Part shown: piece after piece, positions 1 to 64,000 of the stretch
How the letters are laid out: each line of letters opens with the position of its first letter
How positions within the stretch are numbered: position 1 is the first letter of the stretch
Assembly (NCBI RefSeq): GCF_000178835.2
Contig: NC_015275.1
Coordinates: 1,075,001 to 1,139,000, forward strand
DNA from: Cellulosilyticum lentocellum DSM 5427
GTDB taxonomy: Bacteria > Bacillota > Clostridia > Lachnospirales > Cellulosilyticaceae
Length of the DNA: 64,000 bases
Direction: 5' to 3'
Program-made: the position numbers and the translations under genes
Notes under the pieces: model-generated
The model's input: only the letters and a program-made list of their open reading frames with translations
Databases searched by the model: none
What the model was told of the DNA's origin: nothing

Positions 1-1080
1 ATTGCACCAGAAGGAAATTTGTTTGATGTAGAAGAGTTTAAAAGAGCGTTTTTAGATGTTATGGCACTAGAGGGAGAAAAATTACTTAATTATGGTTATG
101 CAAAAGGTTATAGAGGTTTAATAGAGTATTTAATGAATTACATGGAAGGTAAAGGAGTAGGTGGGAGTAAAAAAGATATTTTAATCACCAATGGTTTTAC
201 AGAAGGGTTAGATCTTATTTTAAGTACGTATACTCAGCCAGGAGATGTTATTGTATGTGAAAGTCCAACTCACCATACAACGTTAAAAATGATGAAGGCT
301 TATGGCTTGCAAGTAGTAGGGGTGCCTATGGATGAACAAGGCATATTACCAGAGGAGTTAGAAGCTACTATAATTAAACATAGACCTAAATGGGTATATC
401 TCACACCTTCTTATCAGAATCCTACTGGAATTGTAATGAGCGGAGAAAGAAGAAGAATGGTGTATGGTATATTAAGTGACTATCATACACCTTGTATAGA
501 AGATGGATTTAACGAAGAGCTTTTATATTCTAGTTCGCATATTATGCCACTTATGGCACTGACCGGTGAAAGTAATCATATTATTTATATAGGAAGCCTT
601 TCTAAAATACTATTTCCTGGATTAAGGTTGGGTTGGATTATGGCAGACTCAGCCTGCATTGATACTTTGGAAAGTGTAAAGAGGGCAAAAACGATTCATA
701 CTTCCTTCGTAGATCAAGCTGTTTTTGTACAATATATGAAAAGTGGTGCCTTTGAACGCTATGTAAAAAAAGCAAAAAAATATTATCGAGAAAAATATTT
801 ATATACAGTAGAGCAAATCAAAGAATATATACCCTATGAGAAGCTTTGGGGAGAGGGAGGACTTCATATTTTTATTGAGTTAAATCATAAGATAGATACG
901 AGGGAACTACTAAAGCAGTGCTATAGGAGAGGCGTACTATTTATGCCAGGTGATATTTTTGAACCTAGTATGAAAGTAACTTCTAGCCTTCGTATAGGAT
1001 TTGCAAGGCTGAAGAAAGAAGAGATTTCTAAAGGGTTAAAAATAATAGGTGAAGAGATAAGTAAGAATATTATTCCATGA
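1..1080 (+). CDS. PLP-dependent aminotransferase (MocR/2-aminoadipate aminotransferase type), 5' end outside window
   Basis: The reading frame is open from base 1, so the start is upstream. The visible part matches the fold-type I aminotransferase domain shared by stand-alone class I/II enzymes and the C-terminal half of MocR/GntR regulators. It shows a YGYAKGYRGL segment, the ITNGFTEGLDLIL block, PGDVIVCESPTHH, the YQNPTG substrate/PLP motif, and SLSK, whose lysine (codon at 604) should form the PLP Schiff base. The missing N-terminus decides between a free enzyme and a GntR-fused regulator; the visible part cannot tell. It ends at TGA 1078-1080, and an extended -10 element for cheY follows almost at once. 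The substrate cannot be predicted. Confidence 0.85.
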   Translation: MAPEGNLFDVEEFKRAFLDVMALEGEKLLNYGYAKGYRGLIEYLMNYMEGKGVGGSKKDILITNGFTEGLDLILSTYTQPGDVIVCESPTHHTTLKMMKAYGLQVVGVPMDEQGILPEELEATIIKHRPKWVYLTPSYQNPTGIVMSGERRRMVYGILSDYHTPCIEDGFNEELLYSSSHIMPLMALTGESNHIIYIGSLSKILFPGLRLGWIMADSACIDTLESVKRAKTIHTSFVDQAVFVQYMKSGAFERYVKKAKKYYREKYLYTVEQIKEYIPYEKLWGEGGLHIFIELNHKIDTRELLKQCYRRGVLFMPGDIFEPSMKVTSSLRIGFARLKKEEISKGLKIIGEEISKNIIP

Positions 1081-1092
1081 TATAGGAAATTA

Positions 1093-1101
1093 TGGTATAA
1101 T
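1093..1101 (+). promoter_or_regulatory. Extended -10 promoter for cheY
   Basis: TGGTATAAT fits an extended -10 (TGnTATAAT) with a perfect hexamer. The expected -35 position (about 1073) is poor, which is normal for extended -10 promoters. It lies 13 bp after the aminotransferase stop and about 100 bp before cheY. Confidence 0.5.
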
Positions 1102-1202
1102 CTTAAAGTAAAGTATAAAACTAAAGTATAAAACTAAAGAAATCGACTTATTATTACGAAATAAGAAGAAAGATTAAAGACTAGATATATGAGGTGAAAC
1201 AA

Positions 1203-1565
1203 ATGGCAGGAAGAATATTGGTGGTAGATGATGCAGCATTCATGAGAATGATGTTAAAAGATATCTTAACAAAGAATGGGTTTGAAGTAGCTGGTGAAGC
1301 AGAAAATGGTCTAAGAGCAATTGAACGTTATAAAGAAGTATCCCCGGACTTAGTATTAATGGATATTACAATGCCTGAATTAGATGGGATTGGTGCTGTA
1401 AAGCAAATTAAAGCTGAAGATCCAAATGCCAAAATTATTATGTGCTCAGCTATGGGACAACAAGCAATGGTACTAGAGTCTATTCAAGCAGGAGCCAGAG
1501 ACTTTATTGTTAAGCCTTTTCAAGCCGATAGAATAGTAGAAGCAATTAATAAATGCTTAAAATGA
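1203..1565 (+). CDS. cheY: CheY-type single-domain chemotaxis response regulator
   Basis: A 120-residue receiver domain with no output domain. It starts MAGRILVVDDAAFMR, giving the acidic pocket D9/D10. The phosphoacceptor is D54 in LVLMDITMP, the switch Ser is S82 (CSAMGQQ), and the conserved Lys is K104 (IVKPF). The pattern is very close to the Thermotoga/Clostridia CheY class that binds FliM. A GTG nine bases upstream is in frame, but GAGGTG at 1191-1196 is well placed as the ribosome-binding site for the ATG at 1203, so I use the ATG. The gene is monocistronic, with its own -10 upstream and a strong terminator after it; no other chemotaxis gene is nearby. A general CheY-like signalling role remains possible. 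Confidence 0.9.
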   Translation: MAGRILVVDDAAFMRMMLKDILTKNGFEVAGEAENGLRAIERYKEVSPDLVLMDITMPELDGIGAVKQIKAEDPNAKIIMCSAMGQQAMVLESIQAGARDFIVKPFQADRIVEAINKCLK

Positions 1566-1586
1566 TAGATGGATATAGTAAGTGAG

Positions 1587-1617
1587 ATGTTACCCAAAGG
1601 GGTAACATTTTTTTTGT
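1587..1617 (+). terminator. Rho-independent terminator of cheY
   Basis: A nine-base-pair stem, ATGTTACCC with GGGTAACAT, has an AAAG loop and is followed by eight T. Confidence 0.92.
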
Positions 1618-1694
1618 TTAAATACAAATAAGTTTAGACTCTAATAGAAAACTTAAATTATTAAAAAATATTTACTGTAAAATAATAATTATTA

Positions 1695-1723
1695 TTTACA
1701 AAACGAAATTCATATAGTATAAT
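1695..1723 (+). promoter_or_regulatory. Strong sigma-A promoter of pflB
   Basis: TTTACA (1695-1700), a 17-bp spacer and a perfect TATAAT (1718-1723). Transcription should start near 1730, leaving a leader of about 60 nt that carries the palindrome at 1740-1754. Confidence 0.8.
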
Positions 1724-1739
1724 GAATTCAAGTTAGAAG

Positions 1740-1754
1740 TGTATACAGTATACA
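1740..1754. promoter_or_regulatory. Perfect palindrome in the pflB leader, candidate operator
   Basis: TGTATAC-A-GTATACA is a perfect 7+1+7 palindrome about 10-25 bp downstream of the predicted pflB start site, where a bound repressor would block elongation. The half-site resembles GntR-family operators. The cognate regulator is not identified. Confidence 0.5.
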
Positions 1755-1791
1755 AAGTCAAAATTCACTAATCAAAGGGGGTGTAGTAAAG

Positions 1792-4050
1792 GTGGAGCAC
1801 AAAGCATCTACTTTTACAGCGCATATGACACATTGGAGAAACTTTAAATCAGGCAAATGGGAAAACGAAATTAATGTAAGAGATTTCATCGTTAACAACT
1901 ATACAGAATATACAGGTGACGATAGTTTCTTAGCTGGTCCTACACAAGATACATTAGATCTTTGGAGTGAACTTAGCGAACTTATGGTAAAAGAAAGAGA
2001 AAGAGGTTGTTTTGCAGATACTAAAACAGTAGCAACAATCACTTCTCACGCAGCAGGTTATATTGATAAAGATAAAGAAAAAATCGTTGGTCTTCAAACA
2101 GATGCACCACTTGTAAGAAGCTGTCATCCATTTGGTGGGATGAGAGTTGTAGAAAATGCTTTAAAAGCATACGATTATGAAGTAGATCCAGAAATGAAAG
2201 AAATCTTTACAAAATACAGAAAAACACATAACCAAGGTGTATTCGATGTATACAATAAAGATATTCGTACAGCACGTAAAGTAGGCGTTGTAACAGGTCT
2301 TCCAGATGCTTACGGTCGTGGACGTATTATTGGTGACTACAGAAGAGTTGCTCTTTACGGAATCGATAAATTAATCGAATTCAAAATGAAAGATAAAGAA
2401 GAACGTTCTAAAGTATTTACAGCAGAAACAATGAGAGACTGTGAAGAATTAGCAGAACAAATCAAAGCCTTAAATGAACTTAAAGAATTAGGCCAAATGT
2501 ACGGATTTGATTTATCTAGACCAGCTGAAAACTTTAGAGAAGCGACTCAATGGTTATACTTAGCTTATCTTGCAGCAACTAAAGAACAAGATGGTGCAGC
2601 TATGTCAATCGGACGTACATCTACATTCCTTGATATTTATGCAGAAAGAGATTTACAAGAAGGTAAACTTACAGAACAAGAAGTTCAAGAAATCATTGAT
2701 CAATTTATCATGAAACTTCGTATCATCAGATTCCTTAGAACTCCAGAATACAACGAATTATTCTCAGGAGACCCAACATGGGTAACAGAATCACTTGGTG
2801 GTATGTTAGAAGATATGAGTGCTTCACTTGTAACTAAAAATAGTTTCCGTTACCTCCACACACTTTATAACATTGGACCAGCTCCAGAACCAAACTTAAC
2901 AGTACTTTGGAGTGAACATTTCCCACAAGGTTACAAAAACTTCTGTGCAAAAGTATCCATTGATACATCAGCTATTCAATATGAAAGTGATGACCTTATG
3001 AGACCACAATTTGGTGATGACTACGGTATTGCTTGTTGTGTATCTCCAATGAGAATCGGTAAACAAATGCAATTCTTTGGTGCTCGTGCTAACCTTGCTA
3101 AAGCTGTACTTTATGCAATCAATGGTGGTGTAGATGAAAAAACTGGTATCAAAGTAGTACCAGGTATTGAACCAATGACTGGTGATGAATATCTTGACTA
3201 CGATAAAGTAATGAAAAACTACCAAATCACTAAAGCATGGGTTGCTAAAGTTTACACAGATGCCCTTAACATCATTCACTTCATGCATGATAAGTATGCT
3301 TACGAAAGAATTGAAATGGCACTTCATGATACAGATATCTTAAGAACAATGGCATGTGGTATTGCAGGTCTTGCAGTAGCAACAGACTCATTATCAGCTA
3401 TTAAACATGCTAAAGTTAAACCTATTAGAAATGAAGAAGGTATTGCAATTGACTTTGAAATCGAAGGAGAATACCCAGCATACGGAAACAACGATGATAA
3501 GGTAGACTCAATTGCTGTATCATTAGTAGAAGACTTTATGCAAGAAATCAGAAAACACACACCATACAGAGACTCTGTATACACACAATCTGTTCTTACA
3601 ATTACATCAAACGTTGTATATGGTAAGAAAACAGGAGCAACACCAGACGGACGTCAAGCTGGTGTACCATTCTCACCAGGTGCAAACCCAATGAATGGTA
3701 GAGAAACAAAAGGTGTTCTTGCAGCCTGTGCATCAGTTGCTAAATTACCATTTGAACATGCTAATGATGGTATTTCATATACATTCTCATTAGTACCATC
3801 AACACTTGGTAATAACGAAACAGATCGTATTACAAATATGGTAGGTATCTTAGATGGTTACTTTGGCCAAACAGGACAACACATCAATGTAAACGTTCTT
3901 AATAAAGAAGTATTACTTGATGCAATGGACCACCCAGAAAAATACCCACAACTTACAATTCGTGTATCAGGATATGCTGTAAACTTTATTAAGCTTACAA
4001 AAGAACAACAATTAGATGTTATCAGCCGTACCTTCCACGAAAGAATGTAG
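1792..4050 (+). CDS. pflB: Pyruvate formate-lyase (formate C-acetyltransferase)
   Basis: A 752-residue glycyl-radical enzyme converting pyruvate and CoA to acetyl-CoA and formate in mixed-acid fermentation. The adjacent catalytic cysteines are C415-C416 ([12 protein letters not shown]), and the glycyl-radical loop RVSGYAVNF near the C-terminus puts the radical on G727. The length is normal for PFL. The GTG start is set by AAAGGGGGTG at the right spacing. Codon use is strongly biased (ATC, TTC, TAC, GGT, AGA/CGT), unlike the neighbours, which implies very high expression. It has its own promoter, a palindromic operator candidate and a terminator. The pflA activase, which usually follows pflB, is not here. 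Confidence 0.97.
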
Positions 4051-4104
4051 TAATAGATAAACAAAACCATTCCAAACCATTAACAAATCCTCTTAGTTAA
4101 ATAA

Positions 4105-4143
4105 AAACGCAAGCTCCTAGTAATTAAGGGCTTGCGTTTTTTT
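4105..4143 (+). terminator. Rho-independent terminator of pflB
   Basis: AAACGCAAGC pairs with GCTTGCGTTT (4130-4139) across a 15-nt loop, followed by a T run. Confidence 0.92.
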
Positions 4144-4461
4144 ATATATTTAGATGAATGTAATATAGTAGGTAGTTCTAATAGCATGTATTTCCTTAAA
4201 ACTTTTATAAAATATTGGCAATGAAAATACTCCATAGTAGAAACAGCTTGTTTTGACGTAAGCTAGAGGGAGCAATGTATATAATTCAATTTTACAAGTA
4301 GGAATAATGTTTTGAAAATAACATTAATGCAAATAATATATTCAAGATACTGTTTGGGTAGGTAATTAAAGGCGTTTATCTAAAGGTAGGAGTTGCGAAA
4401 AGAGTTAAAAGGTGATAGTGTAAATTGAACAAATATAACACATGAGTCATAAGGAGAAAAT
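4144..4461. other. Intergenic stretch between pflB and the methyltransferase gene
   Basis: About 320 AT-rich bases after the pflB terminator. I see no ORF with a ribosome-binding site, no RNA gene, and no convincing -35/-10 pair; only AAGGAG at about 4451 serves the next gene. Its promoter must lie here but I cannot place it. Confidence 0.5.
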
Positions 4462-5949
4462 ATGCTTAGAGCAATTTATGAAAATATACAAGGTGGACAC
4501 GAGGTTAGAAAAAATCTTATAGAACTTAAAAAGCTATTAAAAGAAGAAAGTAATCGTATGGCTTTTATTTATTATTTAGCAGGTAGTTATACACTTTTAT
4601 ACAAGCTATTAGAAGATGAAGATGCTAAAGTGCGTAAAAATACAGCCTTAATTATGGGAGAATTAGCAGTACCTGAATTTGTTGATAAGCTTTTTGAAGC
4701 CTATATAAAGGAAGATAAGCTTTTTGTTAAAGGAGACTATCTAGTGGCGCTAAGTCATTTAGATTATCGTCATTTGCTTGAAGAATTGAAGGAACGTTTA
4801 AGTTTTTTAACAACTAGTAACTTTGAAGAAACAAGTATGAAACATATTCATGAAGAAATGAAGATACTTACTAATATGATTTTAGATATAGAAAGACCTG
4901 AAGGGCATACTTTCATGGGATATGATGAATTATCGGATTTGATTTTACTTACTAATAGAGATCACCAAGATATTACTTTAGAACAAATTCACCAAGGCAA
5001 CAAAAGGATTTTTAATGCAGGGGTATTAGTACGAACAAAAGATCTAAAAGAAATATTAAGTATTCGAACTTATTCAGAATTACTTTTTCGATTAAAAGAT
5101 GTAGCCACTGTTGTAAATGACCCAACAGAAGCGGCAATGGCCATATATAAAGGTGGTTTATTAGCATTTTTAACTAAAAGACATACAGGAGAATTGCCTT
5201 ATTATTTTAGATTAGAGATAAAAACTAAAATGCCTCTAGATAAGAAAAGTGCTTTTGCCAAAAAATTGGCTTTCGAGTTAGAAAAAGCATCAGATAGAGC
5301 ATTAATTAATTCTACCTCAAATTATGAAGTGGAAATTAGGTTAGTTGAAAATAAAGAAGGGCAGTTTAATGTACTTCTTAAGCTTTATACCATTAAAGAT
5401 GAGCGTTTTGAATATAGAAAGCATGCAGTAGCAGCTAGTATTCAGCCAGTAACGGCAGCCCTTGTAGCTAAAATTTCTGAGCCATATTTAAAAGAAGGGG
5501 CACAGGTATTAGACCCATTCTGTGGAGTAGGCACAATGCTGATAGAACGTCATAAGTTAGTTCCAGCAAATCCAATGTATGGTATTGATTTATTTGGAGA
5601 AGCCATAGATAAGGCAATTATTAATGCCAAAAGAGCAGAGACTGTTATTAACTTTATAAATCGTGATTTCTTTGACTTTACACATAATTATTTATTTGAT
5701 GAAATCTTTACCAATATGCCAACTCGTGGAGGCAGAAAATCTGAACAAGAAATGGTAATGCTATATCATGAGTTTTTTAATAAGGCATTGAGTGTATTAA
5801 AGAATGAAGCTGTAATAATTATGTATACAAGAGATAAGAGTTTAGTATTGAAAGAAGTAAGTAGTAGAAGTCAATGTACAGTGCTTGAAGAATATGCCAT
5901 CTCTAAGAAAGAAGATGCTTATCTTTACATTATAGGGATTAATCAATAA
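4462..5949 (+). CDS. HEAT-repeat / TRM11-like SAM-dependent methyltransferase fusion
   Basis: 495 residues. Residues about 1-170 are helical, with HEAT-like repeats (KLLEDEDAKVRKNTALIMGEL). The middle part (about 170-320) resembles the RNA-binding region before TRM11/RlmL-type methyltransferases. The C-terminal Rossmann domain has motif I DPFCGVGTM (from D351) and a variant motif IV NMPTRGGR (from N418) in place of NPPYG. Known relatives methylate guanine N2 in tRNA or rRNA, so an RNA target is likely; the N/D-P-P-Y variant leaves the exact chemistry open. It has an ATG start with AAGGAG and stands alone between intergenic regions. Confidence 0.75.
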   Translation: MLRAIYENIQGGHEVRKNLIELKKLLKEESNRMAFIYYLAGSYTLLYKLLEDEDAKVRKNTALIMGELAVPEFVDKLFEAYIKEDKLFVKGDYLVALSHLDYRHLLEELKERLSFLTTSNFEETSMKHIHEEMKILTNMILDIERPEGHTFMGYDELSDLILLTNRDHQDITLEQIHQGNKRIFNAGVLVRTKDLKEILSIRTYSELLFRLKDVATVVNDPTEAAMAIYKGGLLAFLTKRHTGELPYYFRLEIKTKMPLDKKSAFAKKLAFELEKASDRALINSTSNYEVEIRLVENKEGQFNVLLKLYTIKDERFEYRKHAVAASIQPVTAALVAKISEPYLKEGAQVLDPFCGVGTMLIERHKLVPANPMYGIDLFGEAIDKAIINAKRAETVINFINRDFFDFTHNYLFDEIFTNMPTRGGRKSEQEMVMLYHEFFNKALSVLKNEAVIIMYTRDKSLVLKEVSSRSQCTVLEEYAISKKEDAYLYIIGINQ

Positions 5950-6021
5950 AGCCTGGGTATATCATAGTAATTATGCAGAGTTTAGAATTATCAAGATGGA
6001 GTAGTATTTAAAATAAATATA

Positions 6022-6069
6022 AGGGTAAGGTAGTATGAAAGATAATTTCCATAAGGCCTTACCCTGTTT
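6022..6069 (+). terminator. Long hairpin, probable terminator of the methyltransferase gene
   Basis: AGGGTAAGG pairs with CCTTACCCT (6057-6065), with an inner ATGAAA/TTTCCAT stem, then GTTTT. The T run is short. The rest of the 315-base gap after the gene is AT-rich and holds only the promoter below. Confidence 0.55.
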
Positions 6070-6151
6070 TATGTGCCAATGACTAGAAGTGGATAGCTTT
6101 GTGTACTAGGAATATCAATTAATAAAATACGTATTATATTAATTGAATAAT

Positions 6152-6179
6152 TTGATTGATATAAAATACATAATATAAT
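6152..6179 (+). promoter_or_regulatory. Possible promoter for the RDD protein gene
   Basis: TTGATT (6152-6157), 16 bp, TATAAT (6174-6179) in a very AT-rich stretch, about 85 bp before the start codon. The composition makes chance matches easy. Confidence 0.4.
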
Positions 6180-6264
6180 ATAAAAAATAGTTAAAACATG
6201 GTAAAATAATCTAATAACAAATAAAGCAGTATAAACAGATTAATACTTATAGGGGAGATTAGAG

Positions 6265-7053
6265 ATGAAATGTGAATATTGTGGGAGAACATGCTTACCA
6301 GGGGAAGTAACCTGTGGAGGATGTGGGGCACCCATAGAAAATCCAATACCAGTACCAGAGATTAGACAAACTCAAGGCTCAAATATAGAAGTGAATGTAG
6401 GTGGCATTAATATTAAGATTAATGGACCTACAAGTACTACTATGGGGGGAACAGTAGGTGGGATCACTTCGACTACTACAGTTGATTCTATGCCAAATTC
6501 TGTAACGAATGATATAAAAAACACTGCAGTTAATCCTATACTACCAGTAGGATATGAAACAAGAAGACAGAGAAAACAAAGAGAAGTAGCTGAACGTTAC
6601 AGGTTACAAAGAGAGCAAGAAGAATTAAGAAAAAACCAAGCAATGGGAAAACAACAAGACTTAAAGTATGTTCGAGGTGTTTTTGCAGGTGTTTTTTCTA
6701 GAGGAATAGCTATTTGGATTGATATGTGGATAGTAAGTACTTTATTGGCAATAATTATAGGCGTAACAGATAAGATATATGCTCAAGAGACAGTAATGCT
6801 AATTGTAATTACTTATTTTATGGGTTTTGAAGTATTTAATAAGGGTACTACCATTGGGAAGCGAGCTATGAAAATACGTGTTGTTAATGCAAATGGAGAA
6901 AAAATTACATTACTTCAAGCACTAATACGATTTGTCTCTAAGTTCTTGTCCATGGGCTTTGTCTTTATAGGTTTTATAATGATTGGACTTTCTGCGCAAA
7001 AGCAAGGGTTACATGATTGCATTGCTAATACTTATGTGATTAAAGACCGTTAG
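6265..7053 (+). CDS. Zinc-ribbon RDD-family membrane protein
   Basis: 262 residues. The N-terminus is a zinc ribbon with C3-x2-C6 and C17-x2-C20. A low-complexity, Gly/Thr/Asn-rich linker (about 30-95) and a charged helical stretch (ERYRLQREQEELRK) follow. The C-terminal 120 residues are an RDD domain: RGIAIWIDMW, the TIGKRAMKIRVV motif after the second membrane segment, and KQGLHDCIANTYVI at the end. RDD proteins are multi-pass membrane proteins, some linked to ion exchange. A cytosolic zinc ribbon on an RDD protein suggests binding to a partner or nucleic acid, but the function is unknown. The start has a GGGGAG site. Confidence 0.8.
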   Translation: MKCEYCGRTCLPGEVTCGGCGAPIENPIPVPEIRQTQGSNIEVNVGGINIKINGPTSTTMGGTVGGITSTTTVDSMPNSVTNDIKNTAVNPILPVGYETRRQRKQREVAERYRLQREQEELRKNQAMGKQQDLKYVRGVFAGVFSRGIAIWIDMWIVSTLLAIIIGVTDKIYAQETVMLIVITYFMGFEVFNKGTTIGKRAMKIRVVNANGEKITLLQALIRFVSKFLSMGFVFIGFIMIGLSAQKQGLHDCIANTYVIKDR

Positions 7054-7154
7054 TTTTTTTATTTACTAAAGTCCAGCTAAAACCCACATATAAGCTTAAG
7101 TTTTTGATAAATGTAATTAAGTAGAAGATAAATAGTTATTATTGGGGGCTAAAG

Positions 7155-8276
7155 ATGAGAAAATATTATATTGACCATTTAAGGACATTTCTAATTTTAC
7201 TTTTGTTTCCGTTTCATACACTGAGAATGTATACTTTAACTGAGTCCTTTTATATAGAAGGGACACCTCATATAATACCAACACTATTTATATCCATTAC
7301 ATCTATATGGTTTATGAATTTGCTTTTTGTATTAGCAGGAATGAGTACAGCTTATAGTATTCAAAAACGTTCTATAAAAGAGTATTGCAAGGAGCGTTTT
7401 TCAAAACTTCTGATGCCATTTATATTTGGAGTTGTACTTACAGTGCCTATTCAAACTTATTATGCAGAAAGATTTCATAATGGCTATACAGGGAGTTTTA
7501 TAGAACAGTACGGACTATTTTTTACAAAGATAACAGATTTAAGTGGCTATAAAGGAGGACTTACACCAGCTCACCTATGGTTTTTACTATTTTTGTTCTT
7601 GATAAGCATACTAAGTTTACCAATCATAAACTTCGTGAAGAAAAACGGAAGAAAACCTTTAAAAAAGGGTAACTTATGGAGAATGATTCCCTTGTTTTTT
7701 ATCATTCAGATTTTTAGTATCATTGAGATTGGTGAAAGAATTGGACAGTATATGACTTATTTTATAATAGGCTTCTTGGTGCTTTCTAGAGAAGAGAATT
7801 TAGAAGAGATACAGAAAAATCAAATGCCATTAGCAATAGGAGCTATCAGCTTACTTGCAATTTCTAGTTTGTTAGATATGATGGGAGTATTAGGAAAGAT
7901 TAATTCAATAGGAATATTTAATCTATTGACAGTAGCCATCTCTGCTGTTAGGCATGCCGCTTCATGGTTAACAATATTGGCATTAATAGGGTTTGGAAGA
8001 AAATATCTAACTGGTACAAATAAAATTTTTAGTTATTTAGCAAAAGCTTCCTTTGGGATTTATTTTATTCATCAGACTGTTATTATTACTATTGGTTATT
8101 ATGTATTACCTCTCGTGCCATATAGAAGTGTGCAAAGTTTAGTGATAATGATTTTAAGTTTTATTGCTACTATAGCTATCTATGTAGTATTAAAGCGCTG
8201 CCCCGTTCTTAATACATTATTCGGGATGAAAAAAAGTCAACCAGTAAGGCTAGAGCATGTAGTTGAAATAGGTTGA
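7155..8276 (+). CDS. Acyltransferase-3 family membrane protein
   Basis: 373 residues with about ten membrane segments. The N-terminal YIDHLRTFLILLLFPFHT carries the conserved Arg and His of the acyltransferase-3 family (OafA/OpgC type), which transfers acyl groups to surface sugars across the membrane. The ATG follows a GGGGGC site. The gene sits alone between the RDD gene and the LytTR operon, so there is no hint about the acceptor sugar. Confidence 0.8.
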   Translation: MRKYYIDHLRTFLILLLFPFHTLRMYTLTESFYIEGTPHIIPTLFISITSIWFMNLLFVLAGMSTAYSIQKRSIKEYCKERFSKLLMPFIFGVVLTVPIQTYYAERFHNGYTGSFIEQYGLFFTKITDLSGYKGGLTPAHLWFLLFLFLISILSLPIINFVKKNGRKPLKKGNLWRMIPLFFIIQIFSIIEIGERIGQYMTYFIIGFLVLSREENLEEIQKNQMPLAIGAISLLAISSLLDMMGVLGKINSIGIFNLLTVAISAVRHAASWLTILALIGFGRKYLTGTNKIFSYLAKASFGIYFIHQTVIITIGYYVLPLVPYRSVQSLVIMILSFIATIAIYVVLKRCPVLNTLFGMKKSQPVRLEHVVEIG

Positions 8277-8317
8277 CTGAAACGGTCATAAGTTAAAAAA
8301 TAAATAAGAATATAACT

Positions 8318-8355
8318 AATAAGGTGGATATCGTAAGAACGGTATCCGCCTTATT
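8318..8355 (+). terminator. Hairpin after the acyltransferase gene
   Basis: AATAAGGTGGATA pairs with TATCCGCCTTATT, 13 pairs with one G-U. There is no real T tract, so termination would be weak. Confidence 0.5.
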
Positions 8356-8412
8356 AAATTGTATAAGCTACTTACCACTTAGGTATTATAAGTAGCAACT
8401 TAGAAATAATTA

Positions 8413-8442
8413 ATTGAAAGAATATATAATTTTAAATATATT
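8413..8442 (+). promoter_or_regulatory. Possible promoter of the LytTR operon
   Basis: TTGAAA (8413-8418), 18 bp, TATATT (8437-8442), about 35 bp before the start codon. Confidence 0.4.
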
Positions 8443-8474
8443 GGATATAAGGGGGAAGGTTAGGTGGAGAAACT

Positions 8475-8915
8475 GTGAAAATTCATATTGATACACAAAT
8501 AGATCAAAATGAGATAGAGGTTATTATACGTTGTAAAGAAGCAAATGAAGAAGTAAAACGAATTCAAGATCTACTAGAGCTATTTAATAAGAAGCTAAAA
8601 GGTATAAAAGACCAACAAATCTATATTTTAGATGTTATTCAGATATTATACATTGACACTGTGGATAAGCGTACTTTTTTATATACAGCTGGGGACATTT
8701 ATGAAAGTAATTTAAAGCTCTATGAATTAGAAGAGCTGCTAGAAACTAGCAATTTTTTTAGAGCCGGCAAATCAATAATAATTAATTTCTCACATATTAA
8801 GCGTATTAAACCAGATTTTGGTGGACGTTTAGAGGTCACTATAAGTAATGAAGAGAAATTATATGTCTCTAGGCAATACGCCATTCATATAAAGGAAAGG
8901 TTAGGTAAAATATAA
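8475..8915 (+). CDS. LytTR-domain transcriptional regulator
   Basis: 146 residues with no receiver domain. The C-terminal half is a LytTR DNA-binding domain: ILDVIQILYIDTVDKRTFLY, then FFRAGKSIIINFSHIKRI and LYVSRQYAIHIKERLG, matching the usual F-R-x-x-KS-x-I-(V/I)-N and VSRxY patterns. Short LytTR proteins of this kind usually pair with a DUF3021 membrane protein and regulate their own operon, and that is the gene order here. GTG start, GGTGGAG site upstream; the stop overlaps the next start by one base (TAATG). Confidence 0.85.
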   Translation: MKIHIDTQIDQNEIEVIIRCKEANEEVKRIQDLLELFNKKLKGIKDQQIYILDVIQILYIDTVDKRTFLYTAGDIYESNLKLYELEELLETSNFFRAGKSIIINFSHIKRIKPDFGGRLEVTISNEEKLYVSRQYAIHIKERLGKI

Positions 8916-9400
8916 TGAAGGAGCGAGTTGGTTTAATAAAGTTTTTTGACCAGATGGCAAGGTGTTTTATGGTTGCGCTTTTAATTATTGCTATTACTGG
9001 GGCGTGGGGTGGAGAAAAAGCACAATGGGCTTCTACTATTTTGGGAGCAAGAGGATTAAGTTATGGGGGGATATTTCAAGTTGCAATTCTTTCTTTTATT
9101 ATGACTAGCATGCAACATGTATTTCTAACAGAATGTTGGATTAAAAAAATGAGCTATGCCAAAAGAATGATTTTATTTATGAGTACCATATTTATTGCAA
9201 TAACAATTTTAGTAGCTTGGTGGGGATGGTTTCCGATAGATAGTGGCTTAGCGTGGATAGGGTTCATTGTGTCTTATATAGTCAGCTTATTAATTAGTAT
9301 GTTTATTTTTAGTGTGATTTTTAAAAGCAGAGAAAAGGAATATGAAAGATTATTAACAGCGTATCAAAAAAAACAGGAGGTGGAAAGAAATGGTCATTAG
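8915..9400 (+). CDS. DUF3021-like four-helix membrane protein
   Basis: 161 residues with four predicted membrane helices and a charged C-terminal tail. The sequence is not strongly diagnostic. Assignment to DUF3021 rests on size, topology and position directly after a short LytTR regulator, translationally coupled to it. Such proteins are thought to modulate the partner LytTR factor at the membrane. The 3' end overlaps the ABC ATPase gene by 11 bases. Confidence 0.6.
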   Translation: MKERVGLIKFFDQMARCFMVALLIIAITGAWGGEKAQWASTILGARGLSYGGIFQVAILSFIMTSMQHVFLTECWIKKMSYAKRMILFMSTIFIAITILVAWWGWFPIDSGLAWIGFIVSYIVSLLISMFIFSVIFKSREKEYERLLTAYQKKQEVERNGH

Positions 9401-10235
9401 CCTAGAACATATACAAAAGTGTTTTGGTGAAAAAATAGCTTTAAAAGATATTAACATACAAATAAGTCAAGGAGAAATCTTGGGCTTATTAGGACCTTCT
9501 GGAGCAGGGAAGACAACTTTATTAAAAATAATAACAGGACAGTTAAAAGCTACTACAGGAAAGTCGGAAGTGTTAGGAATCTCAAGTGAGCAATTAACTG
9601 ATAGAGAGTATAATCAAATGGGCATGGTACTAGATAATTGTGGTTTATATACTAGGTTAAGTGTTTATGATAATCTTTTATTGTTTGTTAGGCTCTATCA
9701 TTTGCCTAAAGTCAGAATTGATGAGGTATTGGAACAAGTAGCTTTAAAAGATGCAAAGAAGATTTCTGTACAAAAACTTTCAAAAGGTATGTTGCAACGC
9801 CTTGTATTAGCAAGGGCTATTTTAAATAAACCTAAGCTTCTTTTTTTAGATGAACCTACTAGCGGGCTAGATCCTACAACGGCTAAAACTATTCACGAAC
9901 TCATCTTAAGTCTAAGAGATGAAGGGGCAACAGTATTTTTGACAACTCACAATATGGAGGAGGCAACAAAGCTTTGCGATCAAGTAGCTCTACTTTTTGA
10001 GGGGACCATCATAGAATATGGTACACCAAGAGAGATTTGTCTTAAACATAGTTTAGAAAATAAGATTGTTATTTTACAAAAGGATGGAGAAGTGGTGGAA
10101 TTAGAGCATATTCCCTCAAGTGGAAAGGTGATTGCTAAATATTTTGAAGAAGAACAAGTTGCTACTATTCATTCCTCTGAACCGAACTTAGAAAAGGTTT
10201 TTATTAAATTAACAGGAAAGGAGCTAGCTCAGTGA
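9390..10235 (+). CDS. ABC transporter ATP-binding protein (exporter type)
   Basis: 281 residues. Walker A is GPSGAGKT, the signature LSKGM, Walker B LLFLDEPTSGLDP, and the switch His is in TTHNMEEA. A C-terminal extension after residue about 215 (KIVILQKDGEVVELEHI, then EPNLEKVFIKLTGKEL) is typical of drug or antibiotic exporter ATPases. ATG start behind AGGAGGTGG. It overlaps the upstream gene by 11 bases and the permease gene by 4, so it belongs to the LytTR operon. Confidence 0.9.
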   Translation: MVISLEHIQKCFGEKIALKDINIQISQGEILGLLGPSGAGKTTLLKIITGQLKATTGKSEVLGISSEQLTDREYNQMGMVLDNCGLYTRLSVYDNLLLFVRLYHLPKVRIDEVLEQVALKDAKKISVQKLSKGMLQRLVLARAILNKPKLLFLDEPTSGLDPTTAKTIHELILSLRDEGATVFLTTHNMEEATKLCDQVALLFEGTIIEYGTPREICLKHSLENKIVILQKDGEVVELEHIPSSGKVIAKYFEEEQVATIHSSEPNLEKVFIKLTGKELAQ

Positions 10236-10935
10236 TTCAGTTAAATAAAGTAGGAGCCATTTTTATTAAGCAGATAAAAGATACACTTAAAGATACTCAG
10301 GTATTAGTTTTATATATTGTGTATCCGTTATTAGGGTTTATCATGGTAACAGCTATAGCACCACAGGTAGGTGAAGAAAATTTCTTTATAAAAATATTTG
10401 CGTCTATGCATATGGTATTTTTACCTATTGTAGCTACAGCTTCAGTAGTTGCAGAAGAAAAAGAGAAAAGTACTTTAAAAGTATTAATGCTAGCTAATGT
10501 AAAGCCAATAACTTATTTAATAGGTGTGGGAAGTTTTATTTTTTAGGAACCCATTTAGGAACGTTGTGTTTCGCCATAATGGGAAAGTGGAGTGGTGGTA
10601 GTTTTGTAAGCTTTATAATGAACATGATGTTAGGAAGTATTTGTTCTATGCTTATTGGTTTTATAGTAGGGCTAGTAGCTAAAAATCAAATGGGGGCTAC
10701 TGCTTTAACAGTACCACTAGGACTGGTGCTTTCTCTATTACCAATGCTATCGAGTTTTAATACAAGTATTGAAAAAATAGCTAAAATTACGTATAGCCAA
10801 CAAATTAGTTATTTAATAAGTAAGCCGAGTTTAAGGATGTACACGTTAGAACAAGGTGCAATAATAGGCATTAATTTGTTACTAGTATTTATCATTTTTT
10901 TTAGTGTATATAGAAAGCAATTTAGAGAAGTGTAG
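10232..10935 (+). pseudogene. ABC-2 type permease, interrupted by a frameshift
   Basis: The first part (10232-10546, 104 residues) begins MIQLNKVGAIFIKQIKDTLKD, has two membrane segments, and stops at TAG in SFIF-stop. The second part (ending 10935) continues the permease in the -1 frame with four more membrane segments. The break falls at a run of six T (10539-10544). One more T would fuse the parts into a permease of about 234 residues reading SFIFLGTHLG. It could be a real mutation, a homopolymer sequencing error, or slippage. If the mutation is real, the ATPase has lost its partner. Confidence 0.75.
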
Positions 10936-10960
10936 AGAAAAAAGAAGGATAGGTTAAAAG

Positions 10961-10994
10961 GAGCTGCAAATTAGAAGTTGCAAGCTCTTTTTTT
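10961..10994 (+). terminator. Terminator of the LytTR/ABC operon
   Basis: GAGCTGCAA pairs with TTGCAAGCTC with a one-base bulge, followed by seven T. Confidence 0.85.
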
Positions 10995-11343
10995 GTAATA
11001 TTAATAAAATCTTATAATGAATTAAAGTGACATAAATCACTAAGAGCTTTAAAAAGGAAAAGATATATTAACACATTAAAATTGCAAAAATTAAAAAATA
11101 ATCAAAGCATAATGCAGTAATTAAAAGGAATAAGGACAATCAATTTGTAAAAAATGTAAATCAAAAACATCGTTATTTTAAATATTCAGAATAAACTGTA
11201 CGAGATTATAAATTGACAAATGTTATAAATGATAGTATATTTTTTATGTAAAATATTTTTTTGTATTTTCATTAACTTTGACGTAATGAATATATTGGTT
11301 AAAGATATGTCAAAAGTCAATTTAATCCAGGGGGGATAAGACG
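10995..11343 (+). promoter_or_regulatory. livJ upstream region with sigma-A promoter
   Basis: About 350 AT-rich bases without a gene. It holds a near-consensus promoter, TTGACA (11213-11218), 17 bp, TATATT (11236-11241), giving a leader of about 95 nt before livJ. A GGGGGGAT site precedes the ATG. I see no recognisable riboswitch. Confidence 0.75.
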
Positions 11344-12471
11344 ATGAAAAAGAGTTTTAAAGCAAGTTTAGCCATTTTAGCTGCTACTATGTGTGCTGCT
11401 AGTTTAGTAGGATGTGGTGACAAAGCTACATCTGGTGATGTTTATAAAATTGGAGGAATTGGACCTCTAACAGGAGATGCATCTTCTTATGGTATTTCTG
11501 TTAAGCAAGGATCACAAGTTGCTATTGATGAAATTAATGCAGCTGGTGGTGTTAATGGAAAAAAATTAGAACTTGTATTTGAAGATGATGTAAATGATGC
11601 AGAAAAAGCAGTTAGTGCATATAACAAAATTATGGACCAAGGCGTTACAGCACTTGTTGGTGCAGTTACATCAGGATGTTCAATTGCTGTATCTGATGAA
11701 TCTGTAAAAGATGGCATTCTTCAGATCACACCAAGCGGTTCAGCTCAAGAATGTACAAAACAACCAAATAGTTTCAGAATTTGCTTTACAGACCCACTTC
11801 AAGGACAAACAATGGCTAAATACATAGCTGACAATGGTTATAAAAATGTAGCTATTATTTATGATGTAGCTAGTGATTATAGTAAGGGAATTAAAGAAGC
11901 ATTTGTAGCTGAAGCAGGTAATGTAGGTTTAAATATTGCTGCTGAGGAATCATTTACATCAGGTGATATTGACTTTAAAACACAACTTACAAAAATTAAA
12001 GGAACTAATGCTGATTGTATCTTCCTTCCAATCTACTATGCAGAAGTAGCTGCTATTTCAGAACAAGCTACAACAGTAGGTGTTAGCTTACCATATTTTG
12101 GTGCTGATGGTTGGGATGGCGTAATTGATCAATTAGGTGGTGACACAACTAATATTAATGGAGCTATTTTCCTTACACCATTCGTTGCTACAGCTGACAA
12201 AGAAAATGTAAAATCTTTTGTAGCTGCTTACGAAAAAGCATATAATGCTACACCAGATCAATTTGCAGCAGATGGTTACGATGCAGTATATGCTATCAAA
12301 GCTGCTATTGAAGCCTGTGGTAGTGATGTGACAAATGAAAATCTAGTTGCTGCTATGACTAAAATTGAAGTTAAAGGTGTTACAGGCGATATGACTTTCA
12401 CAGCTGAGGGTGAACCAAATAAATCAGCTTTGGTTGCTATGATCCAAGATGGACAATATGTTGCTAAATAA
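11344..12471 (+). CDS. livJ: Branched-chain amino-acid ABC transporter substrate-binding lipoprotein
   Basis: 375 residues. It begins with a lipoprotein signal peptide ending SLVGC, so Cys24 would be lipidated and the protein anchored outside the membrane. The mature part is a LivJ-type periplasmic-binding fold: IGGIGPLTGDASSYG near the start, DDVNDAEKAVSAYNKI, and ITPSGSAQECTKQ in the ligand region. It heads livJHMGF but is separated from livH by a terminator-like hairpin, so it is probably made in excess over the membrane parts, as is usual for binding proteins. The binding specificity (Leu/Ile/Val versus other amino acids) cannot be read from sequence. Confidence 0.93.
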   Translation: MKKSFKASLAILAATMCAASLVGCGDKATSGDVYKIGGIGPLTGDASSYGISVKQGSQVAIDEINAAGGVNGKKLELVFEDDVNDAEKAVSAYNKIMDQGVTALVGAVTSGCSIAVSDESVKDGILQITPSGSAQECTKQPNSFRICFTDPLQGQTMAKYIADNGYKNVAIIYDVASDYSKGIKEAFVAEAGNVGLNIAAEESFTSGDIDFKTQLTKIKGTNADCIFLPIYYAEVAAISEQATTVGVSLPYFGADGWDGVIDQLGGDTTNINGAIFLTPFVATADKENVKSFVAAYEKAYNATPDQFAADGYDAVYAIKAAIEACGSDVTNENLVAAMTKIEVKGVTGDMTFTAEGEPNKSALVAMIQDGQYVAK

Positions 12472-12493
12472 TAGATATTAATCTATGTTTAAG

Positions 12494-12552
12494 GCTGCCC
12501 TTAAATAGCTTGCTTAAGACTAGTAGGAGAGCTATTTAGGGCAGCATTTTAT
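12494..12552 (+). terminator. Partial terminator between livJ and livH
   Basis: A 16-pair stem with one bulge (12494-12510 with 12530-12545; arms begin GCTGCCC and end GGGCAGC) is followed by ATTTTATTT. It probably attenuates livHMGF relative to livJ. Confidence 0.75.
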
Positions 12553-12572
12553 TTAGTTAGCCACCTCTTATG

Positions 12573-12617
12573 CCCCCACAGGCAATCTAAGAGATTGGAT
12601 CTGGCTGCTTGTGGAGG
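12573..12617 (+). promoter_or_regulatory. Structured RNA leader before livH
   Basis: Nested pairing: CCCCCACA (12573-12580) with TGTGGAGG (12610-12617, one mismatch), enclosing CAATCT-AAG-AGATTG (12583-12597). It lies just after the livJ terminator. It has no T-box features that I can see. Function unknown. Confidence 0.4.
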
Positions 12618-12677
12618 TATTAGAGATGATTAGCTATGAAAGAGAGAAGATAAACGAATTAAAAAGGAGGAACAAAC

Positions 12678-13553
12678 ATGGGCTTTATTGAACAACTTAT
12701 TAATGGACTTAATCTTGGAAGTATTTATGCACTTATTGCCCTTGGTTATACCATGGTTTATGGTATTGCGAAAATGTTGAACTTTGCACATGGAGACGTT
12801 ATTATGGTCGGTGCTTATACATTGTCTTTAATTATGACAAGCCTTAATTTACCACCTACTGTAGCAGTAATAGCTAGCGTTGTGGTCTGTTCAGTACTTG
12901 GTGTAACTATTGAGAAAATTGCTTATAAACCTCTTAGAAAAGCATCACCCCTTACAGTGCTTATTACTGCTATTGGTGTAAGTTATTTCTTACAAAGCGT
13001 AGCTTTATTGCTTTTTGGGTCTAAACAAAGAAAAGTAAATTCAGTTATTACTATTCAGCCTATTCAAATAGCAGGCATTGAATTAACTGGTGAATCTATT
13101 GTTACTTTAGGGGTAACACTTATTATTATGATAGGTCTTACTTTATTTATAAATAAAACGAAAATTGGTAAAGCTATGTTAGCTGTTTCAGAAGATAAAG
13201 GAGCAGCTCAATTGATGGGGATTAATGTTAATCGTACCATTTCTATTACTTTTGCTATTGGTTCCGCACTAGCTGCAGTAGCTGGTGTGCTTTACGTGAG
13301 TTCTTATGGGTTTGTAGGCCCTTATACAGGTTCTCTTCCAGGAATTAAGGCTTTCGTAGCAGCTGTTCTTGGGGGAATAGGTAGTGTGCCTGGTGCTATG
13401 CTAGGAGGTATTTTATTAGGCATTATTGAGAGCTTATCAAAAGCATATATTTCCACTAATTTAGCTGATGCTATTGTGTTTAGTGTATTAATTATTGTTC
13501 TTCTAGTGAAACCAGCTGGTTTATTAGGTAAAATGAGAACGGATAAGGTATAG
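12678..13553 (+). CDS. livH: Branched-chain amino-acid ABC permease LivH
   Basis: 291 residues, about eight membrane helices. It has the LivH hallmarks: INGLNLGSIYALIALGYTMVYGI, then MLNFAHGDVIMVGAY near the N-terminus, and GGIGSVPGAMLGGILLGIIE near the C-terminus. It pairs with LivM to form the membrane channel. ATG start behind AAAAAGGAGGA; the stop is directly followed by the livM start region. Confidence 0.93.
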   Translation: MGFIEQLINGLNLGSIYALIALGYTMVYGIAKMLNFAHGDVIMVGAYTLSLIMTSLNLPPTVAVIASVVVCSVLGVTIEKIAYKPLRKASPLTVLITAIGVSYFLQSVALLLFGSKQRKVNSVITIQPIQIAGIELTGESIVTLGVTLIIMIGLTLFINKTKIGKAMLAVSEDKGAAQLMGINVNRTISITFAIGSALAAVAGVLYVSSYGFVGPYTGSLPGIKAFVAAVLGGIGSVPGAMLGGILLGIIESLSKAYISTNLADAIVFSVLIIVLLVKPAGLLGKMRTDKV

Positions 13554-13562
13554 GTGACGACT

Positions 13563-14549
13563 ATGAAAAAACTCATACATAAAAAGAATATCATAGCAAT
13601 TGTTACTGCAATAGCAGTTTATGCTCTTGTTTTTATGCTTGTAGAGACAGGTTCTTTATCAAGACACTATCAAAGTTTATTAGTACCAATTGGAGTTAAT
13701 ATTATTTTAGCGGTCTCTCTTAACTTAACTGTTGGTTTTTTAGGAGAGCTAACCTTAGGTCATGCAGGTTTCATGTCGGTAGGTGCTTATGCTGGTTGTA
13801 TGTTTACAATCTATGCGAATTTACCAACATATATTGAGCTACCTATTGCTCTTATTATTGGTGGTCTAGTAGCAGCAGTATTTGGATGTATTATCGGTAT
13901 TCCTGCACTAAGATTAAAAGGAGATTATTTAGCAATAGTGACGCTGGCTTTTGGAGAAATTATTCGTTCTATTTTAATGAATATAGAGGTTACAGGTGGT
14001 GCAGGTGGTTTAAAAGGAATTGATAAGTCTGCAAACTATACCTTAGTATTTGTGATTATCGTCATTACAGTTATTATTATTTCTAACTTAGTTAATTCTA
14101 GAGCAGGTAGAGCTATTTGTTCTATTCGAGATAATATTATAGCAGCTGAGTCTGTAGGTATTAATGTAGTTTATCATAAGTTATTGGCTTTTGTTGTAGC
14201 TGCTTTCTTTGCAGGTGCGGCAGGCGTATTGTATGGCCATAACCTAGGTATTTTAAAACCAGATACCTTTGACTTTAATAAATCTATTGAGATTTTAGTT
14301 ATTGTAGTACTAGGCGGTATGGGCAGTATTAGAGGTTCTATTATTGCAGCTACTATTATTACTGTGCTTCCGGAGGTACTTCGTGGTCTTGCGGATTATA
14401 GAATGCTTATTTATGCAGTCGTACTTATTGTCATGATGATTCTAAATGCATCTCCAAAGTTTGCTGAATTTAAAAAGAGCTTTTTCGCTAGGTTAAAAGG
14501 TAAAAAAGCACAGAAAGGAGGAGCTGAAGATGGCGTTATTAGAGGTTAA
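13563..14549 (+). CDS. livM: Branched-chain amino-acid ABC permease LivM
   Basis: About 328 residues, multi-pass. It shows the LivM pattern: LNLTVGFLGELTLGHAGFMSVGAY, ALRLKGDYLAIVTLAFGEIIR, and LGGMGSIRGSIIAATIITVLPE. A GTG at 13554 abuts the livH stop and is in frame, but AGGTG at 13551-13555 is spaced for the ATG at 13563, which I prefer. The last 20 bases overlap livG. The Lys-rich C-terminal tail is cytosolic. Confidence 0.92.
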   Translation: MKKLIHKKNIIAIVTAIAVYALVFMLVETGSLSRHYQSLLVPIGVNIILAVSLNLTVGFLGELTLGHAGFMSVGAYAGCMFTIYANLPTYIELPIALIIGGLVAAVFGCIIGIPALRLKGDYLAIVTLAFGEIIRSILMNIEVTGGAGGLKGIDKSANYTLVFVIIVITVIIISNLVNSRAGRAICSIRDNIIAAESVGINVVYHKLLAFVVAAFFAGAAGVLYGHNLGILKPDTFDFNKSIEILVIVVLGGMGSIRGSIIAATIITVLPEVLRGLADYRMLIYAVVLIVMMILNASPKFAEFKKSFFARLKGKKAQKGGAEDGVIRG

Positions 14550-15288
14550 TAATTTAACCATTGTATTTGGTGGCCTTAGAGCAGTAGATGGACTTAATTT
14601 AAAAATTGAAAAAGGACAATTATACGGCTTAATAGGACCTAATGGTGCAGGAAAAACAACTGTATTTAATATGATTACAGGTGTTTATAAGCCAACTAGT
14701 GGTACCTTCTTATTAGATGGTGAAGATTTAACTGGTAAAGCTACTATAGAGATTAACCGTAAAGGAATTGCAAGAACCTTTCAAAATATTCGTTTGTTTA
14801 ATAATATGTCAGTTCTTGATAATGTCAAAATAGGCTTGCATAATCAAAAGCATTATACTGTGGTAGAAGGAATGTTTCGTTTGCCACGTTATTTTAAAGA
14901 AGAAAAAGAAATGAATGAGAAGGCTACAGAGCTTTTGGCTGTATTTGATTTAGATAAAGAAAAAGAGACGTTAGCATCTAATTTACCTTATGGTAAGCAA
15001 AGAAAATTAGAGATTGCTAGGGCATTAGCAACTAATCCAAAGCTTCTTCTCTTGGATGAACCAGCAGCGGGCATGAATCCTAATGAAACAGCAGAACTCA
15101 TGGAGACTATTCGCTTTGTAAGAGATAAGTTTGAGATGACGATTTTACTTATTGAACATGATATGAAGCTTGTAGGGGGTATATGTGAAGAGATTACAGT
15201 GCTTAACTTTGGTAAAGAACTTGCCCATGGTGAAACAAGCAAGGTATTAAATGATCCACAAGTTATTACAGCCTACTTAGGAGAATAG
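14530..15288 (+). CDS. livG: Branched-chain amino-acid ABC ATPase LivG
   Basis: 252 residues. Walker A GPNGAGKTT, Walker B LLLLDEPAAGMNP, and the LivG-specific long insert after RTFQNIRLFNNMSVLDNV. The signature LPYGKQRKLEIARAL replaces the usual LSGGQ, as is common in LivG. AAAGGAGGAG sits inside the end of livM, so the two are translationally coupled. It works as a heterodimer with LivF. Confidence 0.93.
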   Translation: MALLEVNNLTIVFGGLRAVDGLNLKIEKGQLYGLIGPNGAGKTTVFNMITGVYKPTSGTFLLDGEDLTGKATIEINRKGIARTFQNIRLFNNMSVLDNVKIGLHNQKHYTVVEGMFRLPRYFKEEKEMNEKATELLAVFDLDKEKETLASNLPYGKQRKLEIARALATNPKLLLLDEPAAGMNPNETAELMETIRFVRDKFEMTILLIEHDMKLVGGICEEITVLNFGKELAHGETSKVLNDPQVITAYLGE

Positions 15289-15303
15289 AAGGGAGATAAC
15301 CTT

Positions 15304-16014
15304 ATGGCTATGTTAAAAGTAGAAAATCTAGAAGTATATTATGGCATGATTCAAGCAATAAAGGGAATCTCTTTTGAAGTTAATGAGGGTGAAGTTATTG
15401 CTTTAATTGGTGCTAATGGTGCGGGAAAAACCACTATTCTTCATACCGTTACAGGTTTAGTAGAGGCCAGAGCAGGAAGTATAGAATTTGAAGGAAAAAA
15501 CCTTCTTAAAACACCAGCACATCATATTGTAAGTATGGGAATGGCTCATGTACCAGAAGGTAGAAGAATTTTTCAAGAGCTTACAGTGCTTGAAAATTTA
15601 AAGTTAGGCGCATATACTCGTAATGATAAGAAAGAAATGGAAGAAACACTTCGTATGATTTATACCAAGTTCCCAAGACTTGAAGAAAGAAAAGAACAAA
15701 TTGCAGGGACTTTAAGTGGCGGTGAGCAGCAAATGCTAGCAATGGGTAGAGCACTTATGTCACATCCTAAAATTATTTTAATGGACGAACCTTCTATGGG
15801 ACTTTCTCCACTATATGTTTCCGAGATTTTTAAGATTATTGAGGAAATTAGCAGCAGCGGTACAACCGTTCTTCTTGTAGAGCAAAATGCTAAAAAAGCA
15901 CTTTCTATTGCTGATAGAGCTTATGTTCTAGAAACAGGGAAGATTGTACTAGAAGGTAATGCAAAAGATCTAATTAATGATGATTCTATTAAGAAAGCGT
16001 ATTTAGGTGAGTAA
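15304..16014 (+). CDS. livF: Branched-chain amino-acid ABC ATPase LivF
   Basis: 236 residues, the usual LivF length. Walker A GANGAGKTT, signature LSGGEQQMLAMGRALM, Walker B IILMDEPSMGLSP, and VLLVEQNAKKAL around the switch region. The sequence MAHVPEGRRIFQELTVLENL is typical of LivF. It ends the livHMGF transcript, just before a 22-bp inverted repeat. Confidence 0.93.
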   Translation: MAMLKVENLEVYYGMIQAIKGISFEVNEGEVIALIGANGAGKTTILHTVTGLVEARAGSIEFEGKNLLKTPAHHIVSMGMAHVPEGRRIFQELTVLENLKLGAYTRNDKKEMEETLRMIYTKFPRLEERKEQIAGTLSGGEQQMLAMGRALMSHPKIILMDEPSMGLSPLYVSEIFKIIEEISSSGTTVLLVEQNAKKALSIADRAYVLETGKIVLEGNAKDLINDDSIKKAYLGE

Positions 16015-16020
16015 AAAGTA

Positions 16021-16084
16021 ATTCAATAAGAAGCACTCAAATGTCTACTAGAACTAGGAACAATTTGAGTGCTTCTTATTGAAT
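16021..16084. repeat. Perfect 22-bp inverted repeat after livF
   Basis: 16021-16042 and 16063-16084 are exact inverse complements (outer ends ATTCAATAAG and CTTATTGAAT) around a 20-nt loop. It could end livF transcription, but there is no T tract, so it may instead stabilise the mRNA or work in both directions. It is unusually long for a simple terminator. Confidence 0.7.
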
Positions 16085-16164
16085 GGAAAGAGTTATTTGT
16101 AGGAAAAGTGGTAAAGCAAGAACACGAAGAATACAATGCAGTTAGCAAAAGGAGGGAGAGAAAC

Positions 16165-16611
16165 ATGCTTATAAAAATAAAAGATTTTGCAGCATTTTGT
16201 AATGTATCCGATAGAGCACTGCGTTTGTATGATAAGCTAGGGCTATTTCATCCAGCATACATAGATCCTCAAAATGGCTATCGTTACTATGATACTGAAC
16301 AAATGTTAGAGTTAAATACCATTATTAGCTTTAAAAAGGTAGGTTTTTCATTGCAAGAAATTAAGGAAATGAAAGAAGCAGGTTTATTAAAGGAACAAGT
16401 CATTGATAGATTATGTGATAAAAGAAGAGAGCAGCAACGAATTGTGGAAGTGGCCACATATAATATTGAGAATATTAATGCTATGCTAAAAGCATTAGGT
16501 ATGTTAAAAGAATCAGCAGATGAACAAGCTGAAGCCACTAAGTTAGCACGCCTAGCTTGCTTAGAAAATGAAAAGCTAGAACATGATTTCTCACAAATTT
16601 TATGGCTTTAA
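16165..16611 (+). CDS. MerR-family transcriptional regulator
   Basis: 148 residues. The N-terminal winged helix-turn-helix reads IKDFAAFCNVSDRALRLYDKLGLF, followed by NGYRYYDTEQMLELNTIISFKKVGFSLQEIKEM, the MerR layout. A dimerisation coiled coil follows; the short C-terminus has no Cys cluster, so it is not a metal sensor of the classical type. An upstream in-frame ATG exists, but GGAGGGAGAG sits just before 16165. The next promoter has a 19-bp spacer, as MerR activators need, so its likely target is the MutS-like pair directly downstream. Confidence 0.85.
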   Translation: MLIKIKDFAAFCNVSDRALRLYDKLGLFHPAYIDPQNGYRYYDTEQMLELNTIISFKKVGFSLQEIKEMKEAGLLKEQVIDRLCDKRREQQRIVEVATYNIENINAMLKALGMLKESADEQAEATKLARLACLENEKLEHDFSQILWL

Positions 16612-16620
16612 AAAAGAAGG

Positions 16621-16651
16621 TTGACCTTACACATGCGTCATAGTTTATACT
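16621..16651 (+). promoter_or_regulatory. MerR-type promoter with 19-bp spacer for the MutS-like pair
   Basis: TTGACC (16621-16626), a 19-bp spacer, TATACT (16646-16651). The over-long spacer is the mark of promoters activated by MerR-type DNA distortion. The spacer centre holds a near-palindrome, ACACATGCGT. The start site is about 20 bp before the gene. Confidence 0.65.
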
Positions 16652-16676
16652 CCATCTAAAAAGGAGGGGATAAGCT

Positions 16677-18296
16677 ATGACGTTTTTTAGTTTGCTATAT
16701 GAATCAAAGGAACAAATGCTCAAGCTAAAAGAAAAGGCAAAACAGCAGCCAAAGGGTTTATTATCTCAAAAAGATGAGCGCAAATATGAGTATATAGGTA
16801 ATAAAATGGTAGCACTGCAGGAGAAAAAAGCATTTGAGGAAGTTCCTTTATTTTATAAAGACCTGAATCTTAATCAAATTACAGAAGACATATTTCCTAT
16901 CAGGGATGATGAAGAGTATAGAAAATTATTTTTTGAAGTACCAAATGAATTATCCTTAATTATTTATAGGCAAGATATACTCAAAGATTTAGATAAGGAT
17001 GCAGTTTTTGAAGGAGTTAACTATTTACTAGAACAATTGCAACTAGTACAAAAGCTAATCGGATATAAGGGGGAGGTAACTCATGAAGTGCAAAGGATAG
17101 CCTATCAACTAGAAGCTATGATAGTTTACTATGAGGCAATAGAGAAGTTTATTAATCTAGTAGAATATCGTATAGCATCTAAAGGCCTTCAATTAGCCAT
17201 TGGATATATGAAAGCATTAATAAATACAGAGCACATCATATGGAAAGAGAGCGAAAACTTATATGAAAGGTTAAAAACTATTCACTATACTATGAAGGTA
17301 TCACATAAAGAAGTAAGTATTACTATCAATCATGAGGAAACAATGGATGATCGAGAGAAAGCAGATGATAATAATAGTAAGAAATCTTCTTTTTTTAACC
17401 AGATTACTTACAATAATATAGAGCAACAAATAGGAGATTATTTATTAGAACAATGTTCAACATTATTTAATAAGTGTAAATTCTGGATAGAAAATCATAA
17501 AGATTTTTATGATTCGAAGATAGGACGATTACGAAAAGATTTATATTTCTATTTTCAAGTAATCCTTTATAAGAAAAGGTTAAAAGAGAAAGGTCTATTT
17601 GTAACTTACCCTGTGGTTTCAAAAGAAGCATCATTAAAGCTAAGCGGTATGTATGATCTAGCGTTAGCAAGAAAATTAATGTCTCCTATAATTATTAAAA
17701 ATAGCATAGAGCTAGGACCAGAGGAATATGGGGCATGGATTACAGGTGCCAATCAAGGTGGAAAAACGACTTATCTTCGGAGTCTAGGGCAAAGTATTGT
17801 TTTGGCCCTGCAAGGACTATTTATACCAGCTAGTAAGGCACAGATACCGTTGTATCAAGGTATATGTACGCATTTTAGCACAGAAGAAAGTGCTATGCTA
17901 CAAAATAGCAAATTACAAGAAGAGTTAATGAGCATTAAAACATTGTTAGAAACTTCTGATGAAGGAAAACGGATGTACTTATTTAATGAGCTTTTTTCTT
18001 CAACTACGTCTGTAGATGCTTACGAGTTAAGTCAGATTTTAATCAAGAGATTATTAAAACAAGGGCACCATATTTTTTGTGTAACTCATGTTCCAAGCTT
18101 GACGGATACTTGTCCACAAATGATAAGTCTAGTAGCAGAAGTCCTGGAAGATACGCTTCATACAAGAACATATACAATTGCAAGAAAGCCAGCCGGAGAG
18201 TTGGCTTATGCTTCAACAATAGCTAAGAAGTATGGTCTTACCAAAAAGGAGATAAAGGAGGCGATAGCTCATGGAAAAGCAGCTGAGAGTGAATAA
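16677..18296 (+). CDS. MutS-family ATPase, first of a tandem pair
   Basis: 539 residues. Only the MutS core-helical and C-terminal ATPase regions are recognisable; there is no N-terminal mismatch-recognition domain. The P-loop is GANQGGKTT (357-365), where canonical MutS has GPNMGGKST. Walker B is LFNELFSSTTSVDAYELS, with Asn for the usual Asp but the catalytic Glu kept, followed by VTHVPSL (switch His). Helical residues about 1-340 would form the lever/clamp. It overlaps the next gene, a distant paralogue, by 26 bases; together they probably form a heterodimer. The role is not established; it is unlikely to be classical mismatch repair. Confidence 0.8.
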   Translation: MTFFSLLYESKEQMLKLKEKAKQQPKGLLSQKDERKYEYIGNKMVALQEKKAFEEVPLFYKDLNLNQITEDIFPIRDDEEYRKLFFEVPNELSLIIYRQDILKDLDKDAVFEGVNYLLEQLQLVQKLIGYKGEVTHEVQRIAYQLEAMIVYYEAIEKFINLVEYRIASKGLQLAIGYMKALINTEHIIWKESENLYERLKTIHYTMKVSHKEVSITINHEETMDDREKADDNNSKKSSFFNQITYNNIEQQIGDYLLEQCSTLFNKCKFWIENHKDFYDSKIGRLRKDLYFYFQVILYKKRLKEKGLFVTYPVVSKEASLKLSGMYDLALARKLMSPIIIKNSIELGPEEYGAWITGANQGGKTTYLRSLGQSIVLALQGLFIPASKAQIPLYQGICTHFSTEESAMLQNSKLQEELMSIKTLLETSDEGKRMYLFNELFSSTTSVDAYELSQILIKRLLKQGHHIFCVTHVPSLTDTCPQMISLVAEVLEDTLHTRTYTIARKPAGELAYASTIAKKYGLTKKEIKEAIAHGKAAESE

Positions 18297-19767
18297 AGAA
18301 CAGTTAACATATGAAGATTTGTTGATAAGGGATTTGAATTTGGAGATTATCCTTGAAGCTATGGCGCAAAAGGATAGGTTTATTTATGAGATTTGTAAAA
18401 AACATCTATTAACCCCTTTAATGAAAGAAGATGAGATTAGCGCTAGACAAGAGGTAAGGAAAGATTGTAAGCAGTATCCTAAACTTTTTAGATTAGTTTA
18501 TGAGTATGTGTCAGAAGGTATTGAAGTGGCCAAGGAAGAAGAGGAATTTATAAAGCCTAAGTATAATCAAACTATCCGTAGTGAGAAAAGACTTATGGCA
18601 CAAAGTGAAATTCTAGAAAAAAAGGTAAGCTACTTCTATAAAGTGTGTGAATCTTTATGTCAATTAAAAGAAGTAGTTCATTCCTTTAAAATGCAAAGCT
18701 TATGTGAGGAACTATTAAGTAAGTATTCCAATTCATTTTTTTATGAGGTAGAAGATTTGATAAAAATAGCTCAGAAAATCAAAGAAGGAGCCATTATTAT
18801 ATTAGCAGGGGAGATAGGAAGAGGAGGAAAGTATACGGAGGTAGAACTTGAATATATAGAATCGGAGAAAAAAGAGGTGAAAGGTCCAAAAAAGTATTTG
18901 ATTGGAAAAAGGGCAAAAAGAGAAAAAGTGATTAGCTTAGATTATAGTGCTTTAGAAAATCAAGCAGAAGAAATCAGAGAAGCTGTTTTAATAGAATATA
19001 TTCGAAGGTTTTCAAGTTTAAATAAAGAAATAGGCTACTTATTTGAGGCATTAAAAAGTGAATTTGCCTTTTATGTAGGTGCTTTTCAGTTAGAAGAAAC
19101 ACTTAGAGAGCAAGGTATATGCATATGTGAGCCTACTTTAAAGAAAGAGTGTGACAGGTTTATATTTAAAGAGCTTATAGACCCTGGGCTTAGCTTAAAG
19201 AAGAAGCAAAAGACGATAGGTAATAGCTTCATAGCTAATAACAAGCACCTTTGGTTAATTACAGGAGTTAATCAAGGTGGGAAAACTACTTTTTTACGAA
19301 GTATAGGAATAGCACAGCTTATGGCTCAATGTGGCTTATTTGTGACAGCCAATCAATATGAAAATAAGATTTTTACAGGGATATTTACGCATTTTACCGA
19401 TTCGGAAGATGAAATGATGATAGTAGGCTTACTAGAACAAGAAATTAGAAAAATGAAATATCTTATTAGTATGATGAAGCCTAATAGTATGATACTGATG
19501 AATGAAACATTCAGTACTACTGCGGAAAAAGATGGTGCACAATTAGCAGAAGAAGTAATAGAGGCTCTAAAGGAGTCGAGCATAGATGTTTTTTATGTAA
19601 CCCATCTATATTCATATGCACAAAAAATGAGTTTAAAAAGTGAAAAAGATATATTATGCTTAAGAGCCATGCGACAGGAGGATGGTACTAGAACTTATCA
19701 TATTGAAGAAGGAGAGCCGCTTAAATCTAGTTATGCTACAGAGCTGTATTACAAAATAGTGGATTGA
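18271..19767 (+). CDS. MutS-family ATPase, second of a tandem pair
   Basis: 498 residues, paralogous in layout to the gene before it: a helical N-terminal part and a MutS-type ATPase with P-loop GVNQGGKTT (332-340), ITGVNQGGKTTFLRSIG, a SEDEMMIVGLLEQEI helix (the MutS ST-x-M-x-E region), Walker B ILMNETFSTTAEKDGAQLAEE (Asn replaces Asp, Glu kept) and VTHLYSYAQ. It has no DNA-mismatch domain. The start lies inside the end of the first gene behind GGAGG, so the two are co-translated. The shared N-E Walker B change in both suggests a distinct subfamily. Confidence 0.8.
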   Translation: MEKQLRVNKEQLTYEDLLIRDLNLEIILEAMAQKDRFIYEICKKHLLTPLMKEDEISARQEVRKDCKQYPKLFRLVYEYVSEGIEVAKEEEEFIKPKYNQTIRSEKRLMAQSEILEKKVSYFYKVCESLCQLKEVVHSFKMQSLCEELLSKYSNSFFYEVEDLIKIAQKIKEGAIIILAGEIGRGGKYTEVELEYIESEKKEVKGPKKYLIGKRAKREKVISLDYSALENQAEEIREAVLIEYIRRFSSLNKEIGYLFEALKSEFAFYVGAFQLEETLREQGICICEPTLKKECDRFIFKELIDPGLSLKKKQKTIGNSFIANNKHLWLITGVNQGGKTTFLRSIGIAQLMAQCGLFVTANQYENKIFTGIFTHFTDSEDEMMIVGLLEQEIRKMKYLISMMKPNSMILMNETFSTTAEKDGAQLAEEVIEALKESSIDVFYVTHLYSYAQKMSLKSEKDILCLRAMRQEDGTRTYHIEEGEPLKSSYATELYYKIVD

Positions 19768-19825
19768 TAGTACTGATTTTTTTAAAATGATTAAAATTTA
19801 ATTAAAAATCTGCAAATCAACTTGA

Positions 19826-19869
19826 TTTACAAACATTCATTAGTTAATATAATACTAACAAGTGTTAGT
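19826..19869 (+). promoter_or_regulatory. Promoter with palindromic operator
   Basis: TTTACA (19826-19831), 16 bp, perfect TATAAT (19848-19853), directly followed by ACTAAC-aagt-GTTAGT (19854-19869), a perfect 6+4+6 palindrome on the start site. This is the layout of a TetR/MarR-type repressed promoter; the regulator is not adjacent. Confidence 0.65.
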
Positions 19870-19887
19870 TTGTGGAGGGGGATAAAA

Positions 19888-20301
19888 ATGGAGCTATATT
19901 TTGGAAACATAATAACAAGTATTTCTAGTTTATCAATAATAAGCATATGGATTTATATAGGTTATACTTATATAAAAAGAAATACAATAAAAACATGGGG
20001 GCGTAGGGTACTATGTATTGTCTTATGGGGGCTTTGGGTATGTATTTTGGTAGCAACTAGAGATGACTATCATTATTCAGTACGAGCTGCTATGGGGGAG
20101 AGTATAGAAGCAGGGCTGTTTACACTCCCTAGTATACAATCACGTTTATGTACCCTAGCAGGAGCGGTCATTGGTTTTGCAGCATTAAGTAGTTTATTTA
20201 TAAGAAAGCAAGGGTATTGGAAGGTTATGTTTTTTATTTTATCTAGTACTATTATTTTTAAAACACTATTAATTGAAGCTTCAAGAATAATAATGCTCTA
20301 A
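19888..20301 (+). CDS. Small four-helix membrane protein
   Basis: 137 residues from the ATG at 19888, chosen because GGAGGGGG precedes it (a longer frame from 19822 would start inside the promoter). Four hydrophobic helices are separated by short loops, with a conserved-looking RDDYHYSVRAAMGESIEAG loop. I do not recognise a family. The operator on its promoter and the reductase gene 34 bases downstream suggest a repressor-controlled, stress- or substrate-induced unit. Confidence 0.7.
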   Translation: MELYFGNIITSISSLSIISIWIYIGYTYIKRNTIKTWGRRVLCIVLWGLWVCILVATRDDYHYSVRAAMGESIEAGLFTLPSIQSRLCTLAGAVIGFAALSSLFIRKQGYWKVMFFILSSTIIFKTLLIEASRIIML

Positions 20302-20335
20302 AATAAGAGCCTAGCAGAGGCGAGGGGGAAAGGAT

Positions 20336-21031
20336 ATGAAAGTACTTATTATTTATGGGACGAATCGAAAAGGGTTTACTTATAAGTCAATGGAGGTATT
20401 TAAAAGAGAGCTAAAGCAGCTAGCAGAAAGATTAGAAGAAATAGAGTTTGAAGAAGTTTTTGTGCCAGAAGCCATGCCATATATATGCTCAGGATGTAAA
20501 ACTTGTCTTATAAGGGGCATAGAGTATTGCCCACATAGTGCTAGCATGCTACCCATCATAAAGCAAATGAGGGAAGCAGATGGTATTATTATAGCTTCCC
20601 CTACTTATGTATTCGATGTGACTGGAGGCTTAAAAAATGTATTAGATCACTTATTTACCCTGTGGCTTTCTCATCGACCTGAACCTATCTTTTTTAATAA
20701 GGTAGGTTTCTCCTTTGCAACAGCAGCAGGAGCAGGAATGAAAAATACACATCGAACAATTAGAAGTACATTTAAATATCTTGGATTTAGAAAAATATAT
20801 TCTTTTAGTGTAAGAGAAGCACAATATGGACAGAATGTAGAAGGCATGAGAAAGAAAGCTAGAAAAAGAGCCAAAATCTTCTATAAAGCACTCGTTCACC
20901 AGAACTTAGGTAGCACTAATTTATTTAGGTATATAATGATGAAGCTTATGGCAAAGATGATTAATACTTATAATGAAAATGGTATCGTAGGATTAGATAA
21001 AAAGTATTGGAAAGAAAAGGGTTGGCTATAG
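20336..21031 (+). CDS. Flavodoxin-fold NAD(P)H-dependent FMN reductase / iron-sulfur flavoprotein type
   Basis: 231 residues. The N-terminal beta strand and phosphate loop are MKVLIIYGTNRKGFTYK; YICSGCKTCLIRGIEYCPH carries three to four Cys of the iron-sulfur flavoprotein type; ADGIIIASPTYVFDVTGGLKNVLDH is the second FMN-binding block. The C-terminal tail is longer than in minimal NADPH-FMN reductases and basic. The protein is cytosolic. The Cys cluster may bind Fe-S or be a redox thiol set. It shares a transcript with the membrane protein upstream and ends at a strong terminator. Confidence 0.8.
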   Translation: MKVLIIYGTNRKGFTYKSMEVFKRELKQLAERLEEIEFEEVFVPEAMPYICSGCKTCLIRGIEYCPHSASMLPIIKQMREADGIIIASPTYVFDVTGGLKNVLDHLFTLWLSHRPEPIFFNKVGFSFATAAGAGMKNTHRTIRSTFKYLGFRKIYSFSVREAQYGQNVEGMRKKARKRAKIFYKALVHQNLGSTNLFRYIMMKLMAKMINTYNENGIVGLDKKYWKEKGWL

Positions 21032-21069
21032 CAATTTATAGTAGGATTTGTATAAATAGAAAAAATTTT

Positions 21070-21117
21070 AAAATACAACACCTTTATTTTGAGCAGAAAT
21101 AAAGGTGTTGTATTTTT
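21070..21117 (+). terminator. Strong terminator after the flavoprotein gene
   Basis: A perfect 20-bp stem (21070-21089 with 21097-21116; AATACAACACC side shown) with a 7-nt loop and flanking A and T runs, so it could work on both strands. Confidence 0.92.
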
Positions 21118-21311
21118 TATTACGATTTATGTGGAGCTGCTACTTTATTCAGGACAATAGTTCTCAATATAATTTAGTAAAGGAAGAAGATGAAGCACCT
21201 TGTATTTTTAAGGAAATAGATAAAAATAAAGTGAGCTAGAAAGGTAGCACCTGAGTTAAGGACTATGTTATGATGGAGGTCGATTAGTAGGAGTAAGCAA
21301 AGGAGAATGTC

Positions 21312-22148
21312 ATGATAGAAATTGGAACGTTTCAGAGGTTGAAAGTAGTAAGAGAAGCCACGCAAGGTGTATATTTAAATGATTTAGAAAAAAGTGATAG
21401 AGATATTTTACTTCCTAAAGGGCAAAAACCAGAAACTTTGCAAATAGGGGATTTGATAGAAGTATTTGTATATAGAGATTCAGAAGGCCGAAAGATTGCA
21501 ACTCTTAAAAGGCCAAAGTTAATAATAGGAGAACTAGCACTATTAAAAGTGGTAAGTATTAATCGTATAGGTGCATTTTTGGAATGGGGATTAGAAAGAG
21601 ATTTATTTTTACCGTTTAGTGAGCAAACAGAAAAAGTGAATAAAGGAAGCTCTTATTTAGTAGGTATGTATAGAGACAAAAGTGATAGACTCTGTGCCAC
21701 TATGAGGATTTATGAACTATTACAAGCGCATTCACCTTATAGGGAAAAAGACGAGGTGAGTGGAATCCTCTATAATATAAAAGAAGCTTTTGGTGCATTT
21801 ATAGCTGTAGATAACAAGTATCATGGTTTAGTACCTATTAAAGAGCTCTATGGAGATTATAAAGTAGGTGATTTATTAAACTTAAGAGTAAGTAAGGTTA
21901 GACCGGACGGTAAACTAGAACTTAGTGTGAGAAAACCAGCACATTTGCAAATGGAAGATGATGCAAGAAAGATTATGGAGATATTAGATAAGGAAGAAGG
22001 GAAGTTAAAACTTCATGATAAGAGTTCACCAGAGACGATTAAAAAGCAGCTAGGAATGAGTAAAGCAGGTTTTAAAAGAGCCATTGGTAGATTGATGAAA
22101 GAAGGTGTGATAGAAATTAAAGAAGATGGAATTTATCGAAGCTGGTAA
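21312..22148 (+). CDS. cvfB: CvfB/YitL-type S1 RNA-binding protein
   Basis: 278 residues, the CvfB length. Tandem S1-like OB folds: YRDSEGRKIATLKRP, then LALLKVVSINRIGAFLEWGLERDLFLPFSEQ, then a third from about 150 (GILYNIKEAFGAFIAVDNKYHGLVPIKEL). The C-terminal winged helix covers about 215-278 (KQLGMSKAGFKRAIGRLMKEGVIEI). CvfB proteins bind RNA and affect virulence or translation in Gram-positives. ATG start with AAGGAGAATGTC. This is the last host gene before the prophage; its original downstream neighbour was tRNA-Pro on the other strand. Confidence 0.88.
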   Translation: MIEIGTFQRLKVVREATQGVYLNDLEKSDRDILLPKGQKPETLQIGDLIEVFVYRDSEGRKIATLKRPKLIIGELALLKVVSINRIGAFLEWGLERDLFLPFSEQTEKVNKGSSYLVGMYRDKSDRLCATMRIYELLQAHSPYREKDEVSGILYNIKEAFGAFIAVDNKYHGLVPIKELYGDYKVGDLLNLRVSKVRPDGKLELSVRKPAHLQMEDDARKIMEILDKEEGKLKLHDKSSPETIKKQLGMSKAGFKRAIGRLMKEGVIEIKEDGIYRSW

Positions 22149-22349
22149 GTAAGGTGCACGAATGGTAAAGTGTTTGAATAGGTACTTCAATAAAAAGTGA
22201 GAGTTGTTAAATTCTTTACGAAAAATTAATTAGACAAAAAGGGATAAACTGTGATGTAATGATAAAAAAATGAGTAAGGAAGTCTGCTTTAAGGTGTCTA
22301 TATTACCTTTTTGTAAAAGAGCTAGGAAGTTTAAAAAGGTCACATGATG

Positions 22350-22390
22350 ATAAATAAAAAACCACCTTATTTATCTAATAAGGTGGTTTT
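22350..22390 (-). terminator. Original terminator of tRNA-Pro, displaced by the prophage
   Basis: AAAACCACCTTATT (22358-22371) pairs with AATAAGGTGGTTTT (22377-22390) around TATCT. On the minus strand it is followed by a T run, so it would end the tRNA-Pro transcript. It now sits 39 kb from the tRNA. It may also end cvfB on the plus strand. The rest of the 323-base gap after cvfB shows no gene. Confidence 0.75.
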
Positions 22391-22418
22391 AATCGGAATG
22401 ACGTGACTTGAACACGCG
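22384..22418. repeat. attL: 35-bp copy of the attachment core
   Basis: Identical to 61367-61401. It contains the last 26 bases of the tRNA-Pro gene (T arm and 3' acceptor strand) plus nine bases beyond. Identity stops at G/T on the left and at T/A on the right. Confidence 0.93.
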
Positions 22419-22450
22419 TATATAAAGATTTGTATATGTTGATATTCAAT

Positions 22451-22495
22451 AACTGTAAGTATTTTTGAAGTTTATTTACAGTATGATTTACAGTT
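22451..22495. promoter_or_regulatory. Int arm-type sites, left end
   Basis: TTTACAGTA (22475-22483) and TTTACAGTT (22487-22495) are spaced 12 bp, and there is an inverted TTACAGTT at 22451-22458. The same pair with the same spacing occurs at the right end (61247-61267). They overlap the 3' end of the integrase gene. Confidence 0.65.
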
Positions 22496-23596
22496 AAAAA
22501 ATTTGTCCAATGTATTTACAGCATTCTTTTTGGTGTCATCTGTACTGTGGACATAAATGTTAAGCGTAGTTTGGATATCGGCATGACCTACTAACATGGA
22601 TACTGTTTTCACATCTATACCATTTTCTATTAATCTAGTTGCATACGTATGTCTTAATGCGTGAAAATTAATATATCGTATTTGAGCTTGTTCGCATATA
22701 CGCTTTTGTTCTCTCCTGATAGTTATTTCGGTCATAGGTTGTCCTTTAGCGTTACAGAATACTAATTCATTGTCTGTCCTGATCTCTTTAAGAATAGGCA
22801 ATAATTTAGTGGGAATTGGCACTATACGATTACCATTTTTTGTCTTGGGTGCTTTTTTATCTATTATATATTCTGAATCGCCGTTATCAGTATATGCTCT
22901 AACTCGCTTATAAGATTCACATACGTTTATTGTGCCATTTTTAAGGTCTACATTTTCCCATTTAAGAGCTATTAATTCTCCCATTCTAAGACCAGTAAAC
23001 AGTGCTGTTAAAAATAATGCTTTATTATCTCTGGTTGATGCAGCTTCGATAAACTTTTCTTGCTCATCTAATGTCATTATAATAATATCTCTAGTTTTAG
23101 CTTTAGATGGTGGTATTTTAATGCCTATGCAAGGATTTTCTCTTATAACATCATGTTTTTTTGCATATTCGAAAACTCTCCGTATGGTATACCTCATAAT
23201 TTTAAGTACACCAGTAGCCATATCATTTTTTGAATTAAAAAAGTTTTGTATATCAATCTGATTTATATCAGTTATGCTTGTTTTACCTATTACAGAATTC
23301 TTTATATGAGTGTTATATATGCTCATATATCGTTCGAACGTACTTGCTTGTATGTGTGGCTTCACTTCTTCATAAAGTTGCTTATAAGTCCATTCCGAGA
23401 GGGTATAGATATTCTTCTTTAGTTCGTTTCCGTAAATTTCGTGTTCCAGTATGAGTGATTTAATTTTAGCCTTGCATTCTTTTTCTGTTTTTCCGTATAC
23501 TGATTTAGTTTTACCATTTATTTTTTCTTCGCCTACCCAGCGTGTATATGTTGTGCCATCCTTCTTTTTGAATTCTCTTTTAAAATAACTAGCCAA
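22472..23596 (-). CDS. int: Tyrosine-recombinase integrase
   Basis: About 374 residues. N-terminal arm-binding domain (FKKKDGTTYTRWVGEEKINGK, AP2-like), then a SAM-like core-binding domain (about 75-165) and the catalytic domain with TGLRMGELIALKW (Arg I), HALRHTYATRLIENG (His-x-x-Arg), LVGHADIQTTLNIYVH (His and nucleophile Tyr). It drives integration into tRNA-Pro and, with a directionality factor, excision. The longest frame starts at a GTG that overlaps AAGGAG; the TTG at 23596 is eight bases from that site and is preferred. The stop lies 54 bp from attL. Confidence 0.95.
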   Translation of the reverse strand: MASYFKREFKKKDGTTYTRWVGEEKINGKTKSVYGKTEKECKAKIKSLILEHEIYGNELKKNIYTLSEWTYKQLYEEVKPHIQASTFERYMSIYNTHIKNSVIGKTSITDINQIDIQNFFNSKNDMATGVLKIMRYTIRRVFEYAKKHDVIRENPCIGIKIPPSKAKTRDIIIMTLDEQEKFIEAASTRDNKALFLTALFTGLRMGELIALKWENVDLKNGTINVCESYKRVRAYTDNGDSEYIIDKKAPKTKNGNRIVPIPTKLLPILKEIRTDNELVFCNAKGQPMTEITIRREQKRICEQAQIRYINFHALRHTYATRLIENGIDVKTVSMLVGHADIQTTLNIYVHSTDDTKKNAVNTLDKFFNCKSYCK

Positions 23597-23681
23597 AACA
23601 CTCACTCCTTATTATTTTATTGAAATATTGGAGTGCATAAGATATACTTAATTTGAAACGGTATGAGTATAACTCATGCAC

Positions 23682-23714
23682 AGGGGTTTAGTGTTGGTAG
23701 CACTAACCCCTTTT
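23682..23714 (+). terminator. Hairpin between int and the immA gene
   Basis: AGGGGTTTAGTG pairs with CACTAACCCCT (one bulge), loop TTGGTAG, then TTTTATT on the plus strand. Next to it lies a palindrome, ATGAGT-ata-ACTCAT (23673-23687), which may be an operator upstream of int. Confidence 0.55.
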
Positions 23715-23735
23715 ATTAGTTATTCCATATTTACC

Positions 23736-24176
23736 TTAGATGCCTACATTTATGTAATTTCTATATGTGTCAATAAACCCTCTATCCGTTTTAGACAGTT
23801 CAGTTTCATAGATACAAAGTTCGTCATTATCCCAAAATCCTATTACATCAAGTAGTTTGCAGGTAAAATAGTTAGCTTCTATTTCTTTGGTATCTTTTTT
23901 TAGCCCAATTAATGAAAAATTAGCTTCTTCATATGGATGTAAAAATGCATGTGCTATTTCATGAGCCAATACAATCATCTTATGGAAATATGATAAGGCA
24001 GTATTTAACATGATAATCTTCATTCTATACTGATAGTGATAAGCACCAGCAGTGGTAGTACCCCAGTAATCTTCATAAACAATGATATTATTAGCTTTAG
24101 CAATTTCATATAAGTTTGTCAAAGAGCCACATTTAGTAATTTCATTAATTTTCCTATTTATAAAGTCTTTATTCAA
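23736..24176 (-). CDS. immA: ImmA/IrrE-type metallopeptidase
   Basis: About 146 residues with the zinc-protease motif HEIAH in IVLAHEIAHAFLHPYEEANF and a downstream Glu-rich helix (KEIEANYFTCKLL) giving the third ligand. ImmA proteases of ICEBs1-like elements and phages cleave the cognate repressor to trigger induction; the repressor gene lies directly upstream in the same operon. GAGGGA sits right against the first possible TTG, so the TTG six bases later (24176) is the likelier start. Confidence 0.88.
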   Translation of the reverse strand: MNKDFINRKINEITKCGSLTNLYEIAKANNIIVYEDYWGTTTAGAYHYQYRMKIIMLNTALSYFHKMIVLAHEIAHAFLHPYEEANFSLIGLKKDTKEIEANYFTCKLLDVIGFWDNDELCIYETELSKTDRGFIDTYRNYINVGI

Positions 24177-24189
24177 AAGCAATCCCTCA

Positions 24190-24591
24190 CTATTTATATT
24201 TTTTAGGAGTGAATTTCTCCTTACTTTTCAGCTTGGCAATTTCAAGAGCGTGTTGAAGCGCCATTTTATACAGTTCTCTATCTTCCTCTTTAATTTCACC
24301 ACCATAAGCAAGAGCGTTTCCTTGATCTATGTTATCCATTATTTCTTCAAGAGTTTTGGCAATATCTCGTTTGTTTCGTGCATTTAATTCAAGAGACTTT
24401 TCTTCGCGACCAAGTAAATAATCAGTTGTAACATGAAAGTAATCTGCAACTTTTTGAAGCTTATCAGAATTCGGAGCAGCGCTATCCCATTTTCTTATTA
24501 CTCCCTTTCCAAACTCTAATTCTCGTTCAAGTGCTGTCATGGTTGTTCCCTTTGACTCACATAGACTTTTTATCTTATCAACTATAGTCAT
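24190..24591 (-). CDS. CI-like XRE-family repressor
   Basis: About 133 residues. The N-terminal helix-turn-helix reads KIKSLCESKGTTMTALERELEFGKGVIRKWDSAAP, then the LQKVADYFHVTTDYLLGRE block that ends XRE domains. The C-terminal half is helical and would be the ImmA-cleaved region. ATG at 24591 behind AAAGGTG is preferred over the in-frame GTG at 24600. Its likely operators lie in 24612-24823. Confidence 0.88.
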   Translation of the reverse strand: MTIVDKIKSLCESKGTTMTALERELEFGKGVIRKWDSAAPNSDKLQKVADYFHVTTDYLLGREEKSLELNARNKRDIAKTLEEIMDNIDQGNALAYGGEIKEEDRELYKMALQHALEIAKLKSKEKFTPKKYK

Positions 24592-24611
24592 ACTATTCAC
24601 CTTTCTAAAAT

Positions 24612-24823
24612 GAAGATATAAATCTTCTAAAAATTATTGACAAGAAGTTTTAAATCGTCTATACTGAATTTAAGCTAAATAAAACGACAAAAATATACAA
24701 ACAGTAAACAAAGGTTATAGCTAAAAACCAACCCGTTCCCCAACGTGTGTTTATTTACTATGCCCTTATTGACGATTTTAATCTCCTAAACTCAATAATA
24801 TACTGTTTTAAATCATCTGTCAA
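24612..24823. promoter_or_regulatory. Lysogeny control region with repeated operator motif and opposed promoters
   Basis: A 14-base motif GTTTTAAATC(G/A)TCT occurs at 24647-24660 and 24805-24818, with an inverted, shorter version (GACGATTTTAAT, 24771-24782). The first copy lies in the spacer of a plus-strand promoter (TTGACA 24637-24642, 17 bp, TATACT 24660-24665). The other full copy lies in the spacer of a minus-strand promoter (TTGACA reading 24823-24818, 17 bp, TATTAT 24800-24795). A palindrome GAAGAT-ataa-ATCTTC (24612-24627) overlaps another possible -10 for the repressor (TTGTCA, 17 bp, TATATC on minus). Confidence 0.7.
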
Positions 24824-24872
24824 CATTATTTAGCTAATATATAGCACATTTTATAAAGAAAGGAGAATTAGA

Positions 24873-25079
24873 ATGGCATCACCAAAAACCAAACAATATA
24901 CATTATTTGGAAAGGAAGTAGCCAAGGCGCTTATCGATAAAGATATGGATAACGCCGACCTTGCAAAAGAGATGGGAATATCATCACCTTATCTAACAGA
25001 TATCTTAAAAGGTGTAAGGCCAGCAAAAAAACGCAAGGAACAGATAGCTAAAATATTGGGATTAAGCATTGTTATTTAA
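24873..25079 (+). CDS. Cro-like helix-turn-helix protein
   Basis: 68 residues, almost entirely an XRE-type HTH: FGKEVAKALIDKDMDNADLAKEMGISSPYLTDILKGVRPAKKRKEQIAKILGL. It is the first rightward gene across the control region, the Cro position. ATG behind AAAGGAGAA. Confidence 0.8.
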   Translation: MASPKTKQYTLFGKEVAKALIDKDMDNADLAKEMGISSPYLTDILKGVRPAKKRKEQIAKILGLSIVI

Positions 25080-25095
25080 AACCAGGAGGATACAT

Positions 25096-25356
25096 ATGAC
25101 AAAAAAAGAAGAAGAGCGCTTGTTAAAGAAAGTAAATCAGCTAGAAAAAGCGGTGGCAAAGCTTCAGCTGGCATTTGAAAATAATAAGATTGAAAAGAGC
25201 TTCTACACAGTTAGAGAAGTAGCTGAGATGTTACATAGAACACCAAGAGCCATATATAACATGATTGAGCGCGGTGAATTAGACACGGTAAAACTTGGTG
25301 GAATAAAGATTAAGGGTGATAGTCTTAATGAATTGTTGAAAGGAGAAACAGCATGA
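25096..25356 (+). CDS. Excisionase-like MerR-fold DNA-binding protein
   Basis: 86 residues. An N-terminal coiled coil (EERLLKKVNQLEKAVAKLQ) precedes an HTH_17/Xis-type domain: SFYTVREVAEMLHRTPRAIYNMIERGEL, ending KLGGIKIKGDSLNELL. It could be the recombination directionality factor or an early regulator. The start at 25096 is set by AGGAGGA. It overlaps the next gene by four bases. Confidence 0.7.
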   Translation: MTKKEEERLLKKVNQLEKAVAKLQLAFENNKIEKSFYTVREVAEMLHRTPRAIYNMIERGELDTVKLGGIKIKGDSLNELLKGETA

Positions 25357-26186
25357 ACAAGCAAATGAGTAATGCATTAGCACAAGGAGATCAAACAACA
25401 GTTGTTTTGGTTGGTTCAGATAGCAACGATGTAAGAATTACTAGCGTTAAGTTAGTAGAAATGATTAACAGATTTAGAGCAGAAGAGGGTAATACATCCG
25501 AAAAAGAACACAGCGATTTAATGAAATCTATCAGAAAAGAAATTGAAACTTTAAATCAAGCTGGGATAGCCCAAGGAAATTTTTCCCCCGGGTCATATTC
25601 AGACAAGCAAAATCAAGAAAGACCTTGCTACTCCATGAATAAAGCTGGTGTCTTACAAATGCTTAATAAAGAATCAGCGGTAGTTAGATACAAGACAGTG
25701 CAGTACATAGAAAAGCTAGAGAAAGAAAACAAAACACTTAAGAAAGACTCATATATGATTGATGATCCGGTGGAACGTGCTAAGGCATGGATTAAAGAAC
25801 AAGAGGAGAAAAAGGTTATTGAGCTTGAAAATGCTAAAAATAGAAAGCTGCTAGAAGAACAAGAACCGAAAGTAGCCTTTGCAAATGCCATAACAGCTTC
25901 TAAGAATTCTATATTAGTTCGTGAGCTTGCTAGGTTAATATCTCAAAACGGAATACAGATAGGCGAACAAAGGCTGTATAAATGGCTACGAGAGAAAGAG
26001 TTTGTAGAAAAGTTTTCATGTAAAGCTACTCAAAAAGCTATCAATTTAAAGGTACTGGAGCTAGTAGAGAGAACTAGTCCAGACAAAGAGGGAAACTTCC
26101 ATACTAACTTTACTACCTATGTTACACCAAAAGGACAAGCTTACTTTATAGGTAAATTTTTAGAGAACAGAGAAATGAGGGTATAG
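25353..26186 (+). CDS. Rha/KilAC phage antirepressor
   Basis: 277 residues. The N-terminal half is a Rha-type regulatory domain (DVRITSVKLVEMINRFRAEEG, then CYSMNKAGVLQMLNKESAVVRYKTVQYIEKLE). A coiled coil joins it to a C-terminal KilAC domain (ILVRELARLISQNGIQIGEQRLYKWLREKEFV, then YVTPKGQAYFIGKFL). Proteins of this build relieve repression by binding CI-like repressors or early operators. Starts inside the preceding gene behind AAAGGAG. Confidence 0.85.
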   Translation: MNKQMSNALAQGDQTTVVLVGSDSNDVRITSVKLVEMINRFRAEEGNTSEKEHSDLMKSIRKEIETLNQAGIAQGNFSPGSYSDKQNQERPCYSMNKAGVLQMLNKESAVVRYKTVQYIEKLEKENKTLKKDSYMIDDPVERAKAWIKEQEEKKVIELENAKNRKLLEEQEPKVAFANAITASKNSILVRELARLISQNGIQIGEQRLYKWLREKEFVEKFSCKATQKAINLKVLELVERTSPDKEGNFHTNFTTYVTPKGQAYFIGKFLENREMRV

Positions 26187-26188
26187 GA

Positions 26189-26512
26189 ATGAAAAGAGAA
26201 GTGATTGAAAAAATAGTAGAGAAAGCCGTTGAGTGTAATTTTATAAGCCTAAGTGATTGCAGCTTATCAAAGGATGAACGTAAGCAAGAAATTATTGAAG
26301 TTATTAAGCGTGATATTGATGAAGAAAACAAGAAAGCTATTGAAGCTCTAGTAAATGAATTTGGTGAATATATTCTTGAAGCGGCTGAATATACAACCAC
26401 AGATGATTCAACAGGTGAAAAAAGACCCCTAACAATAGCAGAAATGGCAGAACTTATTTATGGAGAGTACTGGAGAGTTCAAGGGGAAATTAGTGAGATT
26501 GTTAATGAATAG
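26189..26512 (+). CDS. Hypothetical acidic phage protein
   Basis: 107 residues, helical and Glu/Lys-rich, no recognised motif. It starts three bases after the antirepressor stop (GAGGGTATAGG upstream) and is cotranscribed with it. Confidence 0.65.
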   Translation: MKREVIEKIVEKAVECNFISLSDCSLSKDERKQEIIEVIKRDIDEENKKAIEALVNEFGEYILEAAEYTTTDDSTGEKRPLTIAEMAELIYGEYWRVQGEISEIVNE

Positions 26513-26525
26513 GAGGAGTAGAACC

Positions 26526-26678
26526 ATGAAAGAGAATAACTTAAGTCGGTTTACAACAAAAGAGTTAGTTGAAGAATTGTCAAGAAGAGAAGGTATAGAA
26601 AAAACAATTGCTGAACCATATAAAGATGTTGATGTAAAGGTGAATGGCCCAGCAATCATATTGGTGGTTATAGATTAA
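26526..26678 (+). CDS. Small conserved-looking phage protein
   Basis: 50 residues: helical N-terminus (RFTTKELVEELSRREGIE), then a short C-terminal strand VNGPAIILVVID. The same ending is familiar in small Firmicute phage proteins of unknown role. AGGAGGAG fixes the ATG at 26526. Confidence 0.7.
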   Translation: MKENNLSRFTTKELVEELSRREGIEKTIAEPYKDVDVKVNGPAIILVVID

Positions 26679-26708
26679 CCAATTCTTGTATCAAAAGGAG
26701 TTGAGCAG

Positions 26709-26843
26709 ATGCTTAAAAAAGCTTTAATGCTAGACGAGTTTAAAGAGCTATGTAGAGGAGAACCAAAGCTTGAGATTTTAGGTGATGTTTTAGCAGGCAT
26801 TACAGCATTTGTATTTATTTTCGCACTGGCGGTGTTCTTATGA
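26709..26843 (+). CDS. Small single-pass membrane protein
   Basis: 44 residues: a charged N-terminus (MLKKALMLDEFKELCRGEPKLE) then one hydrophobic helix (LAGITAFVFIFALAVFL). AAAGGAG upstream; the stop overlaps the next start (ATGA). Confidence 0.6.
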   Translation: MLKKALMLDEFKELCRGEPKLEILGDVLAGITAFVFIFALAVFL

Positions 26844-26950
26844 GTTGGGGATATATATTAGTGTTATCCACAATCTTATACACATCTTGGAGGATAGGAC
26901 AACCTAGGATAGCTAGGCGAGAGAGGGAAAAAAGAAGGAGGCTAAAATGA
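26840..26950 (+). CDS. Very small membrane-anchored basic peptide
   Basis: 36 residues beginning MSWGYILVLSTILYTSW, then an Arg-rich tail (RREREKRRRLK). It overlaps both neighbours in ATGA-type junctions, which supports real translation by coupling. Confidence 0.5.
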   Translation: MSWGYILVLSTILYTSWRIGQPRIARREREKRRRLK

Positions 26951-27105
26951 AACACGGTACCAAGCCAACTAAAAAGCAATGCATTTTAATTTCAAGAAGA
27001 AAATTAGATCCTAAGAACTGGTTAGTAGAACGTGACACAAACGAGAAGCTAGTTATTATATCTCGCTCAGGCAAACAGAAGAGAGATGTTTATAAGGAGG
27101 TCTAA
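26947..27105 (+). CDS. DUF6906-like small phage protein
   Basis: 52 residues beginning MKHGTKPTKKQ, then LDPKNWLVERDTNEKLVIISR and SGKQKRDV. This matches the pattern of a common small Firmicute phage family (MKHGKxPTxxQ, N-W-L-V, H/S-R-x-T/S-G-K). Function unknown. AGGAGG upstream. Confidence 0.7.
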   Translation: MKHGTKPTKKQCILISRRKLDPKNWLVERDTNEKLVIISRSGKQKRDVYKEV

Positions 27106-27107
27106 TC

Positions 27108-27824
27108 ATGACTAAGAAAGTATGGTTATTTGATCCGTTTACAGCTGAAAGAAAGCTTACTGATTTGAATACTGTAGCCGGAATTACTGGCAGAACAATA
27201 AATTCCGTGAGAGGTTCCATAGGATGCAAGCTTAAGATTTTAAACTGTTACTTATTAGAATTAGATACACCACTAAGCGCGTTTAGAGAGTTATTAGCAA
27301 AACAGATTATACCTGATGAAGTTTGGAGAGATATCCCCAACAGTTTGTGGCAGGTGAGTAGCTATGGCAGATATAGATCGTATCTAAGATGTCAGCCCGA
27401 TAGATGTGTTTATAGACTACCTTTCTATGGAACAAAAAGCACAAGTCAGACTATGGCAATTAAGATTAATGGAAAAAGGCAAGAATTTAGAGCTCAAGAA
27501 TGGGTATATAAGCTATTTGTTGGAGAAGTTCCTAAAGGACATGTTATTTATCATAAAGATGGCAACAAAGCAAATAATAGGGTTGAAAATCTAGGTGTCA
27601 TAAAAAGAAGTAAGCTTATGCAAATACAGTGTACTCCGGTAAGAGCAGTAGAAGTTCAACAGATAGACTTAGATACTGGAGAAATACTTGCAGAGTATAG
27701 CACATTAAGGAAAGCAGCCAAGGCCAATTATACAGATACAAAAACTTTAAGAGATGCAGCCAAGAAGGAAAGGCCTGCGATAGGCTTCATGTGGAAAATA
27801 GACCAAGAAAAAAGCATTATTTAA
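27108..27824 (+). CDS. HNH homing-type endonuclease (NUMOD4/HNH_3)
   Basis: 238 residues. EVWRDIPNSLWQVSSYGRYR resembles the NUMOD4 module; VIYHKDGNKANNRVENL is the HNH_3 core, with the His and two Asn of the metal site. The C-terminus (DLDTGEILAEYSTLRKAA, then GFMWK) is a NUMOD1-like DNA-binding module. The N-terminal 80 residues carry another possible DNA-binding repeat. It looks like a free-standing homing endonuclease in the early region; no intron or intein is visible beside it. Confidence 0.78.
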   Translation: MTKKVWLFDPFTAERKLTDLNTVAGITGRTINSVRGSIGCKLKILNCYLLELDTPLSAFRELLAKQIIPDEVWRDIPNSLWQVSSYGRYRSYLRCQPDRCVYRLPFYGTKSTSQTMAIKINGKRQEFRAQEWVYKLFVGEVPKGHVIYHKDGNKANNRVENLGVIKRSKLMQIQCTPVRAVEVQQIDLDTGEILAEYSTLRKAAKANYTDTKTLRDAAKKERPAIGFMWKIDQEKSII

Positions 27825-27889
27825 GCGCCAACTTAAATAATGCCAATAAGAAATAATTATCGTATTTATTATACCACAGAAAGGTTGGT

Positions 27890-28180
27890 ATGCAAATGAG
27901 AGATGTAAGAAATTTAATAGTAGAGTTAACAAATAGTGAAAAAGACTTCTTGATTTATATATTGGACAAGCTTATCAAGGCTAAAGGCTACAAGCTGATA
28001 GTGCTTCGAGACCAGCTCGTAAAGCTAGGCTATGCTGACAAGACGATTAGAAACGTAATAAGGCTACTTGCTGTAGCAGAAATAATAAAACATCACTCTA
28101 CTGGCAGAAAGCAAGAGCTTATAAGTGTGTGTGGGATAGCTAGTTTCTACAATTTAATCAAAGAGTTAGGGGTGAGGTAG
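27890..28180 (+). CDS. Hypothetical protein with winged-helix-like pattern
   Basis: 96 residues, helical, with LRDQLVKLGYADKTIRNVIRLLAVAEIIKHHS resembling a winged helix. It may be an early DNA-binding protein. AAAGGTTGG precedes the ATG; the stop abuts the next start. Confidence 0.55.
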   Translation: MQMRDVRNLIVELTNSEKDFLIYILDKLIKAKGYKLIVLRDQLVKLGYADKTIRNVIRLLAVAEIIKHHSTGRKQELISVCGIASFYNLIKELGVR

Positions 28181-28420
28181 ATGTCTGATGATCCATGCAG
28201 ATGGTGTAGCGACTACCCTTACTGGTGCAGAGGTAGATGCAAAGAGAAAGACATGTACATAAAGGAAGTAGACGAAGATGTGCCAGTAGTGACAGCAACT
28301 AGAAAAGTACGAGTAATTATAGACATAAATAAGAATGGAATAAGAAGGGAGAATACATATGCCTACAATAGACGAGAAAGCAAGCGTAACAAACGAAGCG
28401 GAAAAGCAAGAAGTGTTTAA
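28181..28420 (+). CDS. Small Cys-rich protein
   Basis: 79 residues. CRWCSDYPYWCRGRC near the N-terminus gives two C-x2/3-C pairs and likely binds zinc; the tail is basic. GGGGTGAGGTAG precedes the ATG. Confidence 0.6.
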   Translation: MSDDPCRWCSDYPYWCRGRCKEKDMYIKEVDEDVPVVTATRKVRVIIDINKNGIRRENTYAYNRRESKRNKRSGKARSV

Positions 28421-28535
28421 TATGTTTGTGGCTAACATGGTTAATGTGGATATTTGCAAAGCTACAGGATTAACTTACAACCAAGTTATGGACTATAGAA
28501 TCCGCTATGAAAAGAGGTGCCATGGTGAAGCTTAG
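28359..28535 (+). CDS. Small protein overlapping its neighbours
   Basis: 58 residues (begins MPTIDEKASVTNEAEKQEV), in another frame from the genes it overlaps by 62 and 14 bases. A good AAGGGAG site supports it. FVANMVNVDICKATGLTYNQVMDYR looks like a short helix-turn-helix. Confidence 0.5.
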   Translation: MPTIDEKASVTNEAEKQEVFNMFVANMVNVDICKATGLTYNQVMDYRIRYEKRCHGEA

Positions 28536-28803
28536 TACACAGCTAGAGATATATAGGAATCAAAATGCTATTAAAATGCTAAAAGCAAAGAATAGACAAC
28601 TTAAACGAGTAGGCAACAAGCACATAATTGTTCATTTAGAGGTGCCTAGAGAACTGGATTATCAAGCTAACTATATGGGGCAGTGTGATTGTGGGTGCCA
28701 CAAGGACTTATACAAAGGAATGAGCGTTATAATGCATGGCAATAAGATGATACACATTGATTGCTTAGAAGTTTATTTAAAGCGTAATTTGGTGGTGTTA
28801 TAG
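28522..28803 (+). CDS. Hypothetical protein with Cys cluster
   Basis: 93 residues from the ATG at 28522 (AAAGAGGTG upstream; an earlier ATG at 28507 has no site). CDCGCHKDLYKGM, then HIDC, suggests a zinc-binding knuckle. The next gene shares a similar C-x2-C and H-x2-C layout. Confidence 0.6.
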   Translation: MVKLSTQLEIYRNQNAIKMLKAKNRQLKRVGNKHIIVHLEVPRELDYQANYMGQCDCGCHKDLYKGMSVIMHGNKMIHIDCLEVYLKRNLVVL

Positions 28804-29058
28804 ATGGGGAAAGTAATCGAAACGCTATGCCTAAATGGGCCTAACCAAGGCATACATAAAGTTGAATTAGATTACACGCAAGAGCAAGAGGATGAAGCTA
28901 AGACTAAGTTAGAGGTTAATTATGAAGGGACTATATATGCAGGTTGGTGCCGAGATTGTACTACATTGGTACCAAAGGGAAGCGAAGCCTACACAAAGAA
29001 TGTAGATGGATTAGGCAGGTTGCAAGTAGATGTGTTTCATAAGCATTGTTTGTATTGA
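28804..29058 (+). CDS. Hypothetical protein with zinc-knuckle pattern
   Basis: 84 residues; YAGWCRDCTTLVPKGSEAY, then FHKHCLY, gives a C-x2-C ... H-x2-C site similar to the preceding gene. No recognised family. Confidence 0.6.
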   Translation: MGKVIETLCLNGPNQGIHKVELDYTQEQEDEAKTKLEVNYEGTIYAGWCRDCTTLVPKGSEAYTKNVDGLGRLQVDVFHKHCLY

Positions 29059-29077
29059 GAGAAAAGGAGAAGATGTT

Positions 29078-29821
29078 ATGAATAAATCAAAAGTAGTGTT
29101 GATTAATATTATGGATGTAAGTGGAAGTGTAGGGCAGACAAAAAAGAATATGGCTAAATTGTATATGGATACATACAAGGGATTTTTAAGTGGTAATTAT
29201 GAAACTGTGGAATCAAGATTTGTAGCTCATACAACGGTAGCTAAAGAGGTGAGTGAAAATGACCTTTTCTATAGAGGGGAAAGTGGTGGAACGTACATCA
29301 GTAGTGGTTATGAAAAAGCTTTAGAAATTGTAAAAGAATATGATACTGATAATTATGATATTCAAGTGTTGCAGTTCTCAGATGGTGATAACTGGGGAGA
29401 AAATAATGATGAATCAGTAAAATTGTTAAATGAGTTATGTCAAAACACTGGGTTAGTACAATATCTTGAAATAAGAAAGAGTACATACACGTCTACGATC
29501 ATGAGTAGATACCAGGAAATTAGTAAAGATAATTTGTATTTAGGAAAGATAAGCCGTTTAGATGATGTATTTGATAGGTTAAAAGAAACAACTAAACTGG
29601 AATCAAAAATGGTAAAACAGGAATGGTCTAAATGGAGTGACTGTTACACCGACTTCCAATATAGGGAAAAAGGAAAACTTATCGAATGTAAATTCAACGA
29701 TGGAATACATACTTTTGCTAAATGCTTACCAGAAGATGAATTTAATTTACAAACTGGACTTGAAATCTGTAGTAAAAAGTATCAGCTTAAAAAACTGGAA
29801 AAAGAGCTCAGGCAGTTTTAG
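29078..29821 (+). CDS. YhbH/YeaH (DUF444)-like VWA protein encoded by the phage
   Basis: 247 residues. The MIDAS motif DVSGS (D13) is in LINIMDVSGSVGQTKK; FVAHTTVAKEVSENDLFYRGESGGTYIS and LQFSDGDNWGENND follow. These blocks match the VWA domain of YhbH/YeaH, host proteins linked to the PrkA kinase and stationary-phase or sporulation control. The roughly 150-residue N-terminal region of the host proteins is absent, and the C-terminal 70 residues (FNDGIHTFAKCLPEDEFNLQTG) look like a separate phage domain. The ATG at 29078 follows AAAAGGAGAAG. The role in the phage is unknown. Confidence 0.72.
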   Translation: MNKSKVVLINIMDVSGSVGQTKKNMAKLYMDTYKGFLSGNYETVESRFVAHTTVAKEVSENDLFYRGESGGTYISSGYEKALEIVKEYDTDNYDIQVLQFSDGDNWGENNDESVKLLNELCQNTGLVQYLEIRKSTYTSTIMSRYQEISKDNLYLGKISRLDDVFDRLKETTKLESKMVKQEWSKWSDCYTDFQYREKGKLIECKFNDGIHTFAKCLPEDEFNLQTGLEICSKKYQLKKLEKELRQF

Positions 29822-29849
29822 TTAAGTATACAAATTAAGGGGTGACAAC

Positions 29850-30374
29850 TTGTACAGATATACAGACAAGGAAATTACAGAAATAATCAAGTCTGCCAAG
29901 GTTGTGGTAGATACTAGAGAGCAGAAATGCGATCACATACTGAAATACTTTGACAGCAAGAAGATACCATATGTAAGAGAAAAGCTAGAATACGGTGATT
30001 TTACGCTTAAGGTAGAAGCTCCTAGCGTAGCACGTGACTTTTACTTTGGTGACATATTAACTATAGAGCGCAAGGCTAATCTAAACGAATTAAGCGGGAA
30101 TTTAGCGCATGAGCGTGAACGCATGATTAAAGAGTTTAGCAGAGTACGAGGACAGCTAATATTGCTGATTGAGAACGCTACATATGATGACATAGTTAAT
30201 CATAACTACACAACACAGTATAAGCCTAAAAGCTTTATAGCTACTCTTAAGACATTTGAGAATAGGTTTGGGTTTAGTACCCACTATCAAAAAGACAGCA
30301 AGTATACAGGACATTACATATATCAGACATTGATTTATGCTTTAAGGAACAAATTGAAAGAGGGGGCGTTTTAG
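29850..30374 (+). CDS. ERCC4-type nuclease
   Basis: 174 residues with the XPF/Mus81 nuclease core: KVVVDTREQ, LEYGDFTL, and LTIERKANLNELSGNL (ERK catalytic motif). It probably trims branched or recombining DNA with the annealing protein that follows. TTG start behind GGGGTG; the stop overlaps the next start (TAGTG). Confidence 0.8.
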   Translation: MYRYTDKEITEIIKSAKVVVDTREQKCDHILKYFDSKKIPYVREKLEYGDFTLKVEAPSVARDFYFGDILTIERKANLNELSGNLAHERERMIKEFSRVRGQLILLIENATYDDIVNHNYTTQYKPKSFIATLKTFENRFGFSTHYQKDSKYTGHYIYQTLIYALRNKLKEGAF

Positions 30375-31081
30375 TGAATATTAGGTTATTAAAAGCAAGT
30401 GAAATAGAGTGTAGAGTGCAACAAGTTAAAGAAACTGGATGCAGCTTATTACTTTATAAAGATGCTAGGTGCGACATGAAGATATTAGATGAAACATTTG
30501 GGTGCTTAAATTGGCAAAGGAGCCATGATCTAATAAATGGGAATCTGTTTTGCACAGTATCGGTTTTTAATGAGGATATAGAACAATGGGTTTGTAAGCA
30601 AGACGTAGGAACAGAAAGCAATACAGAGAAAGAAAAAGGGCAAGCCAGTGACTCATTCAAGAGAGCTTGTTTTAATCTAGGCATTGGTAGAGAGCTTTAT
30701 ACAGCCCCTTTTATATGGATTAAATTAGACTCTAGTGAATTACAAAATAGAAATGGGAAGTATAGCACCAATGTGAAATTTAATGTTGCTGAAATAGGCT
30801 ACAACGATGACAGAGAGATAGTAAGGCTTGTAATAACAGACAACAAAGGGAAGGAAAGATACACACTAGGTCACTCTAAACCACAAAACCATGAAATAGT
30901 GTTAACAGATGATCAAGTTAAAGAGCTTTATAAGGTGGCTGGAGATAAGCAGGTTAGTAGTTTGGTAGTGGATAAGCAGGTACAGAAGAAATTCGGGTGC
31001 AAGGTGCAGGAATTAACCTTAGCTCAATATAAATTTATGTTAGATGGATATGAAAAATTAGAAGCGAAAGAGGGTAAATAG
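30374..31081 (+). CDS. Rad52/22-family single-strand annealing protein
   Basis: 235 residues. The block KGQASDSFKRACFNLGIG followed by RELYTAPFIWI is the hallmark of phage Rad52-like recombinases. The C-terminal 60 residues are a helical domain (LTDDQVKELYKVAGDKQV) as in other annealers. It should pair complementary single strands during replication and repair, with the ERCC4 nuclease and SSB on either side forming the recombination module. GTG start coupled to the upstream stop. Confidence 0.78.
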   Translation: MNIRLLKASEIECRVQQVKETGCSLLLYKDARCDMKILDETFGCLNWQRSHDLINGNLFCTVSVFNEDIEQWVCKQDVGTESNTEKEKGQASDSFKRACFNLGIGRELYTAPFIWIKLDSSELQNRNGKYSTNVKFNVAEIGYNDDREIVRLVITDNKGKERYTLGHSKPQNHEIVLTDDQVKELYKVAGDKQVSSLVVDKQVQKKFGCKVQELTLAQYKFMLDGYEKLEAKEGK

Positions 31082-31083
31082 AT

Positions 31084-31470
31084 ATGAACAATGTTGTTTT
31101 AAAAGGTAGACTTACAAAAGATGTAGAACTTAGATATACACAAGCTTCAGAGCCTAAGGCTTATTGTATGTTTGGACTAGCTGTGAACCGTATGAAGCAA
31201 GGTGAATGTGACTTTATTAACTGCAAAGCATGGGGCAAGACAGCAGAGTTTATTGGCCAGTACTTCAAAAAAGGTCAAGAAATACTTTTACAGGGGCGCA
31301 TTGAAGTTAGTACACAAGACACAGATGGAGTAAAGAAAACTTTTACTAATGTAGTAGCTGAAAGAGTGGAGTTTTGTGGTAGCAAAGGAGATAATCAAGC
31401 ATCTAATACAGATGGCTCAGCAGGCTTTACACCTACTAACTTTGACGAGGACGACGACTTACCATTCTAG
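31084..31470 (+). CDS. ssb: Single-stranded DNA-binding protein
   Basis: 128 residues. OB fold with VVLKGRLTKDVELRYT, then FINCKAWGKTAEFI and KKGQEILLQGRIEV, a disordered linker, and the acidic tip DDDLPF that recruits partner proteins. Normal SSB length. Confidence 0.94.
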   Translation: MNNVVLKGRLTKDVELRYTQASEPKAYCMFGLAVNRMKQGECDFINCKAWGKTAEFIGQYFKKGQEILLQGRIEVSTQDTDGVKKTFTNVVAERVEFCGSKGDNQASNTDGSAGFTPTNFDEDDDLPF

Positions 31471-31479
31471 GAGGTAACT

Positions 31480-32178
31480 ATGGAGGGATGGGTAAGATTA
31501 CACAGAAAACTTCTTTCCAGTAGCGTTTTTGAAAATGAGAAGCTTTTAAAAGTGTTTATATGGTGCTTATTAAAGGCTTCTCATAAGGAGCGCGATCAAG
31601 TTGTAGGGCTTAATGCTATAGAGCTTACACCTGGGCAATTTATTACTGGAAGAAAGAAAGCGGCAAGCGAATTAGGACTAAAAGAAAGTACTACAGATAA
31701 CTACTTAAAGGCACTAGAAAAACTAAACATAATATCAATGAAAATGAACAGCAAATATAGGGTTGTAACCATTGAAAATTGGGAGCTATATCAATCAAAA
31801 GATGAAGATATTGACAGCAAAGTAACAGCAGATGAACAGCAGATTGACAACAAAGTGACAGCAAATAAACAGCAAGCTGACACAAACAAGAATGTAAAGA
31901 ATGTAAAAAAAGAAAAGAATAATAATATATGTCGTTTCACTCCACCCACTCTTGAAGAAGTACAACTTTATTGTGAAGAGAGAAGCAACGGAATAGATCC
32001 TCAAAGATTTATTGATTTCTATTCTTCTAAGGGATGGAAAGTTGGTAACACAAAAATGAAGGATTGGAAAGCAGCTATTAGAACTTGGGAAAACAGAAAT
32101 AAGAAATCAGAACCTGTTGTATCTAATAACGCTGTTAACTTAGATCAAAACGGATATATGCCAATTGACGCAATGTAG
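31480..32178 (+). CDS. Replication initiator (phage replisome organizer, DnaD/DnaT-like C-terminus)
   Basis: 232 residues. The N-terminal winged helix (GWVRLHRKLLSSSVFENEKLLKVFIWCLLKA, then KKAASELGLKESTTDNYLKALEKL) is the replisome-organizer type. The C-terminal block from about 165 (FIDFYSSKGWKVGNTKMKDWKAAIRTWE) is the DnaD/DnaT-like helicase-loading domain. The linker contains an 11-residue tandem repeat (SKVTADEQQID then NKVTANKQQAD) because its DNA is six 11-bp iterons. So the origin lies inside the initiator gene, as in lambda O. Confidence 0.85.
   Translation: MEGWVRLHRKLLSSSVFENEKLLKVFIWCLLKASHKERDQVVGLNAIELTPGQFITGRKKAASELGLKESTTDNYLKALEKLNIISMKMNSKYRVVTIENWELYQSKDEDIDSKVTADEQQIDNKVTANKQQADTNKNVKNVKKEKNNNICRFTPPTLEEVQLYCEERSNGIDPQRFIDFYSSKGWKVGNTKMKDWKAAIRTWENRNKKSEPVVSNNAVNLDQNGYMPIDAM
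31812..31877. repeat. Six 11-bp iterons, candidate phage replication origin
   Basis: The core (T/-)(G/A)ACAGCAAA recurs at 31812, 31823, 31834, 31845, 31856 and 31867, an exact 11-bp period. Beside it lies a very AT-rich stretch (31878-31930) that could be the unwinding region. Iterons in helical phase inside the initiator gene are the classic theta-origin arrangement. Confidence 0.8.
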
Positions 32179-32186
32179 GTGATTAG

Positions 32187-33731
32187 ATGATTTTAGAAGA
32201 TAAGCATATAGATAGTACCGTAGCTTGTGGTCTATATGGTTGTACGGATACAGGGCAAAAATTGCTTGTTAATTGCTATGATGATATGGATTTTGACAAA
32301 GGACTACGATATAGCAAGTCTATAGATTATCTTAGTAACAAAGCAAAGGTAGGTATAACGCACAACCCTTTGACATTTGAACGGCTTTCACCTTTCCCAA
32401 TGGGAATACATAGGTGTAATGAAGATAGGAGTGTACTTTATATAACAACAAATGAGTGGGATTTATTAACCATAGCCCAAGTAAGACCACTTGAATACAA
32501 CGTTATAGCTTTGATTGACAACTTAGATGAATATGTGTCTATAAGCAATGCATTTGATTTTATACACGAGTTTAACAGAGTGGTGTTAATTAATACATCC
32601 GACACTCAAAGATGGCTATACGAAGCAAATAAACGCATATGTAACGACAATGTAGAAGTTAAAACCATAAGTCTTAGCTACTTAAGAGACTGTAGGTCTG
32701 TAAATGAGTTTTTAGTCAAGTATGGTGAAGAAGCTACAAGTGATATGCTGGCAGCGTTAATGACTGATTTAGAAGATGTAAGTATACCTGGTGTAACTGA
32801 TATATCGAGCGTGAAGTCAGAGGACAAGACTAAAATACGGAAGTATTTCACTCAAATAGACATGATAGATGGTAAAACAGGAGGCCTTGAAAGTGGTGGG
32901 TTATGGCTAATAACAGGACACACAGGAAATGGTAAAAGTGAATTTGCAATGCAGCTTAGTTTGAGTGTGGTACAGCAAGATGGAAAGGTGTTTTATTACG
33001 CTGGTGAAGAAACAAAGGAAAGGTTTTTAAGTAAGCTAGAGCTTAAGCTTGCAGACCAAAAAGACATAATTAAGACTCCAAGAAAACTGTATGGTGGAAG
33101 GTATTCAGCATTTGATTTTGATTACTCGGTTACATATGAAACAGATCATCAAATTAAGAAGTGGCTTAAAAACAAATACTTTATATTTGATGGTCAATTC
33201 AAAAAAAACAATCTAGTAGACAGCGTAATTGAAATGCTAGAGGGTATGCATAAAGAAAAAGGTGTAACAGTATTTTTCCTAGACAACCTTATGACTTTAA
33301 CATGCGAAATAGAAACCCAAAAACTCAATTCCATACAAACAGAATTAACCAATGCTCTTGTACAGTTTTGTAAAAACTACAATGTTACAGTTGTATTAGT
33401 AGCACATCCTAACAAGTCTAGCGAACTAGACATACAGAATAAAGACGTATCAGGATCATTTAACGTAGTAAACCTAGCTAGTGTAGTAATTACAGTTAGA
33501 AGGGCAACAGCCGAGGAAATGCAAAAGGCAGAAGCTGGTGGACAACATATTTATAACAGTTATATTAGCTGTACAAAGGATAGACCTACAGGAGACACAT
33601 TTAGAATCGGAGCTGATTTCGATACTGTTAATAAAATATTTATAGCAGGCGCTAGGCCACAATACACTTGGAAACCAGAGCAAGTGGAAAAGATTAAACA
33701 ACTAATAAGACAGGAAAAATTTCCATTTTAA
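32187..33731 (+). CDS. DnaB-like replicative helicase with degenerate TOPRIM-like N-terminus
   Basis: 514 residues. The C-terminal RecA-like domain has Walker A GHTGNGKS in LWLITGHTGNGKSEFAMQL, Walker B VTVFFLDNL and VVLVAHPNKS. The N-terminal 220 residues (LEYNVIALIDNLDEYV, then LSYLRDCRSVNEFLVKYG) follow the order of a TOPRIM fold but lack clear catalytic acidic motifs, so primase activity is doubtful. It follows the initiator by eight bases and should be loaded at the iterons by it. Confidence 0.82.
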   Translation: MILEDKHIDSTVACGLYGCTDTGQKLLVNCYDDMDFDKGLRYSKSIDYLSNKAKVGITHNPLTFERLSPFPMGIHRCNEDRSVLYITTNEWDLLTIAQVRPLEYNVIALIDNLDEYVSISNAFDFIHEFNRVVLINTSDTQRWLYEANKRICNDNVEVKTISLSYLRDCRSVNEFLVKYGEEATSDMLAALMTDLEDVSIPGVTDISSVKSEDKTKIRKYFTQIDMIDGKTGGLESGGLWLITGHTGNGKSEFAMQLSLSVVQQDGKVFYYAGEETKERFLSKLELKLADQKDIIKTPRKLYGGRYSAFDFDYSVTYETDHQIKKWLKNKYFIFDGQFKKNNLVDSVIEMLEGMHKEKGVTVFFLDNLMTLTCEIETQKLNSIQTELTNALVQFCKNYNVTVVLVAHPNKSSELDIQNKDVSGSFNVVNLASVVITVRRATAEEMQKAEAGGQHIYNSYISCTKDRPTGDTFRIGADFDTVNKIFIAGARPQYTWKPEQVEKIKQLIRQEKFPF

Positions 33732-33741
33732 AGGTGATTAG

Positions 33742-33960
33742 ATGCTAAAAGAAAGACAAATGTTTGATGATGCTTACAAGTGGTTAGAAGAAAATTATGA
33801 TAACACCGACTTTGATAAATTATCACAAGAGCTGCCTAATATATGCAACAGATACAAGGGAAGCGGTTTATGGCAGAGTCTAGTTTATGCAGTCCTAGAC
33901 CACTTAGAAGCTAAAGCAAAGTACGAAAGGAGTAAGCAACATGCCAATACGCAATCCTAA
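33742..33960 (+). CDS. Hypothetical acidic helical protein
   Basis: 72 residues, helical (FDDAYKWLEENYDNTDFDKLSQEL). No recognised family. It follows the helicase by ten bases and overlaps the next gene by 20. Confidence 0.6.
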   Translation: MLKERQMFDDAYKWLEENYDNTDFDKLSQELPNICNRYKGSGLWQSLVYAVLDHLEAKAKYERSKQHANTQS

Positions 33961-34417
33961 TAGGGCAAGAGAGGGAATTGTTATAGCTAAGTACATAATC
34001 AAGAATAAATGCACTTTAAAAGTAGCAAATGAACAATGCTACCCTAACATATCCGCATATGCAGCACAAGAAAGGCTGTATTTAGTAAGCAGAGTTGATA
34101 AGAAACTATACGACACAGCTAAAGAAGCACAGAAGATAGCAGTTATTGCTGCGAGGTCTGATAAGAGTAAGCTAAAAGAAAAGCCATGTCCTGAGTTTAA
34201 AATAGAGCTGGACGAAGCAGTGCTTAAAAGCAAAGCAAGAATTGTGTGGATTAAGAATAACATTAAGGCAGGCAACATTGTTGATTACAGAATAAGCTAT
34301 GACAATGTAGTTGAAATAGAAGTAACAAGGACATTTAGCAATTATTTTTATGGCAAAATTAAAGGCTGCCTAGAGGAATGTTATTACTATCAGCATGTAA
34401 TTAAAGTGGTTAAGTAA
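33941..34417 (+). CDS. Hypothetical protein, possible SpoIIID-like HTH N-terminus
   Basis: 158 residues. EGIVIAKYIIKNKCTLKVAN, then ISAYAAQERL, resembles the helix-turn-helix of SpoIIID-type proteins, weakly. The C-terminal half is basic and unassigned. AAAGGAG site upstream, inside the preceding gene. Confidence 0.55.
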   Translation: MPIRNPNRAREGIVIAKYIIKNKCTLKVANEQCYPNISAYAAQERLYLVSRVDKKLYDTAKEAQKIAVIAARSDKSKLKEKPCPEFKIELDEAVLKSKARIVWIKNNIKAGNIVDYRISYDNVVEIEVTRTFSNYFYGKIKGCLEECYYYQHVIKVVK

Positions 34418-34455
34418 CTCAAAGTTGATTTTTATTATACGAGGAGGAATAGATA

Positions 34456-34908
34456 ATGCCAAATTGGTGTGAGGGAACATTAAAAGTAAGAGGTAGTAAG
34501 GAAGATATTATCAATTTTCTAAAGAATGGTATTAAACCTATGGGACACTTTTCAGATTCAGAAGAAGCCGAGATTAAAGAAGAAGAGTATTTCATGATTG
34601 TAAAAACTGGCAAGAGTGGATTTTATCTTAATGACTCAAGGAGAGGGTTCATAGAAGAAGATGAAATATGGTTTGATTATGAGCAAGATGTATTGGCTCT
34701 TGAGTATAAGCAAGCATGGGGAATAGAAGCCCATGAACTTGCAAGCATATCTGAAAAATACAATGTAGATTTTAAGATTTATGGATATGAGAGAGGTATG
34801 GAATTTAATCAAGATATTGAAATACACAAAGGTACAATCATAAAAAATGAAGAAGTAAAGTTTAAAGATTACACATGGGAATGTACTAATCCCAATATTG
34901 GTGGTTAA
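34456..34908 (+). CDS. DUF1281/Api92-like ferredoxin-fold protein
   Basis: 150 residues beginning MPNWCEGTLKVRGSKEDI, the typical opening (MPNWC..) of small phage and plasmid proteins with a ferredoxin-like fold. EYKQAWGIEAHELASISEKY is the matching C-terminal helix. Function unknown. AGGAGGAA upstream. Confidence 0.65.
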   Translation: MPNWCEGTLKVRGSKEDIINFLKNGIKPMGHFSDSEEAEIKEEEYFMIVKTGKSGFYLNDSRRGFIEEDEIWFDYEQDVLALEYKQAWGIEAHELASISEKYNVDFKIYGYERGMEFNQDIEIHKGTIIKNEEVKFKDYTWECTNPNIGG

Positions 34909-34936
34909 AGCAAAATGTTGTTTAAGGAGTGAGAAT

Positions 34937-35095
34937 ATGGCAGTACCAAAGTGTAAGGAATGTAAATACATGTATGGACCTAAATGCCCTAACCGAACTT
35001 ATAGGAGATGTGAGCATCCAGTAATTACATGCAGGTACATAAGAGGAAATGAGCATAGTACAAGTCCTAAGTGGTGTCCACTTAGAGATAAATAA
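34937..35095 (+). CDS. Small Cys-rich zinc-binding protein
   Basis: 52 residues: CKECKYMYGPKCPNRTYRRCEH, then C and WCPL. Six or more Cys suggest a zinc finger. The ATG at 34937 is set by AAGGAGTGAG; a longer frame has no site. Confidence 0.65.
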   Translation: MAVPKCKECKYMYGPKCPNRTYRRCEHPVITCRYIRGNEHSTSPKWCPLRDK

Positions 35096-35121
35096 AAGTG
35101 TTTTTTTAAAGGTGGGATAGC

Positions 35122-35319
35122 ATGGAACTTAATAGAAGTGATCTAAGAGTTTACGTTGATAGAGAGAAGTATAGTGAAAAGTATCCTCGTAAACTTAGAG
35201 AAAGTATTGTAACTGTTATTCATCAACCAACAGGAGTGAAAGTTACTAAGAGGGGAATGAGCCAACCTAAGTTATTTGATGAAGCAGTAGAAGAAATTAA
35301 ACAGTTAATACGTAAATAA
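35122..35319 (+). CDS. Small protein resembling the release-factor core without GGQ
   Basis: 65 residues. ESIVTVIHQPTGVKVTKRGMSQPKLFDEAV follows the spacing of V-x-I-x-H-x-PTG ... SQ ... A in the RF-1 domain, but the GGQ loop is absent. The similarity may be fortuitous. Confidence 0.5.
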   Translation: MELNRSDLRVYVDREKYSEKYPRKLRESIVTVIHQPTGVKVTKRGMSQPKLFDEAVEEIKQLIRK

Positions 35320-35344
35320 AATAACTTTTTGAAAGGGTGAGAAT

Positions 35345-35560
35345 ATGGCTGATATAAATACAGTAACAATCTGGATACTTGACGGAGAAACGGAGCTTAA
35401 AGAGTGTGACTATGTAGAGATAGAAACAAAAAGTGGAGAAAAAGTAAAAGGTGAAGTTTACATTTTGTACGATGACAGCATTCACATTGAAAGTGAGCAG
35501 CTTGGTGACAGCATAACAATTGACAAAGATAATATCAAATCAATAATACGTACAAATTAA
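35345..35560 (+). CDS. Small beta-barrel (Sm-like) protein, copy 1
   Basis: 71 residues: DYVEIETKSGEKVKGEVYIL, then DSITIDKDNIKSI, reads like a five-strand Sm-type barrel. It has a relative at 38846-39073 with the same order of strands. Function unknown. Confidence 0.55.
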   Translation: MADINTVTIWILDGETELKECDYVEIETKSGEKVKGEVYILYDDSIHIESEQLGDSITIDKDNIKSIIRTN

Positions 35561-35580
35561 TCTTTTAGTGAGGTGAGAGT

Positions 35581-35757
35581 ATGAAAAGGTATTTTGATCT
35601 ACAAGGACTACGACTTACAGCTGAGCTTGATATAGTGAATGGAAGTGATGCAGCTACAGCAGGTATAGATACATTCAAGAAGTATTTCAAGTGTGATGAT
35701 GTAAGAGAGGTTGATAGAGTTGAGTACAAGAGACTAAGTAAAGAGTATCAAGGATAG
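35581..35757 (+). CDS. Small hypothetical protein
   Basis: 58 residues (begins MKRYFDLQGLRLTAELDIV), with GSDAATAGIDTFKKYF. GTGAGGTGAGAG precedes the ATG. No family recognised. Confidence 0.55.
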   Translation: MKRYFDLQGLRLTAELDIVNGSDAATAGIDTFKKYFKCDDVREVDRVEYKRLSKEYQG

Positions 35758-35769
35758 AAGTAATGCAAA

Positions 35770-35847
35770 TTGACTTTTGTTTAAGTAAAAAATAAAAAGA
35801 AAAGGAGTAAAGAGGTTTGTCCGGACAATAAACAGCTGTTTACTCCT
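35770..35847 (+). promoter_or_regulatory. Structured control region before the cytosine methyltransferase gene
   Basis: A possible promoter (TTGACT 35770-35775, 17 bp, TAAAAA) precedes two abutting perfect palindromes, TTGTCCGGACAA (35817-35828) and TAAACAGCTGTTTA (35829-35842). Around them, AGGAGTAAA (35803-35811) can pair with TTTACTCCT (35839-35847), burying the only good Shine-Dalgarno sequence. It may be a DNA operator or an RNA switch. Confidence 0.5.
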
Positions 35848-35856
35848 GTGCTGAAA

Positions 35857-36471
35857 ATGAAGAGAGATATAATTTTAAGCTTATTTGACTTAACAGGGAA
35901 CTGGAGTAAACCTTACAGAGAAAATGGATTTGAGGTTATCCAAGTAGAGTTACAAATGGGTATAGACATACTTGATTGGAAGTATCATCTTATACCTAAA
36001 GAAAGAGTGTATGGTATTTTAGCAGCTTGTCCCTGTACAGACTTTTCATTAAGTGGTGCAAGGCATTTTGCTAGAAAGGATGCAGATGGGACTACAGCAA
36101 AAAGCATTGAATTAGTAAAGAAAACAATGGAGATAGTAGAATACTTTAAGCCTAAGTTTTGGGTTATAGAAAACCCAATGAGTAGGATACACAAACTTAA
36201 CCCAGAGCTAGGAGAGGTTAAATTCAAATTCAATCCATGTGATTTTGCAGGATATTTAGAGGGCGAAGAACAAGATGAAAATAGATACAATAAAATGACA
36301 TGGCTTTGGGGTGAGTTTAATACACCAGTAACTAAAAGAATTGAACCATTTTTTAAAGAATCTCCAATGTGGACAAGAACTAGTGCTACAGGCAAGAAAT
36401 TTAGAAATGCAAACGACAGATCAGCTACTCCTATGGGGTTTGCCTGGGCATTTTATGAAGCAAATCATTAA
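35857..36471 (+). CDS. Cytosine-5 DNA methyltransferase-like protein
   Basis: About 204 residues, shorter than full C5 methyltransferases. ILAACPCTDFSLSGARHF carries the catalytic P-C motif IV, and FWVIENPMSRI matches the E-N-(V/P) motif VI. The N-terminal SLFDLTGNWSKPYRENGFEVIQVEL corresponds to the SAM-binding motif I in altered form (no DxFxGxG). The target-recognition part is small. It could protect phage DNA from host restriction, with no restriction partner nearby. GTG 35848 or ATG 35857 may be the start; neither has a close site (see the leader). Confidence 0.68.
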   Translation: MKRDIILSLFDLTGNWSKPYRENGFEVIQVELQMGIDILDWKYHLIPKERVYGILAACPCTDFSLSGARHFARKDADGTTAKSIELVKKTMEIVEYFKPKFWVIENPMSRIHKLNPELGEVKFKFNPCDFAGYLEGEEQDENRYNKMTWLWGEFNTPVTKRIEPFFKESPMWTRTSATGKKFRNANDRSATPMGFAWAFYEANH

Positions 36472-36501
36472 TATTAACAAAATGAATTTTGGGTAAGAAC
36501 T

Positions 36502-36532
36502 TTGACAACTGAATATTGGTTAGTGGTATACT
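36502..36532 (+). promoter_or_regulatory. Independent promoter with 19-bp spacer for the 36.5-kb moron
   Basis: TTGACA (36502-36507), 19 bp, TATACT (36527-36532). The long spacer is the MerR-activated type. It would let this one gene be expressed from the prophage. Confidence 0.55.
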
Positions 36533-36552
36533 CTTCTAAAGGGGAGATGCGC

Positions 36553-36900
36553 ATGTTTAATGAGATATGTATATATGAGGCAAAAATCGATAAACAAGAA
36601 GAAATTGAATTGCTGATGAAAGAAGTTGCAGACTTTTATACAAGCCAACAAGGTGTAATTGAGGTAAAATATATTAAAAGAACACATAGACAGAAAGATT
36701 TTAATGCAGTTAAAGAAGGAGAACTACCTATTAGGTTAACGAAGAATGTAGGCAAAGTAACTTATGTTTTATATTGGGTAGTTGAGAATGAAGAGGTGCA
36801 TGCGAGAGTATCTAAGCTTGGATTAGAGCAATTTTACAAGAGATGGAACAGGTGCCTTACGACAATGCCCAAGATCATACTAGGAGAGAATATTGTATAA
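36553..36900 (+). CDS. Moron gene, possible antibiotic-biosynthesis-monooxygenase-like fold
   Basis: 115 residues. IYEAKIDKQEEIELLMKEVADFYTSQQGVIEVKYIKR resembles the first half of a dimeric alpha/beta barrel of the ABM type, but no catalytic residues can be named. GGGGAG fixes the ATG at 36553. The gene is boxed by its own promoter and a strong terminator, unlike all its neighbours, which is the signature of a lysogenic-conversion gene. Confidence 0.6.
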   Translation: MFNEICIYEAKIDKQEEIELLMKEVADFYTSQQGVIEVKYIKRTHRQKDFNAVKEGELPIRLTKNVGKVTYVLYWVVENEEVHARVSKLGLEQFYKRWNRCLTTMPKIILGENIV

Positions 36901-36941
36901 AGCGTTAAGTATCATATATAGTACAGTTATAATGGCAAAGT

Positions 36942-36978
36942 AAAAAACCACTAACTAATAAACAGTTGGTGGTTTTTT
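36942..36978 (+). terminator. Terminator of the 36.5-kb moron
   Basis: A 15-bp stem from AAAAAACCACTAACT and AGTTGGTGGTTTTTT with a 7-nt loop; T run included. Confidence 0.9.
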
Positions 36979-37015
36979 GTTTGAAAAAATAAGAATTTGA
37001 AAGGGTGATACGTAG

Positions 37016-37207
37016 ATGATGGTTGTAGTTGATGTACTTTGCAGGATGGACGATGAAGATGCAGTTCGTATTGTAAATAGTAGTGGTATACACATATATT
37101 ATGGTTCAGTAAAAGAATGTAAACGTGAATTTGATGAAACACATAGATTAGTAGTTGGGAGACTAAAACCAAAAGAAAATGTAATGCTGATAGAGACAAT
37201 GATATAA
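37016..37207 (+). CDS. Small hypothetical protein
   Basis: 63 residues (MMVVVDVLCRMDDEDAVRIV), no recognised family. AAGGGTG eight bases before the ATG. Confidence 0.55.
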   Translation: MMVVVDVLCRMDDEDAVRIVNSSGIHIYYGSVKECKREFDETHRLVVGRLKPKENVMLIETMI

Positions 37208-37234
37208 AATCCAAAATTGTAAAGGAGAAAGAGT

Positions 37235-37462
37235 ATGAATAAAGATAGATTAATAGTATGGATAGTAGAAGAAATTGTAGATGATATGGAAAATCAAGAT
37301 GCAGCAAAAGAGTTATTGGAAAAAGACGAGGTTAACGATTTCTTAGATGATATTTCACAAAAGATAGGTGACGCACTTTCTGAAATTGAGAACATACAAG
37401 GAATAGATGTAATTGATGAATGTAAGGAAAAACTTAATGAAGTTATAAAAATGCTTTACTAA
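37235..37462 (+). CDS. Small acidic helical protein
   Basis: 75 residues, strongly acidic (WIVEEIVDDMENQDAAKELL). AAAGGAG upstream. Acidic small phage proteins often bind host factors; nothing here shows which. Confidence 0.55.
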   Translation: MNKDRLIVWIVEEIVDDMENQDAAKELLEKDEVNDFLDDISQKIGDALSEIENIQGIDVIDECKEKLNEVIKMLY

Positions 37463-37495
37463 TTAAAATCAGAGATTGTTAAAGGAGTTGATAAT

Positions 37496-37669
37496 ATGAA
37501 GGCTAAAGATTTAGCAGAAAAGTTGTTGGAGTACCAAGACTTTGATGTACAGTTTAATTTTACAGATGGGTTTTCAAAGTTCCCAAATGTTAGACATTTT
37601 AAAGTTACAGGGATTTCTGATATTGGGCATAGTGATAAAGTTTTAATTCTTGACGGTGTAGAAGATTAA
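37496..37669 (+). CDS. Small hypothetical protein
   Basis: 57 residues: helical start (MKAKDLAEKLLEYQDFDVQF) then a beta-rich part ending KVLILDGVED. AAAGGAG before the ATG. This layout (AKDLAEKLLEYPDxxV) is frequent in small phage proteins of unknown role. Confidence 0.6.
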   Translation: MKAKDLAEKLLEYQDFDVQFNFTDGFSKFPNVRHFKVTGISDIGHSDKVLILDGVED

Positions 37670-37699
37670 CAAATATAAGTTTTGGAAGGTGAAAAGATT

Positions 37700-37870
37700 A
37701 TGGAGTCAATTAAATGTAGATGTGGTAGCACAAATATGGCAATGATGAAAAAGAAAGCATCAACTCAAACAGGTTTATATTGTAAAGACTGTGGTCAATG
37801 GCAAAAATGGTTAGGTAAAAAGGAAATTAATAAACTAATACTTAATGGAATTGAAATGAAAGAAGTGTAA
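37700..37870 (+). CDS. Small zinc-ribbon protein
   Basis: 56 residues. C-x-C (KCRCGSTNM) and YCKDCGQWQKW form a zinc ribbon. The ATG at 37700 is set by GGAAGGTG. Confidence 0.6.
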   Translation: MESIKCRCGSTNMAMMKKKASTQTGLYCKDCGQWQKWLGKKEINKLILNGIEMKEV

Positions 37871-37894
37871 CAAATCTGATTTTGGGAGGTACAC

Positions 37895-38125
37895 ATGGAA
37901 GCATTTTTAAAGTTTTTCAATAGCATAGCTGATGATAACGGATTTAATTTAGAAGTGTATTATTCAAGCATTGTGGACTGGAGTATTAAAGTAGGATATA
38001 AATGCACTAATAAGAATCACGGAGAAACTGTTATTGATGTACAAGATTGCGATATGGAGTTTGCTTTTGCAAAAGCACAGGTTCAATTAAAAGAATGGAT
38101 GATTAAAAATAAAGGTGGGTATTAA
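37895..38125 (+). CDS. Small hypothetical protein
   Basis: 76 residues, alpha/beta (FNLEVYYSSIVDWSIKVGY, then MEFAFAKAQVQLKEWM). GGGAGG upstream. No recognised family. Confidence 0.55.
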   Translation: MEAFLKFFNSIADDNGFNLEVYYSSIVDWSIKVGYKCTNKNHGETVIDVQDCDMEFAFAKAQVQLKEWMIKNKGGY

Positions 38126-38175
38126 ATACATGGGTGCTGGCTTAGGTTGGCACCTTCTACATAGGAGGAAATACA

Positions 38176-38817
38176 TTGGATAAATACATGAGTATTATTA
38201 CTAACTTTGGATGCCATGGAAAGTGTCCGTACTGCATAGTTAGAGAAAATGGCATAGATGTGCCAGAAACAACATTAGAAGGACTCGATTCTTTACTAAC
38301 AAGATATGTAGAAAACGATTGTAATTTTATTTCTCTATCTGGTGGTGGTGATCCATTGCATGAATTTAGACAACACATGGACTATTACATGAAGTTATTT
38401 AAGCTTACAAGAGCGTTAGACATACCGCTAGAAATGCACACTAGTTACCTGGATGCTGGATTTGCCTTCCCAGTAGAAGAATTTAGTAGGGTTGTATATC
38501 ATCTTAGAGATATAAATAAACTCAATAATGTTGATAAGTTCGGGATGGAGATTGTAAGAGTTGTTTTTGTAGTTACAGAAGAAATGACAGTTAAAGATAT
38601 TGATTACATTCAAATGTTTGTAGAGGAATCAGATAAGATTAGTGAGTTGAGTTTTAGACAAATGGTCGGTCCAAACTTTGAAACTCAATACTGGTTACAT
38701 GATTACCTTAAACAAGGACATGAAGAGGGGAAATGGCATTACATAGAGCAGAATGATTATAACTTATACTACGTGAATGGACAGGTGTACGAGAAGTTTT
38801 CGGATATACACAAGTAA
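38176..38817 (+). CDS. Phage radical SAM protein
   Basis: 213 residues. The C-x3-C-x2-C iron-sulfur motif is CHGKCPYC in IITNFGCHGKCPYCIV; FISLSGGGDPL is the SAM-binding GGE-like strand. No C-terminal Cys cluster (SPASM) is present. It is short for the fold, close to organic-radical activases and small phage radical SAM enzymes. The substrate could be a nucleotide, tRNA or peptide; the sequence does not say. TTG start behind AGGAGG. Confidence 0.78.
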   Translation: MDKYMSIITNFGCHGKCPYCIVRENGIDVPETTLEGLDSLLTRYVENDCNFISLSGGGDPLHEFRQHMDYYMKLFKLTRALDIPLEMHTSYLDAGFAFPVEEFSRVVYHLRDINKLNNVDKFGMEIVRVVFVVTEEMTVKDIDYIQMFVEESDKISELSFRQMVGPNFETQYWLHDYLKQGHEEGKWHYIEQNDYNLYYVNGQVYEKFSDIHK

Positions 38818-38845
38818 TCAAATTCGACTTTTAGGAGTGAAAAGT

Positions 38846-39073
38846 ATGATAAACGAAGAAAACGTTATTTTCTTTAAAACAGGACAGAATGAAGAAATAA
38901 TCAGAAAGGGTAATATTGTAGAAATAATTACACCTGTAGGACAAGATAATATTACTGGTAGGGTCACAAGTTTCAGTAATGGTCAAATTTATCTTGACTG
39001 TAGCGAGCTATATAATGCAGATTTGAAAGTTCTAAATTTTAACGAGGTTAGGAGCATTGAAGTTGTAAAATAA
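38846..39073 (+). CDS. Small beta-barrel (Sm-like) protein, copy 2
   Basis: 75 residues: GNIVEIITPVGQDNITGRV, then LKVLNFNEVRSIEVV, the same strand order as 35345-35560. The ATG at 38846 follows TTAGGAGTG. Confidence 0.5.
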   Translation: MINEENVIFFKTGQNEEIIRKGNIVEIITPVGQDNITGRVTSFSNGQIYLDCSELYNADLKVLNFNEVRSIEVVK

Positions 39074-39256
39074 TTAATTTATAACAGCTAGTGGTAAACA
39101 ACTTGGGGAAGTTAAATATTACTAGTTAGGAGATTTAAAATGAGTAGAATATTTATTTATATTTACTTATAATTATTCATTTAAATAGCTACTAAAATGC
39201 TGTAAAAATGGTTAAAAAATAGAACAGGTTTTTGAACAACAAAACTGTTAGTTTTA

Positions 39257-39441
39257 TAACAGCAAAAGTAACAGCAAAGCAGTGTGAAAAGTAACAAGCT
39301 TTACACTATGGCTATCATACAGTTTTAGGCTACTACATAACAGCAGAATGACAGCAAGTTAACAGCAATTATAACAACAAAGTAACAGCAAAACTACACA
39401 GAACTTGACAGAAAGTTGACACAAACAAGAATGTAAAGAAT
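39257..39441. repeat. Second, non-coding iteron block
   Basis: Cores TAACAGCAAA or close variants lie at 39257, 39269, then 39338, 39349, 39360, 39372 and 39383, at 11-12-bp steps. At 39417-39441 there is a 25-base exact copy of 31878-31902 from the initiator gene, followed by AT-rich DNA. So the whole origin layout (iterons, spacer, AT region) is present twice. Confidence 0.75.
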
Positions 39442-39458
39442 AAATAATAAAATAATAT

Positions 39459-39480
39459 GTGCATTTCATGCACGCTTTTT
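39459..39480 (+). terminator. Terminator before the late regulator gene
   Basis: GTGCAT-TTC-ATGCAC followed by GCTTTTT. It should end early transcription. Confidence 0.75.
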
Positions 39481-39505
39481 ATAAAAATTGTGAGGTGACT
39501 TATAT

Positions 39506-39910
39506 TTGACTATTAAACAAAAATTGCAAAGATATGCAAACTTACTAGACCAAGCAAGAGAATTAGAATATAGAATAGCAGAAATAAAAGAGCACATGAC
39601 TAGCGTAAGCAGTACTAACTTTGATAACATGCCTATATGCCATGGGAATAATGATAAGCTTACAGAAGCATTATGTAAGTTAAAAGACCTAAGAGATAAG
39701 TATATTGAATTATGGGGGAAAGTAGCCGAGGAGGAGTTAGAAGTAATAGACATGATTAGCAAGCTAGACTATCAAGAACAGAAGCTAATAAGATTGCATT
39801 ACATTGATTGTAAGCCATTAGAAGAGATATCCTGTATACTAGGATATACATACAGGCATACATCTAGGATATACAAGAGAATCTATGAAAAGCTAGAAAA
39901 GATGTCCTAG
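39506..39910 (+). CDS. DUF1492-type late transcription regulator (sigma-region-4-like)
   Basis: 134 residues. An N-terminal coiled coil (LLDQARELEYRIAEIKEHM) and a C-terminal sigma-70-region-4-like HTH: MISKLDYQEQKLIRLHYIDCKPLEEISCILGYTYRHTSRIYKRIYEKL. In Firmicute phages such proteins sit just before the terminase genes and switch on late transcription. TTG start behind GTGAGGTGAC; a terminator follows. Confidence 0.8.
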   Translation: MTIKQKLQRYANLLDQARELEYRIAEIKEHMTSVSSTNFDNMPICHGNNDKLTEALCKLKDLRDKYIELWGKVAEEELEVIDMISKLDYQEQKLIRLHYIDCKPLEEISCILGYTYRHTSRIYKRIYEKLEKMS

Positions 39911-40002
39911 CATGTCCTATGCATATATGCTAGTATTATATTATAAAGAATCTAGCAAGAGCTAGTGAAGATCTATTTAATAAATATCTAACTAAACAAT
40001 AG

Positions 40003-40033
40003 AGGTACTCAATCGCAGAGTATCTCTTTTTTA
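40003..40033 (+). terminator. Terminator after the late regulator
   Basis: GAGGTACTC pairs with GAGTATCTC (one G-U), loop AATCGCA-like, then TTTTTT. Confidence 0.88.
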
Positions 40034-40055
40034 TTTCAAGAAAGGATGTGAGCAA

Positions 40056-40475
40056 ATGGCAAGAGAATACAAGCGAGGTTATAAACAAGATAAGCCACGT
40101 AATGCAGACGGTACGTTTGCTTACTGTGAAGAGTTAGAGCAAAGACAAATAGACATGATCCATGAACTTATAAGCAACGGAGGACACAAGACTAAAGCAT
40201 GTGAGACATTAGGTATTCCTAGAAGTACTTTGTACAAGTGGCTAGATAATGAGAAGTTTAAGAAAGCTTATCAAACAGCATGTGAAAGATTGTACGAGGA
40301 AGGATTGTCGGATGCTATTAAAACTACGTTAAAGCTGATGAAGTGTCAAGATAGCAGAACAGCATTAAAGGCTTGTGAGAACATTATGAAGCTAAATGGA
40401 TACTTAGACACGAAAGTAGACGTAACGCAAAACCCTAGCGAAATTGTTATCACACTGGCGGACAGTAACGATTAG
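40056..40475 (+). CDS. terS: Terminase small subunit
   Basis: 139 residues. A helix-turn-helix (NGGHKTKACETLGIPRSTLYKWLDNEKFKKAYQ) near residue 50 recognises the packaging site; the helical C-terminus (AIKTTLKLMKCQDSRTALKACENIM) is for oligomerisation. ATG behind AAAGGATGTGAG. The large subunit follows 690 bases later, after a non-coding stretch and the Prp-like gene. Confidence 0.83.
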   Translation: MAREYKRGYKQDKPRNADGTFAYCEELEQRQIDMIHELISNGGHKTKACETLGIPRSTLYKWLDNEKFKKAYQTACERLYEEGLSDAIKTTLKLMKCQDSRTALKACENIMKLNGYLDTKVDVTQNPSEIVITLADSND

Positions 40476-40535
40476 ATGTTACGTAACTCTTCGCGATAGC
40501 TTTCTTTAGCGAATAGTAACATAAAGAATATGAAA

Positions 40536-40575
40536 GAGTGTAGCCTTTGATAGTCATTGGTTGCGCTCTTTTATT
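40536..40575 (+). terminator. Terminator after terS
   Basis: GAGTGTAGCC pairs with GGTTGCGCTC (with G-U pairs), then TTTTATT. A second inverted repeat (ATGTTAC ... GTAACAT, 40478-40522) precedes it. Confidence 0.6.
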
Positions 40576-40873
40576 ATGTTTAGCACACTATGAATTAGTT
40601 TTCGTTTTTATCGTTTTAATATAAAAGTAACACTGCTACTAAACAAAATAGCATATTGGCGAAGATGGTGTGTGCGTAGATGGGGTACACCACCCTTGAC
40701 ATATGACTGGGGCGGGCGAATAGTTGCTCAAAATATTTTTACACAAAAATAACCCTAGCTATCACGCTCGTACAAGTGCCTTAGTATTTACCCTAACATC
40801 TGAACATTGAACACTATAAAACGTCTATACGACGCTCACAATTAGCGAGAGACACGAAAGAAGGTGATACATT
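40576..40873. other. Non-coding region between terS and the Prp-like gene, with a GC-rich block
   Basis: About 300 bases without a supportable gene. The part at about 40655-40725 is clearly richer in G and C than its surroundings (GGGGTACACCACCC, then ACTGGGGCGGGCG) and contains a small inverted repeat TGGTGT/ACACCA. Its place between the terminase genes makes it a candidate packaging (cos or pac) site; no cut can be located. Confidence 0.4.
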
Positions 40874-41173
40874 ATGATAACAGCAATTATACGAGATGAT
40901 GGCTTTAGAATATATGGCCATGCTTGTTATGCTCCTAGTGGCCAAGATGTGGTGTGTGCTGGGGTGAGTGCTTTAATTGGTGCAGCCTTGCAGATGCTTG
41001 ATTGGATGATTAACGAGCAGGACAAAACTAAAGGATTAATAGATGTTACAGTGAGCAATAGTAATTATGGTGACAGGTTAGACGCTGTTATTTTAATGCT
41101 ATATTACGGACTATTAAACATACAACAACAGTACTCGAACTATCTAAGCGTGGTGATTGACACATGGAATTAA
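40874..41173 (+). CDS. prp: Prp-like cysteine protease encoded by the phage
   Basis: 99 residues, the size of ribosomal-processing protease Prp. GHACYAPSGQDVVCAGVSALIG gives catalytic His16 and Cys28, 12 residues apart as in host Prp. Host Prp removes the N-terminal extension of ribosomal protein L27 after LQFF, and in some staphylococcal phages also trims scaffold and capsid. Here the scaffold and major capsid proteins both carry that motif, so this protease probably matures the phage head. ATG behind AAAGAAGGTG; it overlaps the large terminase gene by ten bases. Confidence 0.85.
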   Translation: MITAIIRDDGFRIYGHACYAPSGQDVVCAGVSALIGAALQMLDWMINEQDKTKGLIDVTVSNSNYGDRLDAVILMLYYGLLNIQQQYSNYLSVVIDTWN

Positions 41174-42402
41174 AACTAGACCCACAAATATTCAATGATG
41201 CTTATTTGCCTTACTTGTTCGACTACTCTCACCGTTATGAGTGCTACTATGGTGGTGCCGGTTCCGGTAAGTCGCACTTTGTTTGGCAAAAGCTAGTTCT
41301 TAAAGCTCTTAAGAGTAAGAGAAAAATACTTGTAGTGAGAAAAGTAGGCAATACTCATAGAGATAGTACTTTTCAAATGTTAAAAGATACCCTTAGTTTT
41401 TTTAAGATTTACGATCAATGCAAAGTGAATAAAACAGATATGACTATAGAGCTGATGAACGGCTCTATTTTTATTTTCAAGGGTATGGATGATGACCAAA
41501 AAATAAAGTCTATTGCTAACATAACTGATATTTTCTATGAAGAGGTTACAGAGGGTGCACTTGATGAGGTATCTCAACTTGATTTACGTCTAAGAGCAAA
41601 AGTTGATAATTTACAAATGTACTTTGCCTTTAACCCTGTAAGTAAAGATAACTTTGTGTACAAGTACTTTCACAGAGATGACCCTGATACTACTCCGAGT
41701 AATATGTTCGTGCTTAAGACTACATTTAAGGACAATAAATTCTTACCACAGTCTTACATTGACTCATTAATGGCTATGAAAGATAGCAATCCAATCTATT
41801 ACAAAATCTATGTAGAAGGTGACTTTGCTACACTTGATAAGCTTATATTTGCCTATGAGATTAAAGACTTTGATTGGCGTGAGAAGCTTAAAACTGGAAT
41901 CGCTTGTTTTGGCATGGACTTTGGATATACTAATGACCCCGCTGCATTCAGTGCCTTTGTAGTAAATGAAGATCAGCGTGAGATATGGATATTTGATGAA
42001 ATATACAAAAAGGGACTATTGAATAATCAATTAGCTGCTGAAATCATATATCATGGTTTTCAAAAAGAAGTTATTACAGCAGATTGTCAAGACCAACAAA
42101 GTATAGATGAACTTAGAACACAGTATGGTATAAGTCGAATTAAAAGAAGTTGGAAAGGTAAAGGGTCAGTACTTCAAGGTATACAGTACATTCAACAATT
42201 CAAGATATATGTGCTTCCTAGCTGTGAAAATCACATTATGGAGTTTAGCAATTACAGTTGGAAGAAGAATAAACAAACAGGTGAGTATACTAATGAACCG
42301 ATTGATAAATTTAATCACTTAATGGACGCTATGAGATATGGTATTCAGAAGGTGAGAAAAGGTAAAGTTAAAACGCTTAATAAAGCAGTATTAGGATTGT
42401 AA
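41164..42402 (+). CDS. terL: Terminase large subunit
   Basis: 412 residues. ATPase with Walker A GGAGSGKS (YYGGAGSGKSHFVW), the adenine/coupling region VVRKVGNTHRDSTF, and Walker B ITDIFYEEV. The RNase H-like nuclease follows with FGMDFGYTNDPAAFSAF and EVITADCQDQQSIDEL; both acidic motifs are present. This is the PBSX/phage terminase family that packages DNA into the prohead. Confidence 0.95.
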   Translation: MELKLDPQIFNDAYLPYLFDYSHRYECYYGGAGSGKSHFVWQKLVLKALKSKRKILVVRKVGNTHRDSTFQMLKDTLSFFKIYDQCKVNKTDMTIELMNGSIFIFKGMDDDQKIKSIANITDIFYEEVTEGALDEVSQLDLRLRAKVDNLQMYFAFNPVSKDNFVYKYFHRDDPDTTPSNMFVLKTTFKDNKFLPQSYIDSLMAMKDSNPIYYKIYVEGDFATLDKLIFAYEIKDFDWREKLKTGIACFGMDFGYTNDPAAFSAFVVNEDQREIWIFDEIYKKGLLNNQLAAEIIYHGFQKEVITADCQDQQSIDELRTQYGISRIKRSWKGKGSVLQGIQYIQQFKIYVLPSCENHIMEFSNYSWKKNKQTGEYTNEPIDKFNHLMDAMRYGIQKVRKGKVKTLNKAVLGL

Positions 42403-42414
42403 AGGAGGTGACAA

Positions 42415-43749
42415 ATGTTTACTTGTAGAGGTGAATTAACGCTAGATTTAATTAGAAAATATATAGAATTATTCAGGGCACAAGAATTACCACGCTTGAA
42501 AAAGCTAGAGCGCTACTATAAAGCCAAGAATGATACAATCATTAATCGTACATTCGAGGACGCTAGTAAGCCTAACAACAAATTAGCTCATGCTTATGCT
42601 GCTTATATCACAGATACACTATCGGCGTACATGGTAGGTAAGCCGGTATCTTATTCAGCGCAAGACGATATTCTAAATAGTGAAATTGCTAATATCATGA
42701 ATTATAATGACTCCGCTGACAATGACCTATCCATCGCTGAAAGTCAAAGTATTTACGGTAGAGCCTATGAAGTCATGTATGTTGATGAAGATGGTCATAC
42801 AAGGTTTAAATGCCTAAATACTTTAGAGAGTGTTCCGGTTTACGATGGCACTGTAGAGAATAACATGAAATACTTTATCCGCTACTGTGAGGAACAGGAT
42901 CCAGTAACTTTTGTTACTACTGTTACAGCATGGGTATATGATGATGTTGGATGTAGTGAGTATAGAGGTTTAAGCGTAGGAGATTTAAAACTTATTGATA
43001 CTGTAGAGAATGTATTTGGATATATTCAAATCAACGAATATATTAACAATAACTTTTACGAGGGTGACTTTGAAAAGGTTATTAGCTTAATAGACGCTTA
43101 CGATTTGATGTGTAGTGATACGCTTAATGAGTTGGATTATTTTAGTGATGCTTATTTACTATTTGCTAACTGTGAGATTGATACAAATAGCGTTCAGGAC
43201 ATGAAGAATAATCGTATCATTCAAGCCACCAGTGGTGATAGTGGACAAGCAGCGGTTGTACAATGGCTTACTAAAAACGCTAATGATGTGCAATGTGAGA
43301 ACACTAAGAAACGTACAGTTGATGAAATTCACAAGCTTAGTAAAGTTCCTAACCTGGACCCAAGTGCTTTTGTATCTCATACCACAGCTTCACACGTATT
43401 TTATAGTCTGCTTGCTACAGAGGATTTAGTAAGCAAGAAAGAGAAAAAATTTAAAAAAGGTCTACAGCAGAGGCTTGAAAAAATAGTACATTTGCTTAAT
43501 GTTAAAGGCATTGATACAAATTATGATTATCGTGATATTGAGATTACATTTAACCGCAACATCCCACAAGGTTTAGAAAGTATAGCAGACCCAATTAGCA
43601 AGCTTAGAGACTTGATTAGTGATGAAACATTAATCAGCCTTATTCCTGGTATTACTAACCCTCTTGAAGAACTCAAAAAACGTGATGCTCAAAGAGAAAG
43701 AGAGCGAATAGACACATCTGGAATGTTAGGTGATGACCTTGAGAACTAA
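42415..43749 (+). CDS. Portal protein (SPP1 gp6-like)
   Basis: 444 residues. RELPRLKKLERYYKAKN-like start (ELPRLKKLERYYKAKND), then NNKLAHAYAAYITDTLSAYMVGKPVSY, the usual SPP1 gp6 opening. The portal is the dodecameric DNA gate of the head vertex. The length is normal. It overlaps the next gene by 20 bases. Confidence 0.92.
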   Translation: MFTCRGELTLDLIRKYIELFRAQELPRLKKLERYYKAKNDTIINRTFEDASKPNNKLAHAYAAYITDTLSAYMVGKPVSYSAQDDILNSEIANIMNYNDSADNDLSIAESQSIYGRAYEVMYVDEDGHTRFKCLNTLESVPVYDGTVENNMKYFIRYCEEQDPVTFVTTVTAWVYDDVGCSEYRGLSVGDLKLIDTVENVFGYIQINEYINNNFYEGDFEKVISLIDAYDLMCSDTLNELDYFSDAYLLFANCEIDTNSVQDMKNNRIIQATSGDSGQAAVVQWLTKNANDVQCENTKKRTVDEIHKLSKVPNLDPSAFVSHTTASHVFYSLLATEDLVSKKEKKFKKGLQQRLEKIVHLLNVKGIDTNYDYRDIEITFNRNIPQGLESIADPISKLRDLISDETLISLIPGITNPLEELKKRDAQRERERIDTSGMLGDDLEN

Positions 43750-44527
43750 TTATTGGGAAGAAAGATTAATAGGTAATCAGTACCGCAAAGGTACAAAGCG
43801 TATGGATAAGGAAATACTTAAGATTTACAAATCAACTACTAAAGAATTACAAGCCTTAGTGAATGACTTGTGGCTTAAGATGTTGCAGAATGGCTCGGTT
43901 AGCCAATGGCAGCTTTACCAATACGGTAGATACATTGTATTACAAGATCAAATAAATAAAATACTTACAGGTTTAGGACAGCAAGAAATAAGCATAATAA
44001 ACTCACAACTACAAGCTTTATATGAAACCACTTTCACGGAATCCGCTCGTTATCTCGGCGGTGAAGGCTTAAGTGGTTCTTTTAGTTTGCTAAATCCTCA
44101 AACAGCCTATGAAGTGGCTAATGCTAACTTTAAAGGTGCTGCATTTAGTGACCGTGTTTGGAAAAGGCAAGACTTACTTAAAGAACAGCTTACAAGGGTT
44201 ATTACTAATAGTGCTGTGCTAGGTAAGGACTGGAAAAGTGTAAGTCGTGACTTGGCTAGCAGATTAGAAGTAGGCTTAAGTGATAGTAGGCGGTTAGTAA
44301 GAACCGAGACTATGCGTGTGCTTAATAGTGCAGCAATAAACAAAGCAATAGAACGAGGATATGAATACTACAGGGTGCTACTTGAAGTTGATGCTTGTGA
44401 CGAGTGTTATAGCGAGTACGAGGGTAAGCTTTTTAGCTTAAAAGGTGGAAGTCCACCACCTCTACATCCACACTGTCGCTGTTGCATAATTGTTGAAATG
44501 AATGAGGGTGAAAGAGTTGACGATTAG
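43730..44527 (+). CDS. MuF/SPP1 gp7-like minor head protein
   Basis: 265 residues. The MuF domain covers about 160-258: LASRLEVGLSDSRRLVRTETMRVLNSA, then VDACDECYSEYEGKLFSLKGGSPPPLHPHCRC, with the Cys/His set typical of the family. It is a minor head protein that goes with the portal. GTG 43730 and ATG 43733 are both possible starts. Confidence 0.9.
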   Translation: MMTLRTNYWEERLIGNQYRKGTKRMDKEILKIYKSTTKELQALVNDLWLKMLQNGSVSQWQLYQYGRYIVLQDQINKILTGLGQQEISIINSQLQALYETTFTESARYLGGEGLSGSFSLLNPQTAYEVANANFKGAAFSDRVWKRQDLLKEQLTRVITNSAVLGKDWKSVSRDLASRLEVGLSDSRRLVRTETMRVLNSAAINKAIERGYEYYRVLLEVDACDECYSEYEGKLFSLKGGSPPPLHPHCRCCIIVEMNEGERVDD

Positions 44528-44699
44528 AATTTATTTTAAAGGTAAGTGTGTTGAGGTTGTTACTGATTATGATTTTAAAGAATATGTGTCGAATATTTAT
44601 GAAGAAGAAGCAGATAACGAGTACTTGATTGCCAAAAAAGTAGATGGAAAAGAAATTGCTATCAGGTTAAGAGATATTGATTATGTAGAACAAATTTAA
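44517..44699 (+). CDS. Small hypothetical protein after the MuF gene
   Basis: 60 residues from the TTG at 44517 (GAGGGTG upstream; an ATG at 44502 is also in frame). Beta-rich (IRIYFKGKCVEVVTDYDFKEYV), no recognised family. Confidence 0.55.
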   Translation: MTIRIYFKGKCVEVVTDYDFKEYVSNIYEEEADNEYLIAKKVDGKEIAIRLRDIDYVEQI

Positions 44700-44769
44700 G
44701 CACTAGCGATTATATGAGTGAATGAGCTGTTACTAGGAGGTGGCAGAGAGTAGCTTGCTAGTGCTTTTT
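44698..44769 (+). terminator. Long-loop hairpin before the scaffold gene
   Basis: AAGCACTAGC (44698-44707) pairs with GCTAGTGCTT (44757-44766) then TTT. The loop contains a smaller hairpin and a Shine-Dalgarno-like AGGAGG, so it may be a regulated terminator that sets structural gene levels. Confidence 0.6.
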
Positions 44770-44832
44770 ATATTGTCCACCATGACGCTATAAACTGAGG
44801 AATAAGTCGAAAGACGTTAAATTGGAGGAATT

Positions 44833-45474
44833 ATGAAATTAAGAAATAGATACTTTAATACTTTTAGGACTGTAACACAGGCTGCATGGTTTAACTTACA
44901 ATTTTTTGCGGGTGAAGATGATAACAATAATGAGGATGACAAACCAGCCGAAGATAAGACTCTAACACAAGATCAAGTTAATGACATTATTGCTAAGAGA
45001 TTAGCTAAGGAAAAAGCTAAGTGGGAAAAAGACTATAATGCTAAACTAGAAGCTGAAAAAGCAGAAGCTGCTAGACTAGCTAATTTGGATGCTACACAAA
45101 GAGCAGAAGAAGAAGCTAAGAAAAGAATAGCAGCACTTGAAGAAAGAGAAGCTAAACTAAAACAAGCCGAGGACAAGTTAGAATGTGAGAATGTGCTTAA
45201 AGAGAGAGGTTTATCAACTTCTTTTGCGAACTTCTTACTTGGCGCTGATGCTGAGGTAACTTTAGCTAACATTAACAGCTTTGAAACAGCCTTTAAAGAT
45301 GCTGTAAAAGCAGAAGTAGAAACAAGAATAAAAGGCAAGACACCACCTGCCGGAGGTGGAGATAATAAAGATGATGTTGTATCTAAAGAGGATTTTAAAA
45401 AGCTTCCACTTTTCGAACAAAACAAGCTTTATTTATCTAATCCGGAACTATACAAAACCTATTATGGCGCTTAA
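44833..45474 (+). CDS. Head scaffolding protein (DUF4355-like) with LQFFA motif
   Basis: 213 residues. The N-terminal extension ends FNLQFFA (residues 20-26), the L27/Prp cleavage motif, so Prp would cut after F25. A long Glu/Lys/Ala coiled coil follows (KEKAKWEKDYNAKLEAEKAEAARL to about 115), then a C-terminal helical domain (FKKLPLFEQNKLYLSNPELY). It directly precedes the capsid gene. ATG behind GGAGGAATT. Confidence 0.88.
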   Translation: MKLRNRYFNTFRTVTQAAWFNLQFFAGEDDNNNEDDKPAEDKTLTQDQVNDIIAKRLAKEKAKWEKDYNAKLEAEKAEAARLANLDATQRAEEEAKKRIAALEEREAKLKQAEDKLECENVLKERGLSTSFANFLLGADAEVTLANINSFETAFKDAVKAEVETRIKGKTPPAGGGDNKDDVVSKEDFKKLPLFEQNKLYLSNPELYKTYYGA

Positions 45475-45513
45475 GAGGGCGCTTATTTTTATGCCAATAA
45501 GGAGGGCGATTAC

Positions 45514-46371
45514 ATGAAAAAGTTTATTACTAAAGCAAGAAATACTATTTTATCTTTACAATTTTTTGCAGACCCAACACATACACTTTATGCTAATAGC
45601 GTAATTGAGAACAAGATGACAGACTTAGTAAATACTAAGCTTGAAGCTAAGTCTTTAATGACTATTGATTACAGCTTAACCGAAGTAGCAGGTATGAAGA
45701 AAACTATTAATAAGTACACTTATTCAGGTGGTGTAGAAAAATTAGCAGCTGGTGCAAAAAATACTGATGCACAACTAGGAAAAGTTGTTTACGTTGGTAC
45801 AGATTATACAGTATCTCGTTACCAACAAACTTTTAAATATCTTGATGAAGATGTTATGAAAGACCCATACTTCTTAGATGTTGCTACCACAGGTGCTTCT
45901 ACACTCATGGCTAATCAAGTTAAGACTGAGTATTTTGCGGAATTAGCTAAGATCACAAATGCTACAACATGGCCAAAAGCATCAGCTTTTAAATATGATG
46001 ATATTGTAGATGCTTTAGCTGTGATTGATCAAGAAGTAGAAGAGGGTATGTTCGTTATTATGAATAACACTCAAAGAAAAGAAATTCGTAAAGATGCTGA
46101 TTTTAAAGCAGCTAAACAAGGTGAAATCCTCTATACTGGTCAATTCGGTACTATCGCCGGTATTCCTGTACTATTCTCAAAATTAGTACCTGCTGATACA
46201 GTTTATATCACATCAAAAGATGCTGTTAAGTTCTTTGTTAAGAAAGACGCATCTATTGAACAAGCGCGTGATGTAGAAGCTAAGAAAAATACAGTAGTTT
46301 ATGCTCGTTATGGTGTAATCGCACTAGTAGATGAAACCAAGTCTATTAAAATGACAAAAGCTACAGCTTAA
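45514..46371 (+). CDS. Major capsid protein (HK97 fold) with LQFFA motif
   Basis: 285 residues. The N-terminus reads ILSLQFFADPTH (LQFFA at 15-19), predicting removal of 18 residues by Prp. After it comes the HK97-type body, including YTVSRYQQTFKYLDEDVMKDPYFLD, FVIMNNTQRKEIRKD, GTIAGIPVLFS and VVYARYGVIALVDE near the end. There is no separate delta domain; the scaffold is its own gene. Codon use here is more biased than in the rest of the phage, as expected for its most abundant protein. Confidence 0.92.
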   Translation: MKKFITKARNTILSLQFFADPTHTLYANSVIENKMTDLVNTKLEAKSLMTIDYSLTEVAGMKKTINKYTYSGGVEKLAAGAKNTDAQLGKVVYVGTDYTVSRYQQTFKYLDEDVMKDPYFLDVATTGASTLMANQVKTEYFAELAKITNATTWPKASAFKYDDIVDALAVIDQEVEEGMFVIMNNTQRKEIRKDADFKAAKQGEILYTGQFGTIAGIPVLFSKLVPADTVYITSKDAVKFFVKKDASIEQARDVEAKKNTVVYARYGVIALVDETKSIKMTKATA

Positions 46372-46392
46372 TTAAAAGGTGGGTGAGGAGCT

Positions 46393-46692
46393 GTGTTAGA
46401 AAATATTAAAACGCTAACAGGTAATACCGATGAGGTGCTTATACAGCTCCTTATTGATAAAACCAAGAAAGAATTAGAGTCTACAGGTAAAGCGTATAGT
46501 GATACATGGGATAACGTAATTGAGGATATTGTAATCATAAAGATTAATCGACTTAATCACGAGGGCACTAGCCACTACGAAGCTGATGGTATGTCTGAGA
46601 CATTTGTAAAAGGCTATCATAGTTATATTAACGACCAGCTATCGGCGCTAGGCTTACCTTGTATCGGCAGAGGGAGGGCGAAGCTATTATGA
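46393..46692 (+). CDS. Head-tail connector (gp6-like adaptor)
   Basis: 99 residues, helical (LTGNTDEVLIQLLIDKTKKEL, then DIVIIKINRLNHEGTSHYEADGMSETF), the usual adaptor that sits under the portal. GTG start behind GGTGAGGAG. Confidence 0.8.
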   Translation: MLENIKTLTGNTDEVLIQLLIDKTKKELESTGKAYSDTWDNVIEDIVIIKINRLNHEGTSHYEADGMSETFVKGYHSYINDQLSALGLPCIGRGRAKLL

Positions 46693-46994
46693 GATATATA
46701 AAGTTTACGCTCGAACAACTTGTAAGAGTACAAGACGCCTTGGGGCAGTGGAAAGAGTCGTGGGAACCTATACAAGATATTAGTGTAGCTACATCTAGCA
46801 AGCTTTATTCTACAGTTACAGATGATGCTGTGTACCGTAAGTATGCACCCACTGGTATAACTATGTTTAAAGGTTTTGAGAAGCGCGGTACTTATCGTAT
46901 TCTTAATAACGATATAACTTATGAAGTACAGTCGTTTAATACTGATAGCAGGATTACACAGCTACTATTGAAAGAGGTGGTAATGAGTGAGTGA
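46689..46994 (+). CDS. Head-completion / head-closure protein
   Basis: 101 residues from the ATG at 46689 (GGAGGGCG upstream; a longer frame begins inside the previous gene). Mostly beta (YIKFTLEQLVRVQDALGQWKE). Place in the order adaptor, closure, gp10-like supports the role. Confidence 0.72.
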   Translation: MRYIKFTLEQLVRVQDALGQWKESWEPIQDISVATSSKLYSTVTDDAVYRKYAPTGITMFKGFEKRGTYRILNNDITYEVQSFNTDSRITQLLLKEVVMSE

Positions 46995-47298
46995 TATTAC
47001 TGTAATTATTAATGGAGCTGTTGCTGATGAAATAGATAAGATGTTAGAACACAAAATAGAGCGTGTCGGGCAATTTGCAGAGAATAAGGCTAAAGAAAAT
47101 ATGCAAGGGCATAATCGTAGTGGTATCTTGAGGGCAAGTATAAGTCATGATGTAAACGACTTAACTACTACGGTAGGTACTGACGTTGAGTATGCTGTAC
47201 CGTTCCATGAGGGGCACGGAAGTTTTTCCGGAGTCCCTTTTTTGCGTGACGCTGTTTATAATCACGTATCAGAAATTATAAATATCTTAAAGGGGTGA
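46987..47298 (+). CDS. HK97 gp10-like head-tail joining protein
   Basis: 103 residues: FAENKAKENMQGHNRSGILRASI, then YAVPFHEGHGSFSGVPFLRDAV, the HK97 gp10/neck pattern. GTG start overlapping the previous stop. Confidence 0.85.
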   Translation: MSDITVIINGAVADEIDKMLEHKIERVGQFAENKAKENMQGHNRSGILRASISHDVNDLTTTVGTDVEYAVPFHEGHGSFSGVPFLRDAVYNHVSEIINILKG

Positions 47299-47302
47299 TT
47301 AG

Positions 47303-47686
47303 GTGGTACTTATTGAACTAATAACGATACTTAAAAATGACACTATCCTAAAAACTCTTTTAAAAGCCACAGTAACAAATACTAAAATAATGCCTATGCC
47401 GCTACTAACTGATGGTATAGGCTATAATTTTATACCTTTAACAAATGATGGCATTAAAGAACAAAGTCAGTTTGAGTTAACCATTATCAACACCGACCTA
47501 CTAAGGTGTTACGAAATAAAAGAGCAGGTAGATAAATTACTTATCACGATTGGAGATACACCACTTACAAACAATATTTTAGAAGTGAGTCAAAATGGTG
47601 GTGGCTCCTATTATGATGATGATCTCAAATTTTATAAGTTAAAAGCAAATTATACTATTTTATCAAGGAGGAAATTAAATGGATAA
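47303..47686 (+). CDS. Tail terminator/completion protein
   Basis: 127 residues, alpha/beta, ending YDDDLKFYKLKANYTILSRRK. Size, fold pattern and position between the gp10-like and major tail genes fit the tail terminator. GTG start; overlaps the next gene by eight bases. Confidence 0.72.
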   Translation: MVLIELITILKNDTILKTLLKATVTNTKIMPMPLLTDGIGYNFIPLTNDGIKEQSQFELTIINTDLLRCYEIKEQVDKLLITIGDTPLTNNILEVSQNGGGSYYDDDLKFYKLKANYTILSRRKLNG

Positions 47687-48251
47687 ATTGGCAGATACAA
47701 CAGAAGTTACACTCGGTAGTGGCGATTTATATATGCAACTTTATGCAAATGCTATACCGGAAGACGCGGAGTTGGAAGTAGATGCAAATTGTGTGGCACA
47801 TATTGATAGTGGCGCAACGCTTAAGTATGGGGTTACTTATAAAGATGTAGAGGATTCCAAGGGGCAAGTGGTAAAGAGCTTTATTACGAAAGAAGATGTT
47901 ACATTCGGTACTGGAATTTTATCTTGGAATGGTGACGTAATTGCAATGCTTTGCGAAACTGCTAGAGTAACAACAACACCGGCCACAGCAGAAGCTAAAG
48001 GTAAACGTGTTACTAAAATTGGTGGTCGTGATAACGCTAATGGTAAGTATTATGTTATTCGCTTTAGACACAAAAAGGATGATGGTTGCTATATTCGTGT
48101 GACAATCAAGGGTAAGAATACAGCAGGATTCAGTCTACCTTTTGAGAAAGAAAACGCTACTGTAATTGATGCTGAGATCAAGGCATTTGCACAAGATGCA
48201 GAGGGTACATTAGTAATTATAGAAGAAGAATTACCACAATTAAGTGCTTAA
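47679..48251 (+). CDS. Major tail protein
   Basis: 190 residues, beta-rich: DKLADTTEVTLGSGDLYMQLY, then KVVKSF-type strands and FRHKKDDGCYIRVTIKGKNTAGFSLPF near the middle. It forms the tail tube. AGGAGG before the ATG; a strong terminator follows. Confidence 0.85.
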   Translation: MDKLADTTEVTLGSGDLYMQLYANAIPEDAELEVDANCVAHIDSGATLKYGVTYKDVEDSKGQVVKSFITKEDVTFGTGILSWNGDVIAMLCETARVTTTPATAEAKGKRVTKIGGRDNANGKYYVIRFRHKKDDGCYIRVTIKGKNTAGFSLPFEKENATVIDAEIKAFAQDAEGTLVIIEEELPQLSA

Positions 48252-48276
48252 GAGAGAGGGAAACCTCTCTTTTTTA
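48251..48276 (+). terminator. Terminator after the major tail gene
   Basis: AGAGAGG-GAAA-CCTCTCT followed by TTTTTT. It should reduce downstream tail gene expression relative to the tail tube. Confidence 0.85.
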
Positions 48277-48299
48277 TTTGTATAAAGGAGGAATTTTAA

Positions 48300-48632
48300 G
48301 TGGCTTATAACTTAGCGAAAAAGTCAAATAAGGTTAAAACATGGGAAATTGCCCTTGATGAAGAAGAAAAAGAGATTGTACACGTGAAAAGGTGTAGCCA
48401 GGAGGTATTCGTTGAAATAGGTGAACAAGTATCCGGAATGAGTACGGAAAATGTAGCTAGCGCTCTTGCTACTATAGGGGACTTAGTACTTAAGGTGCTT
48501 AATAACAATGTAGAAAAACATGTATTTACGAAAGAATGGCTAGCAGATCAAGGTTACGACATTTTTACACAAGGTGAAATTTTACAAGATTACTTTATGT
48601 GGTGCCAAGGAGTTTTAGCAAACCCAAACTAA
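48300..48632 (+). CDS. Tail assembly chaperone, short form (gpG-like)
   Basis: 110 residues (AYNLAKKSNKVKTWEIALDEEEKEIVHVKRCSQEVF onward, in two helical halves). It starts at GTG 48300 behind AAGGAGGAATT. Most ribosomes should stop at TAA 48630-48632; a fraction shift to -1 at 48620-48626 to make the long form. Confidence 0.85.
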   Translation: MAYNLAKKSNKVKTWEIALDEEEKEIVHVKRCSQEVFVEIGEQVSGMSTENVASALATIGDLVLKVLNNNVEKHVFTKEWLADQGYDIFTQGEILQDYFMWCQGVLANPN

Positions 48633-48952
48633 CAATCCCCTTTGCTCACTTTAAAGATGATGACGAGGGGAAAAAGTACGACATTTCTACTCTTTTTACC
48701 TACGAGGATAACGTCGTAGCTACTTATAAGCAAGTAGCGGACTATTGCAATATGAGCTATTTAGATGTTAAAAAAATAGACTTCTATGAGTTTGCGTTGC
48801 TTAGTCGCAATGCGTATATAAACAACATTTTAAAATGTCCAGGTGGTAAAAAAGCACTTGCTGATGGTATAAGGCTAACAACTAAAGAGTGTGATTTACA
48901 AGGCTTAAGAAGTCTTAAGAAGAAATTAGAGGGGGTGAATAACAATGGCTAA
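48599..48952 (+). CDS. T part of the tail assembly chaperone, made by -1 frameshift (gpGT-like)
   Basis: This frame has no proper ribosome-binding site and overlaps gpG. After the slip at A-AAC-CCA it reads KPKLTIPFAHFKDDDEGKKYD, then FALLSRNAYINN and LRSLKKKLEGVN. The fusion of about 218 residues (48300-48952) chaperones the tape measure, as in lambda gpGT. It overlaps the tape-measure gene by eight bases. Confidence 0.85.
   Translation: MVPRSFSKPKLTIPFAHFKDDDEGKKYDISTLFTYEDNVVATYKQVADYCNMSYLDVKKIDFYEFALLSRNAYINNILKCPGGKKALADGIRLTTKECDLQGLRSLKKKLEGVNNNG
48620..48626 (+). promoter_or_regulatory. -1 ribosomal slippery site AAACCCA
   Basis: In the zero frame it reads gcA AAC CCA, a perfect X-XXY-YYZ heptamer, six bases before the zero-frame stop, and shifts into the downstream frame. 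Confidence 0.85.
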
Positions 48953-51350
48953 TTTAAATTTAGCTACGCTATCCATTAAGGTGGCTATTGATAAAACAAA
49001 TGTAGCTAGTGAACTTAATAAGATAAAAGAAAGTCTAACGAGTGTTGGTGCAAACGGTCAAACTGGACTTGGAAATTTAAAAAATGCATTGTTAGGAGCC
49101 TTAGACCCAACTAAATCTCTTGGCGCAAACTTAGGAAGTCTTAAGAGCACACTTATAGATCAAGTTAGCGCCGTGGGTGGTTTACAAGCCGCTTATGTTG
49201 CGTTAGCTGTTGCTGGTATAGCTATAGCTACTAAGGCACTGCTAGATTTTATTAAAGCTTCTGTGCAAGTTGGTATAGGGTTCGAAAAGCAAATGTCTAA
49301 GGTTAAAGCTATTAGTGGTTCTACAGCCGAAGAAATGAAACTTTTAAATGATAAGGCTAAAGAAGTAGGTAAAAACACAGTTCTTACAGCAAGTCAAGCC
49401 GGTGAAGCTATGGAATATATGGCAATGGCTGGATGGAAAGTTGGCGATATGCTAGCTGGTATAGACCCACTGGCTAACTTAGCTATTGTTAATAATGGTG
49501 ATTTAGGTAGAACATCAGACATTGTAACAGATGCTTTAACTGCTTTTGGAATGAGCGCAGAAGAAACTGCTAGATTCTGTGACGTGTTGGCCCAAGCGTC
49601 TAGTAACTCTAACACTAACGTAGATATGATGGGCGAAACATTCAAGTATTGTGCCGCAGCAGCAGGTGCTGCCGGTTATAGTATTGAAGATGTAGCCTTA
49701 GCGACGGGTCTTATGGCTAACAGTGGTGTTAAAGCTTCTATGGCTGGTACAGCACTTAGACGTATGTTTACCGAACTAGCAACAGGTTGTAAGGTTAGTT
49801 CTAAAGCTTTTGGAGAAATGGACATAGCTACAACTAATTCGGATGGTTCCATGCGTGAGCTTAAGGATGTAATTTTAGACTTACGAGAAGCTTTTGACCA
49901 AATGACTGAGTCTGAAAAGATAATGAATGCTGAGTCTATAGCAGGTAAAACTGGTATGTCCGGCTTTTTAGCTGTAATTAATGCAGGTGAAGCTGATTTT
50001 AACAAGCTTGCTGATGCAATAGATAATTCGGCAGGTGCAACAGACCGCATGGCTAAGACTATGGCTGATAACGTAGATGGTCTTATTAAGGGTATACAAA
50101 GTAAGTGGGAGTCTGTTCAAATTGCAACTTTTGAAATGCTAGAGCCTATCATAAGCCGTATGCTTATATGGGTTGATGCGGTTTTAGGTCTTTTTTCTGA
50201 TTTGTATAACAAAGTAGCTGCGATAATCGGAAATATAATAAATATCATGACCGCGTGGATAGAGCCAGTTATCGCGGTTTTTAATACGGTTGTAGAGTTG
50301 TTAAGTCCTATTTTAGACGTAATATTTGAAGCTGTTAACGGTGTTTTTGGAAGAATAAGCGAATCTATGAATAGTTTTATTGAAGGTTTCAAGAATGTGC
50401 TAGAAGGTATTAAGTTAGTACTTGAGCCTGTTATTAAAGTTATAGCAAGTATCCTAAGAGTGGCCTTAGGTGTACTCACCTTAAACATGGATATGATTTT
50501 GGGAGGTTTTAAAGACGCTGCCGATGGAGCTACTGGTTTTTTTACGGATGTACAGAATGTAGGTGTTAAGGCTTGTAACGGTGTAATAGACGCTTTAAAT
50601 CTTATTCCTGGTGTAAGCATTGATAAAATGCAAGAAGTGCAAACAAACCTAGACGGAACAGGCGCAAAAGCAACTGAAACGGCAGAAGCTACAGCAAATG
50701 CCATAAAGGCTATCCAAGAGGAACTAGAAAATGACTTAAAAGGTTTAGATGATACGTATAAATCATACATGGATGCTCGTTTAGCAGAATATGAGAAAGA
50801 ACTTAAAGAAAAGTATGACATGACAGACCTACAGGACGTTAAACGATTCAATGAAAAAATGCAAATGCGAGAAAAACAACTACAACGAGAGGTTGATTTA
50901 GATCGTGCAAAAGAAGAAAAGAAATTGAAAGCTAAAGCTGAGATTCAAACAAAACTACTTGAAATGGATGAAAAGTATACAAATGAAACTCAAAAGCTAG
51001 CCGACAAGCAGTATCAAGCATACAAGGAAATGTATGACAAGATGGGTAAATTACAAAAAGCCGCATCCGGTAGCACATATACAACAATGGCTACTCCTAA
51101 TGTAGGTGGCTATGCTACTGGTACTAACTACGCTACACAGGGATGGCACTGGGTAGGCGAAAAAGGAAGAGAACTCATGTACTTTGGTGGTGGGGAGAAA
51201 GTTATTAATAATCAACAGAGTGAGCAGATGGTTAATAGTGGAGCTACACACAACACTTTTTATGTCACTATTCCAGCCAACAGCGTGAAAGAATTTGTGG
51301 ATGTAGTGGAGATGTGTAACAATGCACAAGTAAATATGAGAATGGGGTGA
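48945..51350 (+). CDS. Tail tape-measure protein (TP901-type core)
   Basis: 801 residues. The TP901 core lies at about 100-330 (FEKQMSKVKAISGSTAEEM, then SQAGEAMEYMAMAGW and GLMANSGVKASMAGTALRR). Hydrophobic helices follow at about 400-540 and a charged coiled coil at about 580-720, ending in a Tyr/Gly-rich tip. Its length sets tail length; at about 0.15 nm per residue the tail would be of medium length (about 120 nm, an estimate). Confidence 0.95.
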   Translation: MANLNLATLSIKVAIDKTNVASELNKIKESLTSVGANGQTGLGNLKNALLGALDPTKSLGANLGSLKSTLIDQVSAVGGLQAAYVALAVAGIAIATKALLDFIKASVQVGIGFEKQMSKVKAISGSTAEEMKLLNDKAKEVGKNTVLTASQAGEAMEYMAMAGWKVGDMLAGIDPLANLAIVNNGDLGRTSDIVTDALTAFGMSAEETARFCDVLAQASSNSNTNVDMMGETFKYCAAAAGAAGYSIEDVALATGLMANSGVKASMAGTALRRMFTELATGCKVSSKAFGEMDIATTNSDGSMRELKDVILDLREAFDQMTESEKIMNAESIAGKTGMSGFLAVINAGEADFNKLADAIDNSAGATDRMAKTMADNVDGLIKGIQSKWESVQIATFEMLEPIISRMLIWVDAVLGLFSDLYNKVAAIIGNIINIMTAWIEPVIAVFNTVVELLSPILDVIFEAVNGVFGRISESMNSFIEGFKNVLEGIKLVLEPVIKVIASILRVALGVLTLNMDMILGGFKDAADGATGFFTDVQNVGVKACNGVIDALNLIPGVSIDKMQEVQTNLDGTGAKATETAEATANAIKAIQEELENDLKGLDDTYKSYMDARLAEYEKELKEKYDMTDLQDVKRFNEKMQMREKQLQREVDLDRAKEEKKLKAKAEIQTKLLEMDEKYTNETQKLADKQYQAYKEMYDKMGKLQKAASGSTYTTMATPNVGGYATGTNYATQGWHWVGEKGRELMYFGGGEKVINNQQSEQMVNSGATHNTFYVTIPANSVKEFVDVVEMCNNAQVNMRMG

Positions 51351-51355
51351 GGTAG

Positions 51356-53389
51356 TTGATTAATAAAATGTTTGATTTTCCTTATATTGAAGGATATTTA
51401 TATAAAGCTAGCACACCTAATACCGTAGGCACAAGAATATTAAATGGAACTGAATTCACTTTAGCAAGCACGGATGTCGTATTATTGAAATTTGACATGT
51501 CAGCTATGAATAGTTCTCCCAGTGTTGCACTTAGTAGGTTTATGCTGTCCTCTATTAATGAAGAACAATCTAGATTTGGAGAGGTGGGATATCTAGGTTC
51601 TGCATTTAACGCAAATACAACTTACAATACTATTCCTAGCAAGACAAAAATATATAGTTTAAACAATGTATTATACGATTACGGAAAAGTATATTGGTTG
51701 ACAAATGATGGCTTTAAAAACGCTCAATATGGGGTTTATTTGACAGGAGTTACTGGAACGTTTAGAAACTTTGGACTCCATTTAAGGTGGTATGAATATT
51801 CTATCACTCCAGTAGTAACAGGTGCCAACATAGAAAGTGATAATTTTACTATTACTTTTAATGCGCCACTAGCAGATAATTACACCGTAACAGCTATACA
51901 AAACAATGCTGCAATTGGCGCTAAGACAGGCACAAAAACATATAATGACGCGGCAGATACAGAGGTAACTATTGCTAATAGTGAACTATCCTATAATAGC
52001 TTGTTGCCCATTACGTTTAAAGTAGAAGCTGGATACCATAAGGATACTTCTGAACCCCAACAAGATGGCAAAGCTTATTATTATGTTGGAGAAACACAAC
52101 AAGTCATTACTTACAATAGCCCAAGTATTATCAGCCTGGAACCTGACAATGTAAACCAAAACGCAGATAATAATATTACTGTATCTTGGGTTGCTGCTAA
52201 CCAAGAAACTTATGTGTTAACTATAGATACATTAACTTATAGCGGAACCACTCAACATAGCCTGGTTGTACCAGCTAAAACGCTAAGAAGTGGAACCAAA
52301 ACAATGACTTTAAAAATAACTAAGACTTTATTTGGGCAACTGTTGACGGCTACTAAAACTGTTACATTTTTAGCATACGCTACCCCTAATACGCCACAGC
52401 TAGAAGATATAAGCATTTATAATAGCGCTACTCCTACGTTTAACTGGATTTGCGTTGATGCTTATACAAGCTATCACTTTAAAATTAGTAATAGTGAGGG
52501 AATAGAGGTATTAAATACCAACGAAGTGGTAAGCAGCGATACATCTTACACATCTACTTATGCACTTGCCAATAATAGCACGTATACAATAGCAGTACGT
52601 GTTAAAAATCAATTTGGACTATGGTCTGCATGGAATACTAAAGAGATTACTACAGCGTTTGTGGTGCCTAACAAGCCTAATGTTAATGTTTATGCTACAA
52701 ACAAAAACAGCATAGTTATTAACTTTAACATTACCTATAATGCAGAGTTTGAAAAAGCCGAAATTTGGCGAAAGTCTCCTAGAAGTGAATGGATTAGAAT
52801 AGCTTATAATCTCGATAATAATTTTACTTATGAAGATGAATTCTTGGGAAGTGGAACACATTACTATAAAGTACGTGCTATAGGGACAACTGGGGGAATC
52901 ATAGAAAGTGATGTGGTTAATGCAAGTATTAGTATAAGCAATTTTAACTTTGCTAATTGCGACGACCTAACACAATCTATAGAATTTATAGGTGATCCTA
53001 GTGTGAGAGTACAAGAAATTAGGCAAATAGTTACTACCATTTATGCCGGATGCGCAGCTCCTAAACCAGAAATAGGAGAAGTTAAATATAAGATTGCAAC
53101 GTGTAGCTTTACTGTAGAGTCTAGCGAATATGATGCTTTTATGGACATATTTGATAGCAGCGAAGTAATACTTTATCGAGACTGTAGAGGGGAAAAGATT
53201 TATGGAAAAGTTACATCCAATGTTACAAAAACACCGATTACTAACAGCTTGTACAGTATGGGGTTTACCTTTACAGAAGTAAGCTTTATTGAGAAAGATA
53301 TGTATAAAGGTGATGGCAATGTCGCTGTCGTGTTCTTTGATGGAGCATATCAATTTGACGGAGCCGTAACATTTAACGGAGAGGGGTGA
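51356..53389 (+). CDS. Tail tip/adhesin protein with fibronectin-III-like repeats
   Basis: 677 residues. After an N-terminal part with no clear motif (about 1-155) come several beta-sandwich repeats of Fn3 type (ISLEPDNVNQNADNNITVSWVAANQETYVLTI, then LEDISIYNSATPTFNW and VPNKPNVNVYATNKNSIVINF). The C-terminal 140 residues resemble a distal-tail (Dit-like) region. It could attach the tail tip to surface sugars of the host. TTG start behind GGGGTGAGG. Confidence 0.7.
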   Translation: MINKMFDFPYIEGYLYKASTPNTVGTRILNGTEFTLASTDVVLLKFDMSAMNSSPSVALSRFMLSSINEEQSRFGEVGYLGSAFNANTTYNTIPSKTKIYSLNNVLYDYGKVYWLTNDGFKNAQYGVYLTGVTGTFRNFGLHLRWYEYSITPVVTGANIESDNFTITFNAPLADNYTVTAIQNNAAIGAKTGTKTYNDAADTEVTIANSELSYNSLLPITFKVEAGYHKDTSEPQQDGKAYYYVGETQQVITYNSPSIISLEPDNVNQNADNNITVSWVAANQETYVLTIDTLTYSGTTQHSLVVPAKTLRSGTKTMTLKITKTLFGQLLTATKTVTFLAYATPNTPQLEDISIYNSATPTFNWICVDAYTSYHFKISNSEGIEVLNTNEVVSSDTSYTSTYALANNSTYTIAVRVKNQFGLWSAWNTKEITTAFVVPNKPNVNVYATNKNSIVINFNITYNAEFEKAEIWRKSPRSEWIRIAYNLDNNFTYEDEFLGSGTHYYKVRAIGTTGGIIESDVVNASISISNFNFANCDDLTQSIEFIGDPSVRVQEIRQIVTTIYAGCAAPKPEIGEVKYKIATCSFTVESSEYDAFMDIFDSSEVILYRDCRGEKIYGKVTSNVTKTPITNSLYSMGFTFTEVSFIEKDMYKGDGNVAVVFFDGAYQFDGAVTFNGEG

Positions 53390-53394
53390 GTAAG

Positions 53395-54423
53395 ATGTCT
53401 ACAAGGTATTTAAGCTTCCAGTATGAGCTACTTGACAACACTAATACATTTAAAAAGAAGCTTTATAATGTAGAGTCTTGCTCTATTTCCTACAAATTTC
53501 TAAGCCAACTAAAATCTAGTGCTACTATTGTTATGGATGATGATAGTAGCATTGATTATTTAAAGGATAGAATTAAGGTTTACATGACTTTAAATAAAGT
53601 CAGGGTAGCGCTAGGGGTGTTTATGCTGTGTTCTCCTAGCAGAAATATTACAGGAACCAAAAAGACTAGAAATATTACAGCCTACAGCTTATTGCAGATA
53701 CTGCTTGATGACAAGGTTACTACTAGGTACACGGCAGTTGTAGGAACTAATGTTGTGAATGAGGTTAAGAGATTAATAGGCAACAATAATAGTTATAATA
53801 TTCCCGACTCTACAAAGACCCTTAACAGCGAATTTAACTACGAAATAGGCACTTCTAAGATTGAGATTATTAATGACTTACTAGCCAGTATAAATTACAC
53901 AAGTCTTTGGGTCGATAAGGATGGAGTATTTAAAGCCGAACCTTACGTACTACCAACAGACAAAGAACATGTAAAAACGTATGAGGATAATGAAGCTAGT
54001 ATAATTTTACCGGACATGGTGGATGAGCCAGATTTATTTTATGTGCCTAATGTATTTGTACGCTATACTAATAACTTAGATGTGGCTACTCCATTAAGCT
54101 TTACTTACACCAATAACAACGCTGACAGTCCAACATCTACGGTTAATCGTGGACGTAATATAGTTGATGCACAGAGTGTAGAAGCTACTGACTTAGTTAC
54201 TTTACAAGCAATAACTAAAAAAGCCGCTTATGAGTATAACAGCAAGTTTAGTCATCTAAGTTTTGAAACAGCAATAGACCCCGATGTTATGGATTTATAT
54301 ATGCCAAACATATGGATTAAGGTTGGTGATATAAACGCTAAATATACAATAACAGCCATTACGTTTAAATGTGCTGTAGGCCAGCAATCAAAAGTAGAAA
54401 GTAGAAAGGTGGTGGCTATATAG
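53395..54423 (+). CDS. Tail hub / baseplate protein (Tal- or gp27-like)
   Basis: 342 residues from ATG 53395 (AGAGGGGTGAG upstream; GTG 53386 also in frame). It has the gp27-like hub pattern: FKKKLYNVESCSISYKFLSQLKSSATIVM, then VRVALGVFMLCSPSRN and ITAITFKCAVGQQSKVESRKV at the end. No peptidase domain is visible. It closes the tail tube and seats the spike. Confidence 0.72.
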   Translation: MSTRYLSFQYELLDNTNTFKKKLYNVESCSISYKFLSQLKSSATIVMDDDSSIDYLKDRIKVYMTLNKVRVALGVFMLCSPSRNITGTKKTRNITAYSLLQILLDDKVTTRYTAVVGTNVVNEVKRLIGNNNSYNIPDSTKTLNSEFNYEIGTSKIEIINDLLASINYTSLWVDKDGVFKAEPYVLPTDKEHVKTYEDNEASIILPDMVDEPDLFYVPNVFVRYTNNLDVATPLSFTYTNNNADSPTSTVNRGRNIVDAQSVEATDLVTLQAITKKAAYEYNSKFSHLSFETAIDPDVMDLYMPNIWIKVGDINAKYTITAITFKCAVGQQSKVESRKVVAI

Positions 54424-54653
54424 TGAAAGATAGTTTTAGTATTTTAAATGCAGAAATTGAAAGGCTGAAGAAGCAACAGCCTACATTAAAATGTGGAACT
54501 GTCACAAGCACTTCGCCATTTCAGGTGCAATTTGATGGAGAAGATTCTAGTAATACTTATAAAAAACCTAAAGCGTACACACCTACCTTAAATGACAGGG
54601 TGTGTTTTTTAGTGCAAGGTAATAATTATATTTGTTTAGGGGGGTATGAATAA
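54423..54653 (+). CDS. Small OB-fold spike-like tail protein
   Basis: 76 residues. A short coiled coil (ILNAEIERLKKQQ) then an OB-type strand set (GTVTSTSPFQVQFDGEDSS, LNDRVCFLVQGNNYICLG) as in spike-tip or DUF2577-like proteins. GTG start coupled to the hub gene. Confidence 0.65.
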   Translation: MKDSFSILNAEIERLKKQQPTLKCGTVTSTSPFQVQFDGEDSSNTYKKPKAYTPTLNDRVCFLVQGNNYICLGGYE

Positions 54654-55105
54654 TGAATGCTTTAACTAGATTTGAAAGCACTACACCAGTAAGATATGAC
54701 GTAATGAATGATATGTGTACGGAGGTAGAAGCTAGAGACACGAATTTACAAGAACAAATCAATGTTTTAAACACTATAGAAGAAGTAGATATGCTAAATG
54801 GATGGCAACACAACGATGGAACAACTAAATGCAAAATTTCTAGGGTCGGAAATACGGTAACGATTACCGACTTTTTTGTGACTGGCGTAAAAACAGACCC
54901 TACTACAATAATGGTTTTACCTGTCGGATGTAAACCAATTATAGCATTTGATATAGGAATGGAGTCTTATACTTCTACTCCATTTTCTCCTAACACAATG
55001 TTTTTTAGTTTTGCACCTAACGGGGTAGTATCTGTAAGAGGAACACCTAGTGACACATATGTAAGATTTATTTGTACTTTTGTGTGTAATTGGGAGGGGT
55101 GGTAA
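54653..55105 (+). CDS. Putative tail fibre / receptor-binding protein
   Basis: 150 residues: a coiled coil (EVEARDTNLQEQINVL) then a beta-rich C-terminal domain (VTITDFFVTGVKTDPTTIMVLP, ending RFICTFVCNWEGW). Size and place between tail tip and lysis genes fit a host-binding protein. No known family is recognised. Confidence 0.55.
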   Translation: MNALTRFESTTPVRYDVMNDMCTEVEARDTNLQEQINVLNTIEEVDMLNGWQHNDGTTKCKISRVGNTVTITDFFVTGVKTDPTTIMVLPVGCKPIIAFDIGMESYTSTPFSPNTMFFSFAPNGVVSVRGTPSDTYVRFICTFVCNWEGW

Positions 55106-55107
55106 TA

Positions 55108-55365
55108 TTGGAATATTTAAGAAATAAACATGGGATATTCACAAACAATGAGACAACAGGACAAACAGCCGAGGAGGTTTATGCACAATATCTAAATGAT
55201 TATTTTGACTTAATAGATGGAGAATATGTGCCAAAACAAATTGATATTTGTCCAGAGCCTACGACAGAAGAAAAACTTAATGAATTAATAGCGGAATATA
55301 ATGAATTAAAATCAAGAATGACAAATACTGAAGAAGTCATCATGGGAATCATGATGGAAATATAG
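55108..55365 (+). CDS. Small tail-associated protein
   Basis: 85 residues from TTG 55108 (GGAGGGGTGG upstream). Contains a helical C-terminus (TTEEKLNELIAEYNELKSRM). It could be an assembly factor for the fibre. Confidence 0.55.
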   Translation: MEYLRNKHGIFTNNETTGQTAEEVYAQYLNDYFDLIDGEYVPKQIDICPEPTTEEKLNELIAEYNELKSRMTNTEEVIMGIMMEI

Positions 55366-55378
55366 AGGAGGAAATATT

Positions 55379-55516
55379 ATGTATTACAATTTTATTTTAA
55401 GTATGTGGGTAATGGGTAGATGTACAGAGGATTTTGTAAGGGGGCAGCAAGAAAAAGGAAGAATTACAGAAATTGAAATGAACGTAATTTTAGCAACACC
55501 ACAAATACAACAATAA
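55379..55516 (+). CDS. XkdX-like small phage protein
   Basis: 45 residues: MYYNFILSMWVMGRCTEDFVRGQQEKGRITEIEMNVIL in shortened view (YYNFILSMWVMGRCTEDF, then GRITEIEMN). This is the compact pattern of XkdX-family proteins that lie between tail and lysis genes. AGGAGG upstream. Confidence 0.65.
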   Translation: MYYNFILSMWVMGRCTEDFVRGQQEKGRITEIEMNVILATPQIQQ

Positions 55517-55590
55517 TTTAATCTAAGGCATAGAGAAGCACATAGTGATATGTGTTATTTTTATGCCTTAATTTCAGAAAGGGGAACGTG

Positions 55591-55824
55591 ATGCAAAATG
55601 CTTATTGGATTATTAGCTTAGGAATAGCTATGCTAGGTTTTGTTTTTGGCCAAATGCAAGGGCAAAGAAAGCGAGGTTATGAAGATGGAGTCATCAAAGC
55701 TTCGTTAGATACTCTTACTAATAAGGTTAACGAATTATCTACTAAAATAGATGATATTAATATAGGAGAATTACGACAGCGTGTAAAAGCATTAGAGAAG
55801 TCGGTTTTTAAGGAGCGTGAGTAA
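55591..55824 (+). CDS. Small membrane protein with coiled coil (lysis region)
   Basis: 77 residues. N-terminal hydrophobic helix (YWIISLGIAMLGFVFGQ) then a coiled coil (LTNKVNELSTKIDDINIGELRQRVKALEK). It resembles XhlA-type hemolysins in parts but has the opposite order. ATG at 55591 behind AAGGGGAAC. Confidence 0.65.
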   Translation: MQNAYWIISLGIAMLGFVFGQMQGQRKRGYEDGVIKASLDTLTNKVNELSTKIDDINIGELRQRVKALEKSVFKERE

Positions 55825-56100
55825 ATGGCGCTAAAATGGGTAAGCAAACCGAAGAAGAAAAAGAAAATCGAATACAGCAAACGTATCGTGGCTATAGTGC
55901 TTAGTTTTTGTATTATAGTCACTTTGTTTAGTATGGGAGCTATGATTTATCTACGTGACTTATCAGCATTATCTACTCTAATTATGAGCGTATTTGGTGA
56001 GACAGGGGTAGTCATAGCCTTTTACTTAGATAAGGCCAAGAAAGAGAATATTAGCAAAGGGGCGAAGAAAGATGAAAGTGAATTGGAAACAGAAACTTAG
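55825..56100 (+). CDS. Two-helix membrane protein (lysis region)
   Basis: 91 residues: a Lys-rich start (KPKKKKKIEYSKR), two membrane helices (IVAIVLSFCIIVTLFSMGAMIY and LSTLIMSVFGETGVVIAFYL in short), acidic tail. It may assist the holin or be an antiholin. It abuts the gene before it. Confidence 0.6.
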   Translation: MALKWVSKPKKKKKIEYSKRIVAIVLSFCIIVTLFSMGAMIYLRDLSALSTLIMSVFGETGVVIAFYLDKAKKENISKGAKKDESELETET

Positions 56101-56311
56101 TAGTAGGAAGTTTTGGATAGCCTTAGTGGGATTTATTACATCTATTCTAGTGGCTTTTAATGTACCTACGCTCACTGTAGAGCAAGTTACAACTATTGTT
56201 ATGGGTGGTGGAACATTAATCGCTTACATCCTGTCTGAAGGATTTATAGACGCTAAGCGAGTAGAGGAGGGCAATAAGGATGGAGATACAACAAAAACTA
56301 CTAACAGTTAA
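56072..56311 (+). CDS. Holin (phi-LC3/Bhl type)
   Basis: 79 residues: MKVNWKQKLSSRKFW, then two membrane helices (IALVGFITSILVAFNV and TTIVMGGGTLIAYIL), and a charged tail. This is the usual holin opening in Gram-positive phages. It permeabilises the membrane to release the endolysin. It overlaps both neighbours. Confidence 0.82.
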   Translation: MKVNWKQKLSSRKFWIALVGFITSILVAFNVPTLTVEQVTTIVMGGGTLIAYILSEGFIDAKRVEEGNKDGDTTKTTNS

Positions 56312-57014
56312 TCAATACAGTAGACCAGGTACTAAATTAAAGCAGGTTAAAAACATAGTAGTACATTGGGTAGGTAATGCAAATTCTACAGCAATAGCAA
56401 ATAGGAATTATTTCGAGAGCCTAAAAGAGAGAAAGTCTTTTGCTAGTTCACACTACATCATAGGACTTCAAGGAGAAATCATCCAGTGTGTGCCAGAAAG
56501 CGAAATTGCTTATCATGCTAACAATGCTAATAGCTATTCTATAGGTATAGAGGTATGCCATCCTGATTGGCAAGGTAAGTTCTCAGAAATAACCTACAAG
56601 AGCCTTATTAACTTACTAGCAGACTTATGCAAGCGCTACAGTTTAGAGCCTACCACAGCGATTATAAGGCACTATGATGTAACTAAGAAGCTATGTCCTA
56701 AGTATTATGTAGAGCATAGTGGAGCATGGTTACAGTTAAAACAAGATGTAAAAGTTAATATGGGTACAGAAGATACAGAATTAAAGAAAGCTGCCGAGAT
56801 ATTATACAAGCGAAACATTATATCAGTTCTTAGTGCATGGGATGATGTGACTAAATTTAAACTAGAATACGTTCCAGGTCTATTAAAGAACATGGGTGGC
56901 ATAGATAGGTTGGTTAAGGATAAGATAATCTCAGATAAGCTCCTGTGGGAGTATAAGCAGTACAATGCTAATCATGTAAGAGATTTAATTATAAAGTATA
57001 GTAAACTAGGGTAG
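56280..57014 (+). CDS. Endolysin: N-acetylmuramoyl-L-alanine amidase
   Basis: 244 residues. The amidase-2/PGRP domain has zinc ligands in NIVVHWVGN (H29) and IIRHYDVTKKLCPK (His and Cys). ASSHYIIGLQGEIIQ and AYHANNANSYSIGIE are the usual active-site strands. The C-terminal 80 residues (AAEILYKRNIISVLSAWDDVTKF) are a cell-wall-binding module like those in clostridial amidases. ATG inside the holin end. Confidence 0.92.
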   Translation: MEIQQKLLTVNQYSRPGTKLKQVKNIVVHWVGNANSTAIANRNYFESLKERKSFASSHYIIGLQGEIIQCVPESEIAYHANNANSYSIGIEVCHPDWQGKFSEITYKSLINLLADLCKRYSLEPTTAIIRHYDVTKKLCPKYYVEHSGAWLQLKQDVKVNMGTEDTELKKAAEILYKRNIISVLSAWDDVTKFKLEYVPGLLKNMGGIDRLVKDKIISDKLLWEYKQYNANHVRDLIIKYSKLG

Positions 57015-57040
57015 GGCCAAAAGCCGTACCCTTCTTTTTT
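57009..57040 (+). terminator. Terminator of the late operon
   Basis: GGGTAgGGC pairs with GCCgTACCC across CAAAA, then TTCTTTTTTT. The stem starts inside the endolysin stop region. Confidence 0.82.
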
Positions 57041-57134
57041 TATGCTAAAACGTAGATTTGTTGTTAAAGTTAATTAATATAAAAGTACATAACTATAAAT
57101 TATACAAAAAAATTCTAAATAATATAAAAAAACA

Positions 57135-57222
57135 TTGAAAAAACATAAAAAATAATGTAGTATCTAATCATCAGAAGCGCACTCAAAGGGGAGCTAGAAT
57201 TAGCATACTTTTGAGTGTTTTC
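57135..57222 (+). promoter_or_regulatory. Promoter and hairpin leader of the YwgA-HD cargo pair
   Basis: TTGAAA (57135-57140), 17 bp, TAGTAT (57158-57163). The leader contains CACTCAAA (57180-57187) that pairs with TTTGAGTG (57210-57217), followed by TTTT, a possible attenuator before the first gene. Confidence 0.5.
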
Positions 57223-57264
57223 TATTGGCCCTTGTTTTTAATATAAATTTAAGGAGTGATTGAT

Positions 57265-57771
57265 ATGTGTATCTTAAAAAATAAAAAAACTGAAAAAAAG
57301 TTATACTGTCTACTAACACAACTAGGTTATAATTTCTCTGAGTTCAAAAGTAGTAAGAAATATAGAATAATATTCCAAAAATTAGTTTATGCTATGCAAC
57401 GAAATGGTTTTAATTTTGGATATAGCTATAACCTATATATAAACGGACCTTATTGTCCAGAGCTGGCATCAAAGGGGTATGACATGGTGGCCCACCTTGA
57501 CGAATTTGAAACAGATCCAACTCCATTTGTATTGAGTGTTAGTGGTGAAGCAAAACTTGAGAAAGTAAAACAATATCTAGATAATAACTATGATGACAGT
57601 GATTGGCTAGAAACTATTGCAACTTTAGATTTCCTAAAAAACGAGTTTTTTGATACGGATACGAGTAAAGAAGTGATATTCGCTAAATTTGCTACAATAA
57701 AACCTCATTTATATCAAGGTCATGAAATGACTTTAAGTAGAGCATGGGAATTAGTTGAAGGAGTTCAATAG
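57265..57771 (+). CDS. YwgA-like protein (cargo, first of a pair)
   Basis: 168 residues. RIIFQKLVYAMQRNGFNFGYSY, then NLYINGPYCPELASKGYDM, follows the YwgA pattern (F/LQKLVY...GYxFxxYxYGPYSxEL) also seen in the Panacea/SocA-like domain group, known from toxin-antitoxin loci. The ATG at 57265 follows AAGGAG. The stop is immediately followed by the HD gene, as in Bacillus where ywgA lies beside the HD gene ywfO. It may regulate or partner the HD enzyme. Confidence 0.65.
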   Translation: MCILKNKKTEKKLYCLLTQLGYNFSEFKSSKKYRIIFQKLVYAMQRNGFNFGYSYNLYINGPYCPELASKGYDMVAHLDEFETDPTPFVLSVSGEAKLEKVKQYLDNNYDDSDWLETIATLDFLKNEFFDTDTSKEVIFAKFATIKPHLYQGHEMTLSRAWELVEGVQ

Positions 57772-59340
57772 ATGCCAATAGCTGCAGATGAAACAAGAGA
57801 GATTCAATATAATGAGATACGTATTTTTGATAATGTACATGGTTTTGTAAGAATTACTAAAGCTGAAGAATCTATAATTAACTCTACTTATTTTCAAAGG
57901 TTAAGAGATTTAAAGCAATTAGGTTTAGGATATTATATGTTTCCTGGTGCTGTTCATACTAGATTTGCACATTCTATAGGGGTATTAGCTGTAATGGATA
58001 GAATAGTAAGTAAGCTAAGAGAACAATCTAGAGAACATATAAGTAATAATGATATTCTAAGATTAAGAATGGCCGCTTTATTACATGATATAGGGCACTA
58101 CCCTTTATCACATACTTTAGAAGCAGTCTACAAGAAGTATCATAAGCCCCTTATAATGAACTTAGATGGTGGAGATGAAGCTGATGGGCAGAATATCAAC
58201 GTAGAGGATAGGTATAAAAACGGAACTAAAAATGCTAGTGGACATCATGAAGAACTTGGAGCTTATATTGTTAAAAATACAGATTTTGAAGGTGGTATTA
58301 CGCATATCTTAAGACAATATGAGTTTGATGATGAAGATATAGATATTATTGCTAAAACAATAGTAGGTAAAAGTAGTATTCACTGGTATAATCAGGTACT
58401 TCATTCAGATTTAGATGCTGATAGACTCGATTACTTAATGAGAGATTCTGTAAATACAGGGGTAGAATTCGGTGGTTTCGATTTTGACTATATAATAAAT
58501 AATTGTAGGCTAATAGAGAAGGTAGTATCAACACCAACAGGGACAGAAATCCATAAGAAATTCTGTATTAAAGAAAGTGCATGCTTTACGGTAGAACATT
58601 TTCTCATGACAAGATATTATTGGTATGCAAAAATAATATATGAAAAGCAGTTGGTACTCTTTGAAAAGATGGCAGAAGCTTTATATGCTTGGTTATTGGA
58701 GAATGATCAGGTATTCAATTATGCTGAAATCTTAGAGGAAGTAGATAGCCCTCAAAAGTTCATTTTCTTTAATGATACTTATTTTTGGGAAAAACTAAAA
58801 TGGGTTATTAATAAGGTAGAAGCGGAAATATTACCTAACCATGAACAGTTTAAAGAGCTAGCTATAATGATACTTGAAAGAAAAGGATTTAATAAAATAT
58901 CTAGTAGTACAGAGAGAGAATTAAAAATAGTACGGGATACAGAAGAAATTCAGAATGAGCAAATGCAAGGTATACTAATCCAAACTTCAGCTACAGTAGA
59001 ACAAGTAGCAGCGCTTGAAGAAAGCCAAGATGAGATAGATAATGAAGAAGCTGTTGTGGTTGAGGAAGGAGTAAATGAAAATCAGATGGATGATGGTAAT
59101 ATAAGATTAGTTAATAAAATAGATGTTTGTAAAACACAACAAGAAATAATATATAGAAAAACTGTTGATGATCCAATTCAAATCCTATTAAAAAACGGGG
59201 AAACTCTAAATATTATTGATAGAGGATATACAATTCTAAAAGAATTAAGTAATTATCGTTTAAGAATAGAACGAACTTATGAGTGTATACATAATGAAAT
59301 CAATATGCTCAAAGTGGCAGAGTATATGAATTATTTGTAA
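57772..59340 (+). CDS. SAMHD1/dGTPase-like HD phosphohydrolase (cargo, second of a pair)
   Basis: 522 residues. The COG1078-type HD domain has HTRFAHSIGV (H62 to H67), ALLHDIGHYPLSH (H105-D106) and LDADRLDYLMRD (last Asp). FDNVHGFVRITKAEESIINSTYFQRLRDLKQLG is the usual opening. This family hydrolyses dNTPs and includes host YwfO. After about residue 320 there is a long helical and acidic region (VEQVAALEESQDEIDNEEAV, then LKNGETLNIIDRGY). Depleting dNTPs is a known way to block phage replication, so this could exclude other phages. Confidence 0.78.
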   Translation: MPIAADETREIQYNEIRIFDNVHGFVRITKAEESIINSTYFQRLRDLKQLGLGYYMFPGAVHTRFAHSIGVLAVMDRIVSKLREQSREHISNNDILRLRMAALLHDIGHYPLSHTLEAVYKKYHKPLIMNLDGGDEADGQNINVEDRYKNGTKNASGHHEELGAYIVKNTDFEGGITHILRQYEFDDEDIDIIAKTIVGKSSIHWYNQVLHSDLDADRLDYLMRDSVNTGVEFGGFDFDYIINNCRLIEKVVSTPTGTEIHKKFCIKESACFTVEHFLMTRYYWYAKIIYEKQLVLFEKMAEALYAWLLENDQVFNYAEILEEVDSPQKFIFFNDTYFWEKLKWVINKVEAEILPNHEQFKELAIMILERKGFNKISSSTERELKIVRDTEEIQNEQMQGILIQTSATVEQVAALEESQDEIDNEEAVVVEEGVNENQMDDGNIRLVNKIDVCKTQQEIIYRKTVDDPIQILLKNGETLNIIDRGYTILKELSNYRLRIERTYECIHNEINMLKVAEYMNYL

Positions 59341-59362
59341 TAATAAAAGAATAGTTTTAGAT

Positions 59363-59395
59363 AGGACTGGGTGTAAATGCCTGGTCTTATTTTTT
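59363..59395 (+). terminator. Terminator of the YwgA-HD pair
   Basis: AGGACTGGG pairs with CCTGGTCTT (G-U pairs) across TGTAAATG, then ATTTTTT. Confidence 0.8.
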
Positions 59396-59548
59396 GTATC
59401 GCACAAAACTACAAAATACAACAAGCCTAAAGTGATATACTATGTAAATATTTTAGCCAATAGGAAGAGATATTTCATTGAATTATAAACTAGAATTTGT
59501 AGGTATGAATCAGAACTTTTTATATTTAAAGTTAGGAGAAGATGAATT

Positions 59549-59965
59549 ATGAGTATTGGAATAGGCATTTATGCAAAAAACAGTAAAGAAGCTGTTGAGC
59601 TATATTGTAATGTATTTGGACTTGAACTAGGATATCATGTGCTAAATGAAGACGGAAATTACTTTCATTCAGAATTGTTGAAGGATGGTGCGCCTTTTCT
59701 GGCCGTTGCAGAAGCAAATGATGCGAACCTTCCCAATGGCATGGACTTGTCGTATGATAATCCTGTTGAGATGGGTTATACCGTTAAGTCAAAAGATGAG
59801 TTTTATCGCATTTTTTCAATCTTGAAAGAGGAAGGTAAAGTTATAACTGATGTATGCGAATTTCCGTGGAGTCCTTTAGCAACTGTTGTAATGGATAAAT
59901 ATGGTGTAAGATGGTATATTACTTTGCCACAACATCGTCCAGCGGAGGAAGAGAGTTTGTTATAA
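59549..59965 (+). CDS. VOC-superfamily (PhnB/glyoxalase-like) protein
   Basis: 138 residues with the paired beta-alpha-beta-beta-beta units: GIYAKNSKEAVELYCNVFGLELGYHVL, then VEMGYTVKSKDEFYRIFSILKEEG and FPWSPLATVVMDKYGVRWYI. The metal-ligand pattern of glyoxalase I is not clear, as in PhnB-like proteins. It is independent cargo in the right end of the prophage, likely of host origin. Confidence 0.82.
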   Translation: MSIGIGIYAKNSKEAVELYCNVFGLELGYHVLNEDGNYFHSELLKDGAPFLAVAEANDANLPNGMDLSYDNPVEMGYTVKSKDEFYRIFSILKEEGKVITDVCEFPWSPLATVVMDKYGVRWYITLPQHRPAEEESLL

Positions 59966-60141
59966 GTATTGATAGTGGCAAATTCCAGTTTATCGTAATA
60001 AATAGTTATTTAGATTAGCAAACAAAAGATAGTTTTATATAGGGTTGAAATATAGCTAGTTATTATTATTTATATTTACAAAAAATTAAGTCTTTGATAT
60101 AATTCAATAAAACATATGTTCGATTAATGGAGGCGGTACTA

Positions 60142-60363
60142 TTGGATATTAAGGAATTTATCAAAGAACGTAATGAGGCTTTCTTTTCACTCGATAAGGA
60201 CAAGATAATAGCATATTGTAAAAAACATAATGCCGAAATACCAGAAGATGAGGTTGTGTTTTGGGCAGGTGTTCGTTATGCTATATTAGGAATTGCAAGT
60301 TCAACTAATGATCAGAGGGAGGAAGCTAGACATTGGTTGATTAGCAATGGTTTTAATCCATAA
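60142..60363 (+). CDS. Small hypothetical protein
   Basis: 73 residues: FIKERNEAFFSLDKDKIIAYCKKHN, then DEVVFWAGVRYAILGI. The TTG at 60142 is preferred over an ATG at 60127 because GGAGGCGG lies between them. No family assigned, although the pattern is seen in small Firmicute proteins. Confidence 0.6.
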   Translation: MDIKEFIKERNEAFFSLDKDKIIAYCKKHNAEIPEDEVVFWAGVRYAILGIASSTNDQREEARHWLISNGFNP

Positions 60364-60394
60364 AAATATCGTTTGTTTAAAAGGTAAATTATAA

Positions 60395-60433
60395 GGCTAC
60401 ACTCTAAAATAAAAAAGGGTGTGGTCTTTTTTA
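60395..60433 (+). terminator. Terminator after the 73-residue protein
   Basis: GGCTACACTC pairs with GGGTGTGGTC (G-U pairs) across 12 nt, then TTTTTT. Confidence 0.75.
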
Positions 60434-60572
60434 TGCAAAAATATAATAAAAACCTTAAGCAATGGCAGATAGATATATTAGTAAAATGGTGTTTATTAAA
60501 GGAAAGATTGAATAACATAATCAAATAGTGTAGAATTATCTTAAAATTTATTTGATATTAGGGGGAGATTTT

Positions 60573-60644
60573 ATGATTATAGCTTTCTATGCTTTACTTT
60601 TAATATTATTCTCTATAACTTTATACGAGTATTGTTCAATGTAA
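60573..60644 (+). CDS. Tiny single-helix membrane peptide
   Basis: 23 residues, one membrane helix (AFYALLLILFSITLYEY). GGGGGAG before the ATG supports translation. The form is like a type I toxin or a small membrane modulator, but no antisense RNA can be seen. Confidence 0.45.
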   Translation: MIIAFYALLLILFSITLYEYCSM

Positions 60645-60667
60645 TATTATTTTATGGGGTGTGGAAA

Positions 60668-61111
60668 ATGAAGAAAAAATATCTGCGTATAATAGTTATA
60701 GTAATCGTATGCATCTTAGCTCTAAATGTAATTAGGTCATTCATGTTTCTAAGTAATGCAAATACGTTCAATGCTGAAGGCATTAAGATAGCCACTATTG
60801 AATTCAAATCTGCAAAAGAAGTAGAGGTACATAATAACGACTCGGTTATACAAATAAACGTAATACTTGACAGTGAATCAAAATCACTAACAACTAATAA
60901 TTATGTTGAAATTAGAAATTTCCTTGTTAGACTTAGTAAGATGGATAACCGTGGTTCAGAAATATATGTGATAGGTTTAGATATAAGGAATAGCGATGAT
61001 AAAGGTATATGCGGTGGTGGAGTATCAACCGAAAATATATTTAATACTGATTGGGGTAAAATAACAGACATAAAGGAATTAGCAAATAAGTTAGACATGG
61101 TGTTTTATTAA
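60668..61111 (+). CDS. Membrane-anchored exported protein
   Basis: 147 residues: a basic start and one membrane helix (KKKYLRIIVIVIVCILALNVI), then about 115 extracellular residues without a known domain (AKEVEVHNNDSVIQINVILDSE). GGGGTGTGG before ATG 60668; the longer frame from 60632 lacks a site. This is the last gene of the prophage and could alter the lysogen's surface. Confidence 0.6.
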   Translation: MKKKYLRIIVIVIVCILALNVIRSFMFLSNANTFNAEGIKIATIEFKSAKEVEVHNNDSVIQINVILDSESKSLTTNNYVEIRNFLVRLSKMDNRGSEIYVIGLDIRNSDDKGICGGGVSTENIFNTDWGKITDIKELANKLDMVFY

Positions 61112-61160
61112 AAATTAAAGATTGTAGCCTTAATCGGTTACAACAACCAAGCATATTTAT

Positions 61161-61193
61161 AGCGTGCAACTTTAGCATATGGGGTTGCACGCT
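61161..61193 (+). terminator. Hairpin after the last prophage gene
   Basis: AGCGTGCAAC pairs with GTTGCACGCT, a perfect 10-bp stem with a 13-nt loop; the following GTTTGGTTT is a weak T tract. Confidence 0.65.
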
Positions 61194-61246
61194 GTTTGGT
61201 TTCGTATTATTGTATATGCGAATATTGTGAACAAAAAATAGGTGAT

Positions 61247-61267
61247 TTTACAGTAAAATTTACAGTA
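61247..61267. promoter_or_regulatory. Int arm-type sites, right end
   Basis: TTTACAGTA at 61247-61255 and 61259-61267, a 12-bp step that matches the pair at 22475-22495. Together they flank the attachment core on both sides, as arm sites must. Confidence 0.65.
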
Positions 61268-61311
61268 TAAAATATTTCGAATAGATACCTTGATTAAGAA
61301 TATACATGAAA

Positions 61312-61351
61312 CAAAAAAGAGACAACCCTTTGAATTGCAAGGACTATCTCT
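61312..61351 (-). terminator. Phage-supplied replacement terminator for tRNA-Pro
   Basis: On the minus strand AGAGATAGTCCTT pairs with AAGGGTTGTCTCT (13 pairs, some G-U) and is followed by TTTTTT. It lies just inside the prophage, right where the tRNA-Pro transcript now enters phage DNA. Confidence 0.85.
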
Positions 61352-61366
61352 GTTTTTGTAGGTGTT

Positions 61367-61401
61367 TGGTTTTAATCGGAATGACGTGACTTGAACACGC
61401 G
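61367..61401. repeat. attR: 35-bp copy of the attachment core
   Basis: Identical to 22384-22418. It restores the 3' end of tRNA-Pro (26 bases), so the host tRNA stays whole after integration. Confidence 0.93.
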
Positions 61402-61448
61402 ATCTCTTGCCCCCCAGACAAGCGCCTTACCAACTAGGCCACATCCCG
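61376..61448 (-). tRNA. tRNA-Pro (anticodon GGG)
   Basis: 73 nt including the discriminator A; CCA is not encoded. Acceptor CGGGATG/CATTCCG (one G-U), D arm GCCT-AGTTGGTA-AGGC, anticodon arm CTTGT-CTGGGGG-GCAAG with GGG at 34-36, T arm GCGTG-TTCAAGT-CACGT. It reads CCC/CCU proline codons. The prophage attachment core covers its T arm and 3' acceptor strand. Confidence 0.95.
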
Positions 61449-61491
61449 AAAGTAGATTTTTATGTGTCTACAAATTTATTCTCGCTCCACT

Positions 61492-61520
61492 ATTATACAT
61501 ATATTGGATAAGAAAGTAAA
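61492..61520 (-). promoter_or_regulatory. Promoter of tRNA-Pro
   Basis: On the minus strand TTTACT, 17 bp, TATAAT (61497-61492), about 44 bases before the tRNA. Confidence 0.55.
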
Positions 61521-61590
61521 GACCTAGTGATTAAACCAATCCCATTTGGTGTATGCTTAAAGAAAGTAATTACCTAAAGGGAGGAAGTCA

Positions 61591-62205
61591 ATGAAATACA
61601 TTTTTAATGGACTTATTATGCTGTTTAGTTTTTATATAGCACTTTTGATTTTTAAAGGAGAGGCTAACACTTTAACTTACTTTACTCTGATTTTCATTGA
61701 ATGGGTGTTAATGCTTATAGGAAAGCCATTTCTCAGACAAAGTACATTTAGTAGGCTTTATAAGAAGGGAAGCCTCGGAGATGAAAGGGGACCTTATGGT
61801 AAGATCCATATGAATAGTATCGAAGAAGACTTAAATAAGGTAGAAGCTAAAGATTTTGACAAGCTTATAGCAGATTTATATCAAACAAAAGGGTATGAAG
61901 TAGAATGTATTCCAAAATCAGAACAAATGGGTATCAATTTAATAGCAAGGAGAAGGAAAGAAGTTGTTGTTATCTGTACTAAGTATAGGACTGAAATAGA
62001 TGCTGATTCATGGAAAGAAGCCGTTCAAGGAGTTTCTGAGAATATGAAGCATTATAAAGCTAATAGAGGAATAGTTATAACAAACAGTAAGTTTAATAAT
62101 TATGATATTAAGGAGGCTAGGCCGAAACATACACAATTAATAGACTATCATTTATTAGTTCCACTTATAAAAGAGGGGATGCTCATCAATCTGAAAAATG
62201 GTTAA
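61591..62205 (+). CDS. Membrane-anchored Mrr/restriction-endonuclease-fold protein
   Basis: 204 residues. Two N-terminal membrane helices (YIFNGLIMLFSFYIALLIF, then LTYFTLIFIEWVLMLI), then an Mrr-type PD-(D/E)xK domain: LNKVEAKDFDKLIADLYQTKGYEV, MGINLIARRRKEVVVICTKYRTEI, and RGIVITNSKFNNYDIKEA. The catalytic Asp (G-x-D) is Asn here and the QxK strand reads TxY after K, so cleavage activity is doubtful. The membrane anchor is unusual for a nuclease but known in the Mrr_cat group. AAAGGGAGG upstream. Function unknown. Confidence 0.75.
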   Translation: MKYIFNGLIMLFSFYIALLIFKGEANTLTYFTLIFIEWVLMLIGKPFLRQSTFSRLYKKGSLGDERGPYGKIHMNSIEEDLNKVEAKDFDKLIADLYQTKGYEVECIPKSEQMGINLIARRRKEVVVICTKYRTEIDADSWKEAVQGVSENMKHYKANRGIVITNSKFNNYDIKEARPKHTQLIDYHLLVPLIKEGMLINLKNG

Positions 62206-62262
62206 CTTAAAGATGGATAAAATTAAAAGGCTTAATAGCAATGATTAAGGGGATGATGAAAA

Positions 62263-62718
62263 ATGAAAGCAAGTTCATCAGATAAAGAATATGGTGATTT
62301 AATGTTGGTTGTGAAATCAAGAGCAGGTATCTGGTATACGATTATGTTATTTATGTGGTTTGTAGTAATCATGATGGCACAGGAATATTGGCGTACGCAA
62401 AGGCTTGCAGTAATTGGATTAGGGATAATTGTAATTATTCTGTCATTAGTATTGATACGCATGAGACATAGAAAAATTAGCTTTTTTGAAAAAGGTATTA
62501 TATTTAAAGGGACTTTTAAGCAAGACAGAATACACTACAATGATATTATAGAAGTCAAAGAAATAACTAGAAAAGGACCTACTACCTATGTGATTGTTTT
62601 AAATAATGGAAGAGATCTTCATTGGTCTGAGCAAGAGTTCCTAAAATTAGAATTTGCCATGGATAATTACAGAGGTTATATGGGTAAGAAAGAGATTAAA
62701 GAAGTAAATACAAATTAA
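62263..62718 (+). CDS. Small membrane protein with PH-like C-terminal domain
   Basis: 151 residues. Two membrane helices (YTIMLFMWFVVIMMAQEY and AVIGLGIIVIILSLVLI) then a beta-rich domain (ISFFEKGIIFKGTFKQDRIHYNDIIEVKEI) like bacterial PH domains. The GGGGATGATG site precedes the ATG. Function unknown. Confidence 0.65.
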   Translation: MKASSSDKEYGDLMLVVKSRAGIWYTIMLFMWFVVIMMAQEYWRTQRLAVIGLGIIVIILSLVLIRMRHRKISFFEKGIIFKGTFKQDRIHYNDIIEVKEITRKGPTTYVIVLNNGRDLHWSEQEFLKLEFAMDNYRGYMGKKEIKEVNTN

Positions 62719-62752
62719 AAACGCTTAATAAAGAAATGCATACAATTGACAA

Positions 62753-62791
62753 TTAAAGGGGCTAGGACTCATTCGTGAGTAGCCCCTTTAA
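62753..62791. terminator. Bidirectional terminator between convergent genes
   Basis: TTAAAGGGGCTA pairs with TAGCCCCTTTAA across about 15 nt. It lies between the 62-kb plus gene and the minus-strand regulator, and can end both. Confidence 0.75.
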
Positions 62792-62801
62792 CTTCTGACT
62801 T

Positions 62802-63476
62802 TTAAAGAAGGGATTTAAGTTTTGTAGGGTTAATGATAGTAATACCACCTCTAGAAAGTTCCACAATTCCTTCGTTTGAAAAATATTTTAACATACGCGT
62901 AACGACTTCCCTGGCACTACCTATATATTTGGCTATTTGCTCATGAGTAAGACGAAGAGTTGTCGAATGAGTCTTTGACATTTCATCTACTAAAAAGATG
63001 GCTAAGCGTTTATCAAAACTCATAAAAAGTATTTGTTCCATGGCCCACATCACATCTGAAAAACGATCTACCAAACGTTTATAAATGAAATTTTCTACAT
63101 AAATATTATCGGTCATAAGGTCAGAAAGTATATGGGAAGAAACAGAAACAAGTTCACAGGTGTCCTCAACATCAATGTGTACATCAAAGGTAATTTGGTT
63201 CAAGATACAAGAGGCAGAAAGTAAACAAAGCTCTCCAGGAACTAGACGAAAGAGCGTAATATCTTTGCCTTCCTCTGAGAGCATATAAACTCTAAGCAGT
63301 CCTGAGCGAATCATAATAAGACCCATACAATTTTGATCACCACGATGCATGGTCTGCCCTTTTGTAAAACGAGCTATAGAGGTATGGGCGATAACATTAC
63401 TTTGCTGATCTGCACTTAAATGAGGCCAAAAGTCTAGGTTGTCTTGTAAAAATACCATTACATTCTCATTTAACAT
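62802..63476 (-). CDS. Crp/Fnr-family transcriptional regulator
   Basis: 224 residues: cyclic-nucleotide-binding fold (FTKGQTMHRGDQNCMGLIMIRSGLLRVYMLSEEGKDITLFRLVPGE), a long dimerisation helix and a C-terminal winged HTH (LRLTHEQIAKYIGSAREVVTRMLKYF). A Cys pair in GELCLLSASCIL lies beside the ligand pocket, a feature of several clostridial Crp/Fnr proteins and a possible redox or haem site; the four-Cys Fe-S motif of FNR is absent. The target genes are not shown; pflB and other anaerobic genes are conceivable. Confidence 0.88.
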   Translation of the reverse strand: MLNENVMVFLQDNLDFWPHLSADQQSNVIAHTSIARFTKGQTMHRGDQNCMGLIMIRSGLLRVYMLSEEGKDITLFRLVPGELCLLSASCILNQITFDVHIDVEDTCELVSVSSHILSDLMTDNIYVENFIYKRLVDRFSDVMWAMEQILFMSFDKRLAIFLVDEMSKTHSTTLRLTHEQIAKYIGSAREVVTRMLKYFSNEGIVELSRGGITIINPTKLKSLL

Positions 63477-63608
63477 AGAATTCTCCTTAAGTTTATAGAT
63501 AGTTTTATTTTAAGCTATTTAAAGAGCAATAGCTAGATTCTTTTATATAAGATGAGTATTTAATATTTGCGGTAGGATAAATATAATATAAAATTTTCGT
63601 ATTTTATA

Positions 63609-63636
63609 TTGACAATAGAAAGAAAAAAACTATTAT
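63609..63636 (+). promoter_or_regulatory. Promoter of the Imm51-like gene
   Basis: TTGACA (63609-63614), 16 bp, TATTAT (63631-63636), about 50 bp before the ATG. Confidence 0.65.
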
Positions 63637-63685
63637 TATTAGTAGTAGTATTTGGAAAATAAAGTAAGCTAAAAGGGGAGTCATT

Positions 63686-64000
63686 ATGAATTTTGAAAAA
63701 CAAATAAAACCTTTCTGGTGGAATGATTCAAATGGTAGTTTTTCTGTATGTTTAAATGCTGGAGATTATAAGCCTGAAATTTTTGAGTCTAGAGAAGATG
63801 AGGGGTGTGAAGGAAATGGATATGACTGGGAAGCTTTAGCTAGAGTTTTCCTTGAGGAGAAATGTGAGGAATTATTAGAAGATATAGAGTTTGATTCAGA
63901 AGCAGGCATGTTTTGTGCCTATAGTGAAGATTCGGAAGCTCTTAAGAAGTTTGTACTAGCATTTAAAGATGCTTGTGAAGATTCAGAATTTATTTTAGAG
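63686..64000 (+). CDS. Imm51-type immunity protein, 3' end outside window
   Basis: 105 codons are visible and open at the window end. KPFWWNDSNGSFSVCLNAG, EGNGYDWEALARVFLEEKC, and FDSEAGMFCAYSEDSEALKKFV match the immunity protein 51 pattern (NGYxW, FDxEAGMFCAYS). Imm51 proteins neutralise polymorphic toxins or contact-dependent nucleases. No toxin gene is seen in this window; it could lie just beyond 64000 or the gene may be an orphan. AAAAGGGGAG precedes the ATG. Confidence 0.78.
   Translation, partial: MNFEKQIKPFWWNDSNGSFSVCLNAGDYKPEIFESREDEGCEGNGYDWEALARVFLEEKCEELLEDIEFDSEAGMFCAYSEDSEALKKFVLAFKDACEDSEFILE

Follow-up and report, generated by a model that had tools for sequence, protein, structure and literature searches.

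Why does a prophage carry, among the genes for its head, a protease of the Prp family, when its host encodes an enzyme of that family already? We addressed this question in a stretch of 64 kb (hereafter the window) taken from a genome that consists of one contig of 4,714,237 bases. A sequence-only reading had proposed that this phage matures its head with a private Prp, acting on a scaffold and a capsid protein that both carry the motif LQFFA. Comparison with other phages and hosts strongly supports this proposal: the prophage very probably encodes a dedicated C108 Prp that cuts both tags for its own head. The genes and sites concerned are the following.

40056..40475, + strand: terS, terminase small subunit (phrog_2538)
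40874..41173, + strand: prp, C108 cysteine protease of 99 aa with His16 and Cys28 (PF04327, 61.6 bits; AF2 model)
41164..42402, + strand: terL, terminase large subunit (PF04466, 205 bits)
42415..43749, + strand: SPP1-type portal protein (PF05133, 332.8 bits)
43730..44527, + strand: MuF-like minor head protein (phrog_115, 163.4 bits)
44833..45474, + strand: scaffold, Gp46/DUF4355, proposed substrate 1 (PF14265, 109.7 bits; phrog_172)
44896..44910, + strand: LQFFA codons, scaffold residues 22-26, predicted cut between F25 and A26
45514..46371, + strand: major capsid protein, proposed substrate 2 (phrog_544, 84.3 bits; PF05065 slightly below cut-off)
45556..45570, + strand: LQFFA codons, capsid residues 15-19, predicted cut between F18 and A19, predicted mature start ADPTHT; untagged relatives start near here

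The protease and its neighbours in the window

The genes follow the order terS, prp, terL, portal, MuF-like, scaffold and capsid, and terL begins 10 nt inside the end of prp. The prp locus is contained in an IMG/VR provirus (L004, 35,300 bases), which corresponds by offset to about positions 22472-57771 of the window. The 398 bases between terS and prp (40476-40873) hold no + strand ORF of at least 60 aa, and might harbour a promoter or a packaging site.

The 99-residue protein at 40874, with its H16 and C28, is an ATG ORF located as described from the letters alone, and the coordinates and residue numbers of that description are all correct. It matches PF04327 (Peptidase_Prp) with 61.6 bits against a Pfam cut-off of 27, and also PHROG 4478 ('peptidase'). 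The dyad has the spacing H-x11-C, and residues G15, H16, G23, D25, C28 and A29 are invariant in an alignment of 39 phage and host Prps, with G23 and D25 as the loop L2 residues; a Ser four residues past the Cys, S32, is present as well. The AF2 model (mean pLDDT 85.8) shows the order bbabbab, which PMC9405229 gives as the C108 topology, and the PDB matches of this model at E <= 0.001 are all Prp entries (14/14). By family and predicted fold the protein is a C108/Prp protease, presumably an active one. Among nine head-region proteins scanned with Pfam, Prp was the sole protease family.

Residues 20-26 of the scaffold (PF14265, 'Capsid assembly scaffolding protein Gp46') read FNLQFFA, and residues 13-19 of the major head protein (phrog_544) read LSLQFFA, both as initially described; these are the only LQFFA sites in the window. 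At the DNA level, a degenerate pattern encoding LQFFA has two matches in the 64 kb, exactly at the N-termini of these two proteins. Since 100 shuffles gave 0.09 occurrences on average and never reached two (0/100), the pair exceeds what chance would produce. The looser motif LQxF[AST] was found in a single further place, in an antisense ORF, when the 148 ORFs with 60 aa or more were examined on both strands. We considered as a third substrate the 190-aa protein at 47679-48251, whose tail-tube identity is supposed from its position. It has MQLYA near its start and was rejected: the related phage L005 reads MMLYA there, so the motif is probably due to chance.

In the mechanism that we propose, Prp would bind the LQFFA tag at the N-terminus of each substrate, scaffold and major capsid protein, and its cut between F and A would strip 25 residues from the former and 18 from the latter. 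Head assembly would then no longer depend on the host Prp alone. We infer that the window Prp is active on both proteins, as well as the timing of the cuts and a gain for the phage, be it in supply, in timing or in independence from the host enzyme.

The host genome encodes its own separate Prp outside the window (93.2 bits), between L21 and L27, i.e., with the rplU/rpmA placement that is not found for the window gene, which sits between terS and terL. The Escherichia coli genome, used as a control, gave no Prp match. Among 299 genomes of the phylum, only the window's genome and one other (G285) had two PF04327 matches each, in a search that would miss diverged Prps; no match was found in 63 of the 299, so that loss of Prp, or its divergence past the model, may be common. 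The rarity of an extra Prp could mean that the window gene is a functionless passenger. We regard this as extremely unlikely. The comparison with L005, the nearest relative of the window prp, gives dN 0.175 and dS 0.778 (dN/dS of about 0.22), which indicates purifying selection; the identity of merely 27% between the window and host Prps shows that the gene is no recent copy of the latter; and, as shown below, prp is found repeatedly within blocks of head genes, close to tagged ORFs. Between the window phage and L005, Prp (40874-41173 and L005:8001-8300) has 72% protein identity and is far more diverged than terL (92%), scaffold (92%) and capsid (99%).

Prp in other phages and their hosts

In other phages, too, prp recurs in head gene blocks. 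A tblastn search of 50,697 phage records returned 18 records, one of which (L016) is a host-type contig with L27 and was dropped from the prp-bearing set. The portal/minor head gene position was found in Enterococcus phiFL3A, Lactococcus PLgT-1 and TP712, Brochothrix BL3 and two Latilactobacillus phages; in Dorea DO134P1, prp is directly ahead of the scaffold gene. In the scan of viral contigs, 80 of 247 loci were kept. The prp-bearing loci number at least 93, or 55 after dereplication, 47 of which have at least 3 kb of sequence downstream.

Among the loci kept, 45 of these 47 have a tagged ORF nearby and 38 have two or more, in a count that assigns no function to each ORF and that in L071 includes one upstream of prp. 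L078 and L080 fail the tag rule of this count; they carry FDIQHFDN and FDYQLFAIN. Three tagged ORFs are found in 15 of the 55 dereplicated loci. The tag lies within residues 1-50 in 103 of 645 ORFs, compared with 9 for residues 61-110. When seven scaffolds and seven capsid proteins of prp-bearing phages were aligned, the motif residues L, Q and F were invariant among few other invariant columns, and five of these capsid proteins are merely 15-25% identical to that of the window. All three tagged proteins that we tried matched major tail proteins (L013:11722-12246, LQLFA; L010:9677-10261, LQVFS; L006:10881-11375, LQLLA), so Prp may also take part in the assembly of tails.

Some loci have unusual features. 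Directly upstream of prp in L071, an ORF (5881-7944) encodes a 687-aa protein that starts with MNLQLFA and is probably a portal by position. A 73-aa mini-Prp without the middle of the domain (L068:5515-5736) adjoins the tags LQRFS and LQRFT, on a contig with unread bases. We found no clean split between host and phage Prps: a tree of 78 rows, which leaves out L004, L050, L068, L076 and L093, needs four changes and most of its forks are open. TerL was tried as a control query and abandoned, as its alignment is too diverse and a single TerL protein gave three loci.

In several phages the Prp domain continues into the scaffold within one protein. This is the case in L015 and L017, which are contigs from human faeces, and in L092, L094 and L097, with [MVI]DLQ[LM]FA at the junction of the two domains; in an alignment of five fusions, the junction residues M, D, L, Q, F and A are invariant within a variable linker. 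A second form, in L072, L142 and their copies, has FDLQLFG or HLQLFA at the junction, and a related locus, L144, has prp and scaffold as two genes with an overlap of 4 nt. In a genome scan, 20 of 39 loci were fusions, all in records named Faecalibacterium (L098-L117). Annotation is absent from all nine phage records that the fusion matched. Phage lambda also has a single gene, C/Nu3, with a protease domain ahead of the scaffold and an internal scaffold start; its protease is unrelated, and for the Prp fusions an internal start is only suggested, by a Met at the junction. This Met is present in 24/24 Faecalibacterium fusions examined, from a set of 25 in which L094 was not picked up and L092 and L098 are near copies. 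The internal start is a weak candidate: the ribosome-binding signal is uneven, with rank fractions from 0 to 0.65. On one Faecalibacterium chromosome, a fusion is broken into two frames (L337, G330:C1:2305000-2310500).

The genus Faecalibacterium provides the strongest evidence, by sequence comparison, that phage Prps work on proteins of the phage. Of 31 genomes, 30 matched PF04327, with 32 hits in total. Among these, 26 fall in open frames as long as the fusions (310-484 aa), which were read in part; the 20 fusions that were read come from partly different genomes. Of the remaining six, five are stand-alone phage Prps that precede a tagged capsid gene, and the sixth is a fusion split in two frames. 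L27 was located in 27 of the 31 genomes, with three loci unreadable. In the 24 readable ones it always starts with MAHKKGVGS, 15-18 nt past L21, with no Prp nearby, and no PF04327 hit was seen next to L27. Two other hosts, G305 and G306, have both a Prp gene and a tagged L27, the Prp of G305 being in that assembly a 68-aa ORF only. Given this short L27 and the lack of a host-type Prp, a Faecalibacterium phage Prp has neither an L27 tag that it could cut nor a host enzyme to rely on. Judging from these loci (L306-L329), the genus has apparently lost both the host-type Prp and the extension of L27, which many other Bacillota retain.

These results bear on a second proposal of the sequence-only reading, that the phage Prp may also act on host L27 during infection. 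In its strong form, the enzyme would process or mis-time L27, or compete with the host Prp, and bend translation in the infected cell. The L27 of the window's host begins MLRLDLQFFAHKK. It closely resembles the phage tags and might therefore be cut by the phage enzyme; this likeness makes cross-cleavage plausible in either direction between phage and host enzymes and tags in the window system, and together with the host's own Prp it means that the phage Prp may be redundant in this host. However, prp is located within the head gene block, in some phages Prp and scaffold form one protein, L27 lacks the cleavable extension in all 24 readable loci of a genus that hosts such phages, and the short-loop Prps described below are paired with tags unlike L27. 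Hence, action on host L27 is left unsupported, and L27 as the main target of the phage enzyme is very unlikely.

Covariation of tag, loop and protease

Relatives of the window capsid (44-62% identity) were found in seven other loci, from about five distinct phages. In the six with a readable N-terminus (all but L290) the capsid starts near the predicted cut, e.g., with MSFTGYENIVIENKMTDLVNTK compared with LQFFADPTHTLYANSVIENKMTDLVNTK in the window. These loci have no capsid or scaffold tag and no Prp in the stretches examined, which reach at least 6.5 kb upstream in four of them (L284, L285, L287 and L288). Within this lineage of capsid proteins, the tag and the protease occur together or are missing together. 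The pairing resembles that of the long L27 with cellular Prp, as described in PMC9405229.

In a second capsid family, phrog_1357, loci were fetched through the capsid protein rather than through Prp. The best 80 loci per fetch gave 59 unique capsid proteins, 51 of them with a Prp in the stretch examined; without the 8 lacking Prp and L230, whose loop is cut off, 50 rows entered the loop test. Within these best 80 loci per fetch, the P3 residue of the capsid tag is Gln in 26/26 cases where Prp has H-x11-C and in 1/24 with other loop lengths (Fisher 2e-13). The latter are paired with tags such as LRLFD, LNLFD, LHLFA and similar. In SaPrp, the loop residues Gly29 and Asp31 hold the P3 Gln (PMC9405229). 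The comparison suggests that the loop that binds the substrate Gln and the P3 Gln were lost together within one capsid family, in about three independent events. On the capsid tree three changes per trait suffice; these make three independent pairs only, so the sign test (p 0.25) cannot reach significance.

The proteases with altered loops still look like Prps. In 17 mostly short-loop sequences His, Cys and Ser are invariant, and PF04327 is matched by 16 at E <= 0.01. Their profile retrieves SaPrp from the PDB (E 2e-10), a phmmer search of the PDB with one short-loop Prp gave no Prp entry, and one member of the set has a predicted Prp fold. Scaffold tags without Gln occur with capsid tags that have it in L157, L171, L186, L204 and L206. 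Three loci of the family (L181, L196 and L218) have no Prp in at least 4.9 kb upstream, yet their capsid tags are canonical. In L181 (4896-6984), the capsid has LQLFA and the scaffold LTLFDG, outside the loop rule, with no Prp in about 6 kb upstream.

Known systems and the role of phage Prps

In the Staphylococcus phage 80α, the scaffold and the capsid protein are cut by the host Prp, for a purpose that the source calls unclear (PMC5744158). The window shows tagging of the same type, with an L27-like LQFFA motif near the N-terminus of both proteins and a cut between F and A, predicted in the window. Unlike 80α, the window phage has its own prp at 40874, and the enzymes of its relatives are fused to the scaffold or would act in a genus without host-type Prp. 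The same source reports that capsid cleavage is dispensable in 80α, that the requirement is an intact scaffold N-terminus, cleavage of which is inessential, and that the authors propose a shared chaperone (PMC5744158). By analogy, the host Prp might do the trimming in the window system, the phage Prp being mainly a tag-binding assembly chaperone or regulator for which cleavage is secondary. We consider this unlikely, since His and Cys are invariant in the 39 canonical and the 17 mostly short-loop Prps, the cut motifs are retained at fusion junctions, Faecalibacterium has no host-type Prp to do the cutting, and Streptococcus phage Cp-1 is reported to cleave its own head protein (PMC12445089). 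The reading that the phage Prp matures the head by cutting is very likely right, on the strength of head-gene position, tagged neighbours, fusions, Faecalibacterium phages and paired drift.

According to a 2025 review, the Cp-1 head protease belongs with Prp to clan CR and shortens the head protein by its first 48 residues (PMC12445089). We take orf13 to be this protease. Its similarity to Prp is weak (18.5 bits, which is below the cut-off; 92% probability in hhalign), it has a short loop, GHGDDTDQSC, and the site past residue 48 reads RINH/A, with no LQFFA tag. A short loop with a Gln-less site is in line with the loop rule. Both phages encode a C108-like enzyme by their structural genes, which in Cp-1 is reported to trim the N-terminus of the head protein, so a phage-encoded capsid protease of the C108 group is not new. 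The window differs in its canonical H-x11-C loop with G23 and D25 and in its two L27-like LQFFA substrates. The window enzyme also resembles YsxB, the cellular Prp that goes with a long L27 in Bacillota (PMC9405229), in family, predicted fold, dyad and recognition sequence; it differs in lying away from rpmA, in its proposed substrates, which are phage head proteins, and in a specificity that has drifted in some relatives. In a literature search with the main subscription papers outside its coverage, we recognised no account of a phage-encoded Prp that neighbours tagged head genes or forms a fusion with the scaffold, nor did we find, within the same coverage, a host genus without host-type Prp or the paired drift of loop and tag.

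A broader conjecture can be offered tentatively, as possible but doubtful: C108 would be mainly a family of phage head-maturation proteases, whose scaffold, capsid and tail-tube tags co-evolve with the enzyme, can leave the host specificity and in places form a self-releasing Prp-scaffold polyprotein, and the cellular Prp of Bacillota, with the odd extension of their L27, would be a protease-tag pair domesticated from a phage. In S. aureus, Prp is essential and under study as a drug target (PMC9405229). Phages that have their own Prp, a scaffold-fused one or one in a genus without host-type Prp would uncouple capsid trimming from ribosome biology, which makes the purpose of trimming directly testable. 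The short-loop Prps and their drifted tags may likewise provide a natural set of proteases of altered specificity.
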